A DNA stretch of 33,610 nucleotides from contig VBDY01000162.1 in assembly GCA_005882775.1 (NCBI GenBank), positions 1 to 33,610 of the forward strand. The letters run 5' to 3'. Below are positions 1 to 33,610 of the stretch, piece after piece (the stretch's first letter is position 1; every line of letters begins with the position of its first letter). The notes under the pieces are model-generated. The model had not been told where the DNA came from. It saw only the letters and a list, made by a program, of their open reading frames with translations, and ran no database searches. This DNA is from Chloroflexota bacterium (GTDB lineage: Bacteria; Chloroflexota; Dormibacteria; CF-121). The translations under genes were made by a program, and so were the position numbers.

Positions 1-1
1 A

Positions 2-409
2 TCCAAGGGATTCAGCGCCGAAGAAAAGGCGGCGGCGCGCGAGCGTGTCCGGGAGCTCAAGGCCGAGGCGGCCAAGGCGGATGGGAAAACGGAGCTGCTT
101 GCGGCTATCGCCAGAATGCAGGAGCCGGATCGCGCCATTGCCAAGAAGGTCCACGCACTGATCACAGCCGCAGCTCCGGCTCTCACGCCGAAAACGTGGT
201 ACGGAATGCCCGCCTACGCCAAGGACGGCAATGTGATCTGTTACTTCCAAAACGCAGGGAAGTTCAAAGTCAGATACCAAACGCTCGGCTTCAGCGACAA
301 GGCGAAAATCGACGACGGCGCCATGTGGCCGATTCAGTACGCGCTCAGCGAGTTGACTGCCAGCGAAGAGGCCAAGATCACCGCGCTTGTGAAAAAGGCG
401 GTGCGCTGA
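2..409 (+). CDS. DUF1801/YdhG-like domain protein, 5' truncated by the window edge
   Basis: Open frame continues upstream of the listed ATG at 116 to the window edge (SKGFSAEEKAAARERVRELKAEAAKADGKTELLAAIARMQEPDR...); contains TPKTWYGMPAYAKDGNVICYFQNAGKFKVRYQTLGF, typical of DUF1801 proteins. Confidence 0.75.
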   Translation, partial: SKGFSAEEKAAARERVRELKAEAAKADGKTELLAAIARMQEPDRAIAKKVHALITAAAPALTPKTWYGMPAYAKDGNVICYFQNAGKFKVRYQTLGFSDKAKIDDGAMWPIQYALSELTASEEAKITALVKKAVR

Positions 410-490
410 GGGCGCCGTCGCGCTCGCGTTGGCCATGGCGCCATCACCCCGCTTCCGATCTAACCGTCAAGGTATTTGTGTTTCAGAACA

Positions 491-1792
491 CTAGGCCGCC
501 GGGATCTGGTCGGGCTCGCGGGCGCGGACCGGCACGTGAAAGCGTCCAGCGTGTTCGGGAACCGCGACCAGCCGACCGTCCCTAGCCCGAGCCAGTTGCC
601 AGCCACCTTCGTGGACTTTCACGTGGTGGCGATGGCACAGGAGGATGGTGTTGTCGAGGCTGGTCTCGCCGCCGAGCGCCCAATGCACGATGTGATGGGC
701 TGCCGACCACGATGCCGGCCGGTCGCATCCAGACGGCCACCGACAGTACTGGTCGCGGGCGTTGAGCGCGCGCCGCATCGAGCCTGAGACAACCCGCCAG
801 GCGCGGCCCACATCGATCACCGCCGAATCCGGTGCCAGGACGATCCGGGTGATGGTGGCATCACAGGCGAGCCGCTGCACCGTCTTGCTCGACACCGGCG
901 TCGAGAACTCCATCTCGGCGGCCAGGCCACCCTTGATCCCCATCAGCGTCTCCAGCGAAGTGGTGACCTGCAGATGAGGGCGCTGGCCTCCCCGCTGCGG
1001 GATCAGGCCGGCGTCGAGCCCGTGGCTGGCGAGCTCGACCAGGGCGTCCGCCATCCGGCGCTCCCAGTCGCGGTCGTCCGACTTGCCGGTCCTCTCCGCC
1101 AGGGGATCGAGCGCGGTCAGAACGGCCGCCCCGCCGATCGGGTCGAGCCAGCCCCGGACGATCACGCTGCCGTCGTCCTTGGAGACGACTCGCAGATGGC
1201 GGGCCTCTGCCAGATGTCTTTGCTCGCGCGCGAGGTTCTCGGCGTCCAGGCCGTGGCGCAGCTGCTGACCGAAGTGCCAAAGCCGGCTTGCGCTCCTCTC
1301 CCGAGCCAGCTCCAGGATTTCGACCTCGTCAAAGGCGTCGACCATGTCGTACTCGGCGTAGGCGTTCCGGGTGCGGGCGATCACCGACAGGTGAGCGAAC
1401 CCGATCGTGCCTTCGACCACGGCCCTAGCGCTCTCGGCCAGCGCAGACAGCTGGCGGCCGATGGAGAGCCGGTCACTGGTGTCGCGTGCCCCCATCTTGC
1501 ACCGGTGGCGGATCCAGTCGTAAGGGCTGGTCGATGCCTGCTGGTCGTACTCGTCTGTCTCAGCAAAGATGGCGGCTGTCTCGGAGAACTCGAGCTCGAT
1601 GAGGTCGCACACCCAGCGGAGCGCGATCAGCTCCTCGGCCAGGTCTTCCTGAGCCCGACCTGATTTCGGGCGCTGGCGGAAGCCGCCTACGGCGGACTGG
1701 AGTGCCGCGATCGCTGACGGCGGTTGGGATGGGGTACTGGTTTCGTCGGCCTGGTCCTCGCTAGCCGCAGCTCCCCCTACCCCCACGATCAC
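491..1792 (-). CDS. DUF222 / 13E12-type HNH endonuclease domain protein
   Basis: C-terminal HNH motif RDQYCRWPSGCDRPASWSAAHHIVHWALGGETSLDNTILLCHRHHVKVHEGGW; N-terminal DUF222-like region. The ORF track starts at 1855, but a consensus promoter at 1799-1827 makes a GTG at about 1792 (or 1786) more likely. Confidence 0.85.
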   Translation of the reverse strand: MIVGVGGAAASEDQADETSTPSQPPSAIAALQSAVGGFRQRPKSGRAQEDLAEELIALRWVCDLIELEFSETAAIFAETDEYDQQASTSPYDWIRHRCKMGARDTSDRLSIGRQLSALAESARAVVEGTIGFAHLSVIARTRNAYAEYDMVDAFDEVEILELARERSASRLWHFGQQLRHGLDAENLAREQRHLAEARHLRVVSKDDGSVIVRGWLDPIGGAAVLTALDPLAERTGKSDDRDWERRMADALVELASHGLDAGLIPQRGGQRPHLQVTTSLETLMGIKGGLAAEMEFSTPVSSKTVQRLACDATITRIVLAPDSAVIDVGRAWRVVSGSMRRALNARDQYCRWPSGCDRPASWSAAHHIVHWALGGETSLDNTILLCHRHHVKVHEGGWQLARARDGRLVAVPEHAGRFHVPVRAREPDQIPAA

Positions 1793-1798
1793 GACTTC

Positions 1799-1827
1799 AT
1801 TATACGAACGTATGTTCGCAGTGTCAA
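1799..1827 (-). promoter_or_regulatory. Consensus sigma70-type promoter with a LexA/SOS-type box filling the spacer
   Basis: Minus strand reads TTGACA-CTGCGAACATACGTTCG(17 nt)-TATAAT. CGAAC-N4-GTTCG at 1805-1818 matches the Gram-positive LexA box CGAACRNRYGTTYC/G. Confidence 0.8.
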
Positions 1828-1869
1828 GAGCCGGATTTTGCCCGCCGCTGGTCACGTCGAATGCGCTCG

Positions 1870-1875
1870 TATACT
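1870..1875 (+). promoter_or_regulatory. Putative -10 element for the TPP riboswitch transcript
   Basis: TATACT at 1870-1875, about 8 nt before the aptamer start; no clear -35. Confidence 0.4.
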
Positions 1876-1882
1876 CGATTCA

Positions 1883-1961
1883 CAGGGGTGCGCTTACCGC
1901 GCTGAGAGGTGGTCTTGCCACCAACCCTTAGAACCTGATCTGGGTAATGCCAGCGGAGGGA
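1883..1961 (+). ncRNA. TPP (THI-box) riboswitch
   Basis: CAGGGGTGCGC...GCGCTGAGAGGTGGTCTTGCCACCAACCCTTAGAACCTGATCTGGGTAATGCCAGCGGAGGGA: conserved CUGAGA, ACCC and GAACCUGAUCUGGNUAAUGCCAGCG elements; directly upstream of a thiamine-related permease. Confidence 0.97.
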
Positions 1962-1966
1962 TGGAG

Positions 1967-3358
1967 ATGGCCTCACCGGTCGACCTCAAAGAGGCTCCGG
2001 CCGACGCGTTCCTGAAGGTCGAGACGCGCGGGATCGACGCCATCCCGGAGGCCGAGCGCCACGGCCGCCCCCGCGAGCTGGGCTTTCTCTGGGCCGGGGC
2101 GTTCGTCAACTACGCCAGCCTGCTCACCGCGAGCCTGCTCACCACCTATTACGGTCTTGGTGTTTGGGACGGGCTGGTCGCGGTACTTCTGGGGACGGTC
2201 GCCGGCGCCATCCTTCTCGGCCTGCTGAGCAACACAGGGCCGCGCAGTGGCCAGCCGCAGATCGTCTTCACGCAGCGGATCTTTGGCCGTCGCGGAGCCT
2301 ACCCGGGTGCGTTTCTAACCCTTTTCCTGGGGGTCGGATGGTTCGCCGTCGACACGGTGATCGCTGCCCTCGCCGGCGTTCAACTGCTCCAGGTCGCCGG
2401 TGTCAGCGCCGACCTCGCCAATAAATTCCTCTTCCCCTGGGTGCTGGGCGTATCGGCGATCAGCGTGGCGGTTGCCGTCTACGGCCATCGGACCATCAAA
2501 GTCTTCGAAGCCTTCGGGGCGATCGCCTTCGCGGTGCTGTCGTTAGTCCTGTTTGCGTTGCTGGCGGGACAGATGCACTGGAACGCCGGGGCCACCGCGA
2601 GCGGCCCGGCCTATCCGGGAGCCTTCGTGCTCGGCCTGATGAGCTGTTTTGCGCTGGTCGCGTCCTGGTATCCGTTTGCCAGCGACTACTCGCGCTATCT
2701 GCCCTCGCGGAGTTCGATCAGAGCTATCACGTGGTGGCCGGTGGTCGGAGTGACCCTGCCCATGGTCGTCCTGGGCCTCTTTGGTCTGCTCCTTCCGACC
2801 ATCGACCCGCAGCTCGCCGCCGGGCAGGGGGTGCTCGCCGTGATCACTCGGCACGCGCCGGCAGCGGTGGCATTGCCATTCTTCGCCTTCGTCATCCTCG
2901 GCGAGATCTGGGCCAACTACCTCGATGTCTACACGGCCGGGCTGGTCTCGCTGACCCTGGGCATCCGTTTGAAGCGATGGCAGACCGCCCTCGGCGCCGG
3001 TATCCTGGGGGCGCTCATCGCCACCGTGGCGGTCGTTGTATGGGACTTCCATCTCTTCTACCAGGACTTCCTGATCCTCACCTACCTGTGGGCGCCGGCG
3101 TGGGCAGCGGTGGTTTTGCTCAGCTTTTTCGTGGTCGGTCAGGGCAGACCGAAGCCTGCCCTTGCGGCCTGGGTGATTGGCACTGCTGCTAGCCTGCTCT
3201 TCGTCAACTACCCCAACCTCTTTGCCAGCGTGTTTCCGGCGGCGCACTTTCCGAATCAGCCGCTTGTCGATGGTCTACACGGTGCCGATCTTTCCGGCCT
3301 GGTCAGCGTTATCGTCGCCGCCGCGTCCTACCTGGGCCTGCGGAAGGTGATGGCGTGA
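1967..3358 (+). CDS. cytX: NCS1-family permease, probable thiamine-precursor (hydroxymethylpyrimidine) transporter, CytX-like
   Basis: Polytopic membrane protein with NCS1 features, TPP riboswitch upstream and thiD downstream. The ORF-track start at 1724 runs through the riboswitch; ATG at 1967 (or 1961) follows GGAGGG. Confidence 0.8.
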
Positions 3359-4161
3359 CCGTCCCGGTGGCGCTGACGATCGCGGGCTCGGACTCGGGCG
3401 CCGGCGCCGGCATCCAGGCGGACCTCAAGACCTTTGCGGCATTCGGCGTCTACGGGGTCAGCGTGATCACGGCGATCACCGCCCAGAACACGCTGGGCGT
3501 CCGCGCCGTACAGGAGATCGATGTCGGAGTGATCAGCGCGCAGCTGGATGCGGTGGCGGAAGATTTCCCGATCGGCGCCCTGAAAACCGGCATGCTGTCC
3601 AGCACCTCCGTGATCGATGCCGTGGTCGACGGTATCCGGCGTCACGAGCTGCGCCACCTTGTGGTCGATCCGGTCATGGTGGCCAAGAGTGGTGACCGGC
3701 TGCTGCGCGAGGATGCCGTGGCGGCGCTGCGCGACCGGTTGATCCCGCTCGCGGAGGTTGTGACTCCTAACATCCCGGAAGCCGAGGTCCTGGCCCGTCG
3801 TTCCATCCGCACCATCGAGGATCGGGTTTCGGCTGGCAAGGCCATACTGGCTCTTGGCGCGCAGGCGGTCGTGATCAAGGGTGGGCACCTCGAGGAGGAC
3901 CCGGTCAGCGACCTACTCATCGACGTCAACGGCGTCGAGGAATTCCGGGCCCCGAGGATTGCGACCACCAGCACCCATGGGACGGGCTGCACATTTTCGG
4001 CGGCAATCGCCGCGGGCCTGGCCTCTGGCGCGGACCTGAGCGCCGCCGTAGGCCAGGCGCGCGAGTATCTCTCGGCGGCACTCTCGGACGCCCCCCAGCT
4101 GGGTCACGGCCACGGCCCGCTGAACCATTTCACGCGGAGGTCCAGCCACGCCGTTCGCTGA
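3355..4161 (+). CDS. thiD: Bifunctional hydroxymethylpyrimidine kinase/phosphomethylpyrimidine kinase
   Basis: [46 protein letters not shown]...[15 protein letters not shown]...[21 protein letters not shown] start overlapping the cytX stop. Confidence 0.95.
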
Positions 4162-4219
4162 GCGCGACCTCGACTACCTCGAGTCGGTCCATCCGCCGCT
4201 TACGGACGTCCTCACTGAG

Positions 4220-4783
4220 ATGCTGCAGTCCGGCCGGACAGATAACATCCCGATCGTCAACCCGGCAGTGGGCAGGTTCCTGCGTGTGCTGGCGACGGCG
4301 CTGGCTCCCAAGCGCACGGTGGAGGTGGGAACCGCCATCGGGTTTTCGACCCTGTGGATCGCCAGCGGACTGCCCGAGGGATCGAGAATCGACACCATCG
4401 ACCCGGACCGCTCGCGGACCGAGCGGGCGCGCCGCTACTGGATCCGCGCTGGCGTGAGCGACAAGATCCGTGTGCTGAACGAGCCGGCGCTGCGCGCCCT
4501 GCCGCGCATGGCCCCGGGCATCGAGCTCGCCTTCATCGACGCCCTCAAGCCGGAATATCGCGACTACCTCGACCTTCTACTTCCGCGGATGACGCCCGGT
4601 GGCGTGATCACCGTCGACAACTTGCTCTGGAGCGGGCGGATCGCCGCCGGCGATCATGACCCGAACACGGACGCACTGCGCGCCTTCAACGAGTACTTCC
4701 TCAGACACGAGCAACTCGATGCCACAATCCTGCCGGTGGGCGATGGCCTCGGGTTTGGTGTGGTCCGGCCGCATGCCACCTAG
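4220..4783 (+). CDS. Class I SAM-dependent O-methyltransferase (caffeoyl-CoA OMT-like)
   Basis: RTVEVGTAIGFSTLWIASGLPEGSRIDTIDPDRSR...AFIDALKPEYRDYLDLLLPRMTPGGVITVDNLLWSGR. The frame continues upstream ([24 protein letters not shown]) without a canonical start, so the N-terminus is uncertain. Confidence 0.85.
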   Translation: MLQSGRTDNIPIVNPAVGRFLRVLATALAPKRTVEVGTAIGFSTLWIASGLPEGSRIDTIDPDRSRTERARRYWIRAGVSDKIRVLNEPALRALPRMAPGIELAFIDALKPEYRDYLDLLLPRMTPGGVITVDNLLWSGRIAAGDHDPNTDALRAFNEYFLRHEQLDATILPVGDGLGFGVVRPHAT

Positions 4784-5765
4784 CCCGGATCCATCCGGGC
4801 TCACTCAGGAGATCCTGCTTCGCGCCTATGCCAGCGTGCTGCGAGCCCGGGCGCTTGACGATCGCCGGTTTGTCCTCAACCGCGCCGGCAAGCTAGCCTT
4901 CATCATCTCGCCCCGCGGGCACGAAGTGGCGCAGGTGGCTGCCATTACCGCGCTTGAGCCGGGCCGTGACCGTTTCTGTCTGTACTACCGAAACTTCGCA
5001 GCAGCGCTGGCCTGCGGATTCACCCCGGAAGAATTGATGCTGTCCGCGTTTGCCAGGGCCGCGGACCCATCGAGCGGTGGCCGGCAGACACCCGGTAATT
5101 TCGGGAGCCGGCGCCGCGGAGTCGTGATTGGGTCGAGCACGGTCGGCCCCCAGATTCCCAAGGCCGCGGGTATCGGTCTTGCCCTGAAATGGAAGGGTGA
5201 GGGCGCGCTCTGTTACGTCAGCTTCGGTGAGGGCGCCACCAGCCAGGGCGATTTCCACGAGGGTGTCAACTTTGCGGCGCTGCATCGATGCCCCGTCATC
5301 TTCTTCTGCGAGAACAACCACTGGGCCATCTCTGTACCCCAGGAGCTGCAGGTTGCGGGGCCGGGCGTCGCCGAGCGAGCCGCGGGCTACGGTATTCCGG
5401 GTACCCGGGTCGCAGGCGACGATTTCTTCGCCGTCCACGCTGCGGTCGCTGAGGCGGCTCGACGCGCACGGGCGGGAGAAGGCCCGAGCCTGATCGAGGC
5501 GCAGGTCTACCGGCTCCAGTCGCACTCGACCGATGACGACCAGCGTGCTTACCGGGATCCAGTTGAGCTGGCGAACGAGGCCGGCAAAGACCCAATCCCG
5601 AAGATGCGCCAGGACCTGATCGCCAGAGGATGGCTCACCGATGAGGTCGACGAGCAGCTCCGGCGGGAGGTCGGGGAGGAGGTGGATCGGGCCACCGAGG
5701 CGGCGGAGGCTGCGCCGGAACCGGACGCCTCAACGCTGACCCGCCACGTCTACGCGGATGCCTGA
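4773..5765 (+). CDS. 2-oxoacid (branched-chain-type) dehydrogenase E1 component, alpha subunit
   Basis: TPP-binding motif FGEGATSQGDFHEGVNFAALHRCPVIFFCENN and SHSTDDDQRAYR phosphorylation-loop type; ATG at 4773 overlaps the OMT stop. The ORF-track start at 4656 lies inside the OMT gene. Confidence 0.9.
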   Translation: MPPSPDPSGLTQEILLRAYASVLRARALDDRRFVLNRAGKLAFIISPRGHEVAQVAAITALEPGRDRFCLYYRNFAAALACGFTPEELMLSAFARAADPSSGGRQTPGNFGSRRRGVVIGSSTVGPQIPKAAGIGLALKWKGEGALCYVSFGEGATSQGDFHEGVNFAALHRCPVIFFCENNHWAISVPQELQVAGPGVAERAAGYGIPGTRVAGDDFFAVHAAVAEAARRARAGEGPSLIEAQVYRLQSHSTDDDQRAYRDPVELANEAGKDPIPKMRQDLIARGWLTDEVDEQLRREVGEEVDRATEAAEAAPEPDASTLTRHVYADA

Positions 5766-6744
5766 GCGCACGCTGGTCCAGGCCGTACGCGATGCCCTCT
5801 TCGAGGAGATGGCGCGCGATCCACGCGTCTGCGTTCTGGGTGAGGATGTGGGTCGAAAGGGCGGTGTCTTCAAAGCGACCGAGGGGCTCCAGAAGCAGTT
5901 CGGTCCGGAGCGTGTGCTGGACACACCTCTCGCCGAATCCAGCATCGCCGGCGTCGCCCAGGGCCTGGCCCTGGAAGGCTTCATCCCGGTTGCCGAGATG
6001 CAATTCGCCGATTACAGCTTCCCGGCCTTCAACCAGATCGTGAATGAGATCGCCAAGGTGCGCTACCGCTCAAACGGTGATTTCTCCTGTCCCCTTGTCA
6101 TCCGCGCGCCGACCGGGGGCGGCGTGCGGGGAGCGCTCTACCATTCGCAGTCGGTCGAGGCTTTCTACGCCCACGTTCCCGGCCTGAAGGTCGTCCTCCC
6201 GTCCACCCCGGCCGACGCCAAGGGGCTGCTCAAGGCCTCCATACGTGACCCGGACCCGGTCATCTTCCTCGAGCCGAAAAAGCTCTACCGGGCCGTCCGG
6301 GCGGAGATGGCGGAGGGGGAGGCGGCCCTCCTGCCCCTGGGTCAGGCCGCGGTGGCCCGGCGGGGCGAACATTTGACCGCTATCACCTACGGCTATCTGC
6401 GCGCGGTGACGATCGAGGCGGCCGAGCGCCTGGCCGCGGAGGATATCAGCGTCGAGGTCATCGATCTGCGCACGCTACGGCCCTGGGATATGGAGACCTG
6501 TGCCCACTCCGTGGAGAAGACCGGCCGGCTGGCCGTGATCTACGAGGCGAACCGGACGGGTGGCTTCGGCGCCGAGGTTGCTGCTGAGCTTGCTGAACGG
6601 TGCTTCGCCAGCCTGGATGCGCCCGTGACGCGGATCGCCAGCCCCGACGTGCCGGCGATGCCCTTCAGCCCGGCGCTGGAACACGCATTCATGCTGAACC
6701 CGGACCGGGTTGCCGAGGGGCTTCGGCGTGTCGCGCGATACTGA
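5758..6744 (+). CDS. 2-oxoacid dehydrogenase E1 component, beta subunit
   Basis: LGEDVGRKGGVFKATEGLQKQFGPERVLDTPLAESSIAGVAQGLALEGFIPVAEMQFADYSFPAFNQIVNE... typical E1 beta; overlaps the E1 alpha stop. Confidence 0.93.
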   Translation: MPERTLVQAVRDALFEEMARDPRVCVLGEDVGRKGGVFKATEGLQKQFGPERVLDTPLAESSIAGVAQGLALEGFIPVAEMQFADYSFPAFNQIVNEIAKVRYRSNGDFSCPLVIRAPTGGGVRGALYHSQSVEAFYAHVPGLKVVLPSTPADAKGLLKASIRDPDPVIFLEPKKLYRAVRAEMAEGEAALLPLGQAAVARRGEHLTAITYGYLRAVTIEAAERLAAEDISVEVIDLRTLRPWDMETCAHSVEKTGRLAVIYEANRTGGFGAEVAAELAERCFASLDAPVTRIASPDVPAMPFSPALEHAFMLNPDRVAEGLRRVARY

Positions 6745-6797
6745 AACAGAGGTCGACTCGGATAGAAAACGACTAAACAAGCTCTTATACTGATCGC

Positions 6798-6843
6798 GGG
6801 GTTCCTTGTTCCAAGCCCCCCGGAACACGGACCCCATTTTTAT
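6798..6843 (+). terminator. Rho-independent terminator after the E1 beta gene
   Basis: GGGGTTCCTTGTTCC / GGAACACGGACCCC stem (one bulge, one mismatch) followed by ATTTTTATT. Confidence 0.75.
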
Positions 6844-6884
6844 TGCCAGGAATTGCTGAGGCTGCCTTTTCTTAAGAGCGCCTC

Positions 6885-7805
6885 ATGCGAGCGGCGGTAG
6901 CCGGCGCCCGTAGAATGGGGGCCTTGCCAGCCAGACGGCGGGCGTCAGCCCGCGAAGCCACCCGCAACGGGGTTTTCATTTCCGTCGACATGGAAGGGAT
7001 GGCCGGCATCGTCCACCTGCAGCAGGTGATGCGCGGCACTTCCGAGTTCGAGCGGTCGTGCCGGCTGATGACCGCCGAGACCAACGCCGCCATCGCCGGG
7101 GCGCGGCGCGCAGGCGTGGACCGGTTCGTGGTCAACGACTCCCACGGCGACATGCGCAACCTGGTGCTGGAAGAGCTGGATCCCGGGGTCGAGGTGATCA
7201 GCGGCTTCGACAAGCCGTTCTCGATGGGCGCCGGGCTGGACGCAACTTTTGAGTTCGCCTTTTTCATCGGATATCACGCCTCGGCCGGCACCGAGCGCGC
7301 GGTCATGGACCACACCTATGCCGGACGGATGGTGTCCCAGGTCCGTATCAACAGCCAGGTGCAGAGCGAGGCGACCCTCAATGCCGCGCTTGCCGGGAAT
7401 TACGGAGTCAGGACCGCGCTGATCACTGGCGACCAGACTGCGGTGGCAGAGGCGGAGCGCGAGCTCAAGGGGATCCATGGCGTGGTCGTGAAGCAGGCCA
7501 TCGGCAGGCAGGCGGCCCGGTCCCTCCACCCGGTCGAGGCGTGCCGCCGGATCGAGGAAGGCGCCTTTCGCGCTGTTACTGACGGGCGCGAGCGACCCGT
7601 ATATCGGTTGAAGGGCCCTTTTGAGCTGGAGATCGATTGGCTGAGCACCGCTATGGCGGACCTGGTCAGTTATCTCCCGGAGATCGAGCGGGCCAGCGGG
7701 CGCACCGTCCGCTATCGCAGCGAGGACTACCTCGACTGCTACCGTGTCTTGCTTGCCCTGATTGGGCTAGCAGCACCGGCCGCGTACCAGTACCCACGGC
7801 CATGA
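6885..7805 (+). CDS. M55-family D-aminopeptidase (DppA-like)
   Basis: VFISVDMEGMAGIVHLQQV...FVVNDSHGDMRNLVLEELDPGVEVISGFDKPFSMGAGLDATFEFAFFIGYHASAGTERAVMDHTYAG. Confidence 0.9.
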   Translation: MRAAVAGARRMGALPARRRASAREATRNGVFISVDMEGMAGIVHLQQVMRGTSEFERSCRLMTAETNAAIAGARRAGVDRFVVNDSHGDMRNLVLEELDPGVEVISGFDKPFSMGAGLDATFEFAFFIGYHASAGTERAVMDHTYAGRMVSQVRINSQVQSEATLNAALAGNYGVRTALITGDQTAVAEAERELKGIHGVVVKQAIGRQAARSLHPVEACRRIEEGAFRAVTDGRERPVYRLKGPFELEIDWLSTAMADLVSYLPEIERASGRTVRYRSEDYLDCYRVLLALIGLAAPAAYQYPRP

Positions 7806-8833
7806 CTCTCAGCGAAGCGATCGAGCACCTGCTCGGTCGCAAGGCCCTGGATCGGACCCAGGCGCGCGAAGTGATGGACCAGATCATGGCCGGTGAGGCA
7901 ACTCCCGTGCAGATCGCGGGTGTTGTGATCGCCCTCCGTGCGAAGGGAGAGACCGTGGAGGAGATGGCCGGCTTTGTCGATTCGATGCGGGCGCATGCCA
8001 CACCGTTGACGCTCCCGGTCGAGGCGATCGATACCTGCGGTACCGGCGGCGACCGCGCCGGCACCTTCAACATCTCGACCGCCGCGGCGCTCGTGGCCGC
8101 GGGCGCGGGCCTGGCTGTCGCAAAGCATGGCAACCGGGCCGCGACCAGCCGCTGTGGAAGCGCCGACGTGCTTGAGGCGCTCGGCGTTGACATCATGCTC
8201 GGGCCACAGGGGGTGCGCAGCTGTGTCGTGGAGGCGGGCATGGGATTTTGCTTCGCGCCCACGTTCCATCCGGCGATGCGGCACGCGGGCCCGGCGCGGC
8301 GTGAGCTCGGGGTCCGGACGGTTTTTAACGTCCTCGGTCCGCTGGCAAACCCGGCGCATGTGAAGCGCCAGGCCCTTGGCGTGGGGGCACCGGGGCTGGC
8401 GCCGCTGATGGTTCGCGTCCTCCGAGACCTCGGGCATGACCGTGCCCTCGTTTTCTACGGTGAGGACGGGCTCGATGAGCTCAGCACTGTGACCAGGTCA
8501 CGGGTCTTCGAGCTGCGCGACGGCCAGGTCACGGAGTTTGAGCTGGATCCTTCCTCTCTGGGGTTGCCGCCCGCCCGTCCCGAAGACCTGCGCGGAGCCA
8601 CTCCGCCCGAGAATGCGGCCCTGATTCGACGGATTTTCGATGGAGAGAAAGGCCCCCCCCGCGATGTGGTGATGCTCAACGCGGCGGCGGCGATGATTGC
8701 GGGCGGCCGGGCGCGAGACTGGCGCGAAGGCCTTTCGGTCGCCGCTGAGTCGATCGATAAGGGCGCGGCGGGTGAGCGGCTGGACAGGCTGGTCGCGGCT
8801 TCGAAAAAGGCTAGGTCCGCCGAGCCGGTCTAG
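7802..8833 (+). CDS. trpD: Anthranilate phosphoribosyltransferase
   Basis: DTCGTGGDRAGTFNISTAAALVAAGAGLAVAKHGNRAATSRCGSADVLEALGV...VFNVLGPLANPA. ATG at 7802 overlaps the upstream stop; the ORF-track start at 7637 is too early. Confidence 0.93.
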   Translation: MTLSEAIEHLLGRKALDRTQAREVMDQIMAGEATPVQIAGVVIALRAKGETVEEMAGFVDSMRAHATPLTLPVEAIDTCGTGGDRAGTFNISTAAALVAAGAGLAVAKHGNRAATSRCGSADVLEALGVDIMLGPQGVRSCVVEAGMGFCFAPTFHPAMRHAGPARRELGVRTVFNVLGPLANPAHVKRQALGVGAPGLAPLMVRVLRDLGHDRALVFYGEDGLDELSTVTRSRVFELRDGQVTEFELDPSSLGLPPARPEDLRGATPPENAALIRRIFDGEKGPPRDVVMLNAAAAMIAGGRARDWREGLSVAAESIDKGAAGERLDRLVAASKKARSAEPV

Positions 8834-8994
8834 CTCGCGGCGAGGCCGGCCATCGCGCCCGCGAGCACGAGGAGGAAGACGACCCCGGCGATCACCCAGG
8901 CGCCCCAGTAGGTGATGCCCAGGAAGCGGCGGTTGCGGCGCAACCGGCGGAGCTTTCCGACGGTCGCCGCGGAGGGTTTCTGCTCAACAAGCAC
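8830..8994 (-). CDS. Small single-TM membrane protein
   Basis: MLVEQKPSAATVGKLRRLRRNRRFLGITYWGAWVIAGVVFLLVLAGAMAGLAAS; GTG at 8994 preceded by GGAG; shares a CTAG stop overlap with trpD. A TTG at 9045 is the alternative start. Confidence 0.5.
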   Translation of the reverse strand: MLVEQKPSAATVGKLRRLRRNRRFLGITYWGAWVIAGVVFLLVLAGAMAGLAAS

Positions 8995-9060
8995 TGTTAC
9001 AGCTATCTCCGGATCGGAGCAAATCTTTCTCGGTTTGCCCGGCAATTATGATCGTCAGCG

Positions 9061-10137
9061 GTGAGTTTCCGAATTGCGGTCATCCCGGGCGACGGGATTG
9101 GCAAGGAAGTGATAGCCCAGGGTCTGCGGATCATCGAGGCAGCCACCGCCCGGCACGGCGGGGAGTGCGACTTCACTACCTACGACATCGGGGCCGACCG
9201 GTATCTGCGGACCGGTGAGATGTTGCCGGAGTCCATCTTTTCGGAACTGCGGCAGGCTGGCGCAATCTACCTGGGTGCGATCGGGGATCCCCGCGTCAAA
9301 GACCCGCGCTACGCGGCGGCCATCCTTCTTCGTCTTCGTTTCGAGCTGGACCTCTGGGTGAACCTCCGCCCGGCGCGCCTGATAACGACCGAGCTGACTC
9401 CGCTAAAAGATGTGAACTCGATCGACCTGGTCGTAGTGCGTGAGAACACCGAGGGCGCGTACGCGGGGATCGGCGGTCAGTTCAAGCGCGACACCGCGGA
9501 CGAGGTCGCCATCCAGGAAGACATCAACACCCGCAAGGGCGTGGAGCGCATCATCCGATACGCGTTCACGCTGGCTGAGGAGCGGCGGCGGTCAGGCGTG
9601 GGCAAGGGCCGGGTCACCATGGTCGACAAGAGCAACGCCCTCTATCACGCGCACGACCTGTGGCAGCGCGTCTTCGCCGAGCTTCGCAATCAGACGAAGG
9701 GAATCGAGGCGGAGCACCTCTTTGTCGACGTCGCCGCCATGCAGCTGGTCAAGGACCCGAGCCGCTTCGATGTGCTGGTCACCTCGAACATGTTCGGCGA
9801 CATCCTCAGCGACCTCACATCACAGCTTGTCGGCGGGCTTGGCCTGGCGCCGTCGGGCAACATCAACCCGGACTCGCGGCGGGGCCTGTTCGAGCCGGTG
9901 CACGGATCAGCGCCCAAGCATGCCGGCAAGGGGATCGCGAATCCGCTCGGGGCCATCCTGTCGGGAGCGCTGATGCTGCGCCACCTCGGCGCCGAGCCGG
10001 CGGCGGCCGCGATCGAGGATGCCGTCGATGCCGCGGTGCGCGCGCGGTGTACGACCCGAGACCTGGGTGGCGAGCTGTCGACCGAGGCAGCGGCCGAGGC
10101 GGTTCTCGAGCGACTGGCCCCGAAAAACGAGCAGTAA
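9061..10137 (+). CDS. Isocitrate/isopropylmalate dehydrogenase-family protein (LeuB/TtuC-like)
   Basis: IAVIPGDGIGKEVIAQGL...LRLRFELDLWVNLRPARLI...VVRENTEGAYAGIGGQ...TSNMFGDILSDLTSQLVGGLGLAPSGNI...FEPVHGSAPKHAGKGIANP. RENTEG motif instead of the canonical LeuB RELTGG. Confidence 0.9.
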   Translation: MSFRIAVIPGDGIGKEVIAQGLRIIEAATARHGGECDFTTYDIGADRYLRTGEMLPESIFSELRQAGAIYLGAIGDPRVKDPRYAAAILLRLRFELDLWVNLRPARLITTELTPLKDVNSIDLVVVRENTEGAYAGIGGQFKRDTADEVAIQEDINTRKGVERIIRYAFTLAEERRRSGVGKGRVTMVDKSNALYHAHDLWQRVFAELRNQTKGIEAEHLFVDVAAMQLVKDPSRFDVLVTSNMFGDILSDLTSQLVGGLGLAPSGNINPDSRRGLFEPVHGSAPKHAGKGIANPLGAILSGALMLRHLGAEPAAAAIEDAVDAAVRARCTTRDLGGELSTEAAAEAVLERLAPKNEQ

Positions 10138-10160
10138 GCGAGAATCGAAGAATCAGCCCA

Positions 10161-12197
10161 GTGACGACGATCCAGCCAGCCCGGCCAAAGCACGGAGCTC
10201 CGCGGGCAAGCCAGGTGCAGACCGAGGCCGCGCCGCCCGACCGTCGCGGCAGCCTGGTCCGGGGGAAGGTCTTGATCTTCTGGGACCCGAAGGTGCCGGG
10301 GAAGAAGCTGGACGCCATCGACACCGACCAGATCACTCCCGCCGACGACTGTGTCTCGGAGAGCCTGGACAGGCTCGATGAGCGCTGGAGGATCGGCGCC
10401 TTCCGCTACCTGATGCCTGACTTTCGTGAACGTGTCCACCGAGGGGAGACGTTTGTTATCGCCGGCGAGCGGTTCGGCATCGGCTCGTCGCGTGAGATGA
10501 GCCCGGCCGGTCTGAAGGCGGTCGCCGAAGAAGTCGGTCTCGAGCTGGTGATCGTCTGCGGCGACGGGGTCGGCGACATCTTCCGGCGCAACGCACTGAA
10601 CCTCGGCCTGCACGTCGTCCAGAGCCGCGACGCCTCGGAAGATGCCCAGGAAGGCGATGTGATGACCTTCGATCGGGCTTCGCGCCGGCTCACCAATGAA
10701 ACCCGGGGCAAGACCTACGAGCCTGTGCCGCTGACTCCAAAGGAAGAGGAGATCCGGCGCTCGGGCGGGATCATAGCCATCGGACGTCGCGAGTTCCCAG
10801 AGTCGATCGCGCGCGAAATTCGGGTCGAGTGGGCGGACGGCAAGACGGCCCGGAAACTGAGCACGTCAGAACAGATCGTGTGGGCCCATCGCGTCGACCG
10901 CGACGCCGAGGTGCGGCCGGGCCTGACCCTGCGGGTGTGGTGCGACCTTCTGCCGGCATCGGACGGCACGGCGCCGTTCGCCATCCACACTTTCAACCAG
11001 ATCACCGGAGGCGGCACCATCTTTCCGCGCCAGGCCGCAATCGCAAACGACCACTTTGTCTTTTCCGGTCGCAACGCTGACGACAAGCAGACATCCATCG
11101 GCCGCGAGTTCGCGCAGCTGCACGGGATCGAGCGGCCGTACTACGCAACACCGGGCGACGGCATCTTCCACTTTTACTTTCCGGAGCAGGGCCTGGTGGT
11201 CCCGGGCGCCTTCATCCCGGGTGCGGACTCGCACAGCCGAGCCTACGGCGCCTACGGGGCGATCGGCATGGGTGTCGGAAGTACCCAGCTCGGCTTCGGT
11301 TGGTCGACCGGGTACATCTACTTCACCCCGGCGAAACGCCGGCGCGTCGTGTTCGCCGGCCGTCTGCATCCCTGGGTCAGCGGCAAGGATGTGGTCCTTG
11401 CCCTGCTTCGGCGGTGGGGCAAGTCACAGGCGCAGGGGATGAGCGTCGAGTTTGTCGATGCCGAGCGGCAGCTACCGATCCCGTACCGGAACACAGTTGC
11501 CAACATGATGGCCGAGGCCGAGGCCCAGAACGGCATCTTTGCCCCGGATGAGGTCACCCTCGACTGGTACCGGCGGAAAGGGATCCGCGACCTCCCCTAC
11601 CCGCCGATCGCGCCGGGCGAAGAGGCCACCTACGAGATCGACGAGACCCTCGATCTCTCCGAGCTGGTGCCATACATCGCGAAGCCGTTTGCACCGGGCA
11701 ACGCCTTCCCCGCCGATGAGGTGGCCCAGGAGCGCGTCGGCTTCGACAAGGCCCTGATCGGGTCATGCACGAACGGCGGTTATGACGACCTGCTGGAGGC
11801 GGCGCTGGTGATCCGCGCGGGTCGCGAGAAGGGATACGAGAAGGCCCCGCGGACATTCGTCGTCTTCCCCGGGTCGGGAGGGGTGAAGCGAGACATCGAG
11901 AACCCCGAGCCCCGCCTCGGCGGCGAGTCGATTGCCTCGATGTTCCGGTCGGTTGGTGGACAAATCCGCGAGTCCTGGTGCGGCCCGTGTTTCGGCCAGG
12001 GACCCGACGCGCTGAAGAAGGGCGAGGTCGCCATCACCTCGTTCAACCGAAACTGGCAGAACCGCATGGGGGTTGGCGGCCTTGGCTATCTCGCGAGCCC
12101 GGCAGTGGTGGCGGCCTCGGCGCTGCTTGGATACATGGCGGGCCCCGCAGAGCTCGGCATCACCTGGGACCCCGAGCGCTTCGACGTGTCGGTCTAG
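10161..12197 (+). CDS. Aconitase-superfamily hydro-lyase: N-terminal LeuD-like swivel domain fused to C-terminal LeuC-like catalytic domain
   Basis: Swivel: DTDQITPADD...GERFGIGSSREMSPAGLKAVAEE...FRRNALNLGLHVV. Catalytic domain: PEQGLVVPGAFIPGADSHSRAYGAYGAIGMGVGSTQ...IGSCTNGGYDD...WCGPCFGQGP...TSFNRNWQNRMG. GTG at 10161; the ORF-track start at 9660 overlaps the dehydrogenase gene. Confidence 0.9.
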   Translation: MTTIQPARPKHGAPRASQVQTEAAPPDRRGSLVRGKVLIFWDPKVPGKKLDAIDTDQITPADDCVSESLDRLDERWRIGAFRYLMPDFRERVHRGETFVIAGERFGIGSSREMSPAGLKAVAEEVGLELVIVCGDGVGDIFRRNALNLGLHVVQSRDASEDAQEGDVMTFDRASRRLTNETRGKTYEPVPLTPKEEEIRRSGGIIAIGRREFPESIAREIRVEWADGKTARKLSTSEQIVWAHRVDRDAEVRPGLTLRVWCDLLPASDGTAPFAIHTFNQITGGGTIFPRQAAIANDHFVFSGRNADDKQTSIGREFAQLHGIERPYYATPGDGIFHFYFPEQGLVVPGAFIPGADSHSRAYGAYGAIGMGVGSTQLGFGWSTGYIYFTPAKRRRVVFAGRLHPWVSGKDVVLALLRRWGKSQAQGMSVEFVDAERQLPIPYRNTVANMMAEAEAQNGIFAPDEVTLDWYRRKGIRDLPYPPIAPGEEATYEIDETLDLSELVPYIAKPFAPGNAFPADEVAQERVGFDKALIGSCTNGGYDDLLEAALVIRAGREKGYEKAPRTFVVFPGSGGVKRDIENPEPRLGGESIASMFRSVGGQIRESWCGPCFGQGPDALKKGEVAITSFNRNWQNRMGVGGLGYLASPAVVAASALLGYMAGPAELGITWDPERFDVSV

Positions 12198-12359
12198 TTT
12201 GAACGGCTCACAAGTCATGGCGACGACATTGGTTTGCTCCCCGCGGCCGACGTCTGTACAACGAAATCCGAGAAATCCTCTTCATAACGACCCCCCGACT
12301 TGCTAGGCCGGTTTACAAACGCTTGACCTGCCGGCGATAGATAGATTCGTCGTCCAAAA

Positions 12360-12782
12360 CTACTTCGTTGTCGAGTTAGCCAATGGCACCACGTCGGTAA
12401 CGAGCCAGGCCGGTTGGGCCCCAGAACATCCGAGAACCGGTATTGATGCTGGGTCAGGACCAAGCCCTCCCCGGAGATGGATGCTATCTCCGACCGTCCC
12501 AACCGGGTAGCCGTTCTGATCGAGGACTCGGAGTGGACTTCCGCTCGCTGAATATCCATGTGGCCATACCAGCACCGTGGTAATTCCTTCATTTGTCACC
12601 GAGAAGCAGGCCGTGCCATCGATGTTGCCGTGACCGGCCAGTACCCCTTGCAACAGAGCGTCGAAACCGTAGCCGGACGGAGAGGAGTCTGTTGCCACTC
12701 GATAGTTCGTCGACGCATTCCCCGATCCAACGCATGAGGAAAACAGAACCGCGATGACCAAGGAGAGTATTGGGAAGGGCAT
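12360..12782 (-). CDS. Putative lipoprotein of unknown function
   Basis: From Met at 12782: MPFPILSLVIAVLFSSCVGSGNAS..., a signal peptide with a lipobox-like FSSC; no domain recognised. Confidence 0.6.
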   Translation of the reverse strand: MPFPILSLVIAVLFSSCVGSGNASTNYRVATDSSPSGYGFDALLQGVLAGHGNIDGTACFSVTNEGITTVLVWPHGYSASGSPLRVLDQNGYPVGTVGDSIHLRGGLGPDPASIPVLGCSGAQPAWLVTDVVPLANSTTK

Positions 12783-12990
12783 GCGTTTGGCAACTAACGG
12801 ACGCAACCGCCCCAGTGCAGCGCAAAGCGGCGACCGATGGCAATTCACCTGTGAGGCCACGTCCAAAACGCCGTTTCCCTCATCAGGGAACGGCGGGGAC
12901 CGCTGGCCGGATTCCAGCGCATACAGATATGACGGGACATGGCGCCAAAAGTTCCGGGCGCTCAAGGCTGGCCCCGAGGGTCATCTGAGC

Positions 12991-13018
12991 TTGACAATCC
13001 CGCCCTACGACCCACAAT
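12991..13018 (+). promoter_or_regulatory. Putative promoter of the small ORF at 13027
   Basis: TTGACA (12991-12996), 16-nt spacer, CACAAT (13013-13018), with an ATG 8 nt after the -10. Confidence 0.4.
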
Positions 13019-13026
13019 CAAAGGCG

Positions 13027-13275
13027 ATGAGGCGTCACAAGCCAACCGGACCGATTCGGCGGATTCTTCGTCGAGTCGCACGCCTGCTGGTCAGGCGGAA
13101 GGTGGAGTTGGGCTGGAACTGGCCGGGCGGGAACGGTCTCCAGCCGGCGGGTCGGCCAGCGCCGATGACGCCACGCATGCCAGCCCTTTCTGCCGCGGCC
13201 GCCGTTCCGATTCCGCCGATTGACGACGGGCCAGGCATCGTCTACGGCATAGGCCACTGGGTCGGCCCGGGCTAG
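13027..13275 (+). CDS. Hypothetical small basic/proline-rich protein (82 aa)
   Basis: MRRHKPTGPIRRILRRVARLLVRRKVELGWNWPGGNGLQPAGRPAPMTPRMPALSAAAAVPIPPIDDGPGIVYGIGHWVGPG; a TTGACA-containing promoter candidate sits just upstream. No recognised domain. Confidence 0.35.
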   Translation: MRRHKPTGPIRRILRRVARLLVRRKVELGWNWPGGNGLQPAGRPAPMTPRMPALSAAAAVPIPPIDDGPGIVYGIGHWVGPG

Positions 13276-13278
13276 TTC

Positions 13279-14541
13279 CTAGGGAGCCGGCTGCTCGGCA
13301 AGACGCGCTCTCCGGGCCGCCGCTTTCTCGACCACCTCGAGCACGTCGGTCTCTGACATCAGGCCGTCACGCTGTTTGGCTGCGTCAAAGACCGCCTGGA
13401 CAAGGTCTGGGCGCGGATCGATGCCGTGCTGCTCCAGCCAGAAGATGACGTTCGACTCGCCACTCATAGGACCGATCTCGATCACCTGCTCGCAGCCAAA
13501 GAGCTCCGCCGGGACGCCCGAGTAGACCCGGTTCGCCAGCCAGTCGTCGCCTTTTCGCTTGGCCTTGATCACCGCGGCGGCGTGGACCCCGGTCGCCGTC
13601 CGAAAAGCGTCATGTCCGAGTACCGGGTAGTTCGGCGGAATCGACATCCCGGTCCCCTCGGCGATCAGCTCGCCCATCTCGCGCAGGCGGCTCAGGTCGG
13701 TGTCGATCCATCCGAGCAGGCGAAGGTTAACGAGCAGCAAGTCCAGATGGGTATTGCCCACGCGTTCCCCGAGCCCGAGGGCACAACCATGGATGCGGTC
13801 CGCGCCCGCCACCATGGCCACGATGGCGTTGATCAGCCCGAATCCACGGTCACTGTGGCCGTGCCAGTCGATGCCGACCGACGGGTTCATCTCCTGGGCC
13901 ATGGCCTTGACGTGGCTGACCACCGCGCGCACGCCGTCGGGCGTCGAATGGCCAACCGTGTCGCAGACGCAGATGCGCTGGGCCCCTTCTTCGATGGCGG
14001 TGCCGTAGAGCCGTCGGAGCGTGTCGGGGTGGGCGCGGGTGGTGTCCTCGGTGACGTACATGACCGGCAGACCGTTCTCGCGGGCAAAGCGAACGGCATT
14101 CCGCGTGTTGTCAACCATCTGGTCGATCGTCCAGCCCTCGGCGTACTGGCGGATTGGGCTCGAGCCGATGAAGGCCGCCACCTCGATCGGGATGCCGACC
14201 CGCTGGGAGATCTCGACGACCGGCTGGATGTCCGCCTCGAGCGTGCGCGCGGCGCAGAGCGCCTTGACCTTCAATCGCTCGTCGCGGATCTCGCGCGCCA
14301 GCCGCTCAACGTCACCCTTCGCCCGAGGCCCCGACCCGGGCAGGCCCAGGTCCGACGACCCGACTCCGAGCGCATCGAGAAGATGCAGGAACCGGACCTT
14401 GACCTCGACCTCCGGGTCGCGGACCGACGGGCCCTGGATCCCGTCCCGCAGGGTCTCGTCGTGGATCGCGATCGGGTGATCGGGACGCTCCGGCGCGTTG
14501 AAGGTGTTCCAGTCGTAGATCAGGTCCTGCGCCTCAGGCAT
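13279..14541 (-). CDS. LeuA/homocitrate synthase-family (HMGL-like) acyltransferase, divergent, without a LeuA regulatory domain
   Basis: IAIHDETLRDGIQGPSVRDPEVEVKVRFLHLLDALGV...CVCDTVGHSTPDGVRAVVSHV...DWHGHSDRGFGLINAIVAMVAGADRIHGCALGLGERVGNTHLDLLLVNL. ATG at 14541 overlaps the E2 stop. Confidence 0.85.
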   Translation of the reverse strand: MPEAQDLIYDWNTFNAPERPDHPIAIHDETLRDGIQGPSVRDPEVEVKVRFLHLLDALGVGSSDLGLPGSGPRAKGDVERLAREIRDERLKVKALCAARTLEADIQPVVEISQRVGIPIEVAAFIGSSPIRQYAEGWTIDQMVDNTRNAVRFARENGLPVMYVTEDTTRAHPDTLRRLYGTAIEEGAQRICVCDTVGHSTPDGVRAVVSHVKAMAQEMNPSVGIDWHGHSDRGFGLINAIVAMVAGADRIHGCALGLGERVGNTHLDLLLVNLRLLGWIDTDLSRLREMGELIAEGTGMSIPPNYPVLGHDAFRTATGVHAAAVIKAKRKGDDWLANRVYSGVPAELFGCEQVIEIGPMSGESNVIFWLEQHGIDPRPDLVQAVFDAAKQRDGLMSETDVLEVVEKAAARRARLAEQPAP

Positions 14542-15736
14542 CGGTCCGCTCCAGGTCTGAGACCAGCCTTGTAAGAAACTCGGTCGCCAGGGCTCCATCG
14601 ACGATTCGGTGGTCGACTGAGACCGAGATCCAGGCGCTCTCCCGGGCCACGACCTGCCCCTCCACCACCATGGGCCGGGGGCGAATGGCGCCGAAAGCGA
14701 CCACGCAGCATTCAGGCGGGTTGATGATCGGGGTGCCGGTCTCGACCGGTCCGCTGGCTCCCACGTTGGTGACGGTGATGGTGCCGCCGCTCATCTCGCC
14801 CGGGCCCAGCGAGCCGGCGCGAGCGCCTTCGATCAGGTGGGTGGCTCGCTCGGCGATCGCATTCGTGTCCATCGAGCCCGCACCCTTAAGGACGGGGACC
14901 AACAGCCCGTTCTTGGTATTGACGGCCAGCCCCACGTTGATGGCCCGCTTGACCACGATCTCGTCCGTCGTGTCGTCCCAGGAGCTGTTGAGGAGGGGGT
15001 ATTCGCGGACCGCCCGGACCACGGCAGCCACAAAGTAGGGGAGAGGAGTCAGCGGGCGACCGGAGGCCTTCGCCTTTGCCCGAGCGGCCAGCAGCCGGGT
15101 GGCGTCGAAGATCGCGAACTCGGTGAATTGCGGGATGGTCGAGACCGAGCGCACCATCTGCCGAGCGATCGCCTTGCGGATGCCGACCACGCTGATGCGC
15201 TGGTCCCCATCAGCCGCAGCTGAAGCCGAAGCCGGCGCTGAAACTGAACCCTCGCCGACCGCTGCCCCTTCAACATCGGCGCGCGTGATCCGGCCGCCGG
15301 GACCGGTCCCAGTGACTGTTGCCAGGTCCACACCCTTTTCCCTGGCGAGCTGCCGTACGAAGGGGGCCGCTCGCACATCGCCGGCGTTGTCGGCAGCCGC
15401 GCCAGGCACGCTGCGTGCTCGGCGCCGTACGCCACTCTCCGGACCTCCCGGGCCGTAGCCCACCAGGGTGCGTTCCGTATCAGCCGGAGCGTCAGAGGAT
15501 GCGGTGATCGTGACCAGCGGCGCCCCAACCGCGACGGACTCGCCCGGCTTTGCGTGCAGGCTGCGCACCGTCCCCCTGAACGGTGACGGAATCACGACCA
15601 CGGCCTTGGCGGTCTCGACCTCGCAGAGCGGCGCGTTGACCTCCACCGTAGAGCCTTCCTGGACCCGCCAGCTCACCAGCTGCGCATCGGTCAGGCCCTC
15701 ACCGAGGTCGGGGAGCCGGAAGGTTTCCTCAGCCAT
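14534..15736 (-). CDS. 2-oxoacid dehydrogenase E2 component (dihydrolipoamide acyltransferase)
   Basis: Lipoyl domain MAEETFRLPDLGEGLTDAQLVSWRVQEGSTVEVNAPLCEVETAKAVVVIPSP; peripheral-subunit-binding domain APFVRQLAREKGVDLATVTGTGPGGRITRADVE; catalytic SVDHRIVDGALATEFL. The ORF-track start at 15985 overlaps E1 beta. Confidence 0.95.
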   Translation of the reverse strand: MAEETFRLPDLGEGLTDAQLVSWRVQEGSTVEVNAPLCEVETAKAVVVIPSPFRGTVRSLHAKPGESVAVGAPLVTITASSDAPADTERTLVGYGPGGPESGVRRRARSVPGAAADNAGDVRAAPFVRQLAREKGVDLATVTGTGPGGRITRADVEGAAVGEGSVSAPASASAAADGDQRISVVGIRKAIARQMVRSVSTIPQFTEFAIFDATRLLAARAKAKASGRPLTPLPYFVAAVVRAVREYPLLNSSWDDTTDEIVVKRAINVGLAVNTKNGLLVPVLKGAGSMDTNAIAERATHLIEGARAGSLGPGEMSGGTITVTNVGASGPVETGTPIINPPECCVVAFGAIRPRPMVVEGQVVARESAWISVSVDHRIVDGALATEFLTRLVSDLERTDA

Positions 15737-16700
15737 AGGCGAGCGCGGCGTCAACCGCCTGCAGGATCCGATCCGCGTCCGGCAGGTACAGCTTCTCGAA
15801 CCGCGCGGGTGGATAGGGGATGTTGAGCCCGGCGACGCGGGCGACCGGCGCCTCGAGCACGTCGAAGGCGTCGTGGCTGATCCGGGCGGCGATCTCCGCC
15901 CCGAAGCCACCGAAGACCGGGGCCTCGTGCACGACCACAGCCCGGTGCGTCTTGCGGACGGAGGCGAGCACCGTCTCCGTGTCAAGGGGAGATAGGCTGC
16001 GCAGGTCGATCACCTCCAGCGAGATCCCTTCCTGCTCAGCCGAGCGGGCTGCCTGCAAAGCAGTCTCCACAGTTGGGCCGTACGCGATCACCGAAACCTG
16101 GCTGCCCTCGCGCGAGATCTTCGCCTTGCCTATGGGCACAGCCGCGGATGGCAGGTCGATCTCCTCCTTGAGGTAGTAGCGCGACTTGGGCTCGAAGAAG
16201 ACCACCGGATCATCGTCCTCGATTGCGCTCTGCAGCAGTCCGTAGGCATCGCCCGGGGTGGCCGGTGTGACGACCTTGAGCCCGGCGGTGTGCGCGAAGT
16301 ATGCCTCCGGACTCTCGGAGTGATGCTCGACCGCGCCGATGTTGCCTCCAAACGGCACCCGGATCGTGATCGGTAAGGGGACACCGGAGCGGTTGCGGTA
16401 CTTGGCGACGTGGCTGACGATCTGGTCAAACGCCGGGTAGATGAACCCGTCGAACTGGATCTCCGGGACCGGGCGAAAGCCTTTCAAGGCCAGCCCCACT
16501 GAGATGCCGATGATGGCGGACTCGGCCAGCGGTGTATCGAACACACGGTCCTCGCCGAATTCCTTCTGGAGGCCGTCGGTTATCCGAAAAACACCGCCTA
16601 GCGGGCCCACGTCCTCACCGAAGATCAGGGTCTTAGGGTTCTTGCGCAGCGCGTCGCGCAAGCTGGTGTTGATCGCCTTAGCCATGGTGACCGAGCTCAT
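15729..16700 (-). CDS. Pyruvate/2-oxoacid dehydrogenase E1 component, beta subunit
   Basis: FGEDVGPLGGVFRITDGLQKEFGEDRVFDTPLAESAIIGISVGLALKGFRPVPEIQFDGFIYPAFDQIVSHVAK. Confidence 0.95.
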   Translation of the reverse strand: MSSVTMAKAINTSLRDALRKNPKTLIFGEDVGPLGGVFRITDGLQKEFGEDRVFDTPLAESAIIGISVGLALKGFRPVPEIQFDGFIYPAFDQIVSHVAKYRNRSGVPLPITIRVPFGGNIGAVEHHSESPEAYFAHTAGLKVVTPATPGDAYGLLQSAIEDDDPVVFFEPKSRYYLKEEIDLPSAAVPIGKAKISREGSQVSVIAYGPTVETALQAARSAEQEGISLEVIDLRSLSPLDTETVLASVRKTHRAVVVHEAPVFGGFGAEIAARISHDAFDVLEAPVARVAGLNIPYPPARFEKLYLPDADRILQAVDAALAYG

Positions 16701-17785
16701 CCGGGGGACTCCAGCGAGCTCTCGAACTCTTCGCGTTCCTGTTGGAATCCGGGCGAGGGGCGGCTGTAGACTCGGTCGAACATCGCCTTCCCCGGGTCGG
16801 GCGCCGGCGCCTCCCTCAAGCGAGTGCGCATCTTCTCCGCGGTCGACTCCGCCTCCTTGCCGATCCCGTCGACGCCCGCCTGGTCGAGCAGGCCCTCAGC
16901 GCGCAGCCAGCGCTCGTACCGGGCGATCGGGTCTTTGGACGACCAGGCCTCCAGCTCGGCAGCGGTCCGGTAGCGGGTCGGGTCGTCGGAGCTGGTGTGG
17001 GCGCCCATCCTATATGTCTGCGCTTCGATCAGGTACGGCCCATCGCCGCGACGGGCCCGCTCCGCCGCGGCGCGGGTAGCCGCGAAGACCGCCAGGACGT
17101 CGTTGCCGTCGATGCGAATGCCGGGAAAGCCGTAGCCGGCGGCCCGGTCGGCGATACGGCCGGCGGTCTGCCTGGGCAGTGGCACGGAGATGGCCCAGTA
17201 ATTGTTCTGGCAGAGGAATATCACCGGCGCCTTGAAGACCCCGGCAAAGTTCATGGCTTCGTGCCAGTCGCCGGCAGAGGTGGCGCCGTCACCGAAGGTA
17301 ACCAGGACGACCTCCCCGGAGCCTTCTAGCCGGGAGCCCATGGCAAATCCGACTGCGTGGGGCACCTGGGTCGCAACCGGGATGGCCAACGGCGCGAAGT
17401 GGAATTTCCGAGGATCCCAGGCTCCGTGCGTCAGCCCGCGGAAGACCGTCAGCATGGTTGCTGGGTCGATGCCCCGGCACATCGCCATTCCGAACTCGCG
17501 GTAGCTGGGAAAGATCCAGTCGGTCGGCTCGAGCGCCATCGTCGCCCCGACGTGGGCCGCCTCCTGGCCCAGGAACTGTCCCCACAGACCGAGCTCGCCC
17601 TGCCGCTGCAGGTTGAGCGCTTCCTGGTCGGCGCGCCGGATGGACACCATCTTTCGATAGAGGTCGACGAAGCCCTCCGGGGTCAGACCCAGCGCGCGGC
17701 GCGGGTCTCCGGCCAGCGATCCGTCCGCCCGCAACACGCTGCGGACCGGGTCCTGTTCGCGCACGACCTGCGCAGAATCCGCCAT
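16697..17785 (-). CDS. Pyruvate/2-oxoacid dehydrogenase E1 component, alpha subunit
   Basis: FGDGATSAGDWHEAMNFAGVFKAPVIFLCQNNYWAISVP (GDG...NN TPP motif) and GAHTSSDDPTRYR. Confidence 0.95.
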   Translation of the reverse strand: MADSAQVVREQDPVRSVLRADGSLAGDPRRALGLTPEGFVDLYRKMVSIRRADQEALNLQRQGELGLWGQFLGQEAAHVGATMALEPTDWIFPSYREFGMAMCRGIDPATMLTVFRGLTHGAWDPRKFHFAPLAIPVATQVPHAVGFAMGSRLEGSGEVVLVTFGDGATSAGDWHEAMNFAGVFKAPVIFLCQNNYWAISVPLPRQTAGRIADRAAGYGFPGIRIDGNDVLAVFAATRAAAERARRGDGPYLIEAQTYRMGAHTSSDDPTRYRTAAELEAWSSKDPIARYERWLRAEGLLDQAGVDGIGKEAESTAEKMRTRLREAPAPDPGKAMFDRVYSRPSPGFQQEREEFESSLESPG

Positions 17786-17814
17786 CGCCTCGTCAATATA
17801 TACTCGACCGCATC

Positions 17815-18366
17815 TTGGCCGATGCCGGTGCGGCGCGAGTGGGAAAGAATCTTCCCAAGCGGATCGCCAGGGCCTACCAGGAACATGTCGATTACCGGCG
17901 CGAGGCCGCTCTTCGCATGTGGTTGGCCTTCATCGTCACGTTCCTCCTGCTGCGGGGACTGACCCTGGGGATCCGTTACCACCTGCTTCCAGTTGGCAAC
18001 GTGGTGACCAGCAGCGGCCTGCACATTCACCACTTCGTCTGGGGCATCCTGATCCTGATCGTGGTCGGGTTTCTCGGGATCACCCTCCAGTCACCGAAGC
18101 TGCTCCCCTGGGTTGCGGTCGGCTTCGGGGTCGGCGCCGCGCTCGTCCTGGACGAATTCGCCCTCTGGCTGAACCTGCGGGACGTCTACTGGGAGAAGCA
18201 GGGTGGGGACAGCGTCCACCTGGTGATCCTGGTGGCGGCGTTGCTCGGCGTCTATTACGCGGCCGATCGGTTCTGGAAGCAGGTGGTCATGGAGGTGCGC
18301 GCTGTGCTCCGGCTCGCCATGTCTGGCGAGCAGCGGCTCTTTCGGCGCCGAAAGAAAAGCGCATGA
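17815..18366 (+). CDS. Conserved integral membrane protein
   Basis: MADAGAARVGKNLPKRIARAYQEHVDYRREAALRMWLAFIVTFLLLRGLTLGIRY...GLHIHHFVWGILILIVVGFLGI...LDEFALWLNLRDVYWEKQGGDS; several TM segments; TTG start. Confidence 0.75.
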   Translation: MADAGAARVGKNLPKRIARAYQEHVDYRREAALRMWLAFIVTFLLLRGLTLGIRYHLLPVGNVVTSSGLHIHHFVWGILILIVVGFLGITLQSPKLLPWVAVGFGVGAALVLDEFALWLNLRDVYWEKQGGDSVHLVILVAALLGVYYAADRFWKQVVMEVRAVLRLAMSGEQRLFRRRKKSA

Positions 18367-19034
18367 GCGGCCCGGCCGACTCCCTGCAGCGCCTCCAGGA
18401 GACCGAGCACGAGCTGCGAGCTTCGCAGGAACGGATCGCAGAACTGCGCCGAGTCCTCGATGGTGACCCGGCGGCTGAGGACCATCGACCACGGCTGCTC
18501 CGGGCAGAGGCAAGACGCAAGGCGCTCTCGGGACAGCTCGAACAGGCGGAGACCCGTGAGCGCGAGGAACGGGCGCGTGCACGCAGCCACGAGCGGCAAC
18601 TGTATTCCGGAGTGATCCACAATCCTCGGGAGCTGACCCAGCTCTCTGAGGAGCTCGACCACCTGCGAGTCCAGCTGGCCACCGAAGAAGTGGAAGAGAT
18701 GGAGCTTCTGAGCTCGCTTGACGAGGCGGACCGCGAGCTGGCCGATGCGCTATCGGAAGCGGAGACAACGCGGGCCGAGCTCAAGCAGCAGGAACAACAA
18801 GCGGACAACGCGTCTCGCCGGATCGCCGACCAGCGGGCAGCGATTCCCGCGGCTCATCTCCGGCTGTATGACCGGGTCGCCGCCTTCAGGCCGGCGCCGG
18901 CGGTGGTCGACGTGCGCGATGGTGTCTGTGCCGGCTGCCGCCTGCCCCTCTCCCACAGCCAGCTGCGAGCGTTGCGGATGTCGGCCGATCCGCTCACGTG
19001 TGAGACCTGCGGCCGGATCCTGATCGCGCCTTGA
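18363..19034 (+). CDS. Coiled-coil C4-type zinc-ribbon protein
   Basis: Long charged coiled coil followed by CAGCRLPLSHSQLRALRMSADPLTCETCGRILI; ATG at 18363 overlaps the upstream stop. Confidence 0.9.
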   Translation: MSGPADSLQRLQETEHELRASQERIAELRRVLDGDPAAEDHRPRLLRAEARRKALSGQLEQAETREREERARARSHERQLYSGVIHNPRELTQLSEELDHLRVQLATEEVEEMELLSSLDEADRELADALSEAETTRAELKQQEQQADNASRRIADQRAAIPAAHLRLYDRVAAFRPAPAVVDVRDGVCAGCRLPLSHSQLRALRMSADPLTCETCGRILIAP

Positions 19035-19747
19035 GCGCTCCCGAGACCGTGATCGTCCATACGGACGGAGCCTCGCGCGGGAACCCTGGTCCCGCGTCGA
19101 TCGGCGTCGTCATTGCTGAGCCGTCCGGTCACGTCCTTCGCGAGTTTGGTGAGGCGCTCGCCCCCACCACGAACAATGTGGCGGAGTACACCGCCGTCAT
19201 CCGCGCCCTGGAGAGTGCGCTCGAGCTGGGGGCCCGCCGGGTCCAGGTCCAGATGGACAGCCAGCTGGTCGTCCGGCAGCTCAACGGCTCGTACCGGGTC
19301 AAGCACCCGGATATGTTGCCCCTCTACCGGCGGGTGCTGGAGCTGATCCAGCGCTTTGAGGAGGTCACCTTCGCACATGTGCCCCGAGAGCAGAACACCG
19401 AAGCGGACCGGCTGGCCAACGCGGCGCTCGATCGCGTTCCCGCGGAGGAATCGGCGGTGGCCCGCCTCTTCAAGCTGCTCGTCGATGGCAAGGCCGAGGA
19501 GGCACGCGGACTGCTCTCCACCGAGTTCGAGTACCGGCGAGCAAGCGACGAGGATGCCGGTGATGCGGAAGTCTTCCTGCGCGCGTGGCGCCGGCCGGGT
19601 GCCGGCTGGCAGCCGGCGTCGATCAGGGTCACGGGTCCCGACATCATCTTCGAGGCGCGCCGGCAGAAGGAAGCAATCCTCTGGATCGGCCGCGTTGGCG
19701 ACGGAAAGGTCGAGAGCATCACCGAGTATCGCGACACGATCTCTTGA
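19031..19747 (+). CDS. RNase HI-family protein with a C-terminal extension that may be NTF2/SnoaL-like
   Basis: VIVHTDGASRGNPGPASIGVVI...NNVAEYTAVIRALESALELGARRVQVQMDSQLVVRQLNGSYRVKH...HVPREQNTEADRLANAALD, then ~105 aa (KLLVDGKAEEARGLLSTEFEYRRA...ILWIGRVGDGKVESITEYRDT). Confidence 0.88.
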   Translation: MSAPETVIVHTDGASRGNPGPASIGVVIAEPSGHVLREFGEALAPTTNNVAEYTAVIRALESALELGARRVQVQMDSQLVVRQLNGSYRVKHPDMLPLYRRVLELIQRFEEVTFAHVPREQNTEADRLANAALDRVPAEESAVARLFKLLVDGKAEEARGLLSTEFEYRRASDEDAGDAEVFLRAWRRPGAGWQPASIRVTGPDIIFEARRQKEAILWIGRVGDGKVESITEYRDTIS

Positions 19748-20925
19748 CGCAATCATCGGCTGAGGTCCTGAGCTACCGGGCGCTGCTGGCCGTGCCCAGC
19801 TTTCGCCGGTTCCTGGGCGCCACCCTCCTGGTGCGCACCGCCGCTGCCATCTGGCAGCTGGGACTGGTGCTATTCGTGCTCCAGAAGTTCCACTCACCCG
19901 CGCTCGCCGGGCTTACGATTTTCTTCAGCATCGCGCCGGGAATCCTGATCAGTCCGCTGGCCGGCGTGCTCCTCGACCGCCATGGCCGCATCCGTCTGAT
20001 GCTTCTCGACTACACGATCGCGGGCCTGACCCTTGTCCTGATCGTCTGGTTGTCGGCAACGGGGCACCTATCTGCGGGGCTCCTGATACCGATCGTTGCG
20101 GTCAGCTCGCTGACCAACCCGTTGGGCAGCGTGGGCAGCCGATCCATGTTCCCCCTGATCGTGCCGCGACCGCTCTGGGACCGAGCGAACGCACTCGACA
20201 GCATCGGCTACACCGGGCCGGCGATCGTCGGTCCGGCTCTGGCTGGAGCGCTGACCGCGGCGCGGGGCGCCGAGCTGGCCCTGCTGGTCAGCGCCGTGAT
20301 GTTCGTGGCCGCCGCAGCCGTGCTGATCGGAGTGGCTGAACCGCAGACCGACCCCGATTTATCAGAGCCGGTCTTTCCGGCTGCTCTCGGCGCCCTGCGC
20401 TACGTCCTGCGGAACCGGAGTCTGCGCGGAATCGCGGCGGCTATCTCGGTCGCCAACCTCGGGCAGGCGGCACTCACTGTCGGCCTGCCGGTCCTGGTCT
20501 TCGACCGGCTGCACGGTGGTCCCGCCCTCGTCGGCCAGCTGTGGGCTGCCCAGGGAGCGGCAGGCGTCGTCGGTAGCCTGCTCGTCGGCAAGCTGAACAC
20601 CGAGGGGAAGGAGCGTCAGATCCTCGCGTGGACGATGGTTGGCGGAGCGGTGGGGCTCGGGATCCTGGCGATGGCCGGCAGCTGGTGGGAAGTGCTTGCA
20701 GCCATGGTCCTGTTGGGTGCATTCCTGGGCCCCAGCGACGTCGTCGGGCGGGCGTTCGCGGTGTCGATGAACCTGAACTACGCTGGCTTGCCGGTGGGAT
20801 CCGCCATCTCGGGACAGCTGGTCCAGCGGTCCCTGGTACTGGCGTTCATCGTCGGCGCCGGGCTGACCCTGTTCTCTGCCTGGCTGACGCTGGCTTTGAT
20901 CCCGGCAGAGCACCGGGAGGCTTGA
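19744..20925 (+). CDS. MFS transporter
   Basis: About 12 hydrophobic segments, SFRRFLGATLLVRTAAAIWQLGLVLFVLQ...LAGVLLDRHGRIRLMLLDY. TTG at 19744 overlaps the upstream stop (TTGA). Confidence 0.85.
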   Translation: MTQSSAEVLSYRALLAVPSFRRFLGATLLVRTAAAIWQLGLVLFVLQKFHSPALAGLTIFFSIAPGILISPLAGVLLDRHGRIRLMLLDYTIAGLTLVLIVWLSATGHLSAGLLIPIVAVSSLTNPLGSVGSRSMFPLIVPRPLWDRANALDSIGYTGPAIVGPALAGALTAARGAELALLVSAVMFVAAAAVLIGVAEPQTDPDLSEPVFPAALGALRYVLRNRSLRGIAAAISVANLGQAALTVGLPVLVFDRLHGGPALVGQLWAAQGAAGVVGSLLVGKLNTEGKERQILAWTMVGGAVGLGILAMAGSWWEVLAAMVLLGAFLGPSDVVGRAFAVSMNLNYAGLPVGSAISGQLVQRSLVLAFIVGAGLTLFSAWLTLALIPAEHREA

Positions 20926-20948
20926 AATCGGGATGAGGCGGATAGAAT
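20922..20948 (+). promoter_or_regulatory. Putative rnpB promoter
   Basis: TTGAAA (20922-20927), 15 nt, TAGAAT (20943-20948), then about 6 nt to the RNA start at 20955. Confidence 0.45.
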
Positions 20949-20954
20949 TTGTTC

Positions 20955-21335
20955 GCGAGTCCGCCAGGCAGCCGCGGCAGGAGCGCACCTGTCGAGGAAA
21001 GTCCGAGCTCCGCAGAGCAGGGTGCCGGGTAACACCCGGTCGGGGTAACCCGAAGGAGAGTGCCACAGAAAAGACACAGCCGGTGGCAACACCGGCGAAG
21101 GTGAAATGGTGGTGGTAAGAGCCCACCAGCGGCCGGGAGACCGGCCGGCTAGGTAAACCCCACTCGGAGCAAGACCTAATAGGAGGACGAATCGGCTGGC
21201 TCGGCCGGTCCTCGGGTACGGTCGCTTGAGTCGTCGGGCAACCGGCGAACCAGACGGATGGCTGCCCCTCCGGTGCGTGCCGGCTTCGGCCGGCGAGGCG
21301 GAGGACAGAACTCGGCTTATCGGCGGACTCGCTCT
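20955..21335 (+). ncRNA. rnpB: RNase P RNA, bacterial class A
   Basis: GAGGAAAGTCCGAGCTCC, AGGGTGCCGGGTAA, AGTGCCACAGAAA, GGTGAAATGGTGGTGGTAAGAGCCCACC, TAGGTAAACCCCACTCGGAGCAAGACC; P1 strands GCGAGTCCGCC (20955-20965) and GGCGGACTCGC (21322-21332) are perfectly complementary. Confidence 0.97.
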
Positions 21336-21428
21336 ATCTAATCCGCAGCTGGCCTACGCCCGCCGCGTAAGGCTGTCTGCCATGCAGCGGTCGACAACAG
21401 ACGGCTTCCGTTGGTCCGTTGTACGAGT

Positions 21429-21755
21429 ATGCAGACCAAGGAGTTGGTCCGAAAGCCATCCCTCTGGGTGATCGCTCTGGCTGCGGGCGCATTGCTGCTG
21501 GCGATCGGGACCTGGGAGTTGTTCCGAATGGCTTCGTACGAAGATGGCTACACCGGCGAGGTATTTGCACGAGCTGCGACGCTGCTGCGCGCGATAGCGC
21601 TGGTTGAGATCTTGATCGTCGTCGCCGCATCCGCGATCATGGCCGTGACCCTTCGTACATGGCTACCTCGCTTGGTCTCCCTTGCGATCATCGTCTGGGT
21701 GCTGGGAATCCTGGACGCCGTGCTCGGAGTCACGGCCGGCGTGATTCCCCGGTGA
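21429..21755 (+). CDS. Small hydrophobic membrane protein
   Basis: MQTKELVRKPSLWVIALAAGALLLAIGTWELFRM...ALVEILIVVAASAIMAVTLRTWLPRLVSLAIIVWVLGILDAVLGVTAGVIPR; about three TM segments. Confidence 0.55.
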   Translation: MQTKELVRKPSLWVIALAAGALLLAIGTWELFRMASYEDGYTGEVFARAATLLRAIALVEILIVVAASAIMAVTLRTWLPRLVSLAIIVWVLGILDAVLGVTAGVIPR

Positions 21756-21770
21756 GGTCGGGGTGGCCAG

Positions 21771-21826
21771 CCACAAGATGTAGTACCGGCCTGGCACACG
21801 CGACACCACGCCACAAGATTTAGTTC
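21771..21826 (+). promoter_or_regulatory. Pair of NrdR-box-like direct repeats
   Basis: GCCACAAGATGTAGT (21770-21784) and GCCACAAGATTTAGT (21810-21824), 40 bp apart; both cores (21774-21783, 21814-21823) fit CWANATNTWG of the NrdR-box consensus acaCwAtATaTwGtgt. Confidence 0.5.
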
Positions 21827-21833
21827 GAAATCG

Positions 21834-21862
21834 TTGACAGGCACCTGTCGCAGTGGTAAGTT
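21834..21862 (+). promoter_or_regulatory. Promoter of the mraZ/dcw operon
   Basis: TTGACA (21834-21839), 17-nt spacer, TAAGTT (21857-21862). Confidence 0.55.
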
Positions 21863-21883
21863 TCGGCGTGCCGGTGGCACAAA

Positions 21884-21908
21884 GTGGGGAATGGTGGGGA
21901 AAATGGGC
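21884..21908 (+). promoter_or_regulatory. MraZ-binding repeats (MraZ box)
   Basis: TGGGG at 21885 and 21895, TGGGC at 21904 (period about 10 nt), upstream of mraZ, as known for MraZ autoregulation (TGGGN repeats with 5-nt spacers). Confidence 0.75.
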
Positions 21909-21927
21909 CGCAAAGTGATCTTGCCTG

Positions 21928-22365
21928 ATGTTTCTTGGCACCTATCGCCACGCGGTGGACTCCAAGGGACGGCTGGCGATCCCGGCGCGGTTTCGGGAGC
22001 AGCTTCCCACCGGCAGCATCATCTCCAAGGGGGCAGAGGGGTGTCTCCAGGTCTACGGCCCGGACGAGTGGGTCAAGGAGCAGTCGGCCCTGCAACTGAC
22101 CTCCGAGAGCCCGGCCGAGGAGCGACGCCTCACCAGGATGCGATTCGGCGCCGCCCGGGAGTGCGAATTCGACGCCCAGGGCCGGATCGTCCTGTCCGCC
22201 GACCAGCGGGGCTATGCCGGGATCACCGGCATCGCCTGGATCGTCGGCGTCAACAACTTGATCGAGATCTGGAACGACGAGAATTGGCGTCGCATTGGCG
22301 AAGCAACGCCCGAGGAATACACGCGCATCCAGGACCAGGTGGCCGAGCGCCGGCGTGGAAAATGA
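21928..22365 (+). CDS. mraZ: Transcriptional regulator MraZ
   Basis: MFLGTYRHAVDSKGRLAIPARFREQLPTGSIISKGAEGCLQVY... at the head of the dcw cluster. Confidence 0.97.
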   Translation: MFLGTYRHAVDSKGRLAIPARFREQLPTGSIISKGAEGCLQVYGPDEWVKEQSALQLTSESPAEERRLTRMRFGAARECEFDAQGRIVLSADQRGYAGITGIAWIVGVNNLIEIWNDENWRRIGEATPEEYTRIQDQVAERRRGK

Positions 22366-23314
22366 CCGGCCCGAGCAACCTGTCGAGCGACTTCATCGAC
22401 CTGTACTTTTACAAGAGGTAATAACCGGCCTTCGACCCAGCCCGGGAGCGGCGTTCGTCGACGCCACCCTGGGCGGTGGGGGGTATACCCTGGCGCTGGC
22501 GGAGCGCCTGCGTCCGGGCGGCATGGTGCTCGCCCTGGACCGCGACGCTTCCGCGCTGGCCCGGTTTCCCCAAAACCAGGTGCCTGCAGAGGTCACCATT
22601 CGTCTGGAGCACACCAACTTCAGTCAGCTCGAAACCCCGGCCCGCGCGATCGGTCGTCCGGTCGCCGGCGTGGTGTTCGACCTCGGTCTTTCATCGATAC
22701 AGCTCGACGACCCGGAGCGTGGCTTCAGCTTTCAGCGCGAAGGACCGCTGGACATGCGCCTGGACACGAGCGAACCGTGGACCGCCGCCGACCTGGTCAA
22801 CCGCGAATCGGCTGGCGAGCTTCGGCGGATCCTGAAAGACTTCGGCGAGGAGCGCTGGGCGGCGCGGATCGCTGAGCGGATCGTTGAGCGGCGCCGCGTC
22901 GAGCCAATCCGCACCACCCGGCAGCTCGCCGATCTCGTCGCGGGGGCTATCCCGCGAGCTGCCTGGCCCCGGGACATACATGTCGCTACTCGGACATTCC
23001 AGGGGTTGCGGATCGCCGTCAATCGCGAGCTCGAGTCACTTGAAAGAGGGTTGAAGGCCGCCATCACGGTGCTCGCACCCGGTGGGCGCGTAGGGGTCGT
23101 CTCTTTTCACTCACTCGAGGACAGGATTGCAAAGAACCTATTCCACGTCGAAGCAACAGATTGTGTATGTCCGCCCCAAGCGCCCGTTTGTATCTGCGGC
23201 CACCGTCGGTCCGTGCGGGTGATAACCCGCAAGCCGATCACACCGAGCGACCAGGAGATCCGCGAGAATCCGCGGTCTCGCTCCGCCAAATTACGCGTCG
23301 TGGAGAAGCTGTGA
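22355..23314 (+). CDS. rsmH: 16S rRNA (cytosine(1402)-N(4))-methyltransferase
   Basis: HRPVLLQEVITGL...FVDATLGGGGYTLALAERL...VFDLGLSSIQLDDPERGFSFQREGPLDMRLD...VVSFHSLEDRIAKNLF. GTG at 22355 overlaps mraZ. Confidence 0.96.
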   Translation: MENDRPEQPVERLHRPVLLQEVITGLRPSPGAAFVDATLGGGGYTLALAERLRPGGMVLALDRDASALARFPQNQVPAEVTIRLEHTNFSQLETPARAIGRPVAGVVFDLGLSSIQLDDPERGFSFQREGPLDMRLDTSEPWTAADLVNRESAGELRRILKDFGEERWAARIAERIVERRRVEPIRTTRQLADLVAGAIPRAAWPRDIHVATRTFQGLRIAVNRELESLERGLKAAITVLAPGGRVGVVSFHSLEDRIAKNLFHVEATDCVCPPQAPVCICGHRRSVRVITRKPITPSDQEIRENPRSRSAKLRVVEKL

Positions 23315-23357
23315 ACCCCTTGAGCGTCTTTGCACAAGTCAATACCTGAGCGGCCGC

Positions 23358-23828
23358 ATGGTAGAAACCCTCCCTCCTGGGCATCTGCTAGTTCTGCGGC
23401 CCCGCCGGCCCGATCCGACTCCTCCGGCGCGTGCGCTTCCCCCTTCGCGCGCGCGCCGGAGCCGTGGCCGGCTTCCCGCTTCGCCACTCGTGGGGGCCGC
23501 GGCCCTGATCGCGAGCGCTCTCCTGCTGGTCGCGCAATCAGCGGCGGCGACTCAGTCGAGCTACCAGATCACTGCACTCAAGCAAAAGCAGGCGCAACTT
23601 ATGGCGGAGCAAGACCAGCTCCAGTCCAAGCTGCTCCAGGCTCGCGGGGCCAACCGGGTGGCGGTGGCGGCCGAAGCGCTCGGCATGACCCATCCATCCC
23701 GCTGGCAATATCTGAACGGCGCCAGCTCTCCGATTGCGCTCGCGCCGCGCGCGCAGGGCCACGGTCCGGTCGTGACCGGCGTGCTCGCGGTCCTGACCAC
23801 TCTCTTCGGACACCCGGTCGGACCCTAG
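23358..23828 (+). CDS. ftsL: FtsL-like cell-division protein
   Basis: Position between rsmH and ftsI; basic/Pro-rich N-terminus, one TM (LVGAAALIASALLLVAQ), coiled coil (QITALKQKQAQLMAEQDQLQSKLLQARG) and VAAEALGM. Confidence 0.75.
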   Translation: MVETLPPGHLLVLRPRRPDPTPPARALPPSRARRSRGRLPASPLVGAAALIASALLLVAQSAAATQSSYQITALKQKQAQLMAEQDQLQSKLLQARGANRVAVAAEALGMTHPSRWQYLNGASSPIALAPRAQGHGPVVTGVLAVLTTLFGHPVGP

Positions 23829-23856
23829 CCCGCCCTCGCGCTCCTGAGGCGAGCCC

Positions 23857-25563
23857 GTGAGAGGCGTCCAGAACGCCGAGCCTCGCAGCCGGATCCTGAC
23901 CCTGCTGGCGCTGATGCTGCTGGCCTACTTCGTCCTCTTTGCCAGGCTCGTCTACTGGCAGGGATTCCGTCACCACGACCTGGTCCAGCTGGCGGCGGCC
24001 TACCACGACGACGTCATCACCCTTCCGGCTGTCCGGGGCAAGATCGTCGACCGCAATGGCGGGCTGCTGGTGACGAACACCCCCGTTTACTCGATCTTCG
24101 CTTCGCCCGACCAGATCACCGCCGCCGACCGATCAACCGTGGCGGCGAAGCTGGCCCCGATCCTCGAGATGCGCCCCGACGACGTGCTGCAGCAGATCAC
24201 CTCGACGAAAAAGTTCGTCTACCTGAAGCGTCGGGTCGCTGCAGATGTGGCGGCGCAGCTCGACGGCTTGCAGCTCCCCGGGATCGGGAAGATCGAGGAG
24301 ACCAAGCGGACCTACGTCGACGGCGGCGTGCCGGGCACCAGCCTGGCCGCCAACCTGCTTGGCTTTGCCAACAACGATGGTCAGGGCAACTACGGGATCG
24401 AAGGCTATTACGACCGGGTGCTGGCGGGGCAGGCAGGCTACGAGGCAACCATCCGCGACCTGGCCAATCGCCCGATCGTCCTCAGCGACCGGCGCCGCCA
24501 GGACCCCGTCGATGGAGTAACGCTCCAGCTATCGCTCGACGGCAGCATCCAGGTGGCGGCCGAGCGCGCCCTGGCAGCCGGGGTGGCGAAGTACCAGGCG
24601 GAGAGCGGATCGCTCCTGATCATGGAGCCGAAGACCGGCCGGATCGTCGCCTGGGCCGACGTCCCCAGCTACAACGCCAACCAGTTCTCGACCACCGACA
24701 CGGCGCTCTTCCTGGATCCGAGCGTCTCTTCGCTCTATGAGCCGGGCTCGGTGATGAAGGTGGTCACGCTCTCCGGGGCTCTCGATGCGCACGCCATGAC
24801 GCCGACCACGTTGTTCAACGACACCGGCGTGGCGCGGGTAGGCGGCTACGCGATCCACAACTGGGACAACCGAGGGCACGGCGTGGTCACCATGACCAAG
24901 GTCCTGGAGCAGTCGCTCAACGTCGGAGCCATCCACGCTGAGCAGCTGGAGGGGCCGGGCAACTTCTTCCAGTACCTCCAGCGATTCGGCATCGGTGACC
25001 GCACCGGGGTCGACCTGGCCGGAGAGGTCGCCGCCCCGCTTGGCGACCTTAAGACCTGGAAACCGATCCAGCTGGCGACCGCCTCCTACGGCCAGGGCGT
25101 GGACGTCACCCCGATCCAGCTGCTGGCCGCTGTCAACGTCGTCGCCACCGGTGGCGACCTGGTCATGCCGCACGTGGTCGACAGCGTGATCGACGGAAAC
25201 GGTGTCAGTCACCCGGTGCCGACGCGGATAGTCCGCCACGTGGTCTCGCCGGCGGCCGCGAAGCAAATGCAGCAGATGATGGTGGGCGTCGTCGAACACG
25301 GCTCCGGGTTTGCGACCCGGATCGACGGCTTCAAGAACCGGATCGCCGGCAAGACCGGAACGGCCCAGGTCCCGGAAAACGGCCACTATGGGTCGGACGT
25401 GATCGGGTCCTTTATCGGGTTTGTCCCTGCCGATCACCCGCAGTTCATCATGGTGGTGATCGTCCGCAAGCCGAAGATCCTCTTCGAAGGTGCCTACGTG
25501 GCGGCGCCCATCTGGAAGACCGTGGCCAGTGCCCTGATCACCCAGTGGAATATCGCGCCGTGA
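23857..25563 (+). CDS. ftsI: Peptidoglycan transpeptidase FtsI/PBP2-type
   Basis: RGKIVDRNGGLLVTN; SVMK in YEPGSVMKVVTL; SLN in LEQSLNVGAIH; KTG in AGKTGTAQVP. No PASTA domain seen at the C-terminus. Confidence 0.95.
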   Translation: MRGVQNAEPRSRILTLLALMLLAYFVLFARLVYWQGFRHHDLVQLAAAYHDDVITLPAVRGKIVDRNGGLLVTNTPVYSIFASPDQITAADRSTVAAKLAPILEMRPDDVLQQITSTKKFVYLKRRVAADVAAQLDGLQLPGIGKIEETKRTYVDGGVPGTSLAANLLGFANNDGQGNYGIEGYYDRVLAGQAGYEATIRDLANRPIVLSDRRRQDPVDGVTLQLSLDGSIQVAAERALAAGVAKYQAESGSLLIMEPKTGRIVAWADVPSYNANQFSTTDTALFLDPSVSSLYEPGSVMKVVTLSGALDAHAMTPTTLFNDTGVARVGGYAIHNWDNRGHGVVTMTKVLEQSLNVGAIHAEQLEGPGNFFQYLQRFGIGDRTGVDLAGEVAAPLGDLKTWKPIQLATASYGQGVDVTPIQLLAAVNVVATGGDLVMPHVVDSVIDGNGVSHPVPTRIVRHVVSPAAAKQMQQMMVGVVEHGSGFATRIDGFKNRIAGKTGTAQVPENGHYGSDVIGSFIGFVPADHPQFIMVVIVRKPKILFEGAYVAAPIWKTVASALITQWNIAP

Positions 25564-25573
25564 TAATGAGGTC

Positions 25574-26947
25574 GTGGCGGTTCCATTGAGAGACGTGCTC
25601 GAAGCGACCTCGGGAAAACTGGTCAGCGGGCCGGATACGGTGACCTTCTCGCACCTCTACATCGACTCGCGAGAGGTGAAGCCCGGGGGTCTGTTCGTCG
25701 CCCTCCAGGGCGAGCAACAGGATGGGCATGCCTTCATTCCCCAGGCCGTGGAGCGAGGGGCCACCGGGATCCTGTGCTCGGTCGCGCCCGCAGGGCTGGA
25801 CCGGCCGGCTGTGATCCAGGTCGCCGATACCCGGCGCGCGCTCTTCGATATCACGAGCGACCGGCTGCGCCGGCATCACCTTCCCATCGTCGCCATCACC
25901 GGCAGCGCCGGGAAGACGACGACCAAGGACCTGATCGCCCACGTGCTGGGCCGTCGGGTGCGGGTGCGTAAGAGCGAGGGCAACCTCAACACCTACACCG
26001 GGATCCCGATGACCATCTTCGAGACCAGCCCGGAGGACCGGGTGCTGGTGGTCGAGTACGCCATGTCCCGCGCTGGCGAGATCCGCGAGCTGACCAGGAT
26101 CGCCCCGCCGAATGTCGGCGTGGTCCTCAATGTCGGCATGGCGCATGTCGGCATGCTGGGCTCGGTCGAGGCCGTGGCCGCCGCGAAACGTGAGCTGGTC
26201 GAGGGCCTGGCCGCGGACGGAGTGGCGGTGCTGAACGCGGATGACAGGCGGGTCCGCCAGATGGCATCCGCCGCGCGGCGCTCCGTTCTCTATGGTGTGG
26301 CCGACGATGCGACCGTGCGAGCCGAGCGAATCCGCCTCCACGGCCTGGACGGCAGCAGCTTCCGGATGCGCACGCCACGAGGTGAGGCAGAGGTTTTTCT
26401 CAAGGTACCCGGCCAGCACAGTGTTTCCAACGCGCTGGCAGCGGCCGCAGTCGCGCTGCAGTTCGACTTCGACGCCCCCGCCATCGCCTCGGCGCTGCAT
26501 GGGTTCAATCCGCCATCGCGCAGGATGAACGTGGTGGCGGGCCAGCGCGGCTCCACCATCATCGACGACTCCTACAACGCCAGCCCCGGGTCGATGCAGG
26601 CGGCGCTGGCCGTGCTTCGGATGGCCCCTCGCGGCTCGTTGCGGGTCGCTGTGCTCGGCGACATGCTGGAGCTGGGTGAGCACGCCGCCCGGGCGCACGC
26701 GGACGTCGGCGGACTGGCAAAGGAGAGCGCGGACGAGGTGATCGCGGTTGGCGAGTACGCCGGCGAGCTGGTCGCCGCCGCCAGGGCTGCCGGCATGGCG
26801 CCCGAGCACGCGGTCGCAGTCAAATCTCAGGACGAGGCAATCGCCCGGGTAAAGCCGATGCTCACCCGGCGGACCCACGTCCTGGTCAAGGGTTCACGCG
26901 GGATGCGGATGGAAGCAATCGTCAACGCGCTCAAGGAGGGCGCGTGA
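25574..26947 (+). CDS. murF: UDP-N-acetylmuramoyl-tripeptide--D-alanyl-D-alanine ligase
   Basis: DSREVKPGGLFVALQGEQQDGHAF, AITGSAGKTTTKDLIAHVL, IDDSYNASPGSMQAAL, LVKGSRGMRME (MurF hallmarks). Confidence 0.95.
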   Translation: MAVPLRDVLEATSGKLVSGPDTVTFSHLYIDSREVKPGGLFVALQGEQQDGHAFIPQAVERGATGILCSVAPAGLDRPAVIQVADTRRALFDITSDRLRRHHLPIVAITGSAGKTTTKDLIAHVLGRRVRVRKSEGNLNTYTGIPMTIFETSPEDRVLVVEYAMSRAGEIRELTRIAPPNVGVVLNVGMAHVGMLGSVEAVAAAKRELVEGLAADGVAVLNADDRRVRQMASAARRSVLYGVADDATVRAERIRLHGLDGSSFRMRTPRGEAEVFLKVPGQHSVSNALAAAAVALQFDFDAPAIASALHGFNPPSRRMNVVAGQRGSTIIDDSYNASPGSMQAALAVLRMAPRGSLRVAVLGDMLELGEHAARAHADVGGLAKESADEVIAVGEYAGELVAAARAAGMAPEHAVAVKSQDEAIARVKPMLTRRTHVLVKGSRGMRMEAIVNALKEGA

Positions 26948-27903
26948 CCGAAGCCGTCATCCTATTCCTGGTGGCGCTGGTCGCCAGCGCCCTGCTTTAC
27001 CCTGCGGCAATCGGATACCTGGCCCGGCTGCGAATGGGACAGCTGATCCGGGAGGAAGGGCCGGCGTCGCATCGCGGCAAGGCCGGCACTCCTACCGCAG
27101 GTGGGATCGTCTTCATCGGTATCGCGCTCGTGCTCTACCTGGTCGCCGACCGCACGCCGGCCGGCGGATTGGTCGTGCTGGCGCTTCTGCTCGGCGGCGG
27201 CCTGGGCCTGGTCGATGACGTCCGGGCCATTCGCGGCGGATCGAACCTGGGGCTGCGGGCGCGCGAAAAAATCGTGATCCAGCTCCTGACCGGCGCCCTG
27301 CTCGGCTATCTGGCCTGGCGCTGGGGATTCGGCCGCCAGCTTGTCCCCTTCGATGGGGGCGGCTCCCTGAACGCGTGGTTGATCCCGATCGGCGCGGTCG
27401 CCTTCGCGGGTGGCTCGAACGCCTTCAACCTGACCGACGGCAGCGACGGGCTGGCCGGCGGTGCGGGCGCGATCGCGTTCGGAACCCTGACATTGATCGC
27501 CGTCCTCCAACACCATCCCGCCGCCGGATTGATCTCCGCCGTGCTGGCCGGGTGCTTGATCGGCTTCCTCTTCTACAACTTCTTTCCGGCCCGCATTTTC
27601 ATGGGGGATACGGGCAGCCTGGCGCTCGGCACCGCCATGGTGGCGGCCACCATCGTCACGGGGATGGTCTGGTATCTGCCGTTGCTCGCCCTGATCTTCG
27701 TAGTGGAGACGGCGTCTGTGATCGCGCAGGTCGCCAGCTTCAAGCTGACCGGGCAGCGGATCTTCCGGATGTCACCACTGCATCACCACTTCCACCTGGC
27801 CGGCTGGACCGAGACCCGGATCGCGCTCTCGTTCTGGGCAGCCGGCATCCTGGCCGCGCTGCTGACGGTGGTGCTGGCTCGGCCGGGGAGCGCGAGCGCG
27901 TGA
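26944..27903 (+). CDS. mraY: Phospho-N-acetylmuramoyl-pentapeptide-transferase
   Basis: GTPTAGGIVFI, LVDDVRAIRGGSNLGLRAREKIVIQ, NAFNLTDGSDGLAGG, FMGDTGSLALG, MSPLHHHFHLAGW. Confidence 0.97.
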   Translation: MTEAVILFLVALVASALLYPAAIGYLARLRMGQLIREEGPASHRGKAGTPTAGGIVFIGIALVLYLVADRTPAGGLVVLALLLGGGLGLVDDVRAIRGGSNLGLRAREKIVIQLLTGALLGYLAWRWGFGRQLVPFDGGGSLNAWLIPIGAVAFAGGSNAFNLTDGSDGLAGGAGAIAFGTLTLIAVLQHHPAAGLISAVLAGCLIGFLFYNFFPARIFMGDTGSLALGTAMVAATIVTGMVWYLPLLALIFVVETASVIAQVASFKLTGQRIFRMSPLHHHFHLAGWTETRIALSFWAAGILAALLTVVLARPGSASA

Positions 27904-29255
27904 AGCCCAAGGGCAAGCGGGCGCTGGTGATTGGGTTCGGGCGTTCGGGTCGCGCCGCCGCAGCATACATCCGCGCGCAGGGTGGGATGGTGAAGGTGGT
28001 GGACCGGGCGGACACGCCGGAGCTGCGCACCTCGTTGCAGAACGAGGGACTCGAGCATCGGTTAGGCGGATACAGCGAGACCGACCTGCGGGATGCCGAC
28101 CTGGTCATCGTCAGCCCAGGTGTGCCCTGGGACCTTCCATTGCTCGAGTCAGCCCGCAAACAGGGTCTGCCAGTCACCAGTGAGATCGACCTGTTCTTCC
28201 AAGCCTGTCCGAGTCCGATCGCCGGCATCACCGGCACCAACGGCAAGACCACAACCACCGCGCTCACTGCCGAGGTGCTTCGCGCCGGGGGTCTGCGCGT
28301 GATGCGGGGCGGCAACATCGGCGAGCCGGTGCTCGATCGGGTCGATCAGCTCGGGGCGGACGATTGGGTCGTCCTGGAGCTGAGCAGCTTTCAGCTCGAG
28401 TCTATTGAGCATCCCCGATTGCGCATAGGGACGGTGCTCAACGTCACGCCCGACCATCTCGACCGGCATCGGTCAATGGAGAGGTATGCGGAGATCAAGA
28501 CCCGAGCCGTCAGCTTCATGGAGCCCGACGATCACGCGGTGCTCAACTTCGACGATCCCACCGTCAGGGCCATGAGCCTGAGGACCCGGGGGCAGCTCAT
28601 GTCCTTCTCGACCGCGGGCTCGGTGGCGGATGCGGGCGTGACGGTTCAATCGGGATGGATCGTGATTCGGGCGCGCGATGACGACCGCCGGATAATGCCC
28701 GTGGACAAGGTGCCCCTGCCGGGGGCTCACAACCTGAGCAATGTGCTTGCGGCGGTGGGGGCCGGGGCATCCGCCGGGGTAACCGGCGAGCGGATGGCGC
28801 AAGCGGTCCGTGACTTCAAGGGAGTCGAGCATCGCCTGGAGCTGATCGGTACCTTCCGCGGGGTTCGCTGGTACAACGACTCGAAGGCGACCAACCCGGA
28901 CTCGACCTACAAGGCGCTCGACGCCTTCACCGAACCGCTCGTCCTGATCGCGGGTGGGCGCAACAAGGGACTCGACGTCGCGCCGCTGGCCAAGGCGATA
29001 GCCCGGCGGGCGACCGCTCTGATAGCCATCGGAGAAACCGCCGACGAGCTCGTCCAGCTCGCGCGCAAGGAAGGCCTCTCGGCCTCGGTGCTCGCGACAG
29101 ACCTGGCCGATGCCGTCCGCCGCGCAGCGGCCACCGCCACCCCCGGCTCGGTCGTCCTCCTCTCGCCCGGCTTCACCAGCTTCGACATGTTCCGCGATTA
29201 CGAAGATCGCGGCCGTCGATTCAAGGCCGCCGTGATGGCGGAGGTGGGTGCGTGA
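27900..29255 (+). CDS. murD: UDP-N-acetylmuramoyl-L-alanine--D-glutamate ligase
   Basis: ALVIGFGRSGRAAAAYI...VIVSPGVP...ITGTNGKTTTTALTAEVL...LELSSFQLESIEHPR...RWYNDSKATNPDST. GTG at 27900 overlaps the mraY stop. Confidence 0.96.
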   Translation: MKPKGKRALVIGFGRSGRAAAAYIRAQGGMVKVVDRADTPELRTSLQNEGLEHRLGGYSETDLRDADLVIVSPGVPWDLPLLESARKQGLPVTSEIDLFFQACPSPIAGITGTNGKTTTTALTAEVLRAGGLRVMRGGNIGEPVLDRVDQLGADDWVVLELSSFQLESIEHPRLRIGTVLNVTPDHLDRHRSMERYAEIKTRAVSFMEPDDHAVLNFDDPTVRAMSLRTRGQLMSFSTAGSVADAGVTVQSGWIVIRARDDDRRIMPVDKVPLPGAHNLSNVLAAVGAGASAGVTGERMAQAVRDFKGVEHRLELIGTFRGVRWYNDSKATNPDSTYKALDAFTEPLVLIAGGRNKGLDVAPLAKAIARRATALIAIGETADELVQLARKEGLSASVLATDLADAVRRAAATATPGSVVLLSPGFTSFDMFRDYEDRGRRFKAAVMAEVGA

Positions 29256-30502
29256 GGGGAGCCGTGCTCGAGCTTCCGACCGGACGCCGCATGCTCCGCC
29301 AGAGCACGCTCTGGCGCCAGGGAGACAAGCTCCTGATCCTGGCGGCCACCTTCCTGACGGCCTTCGGCCTGGTGATGGTGTTCTCGGCCTCCGAGGTGCA
29401 AGGCGTGATCGCGTTCCACAACGCTGCTTACTTCTTCGAACGCCAGCTGATCTGGCTCGGCCTCGGCCTGGGTCTGCTCTGGGTGGCGGCGCACCTGGAC
29501 TATCACCGGCTGCGCCCGCTGGTCGCACCGGTGGCCATCGGCTGCATGGCGCTGCTGGTAATGGTCCTCCTGCCGCACTTCGGGGTCGAGGCCAATGGTG
29601 CCCGACGCTGGCTGCAGCTCGGGCCGATCAGCATGCAACCGGCGGAGTTCGCCAAGGTCGGCGGTCTGCTGGTGATGGCGCTCTGGCTCGAACGCCGGCG
29701 CGACCGGATCGCGTCGCTCGAAGACGGTGTGGTGCCCTTCCTGGCGCTGATGGCTCTGGTGACCGGCCTGATCATGCTCGAGCGCGACCTGGGCACCACC
29801 CTGATCGTGGCCGCCATCTTCCTCTCGCAGTTCCTGGTAGCGGGCGGGCGCAAGCGTCATTTCCTGATGCTCGGCCTGGTGGTCGCGCTCAGCGTCTTCG
29901 TCTTCATCCGGATGGAGCCTTATCGGCTGCAACGGATCATGGCCTTCCTCAATCCCTGGGCCGACCCGCTCAACACCGGCTTTCAGTCGATCCAGTCCAT
30001 CCTGGCGCTCGGCTCGGGCGGGATCTTCGGCGTAGGCCTGGGGCAGAGCATCCAGAAGTATCAATGGTTGCCCTTCGCCCACACCGATTTCATCTTCGCC
30101 ATCATCGGCGAGGAGACCGGGTTGCTCGGAACCACCGCGGTTCTCTCCGGCTTCGCCCTCTTCGCCTACCGCGGGTATCGGGTCGCGCTCAAGGCCCCGG
30201 ACGCCTTCGGGTCCCTGGTCGCGTGCGGAATCACCACCTGGATCGCTTTCCAGGCGCTGATCAACGTGGCGGCGGTGACTGTGACCCTGCCGACCACCGG
30301 CATCCCACTGCCGTTCATCAGCTACGGCGGGTCCTCGCTCGCGATCACTCTGCTCTCGGTCGGCATACTGATGAACGTCGCCATGCAGGGCGAGAAGGTG
30401 GGCTGGATACGACATGCGAGCGTTGATCTCGGGCGGCGGTACGGGCGGACACCTGTTTCCAGCGATCGCGGTCGCCCAGGCGCTGTCGCGCAAAGATCCT
30501 GA
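29252..30502 (+). CDS. ftsW: Lipid II polymerase / cell-division protein FtsW
   Basis: SEDS family: GARRWLQLGPISMQPAEFAKV, LERDLGTTLIVAAIFLSQFLVAGG, FAHTDFIFAIIGEETGLLG, TGIPLPFISYGGSSL. Confidence 0.95.
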   Translation: MRGAVLELPTGRRMLRQSTLWRQGDKLLILAATFLTAFGLVMVFSASEVQGVIAFHNAAYFFERQLIWLGLGLGLLWVAAHLDYHRLRPLVAPVAIGCMALLVMVLLPHFGVEANGARRWLQLGPISMQPAEFAKVGGLLVMALWLERRRDRIASLEDGVVPFLALMALVTGLIMLERDLGTTLIVAAIFLSQFLVAGGRKRHFLMLGLVVALSVFVFIRMEPYRLQRIMAFLNPWADPLNTGFQSIQSILALGSGGIFGVGLGQSIQKYQWLPFAHTDFIFAIIGEETGLLGTTAVLSGFALFAYRGYRVALKAPDAFGSLVACGITTWIAFQALINVAAVTVTLPTTGIPLPFISYGGSSLAITLLSVGILMNVAMQGEKVGWIRHASVDLGRRYGRTPVSSDRGRPGAVAQRS

Positions 30503-31514
30503 CGCCCGCGTCCTGTTCGTCGGGCGCCGCGGGGGAATGGAAGAGAACGTGGTCCCGTCTTACGGGATTCCCTTTGCCACCATTGCCGCGGTCAAGCTCG
30601 ACATGGAGGCGCCGCTTCGCAACTGGAGTGTCCCTTTCCTGCTCCCGCGTGCCCTGTGGGAGGCTGCCGCGCTGATCCGGCGCTTTCGGCCGGACGTGGT
30701 CCTGGGCACCGGGGGCTATGTGAGTGGACCGCTGATCCTGACGGCGGCGGTCGGTCGCGTTCCAATCGTGCTGCAAGAGCAGAATTACCTGCCCGGAAGG
30801 ACCACCCGGCTGCTGGCCCGGTTTGCCACCGAGGTCGCGACGGCATATCCTGAGACCGCGCGATATCTCAGGGCAAAGACTGCCGTGACCGGGACCCCGG
30901 TCCGCTCAGAGTTCTGGCGGCCGCGGACTGACTTTCCCGACCATCCCCGCCGGCTGCTCGTGCTCGGCGGCAGCCAGGGAGCTCACCGGATCAACGAGGC
31001 GGTGGCAGCTGCGCTGCCCCAGCTGCTCAGCCGTCCCGATTTTTCCGTGGCGCATCAGACAGGGGATCGCGACATCTCGATGCTGGAGGGTGTCAAGGCC
31101 GGCCTTCCCGAGGGTGTGCGCAATCGATACGACCCGTTTGCCTTCAGCCCGGAGCTGTCGGAGCGGATCCGCGCGGCCGACTTGATCCTGAGCCGGGCGG
31201 GCGCCAGCACCCTGAGCGAGGTGAGCGCGGTCGGAGTGCCGATGCTGCTCGTCCCCGGCCCGTTCGCCGGGGGCCACCAGCGGCTCAATGCCGAGCCGTT
31301 CGAGCGCGCCGGCGCGGCCATCATCATTCCCAACGAATCCTGTGACGGTGAGACCCTGGTCCGGGACCTGGCGGCCATCATCGACCAGCCCGAGCGGTAT
31401 CGGAACATGGTGGACGCCATGCGTCAACTGGGTCGACCCTATGCCGCCGAGGAAGTTGCGCAGATGCTGATCGAGCTGGCGAGGCCGGCACGACCCGCGG
31501 GCGCGTTGCCCTGA
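30414..31514 (+). CDS. murG: UDP-N-acetylglucosamine--undecaprenyl-PP-MurNAc-pentapeptide GlcNAc transferase
   Basis: MRALISGGGTGGHLFPAIAVAQAL...VVLGTGGYVSGP...LQEQNYLPG...LVLGGSQGAHRINEAV...LILSRAGASTLSEVSAVGVPMLLVPGP. Confidence 0.97.
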   Translation: MRALISGGGTGGHLFPAIAVAQALSRKDPDARVLFVGRRGGMEENVVPSYGIPFATIAAVKLDMEAPLRNWSVPFLLPRALWEAAALIRRFRPDVVLGTGGYVSGPLILTAAVGRVPIVLQEQNYLPGRTTRLLARFATEVATAYPETARYLRAKTAVTGTPVRSEFWRPRTDFPDHPRRLLVLGGSQGAHRINEAVAAALPQLLSRPDFSVAHQTGDRDISMLEGVKAGLPEGVRNRYDPFAFSPELSERIRAADLILSRAGASTLSEVSAVGVPMLLVPGPFAGGHQRLNAEPFERAGAAIIIPNESCDGETLVRDLAAIIDQPERYRNMVDAMRQLGRPYAAEEVAQMLIELARPARPAGALP

Positions 31515-32914
31515 TGCGCATCCATTTCATCGGGATCTGCGGGTCGGCGGTGTCCGGACTGGCTCTGGTGGCCAAACAGCTGGGCCATGAGGTGACCGGC
31601 TCGGATGAGGACGCCTACCCGCCCGCCACCGACCTGCTGAAGCAGGCGGGGATCCGCTGGGTCGACCGATACGCGGCCGCCCACGTCACCCGCTGGGGGA
31701 AACCGGACCTGGTAGTGCAGGCCAACAACGTGCGCGAGGGCAACCCGGAAAATGAGGCCGCCAAAAAGCTGCAGCTGCGGATCGTCAGCGAGGCCGAGTT
31801 CTGGGGCGAGCTCACCAGCGAGCGGTTCCGAATCGTGGTGTGCGGCTCGCACGGAAAGACAACAACGGCCAGCCTGATCGCGTGGATCCTCCGGTCGGCC
31901 CGTCGCAACCCGGGGTTTCGGCTCGGTATGTCCTCGCCCGACCTGGGGGCGGCCGCCGCCTGGGGAACGGGCCGGGAGTTCGTCTTCGAGGGCGACGAGT
32001 ACACCTCGGCGGCCTTCGACCCCCGTCCCAAGTTCATACACTTCGCGCCCCAGCTCGCGGTGCTGACCAACATCGATTGGGACCACCCGGACGTATTCCC
32101 GGACCCGCAGAGCTATGAAGCCGTCTTCCGCCAGCTGGTCGAGTACCTGGGGCCGGAGGACCGGTTGATCGCCTGCTCCGACGACGCGGCGGTGCGGCGG
32201 CTGCTGGCCAGGACGCGGGCGCCGGTTGAGACCTACGGCCTGCGGGGTGGCGCCGATTGGCAGGGTCGTGACGTCACCAACGACGGGGACGGCATGCGAT
32301 TCACCGCCTGGCACGAGGGTAAGGTGCTGGCGGTGGTCAGCACCCGGATCCCGGGCGAGCACAACGCATCGAACGCGCTGGCGGCGCTGGCCGCGGGCGT
32401 CCGCCTGGGGGTGCCGGTGGCCACCGCCGTCGACGCCATCGGACGCTTTCGGGGAGCGGCCCGTCGGTTCGAGGTACGTGGCGAGGTCCACGGGGTCACC
32501 GTGATCGACGACTATGCGCATCACCCGACGGAGGTGCGAGCCACCCTGCAGGCGGCGCAAGCGCGCTTTGGGCCGGGCCGCGTGCTCGCGTGTTTCGTGC
32601 CTCACACCTACTCGCGGACGCTGAGCCTGCTGGACGGCTACGCGGACGCCTTCACGGGTTGCGCGGTGGTCGTCATCGGTCCGATCGAGCCGGCCCGGGA
32701 GCGTCACCTTGCCAACACCGTCAGCGCTCAGGACGTGGCCAGCCGAGTACAGGGTGTGGGTGAGGTGAGCGTCGCCGACTCCGCCCGATCGGCCGCCTAC
32801 AAGCTGGCCGCAGCGGCGCGGCCCGGCGATGTGATCGTCTGCATGTCGGTGCGCGGGTTCGACGACGTGGTCGGCAAGACCCTCGAGGTGCTGGAGCGGA
32901 CCGCGGTTGGATGA
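31514..32914 (+). CDS. murC: UDP-N-acetylmuramate--L-alanine ligase
   Basis: MRIHFIGICGSAVSGLALVAKQLGHEVTGSDE...VCGSHGKTTTASLIAWIL...FEGDEYTSAAFD...IDDYAHHPTEVRATLQAA. Confidence 0.95.
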   Translation: MRIHFIGICGSAVSGLALVAKQLGHEVTGSDEDAYPPATDLLKQAGIRWVDRYAAAHVTRWGKPDLVVQANNVREGNPENEAAKKLQLRIVSEAEFWGELTSERFRIVVCGSHGKTTTASLIAWILRSARRNPGFRLGMSSPDLGAAAAWGTGREFVFEGDEYTSAAFDPRPKFIHFAPQLAVLTNIDWDHPDVFPDPQSYEAVFRQLVEYLGPEDRLIACSDDAAVRRLLARTRAPVETYGLRGGADWQGRDVTNDGDGMRFTAWHEGKVLAVVSTRIPGEHNASNALAALAAGVRLGVPVATAVDAIGRFRGAARRFEVRGEVHGVTVIDDYAHHPTEVRATLQAAQARFGPGRVLACFVPHTYSRTLSLLDGYADAFTGCAVVVIGPIEPARERHLANTVSAQDVASRVQGVGEVSVADSARSAAYKLAAAARPGDVIVCMSVRGFDDVVGKTLEVLERTAVG

Positions 32915-33610
32915 GGCACGGCTCAGCAAGCTGCCCGGCATCCGTGAAAACGAGCCGCTGAGCCGCCACAGCTGGTACGGGATCGGCGGGCCGGCCCGGT
33001 TTTTTCTGGAGGTCACCGACGACGGAGTCCTCGATGAGCTGGTGCCTTATCTGAACGAGACCCGGACGCCTTTTGCCGTCGTCGGCGCCGCCTCCAACAC
33101 CCTGTTCGCCGACGAGGGCTTTGACGGTCTGGTGATCAAGGTTGCATCGCAGCATCTTCTGCTAGACGGCGACACGCTCGAGGTCGGGGCCGGCTATCTG
33201 ATGCCCAGGCTGGCGCTGGAGACGTGCAAGGCCGGACTCGCCGGGCTCGAGTTCGGGGCCGGCGTACCGGGCTCTGTGGGCGGGTCGCTGGTCGGCAACG
33301 CCGGGGCCTTTGGCCGCGAGGTCAAGGACTGCCTGGTCGAAGCCAGCGCCATCGACCCTGCGGGAAAGCGTCAGACCATCCCCGCATCGGAGTGCAAGTT
33401 TGCGTACCGCGACTCGACCTTCAAGTCCGACCGGCGGGGCTGGGTCATCATCGCCGCCCGCTTTCGGGCCAGCCACGAAGAGCCTGTCCTGATCCGCGAT
33501 CGGATCCGGCGGGTCCAGCGGCACCGCCGCGAAACGCAACCGATCGAGAAGCGCAGCCTGGGCAGCACCTTCAAGAATCCTCCGGGTGATGCCGCCGGCC
33601 GCCTGGTGGA
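32907..33610 (+). CDS. murB: UDP-N-acetylenolpyruvoylglucosamine reductase, 3' truncated
   Basis: TTG at 32907: MDEARLSKLPGIRENEPLSRHSWYGIGGPARFFLEV...VVGAASNTLFADEGFDGLVIKV...GLEFGAGVPGSVGGSLVGNAGAFG...LGSTFKNPPGDAAGRLV. Absent from the ORF track because it runs off the window. Confidence 0.95.
   Translation, partial: MDEARLSKLPGIRENEPLSRHSWYGIGGPARFFLEVTDDGVLDELVPYLNETRTPFAVVGAASNTLFADEGFDGLVIKVASQHLLLDGDTLEVGAGYLMPRLALETCKAGLAGLEFGAGVPGSVGGSLVGNAGAFGREVKDCLVEASAIDPAGKRQTIPASECKFAYRDSTFKSDRRGWVIIAARFRASHEEPVLIRDRIRRVQRHRRETQPIEKRSLGSTFKNPPGDAAGRLV

Follow-up and report, generated by a model that had tools for sequence, protein, structure and literature searches.

The region upstream of mraZ, the first gene of the division/cell-wall (dcw) cluster, carries two similar 15-bp repeats in this Chloroflexota genome. 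The question raised by the locus is whether they form a site through which NrdR, described as a repressor specific to ribonucleotide reductase (RNR) genes, reaches the genes of cell division. We know of no dedicated transcription factor that couples dNTP supply to division/cell-wall genes. The sequence and its relatives, as set out below, indicate that the two repeats are probably one NrdR operator of the four-turn spacing class, situated upstream of the −35 element of the mraZ/dcw promoter. The window (i.e., the whole 33.6 kb stretch of DNA analysed) is one contig of a 2.85 Mb assembly that is 94% complete, and among named genomes its nearest relatives are metagenome assemblies from soil, labelled 'Chloroflexi bacterium'.

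The mraZ Promoter

mraZ (21928–22365, plus strand) is identified by a match to NCBIfam TIGR00242 above the cut-off and is followed on the same strand by rsmH, ftsL, ftsI, murF, mraY, and others. Its promoter (21834–21862, plus strand) consists of TTGACA at 21834–21839, a 17-bp spacer, and a weak −10, TAAGTT, at 21857–21862, which remained unscored in a generic promoter scan. The pattern TTGACA-N17-TAnnnT is conserved among the mraZ promoters of the host's family (f1). The preliminary description of this DNA placed the end of the second repeat about 10 bp before the −35; the gap is 9 bp. The predicted boxes therein are located upstream of the −35, with centres near −50 and −90 relative to an assumed transcription start.

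Downstream of the −10, TGGGG/TGGGC repeats with a period of ~10 bp can be read from the sequence at 21885–21908 (plus strand). They are kept in f1 and in the sister family f3, and are presumably the MraZ self-regulation boxes. Such boxes (TGGGN) share the promoter with the upstream repeats but differ from them in sequence and in the regulator that reads them; they do not account for the CCACAAGATnTAGT repeats. The interval from rnpB to mraZ contains no riboswitch or other RNA element according to Rfam. Rfam matches elsewhere in the window are the RNase P RNA gene at 20956–21335, just upstream of the mraZ region, and a TPP riboswitch at 1874–1978, near the window start.

Two Predicted NrdR Boxes

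The repeats, GCCACAAGATGTAGT (21770–21784) and GCCACAAGATTTAGT (21810–21824), are exactly 40 bp apart, have 14 of 15 bases in common, and are embedded in unrelated flanks; both the spacing and the flanks had been noted in the preliminary description, and the coordinates agree with it exactly. The distal predicted box (box 1, CCACAAGATGTAGTAC, 21771–21786, plus strand) contains the core CAAGATGTAG at 21774–21783, and the proximal one (box 2, CCACAAGATTTAGTTC, 21811–21826, plus strand) the core CAAGATTTAG at 21814–21823. Both cores match the NrdR box consensus CWANATNTWG exactly, and the 16-bp boxes are separated by a spacer of 24 bp (21787–21810), corresponding to a centre spacing of 40 bp.

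The two cores are the only exact matches to CWANATNTWG in the window, as compared to a mean of 0.09 in shuffled windows, none of which (0/100) contained two, and the earlier claim that both repeats fit the NrdR box is upheld by these counts. A matrix trained on nrdJ promoters from other families only ranks box 1 first and box 2 second in the whole window, with scores of 15.7 and 10.9, respectively, while the best score from 20 mononucleotide shuffles of the window is 15.1. Because the latter exceeds 10.9, box 2 by itself is unexceptional by matrix score, and the case for it rests on pairing and conservation.

Conservation in the Host's Family

mraZ was located in 15 of the 18 f1 genomes. Both boxes, the 40-bp spacing, and a near-constant distance to TTGACA are present in 14 of these 15 readable promoters, which represent four genera. 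The exception, G017 (L019), has an mraZ promoter without about 60 bp that include box 2 and the −35; this gap may be a real deletion or an assembly fault. A comparison between the four genera gives identities of 78% and 77% for the two boxes, a mean of 47% for the 30 bp that separate the cores, and 33% for the 40 bp preceding box 1. Across the 14 genomes, the commonest base reaches a mean frequency of 0.97 over the 16 core positions that are fixed and of 0.77 over the four that are free; the spacer averages 0.79 and the upstream sequence 0.49. It follows from these values that the conserved block starts at box 1, that the spacing is held while the spacer itself diverges, and that changes within the boxes fall mainly at the degenerate positions.

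Counts across genomes come from pattern searches, with the reversed patterns as controls. If one mismatch is tolerated, the 40-bp pair of f1 is found in 14 f1 genomes, always 154–156 bp before mraZ, and is absent from the 43 other genomes of the class in the set of 61 searched; the reversed control pattern gave 1 match. When no mismatch is allowed, ten matches are obtained in 110 genomes of the class, all at f1 mraZ, and the control yields zero. The preliminary description took the repeats to be sites rather than a duplication scar, and the fixed spacing in 14 genomes, together with boxes that differ from each other in relatives, bears this out. The pair's conservation upstream of mraZ, on which that description had made its proposal depend, extends over the four genera and, in a related arrangement, into f3. 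In one genus (g4; L016–L026, L029), a conserved CCACAAG half-site, which is not a full NrdR box, is located 11 bp upstream of box 2.

The Sister Family and the Rest of the Phylum

Among f3 mraZ promoters, 15 of 20 carry boxes 41–43 bp apart, often together with a weaker third box another 31 bp upstream. In the five promoters that were fully read, the centre of the proximal box precedes TTGACA by 16–18 bp, and TGGGG repeats are found after the −10, which is the layout seen in the window. Pairs at 42 bp gave six matches in the 61 genomes, five of them upstream of mraZ. In f2 and f4, the remaining two families of the class, the pair search was negative for those mraZ promoters that were read.

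Exact 42-bp pairs occur in nine of 400 Chloroflexota genomes, four times at mraZ and twice at other places. One further pair is immediately upstream of nrdR (G303; translated start MRCPYCGSEDSKVVDSRD), and another adjoins a gene that was recognised by visual inspection as encoding an RNR with an ATP cone (G098). The 42-bp matches in G071 were rejected as operators, as they belong to a 21-bp tandem repeat. Pairs with long spacing are thus a mark of mraZ and of established NrdR targets.

The mraZ leader of f3 (L194, L200, L195) is about 250–450 nt long. In these leaders, about 100–400 nt before mraZ, ATCGCGGTGATCAGTGGGGAGAAGTGG is almost the complement of CCACTTCTCCCCGCAGCCGCGAT, which follows later; this suggests either that the leader RNA is structured or that MraZ boxes are paired.

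NrdR and the nrd Promoters of the Host

The host genome encodes one NrdR (TIGR00244, 203.9 bits), which is its sole ATP-cone match and whose gene stands at the far end of the mraZ cluster. The protein is complete: it has the zinc ribbon, with both CxxC pairs, and the ATP cone, and it retains D15, R17, and RRRR26–29, the residues that contact DNA in the Streptomyces structure.

Upstream of host nrdJ and nrdR, the strict motif has no match; the boxes described here came from a search allowing 1–2 mismatches that was checked in relatives. The gene for the B12-dependent RNR, nrdJ, has a 32-bp pair, CCAGATATTG and ATAGCTGTTG, just upstream of its own TTGACA, and this pair is kept in f1. The proximal nrdJ box is weak; its centre is 16.5 bp ahead of TTGACA, as compared to 15.5 bp at mraZ. 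At nrdR, most f1 genomes conserve one box, which is situated 24 bp ahead of the start. The nrdJ-trained matrix ranks the distal nrdJ box and the nrdR box of the host first in their regions. The host nrd promoters, named in the preliminary description as the standard of comparison, share the motif of the mraZ pair in both cases, in line with the ranks that the window boxes obtain with the same matrix. A perfect DnaA-box word, TTATCCACA, is located between the two boxes of the host nrdJ promoter (L045:3150–3158).

Spacing and Comparison to Known Operators

NrdR operators have boxes with centres three (31–32 bp) or four (40–43 bp) helical turns apart, and the mraZ pair, at 40 bp, has the four-turn spacing. 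It also has the two CWANATNTWG boxes, the motif common to the host nrd promoters, and the conservation at the same gene that are characteristic of such operators. It is not at an RNR or nrdR promoter, its target being mraZ. An RNR target is usual for NrdR operators but is no requirement for binding.

The preliminary description saw in the 40-bp spacing a reason for doubt, since distances of 31–32 bp are frequent. This doubt is answered by measurements on four NrdRs, which require two boxes for binding and have a second affinity optimum at spacers of 24–27 bp, about four helical turns between centres (PMC12051234). The mraZ pair, with its 24-bp spacer, is by this measure at the short edge of the long-spacer class. 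The dissociation constants at a 24-bp spacer are 26 nM for Listeria, 141 nM for E. coli, 763 nM for Streptomyces, and 9.2 μM for pneumococcus (PMC12051234). The poor in vitro binding of some NrdRs to such spacers counts against reading the repeats as an operator, as do the mraZ promoters without boxes in f2 and f4.

Several systems offer a comparison. The pairs with short spacers (15–16 bp) at RNR operons of E. coli, Listeria, and S. coelicolor (nrdRJ) consist of the same palindromic word, on the same helix face and adjoining a promoter, and the host nrdJ pair itself has this form. The mraZ pair differs from them in its division/cell-wall target and in a spacing about one turn longer. The Streptococcus nrdHEF and nrdDG operators (25–26 bp; PMC12051234) share the four-turn box distance, whereas the mraZ pair has a 24-bp spacer, both boxes upstream of the −35, and a non-RNR target. 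An NrdR site has also been proposed at topA of P. aeruginosa (PMC4409342), which like mraZ is not an RNR gene. However, topA has a single box and reported activation, while mraZ has two conserved boxes.

Proposed Mechanism and Alternatives

We infer binding, repression, and dATP dependence at mraZ. When dATP is plentiful, NrdR tetramers loaded with ATP/dATP would span both boxes, bending the DNA and impeding RNA polymerase at the mraZ promoter, as at nrdJ. A drop in dATP, as in active DNA synthesis, would release NrdR, such that the division/cell-wall genes and the RNR would be expressed together. This control would be supplemented by MraZ self-regulation, acting via the TGGGG repeats that follow the −10. 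The connection of dNTP status to division that had been suggested in the preliminary description is likewise an inference.

NrdR boxes are usually placed over the promoter. With the mraZ boxes upstream of the −35, the sign of regulation is uncertain. NrdR might thus bind but activate mraZ, since boxes near −50 and −90 would allow an activator to touch RNA polymerase, and NrdR has been reported to activate P. aeruginosa topA via its single box (PMC4409342). The mechanism at topA has been questioned (PMC12051234), and the geometry between box and −35 is almost identical at host nrdJ, for which repression is expected. As this geometry is common to both promoters, the same sign is argued for mraZ and nrdJ, and activation appears unlikely.

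A second alternative assigns the sites mainly to NrdR autoregulation, with the dcw promoter being controlled because read-through reaches nrdR. In f1, f2, and f3, nrdR shares the strand of mraZ and lies 17–20 kb further downstream, and some f2 genomes place a pair before ftsA, just upstream of ftsZ and nrdR. Against this, nrdR carries a conserved box of its own, and in the host it is set apart from ftsZ by a gap of 770 bp that contains an opposite-strand frame; the division genes would be co-controlled in either case. As the main function of the sites, autoregulation is improbable, yet the position of nrdR downstream on the same strand means that it may be a part of the arrangement.

That another regulator with a similar palindromic word reads the boxes is considerably harder to sustain: a search for protein–DNA data for the phylum found none, which leaves it some room, but the same word and spacings recur at nrdJ, nrdR, and an RNR gene, and conservation tracks the NrdR signature position by position. 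A chance pair or duplication scar, suggested by the near-identity of the two window copies, is refuted by conservation (the spacing fixed in 14 genomes, the boxes differing from each other in relatives) and by two matches against 0.09 expected.

A Wider Candidate Regulon

NrdR box pairs elsewhere in the class suggest a tentative regulon beyond mraZ, nrdJ, and nrdR. In the host and most of f1, the gene for a conserved 101-aa protein with no Pfam match (L230, G000:C227:3966-4265, minus strand; L221–L232) has a 32-bp pair between promoter and start, and this gene is likely to be a new NrdR target. In f2, intergenic 32-bp pairs are directly upstream of smc in four genera (L116, L119, L178, L180), with the proximal box overlapping a TTGACG-like −35. 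In one genus of f2, 32-bp pairs are also found upstream of ftsA, clearly so in L122 and L123, and in a further genus a pair is close to ftsA (L118); the f2 ftsA cluster continues with ftsZ and nrdR. The pairs at parA in f3 (L171, L175, L177) were left uncounted, as they overlap the 5′ coding sequence and could be explained by a conserved peptide or codons.

In single genomes, 32-bp pairs adjoin purB, an IMP dehydrogenase-type gene, and a gene for a nucleobase permease (L176, L181, L179). It might be that these purine genes are under NrdR as well.

Significance

The regulator and the type of operator are known, and the mraZ target is, to our knowledge, new. In the parts of the open-licence literature reached by a search, no paper links NrdR to mraZ and no NrdR control of division genes is described. 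The mraZ pair also lends support to the four-turn spacing rule, and does so in an independent phylum. If the conserved mraZ operators function as proposed, NrdR would be a direct route from dNTP supply to the division/cell-wall genes. A broader view, which we regard as possible while stopping a little short of favouring it, is that NrdR acts as a cell-cycle regulator in this class, with dATP setting nrdJ, nrdR, the division/cell-wall cluster (through mraZ in two families and ftsA in a third), and smc. If this is true, the expression of division and segregation genes would be set together with DNA-precursor synthesis by the level of dATP.
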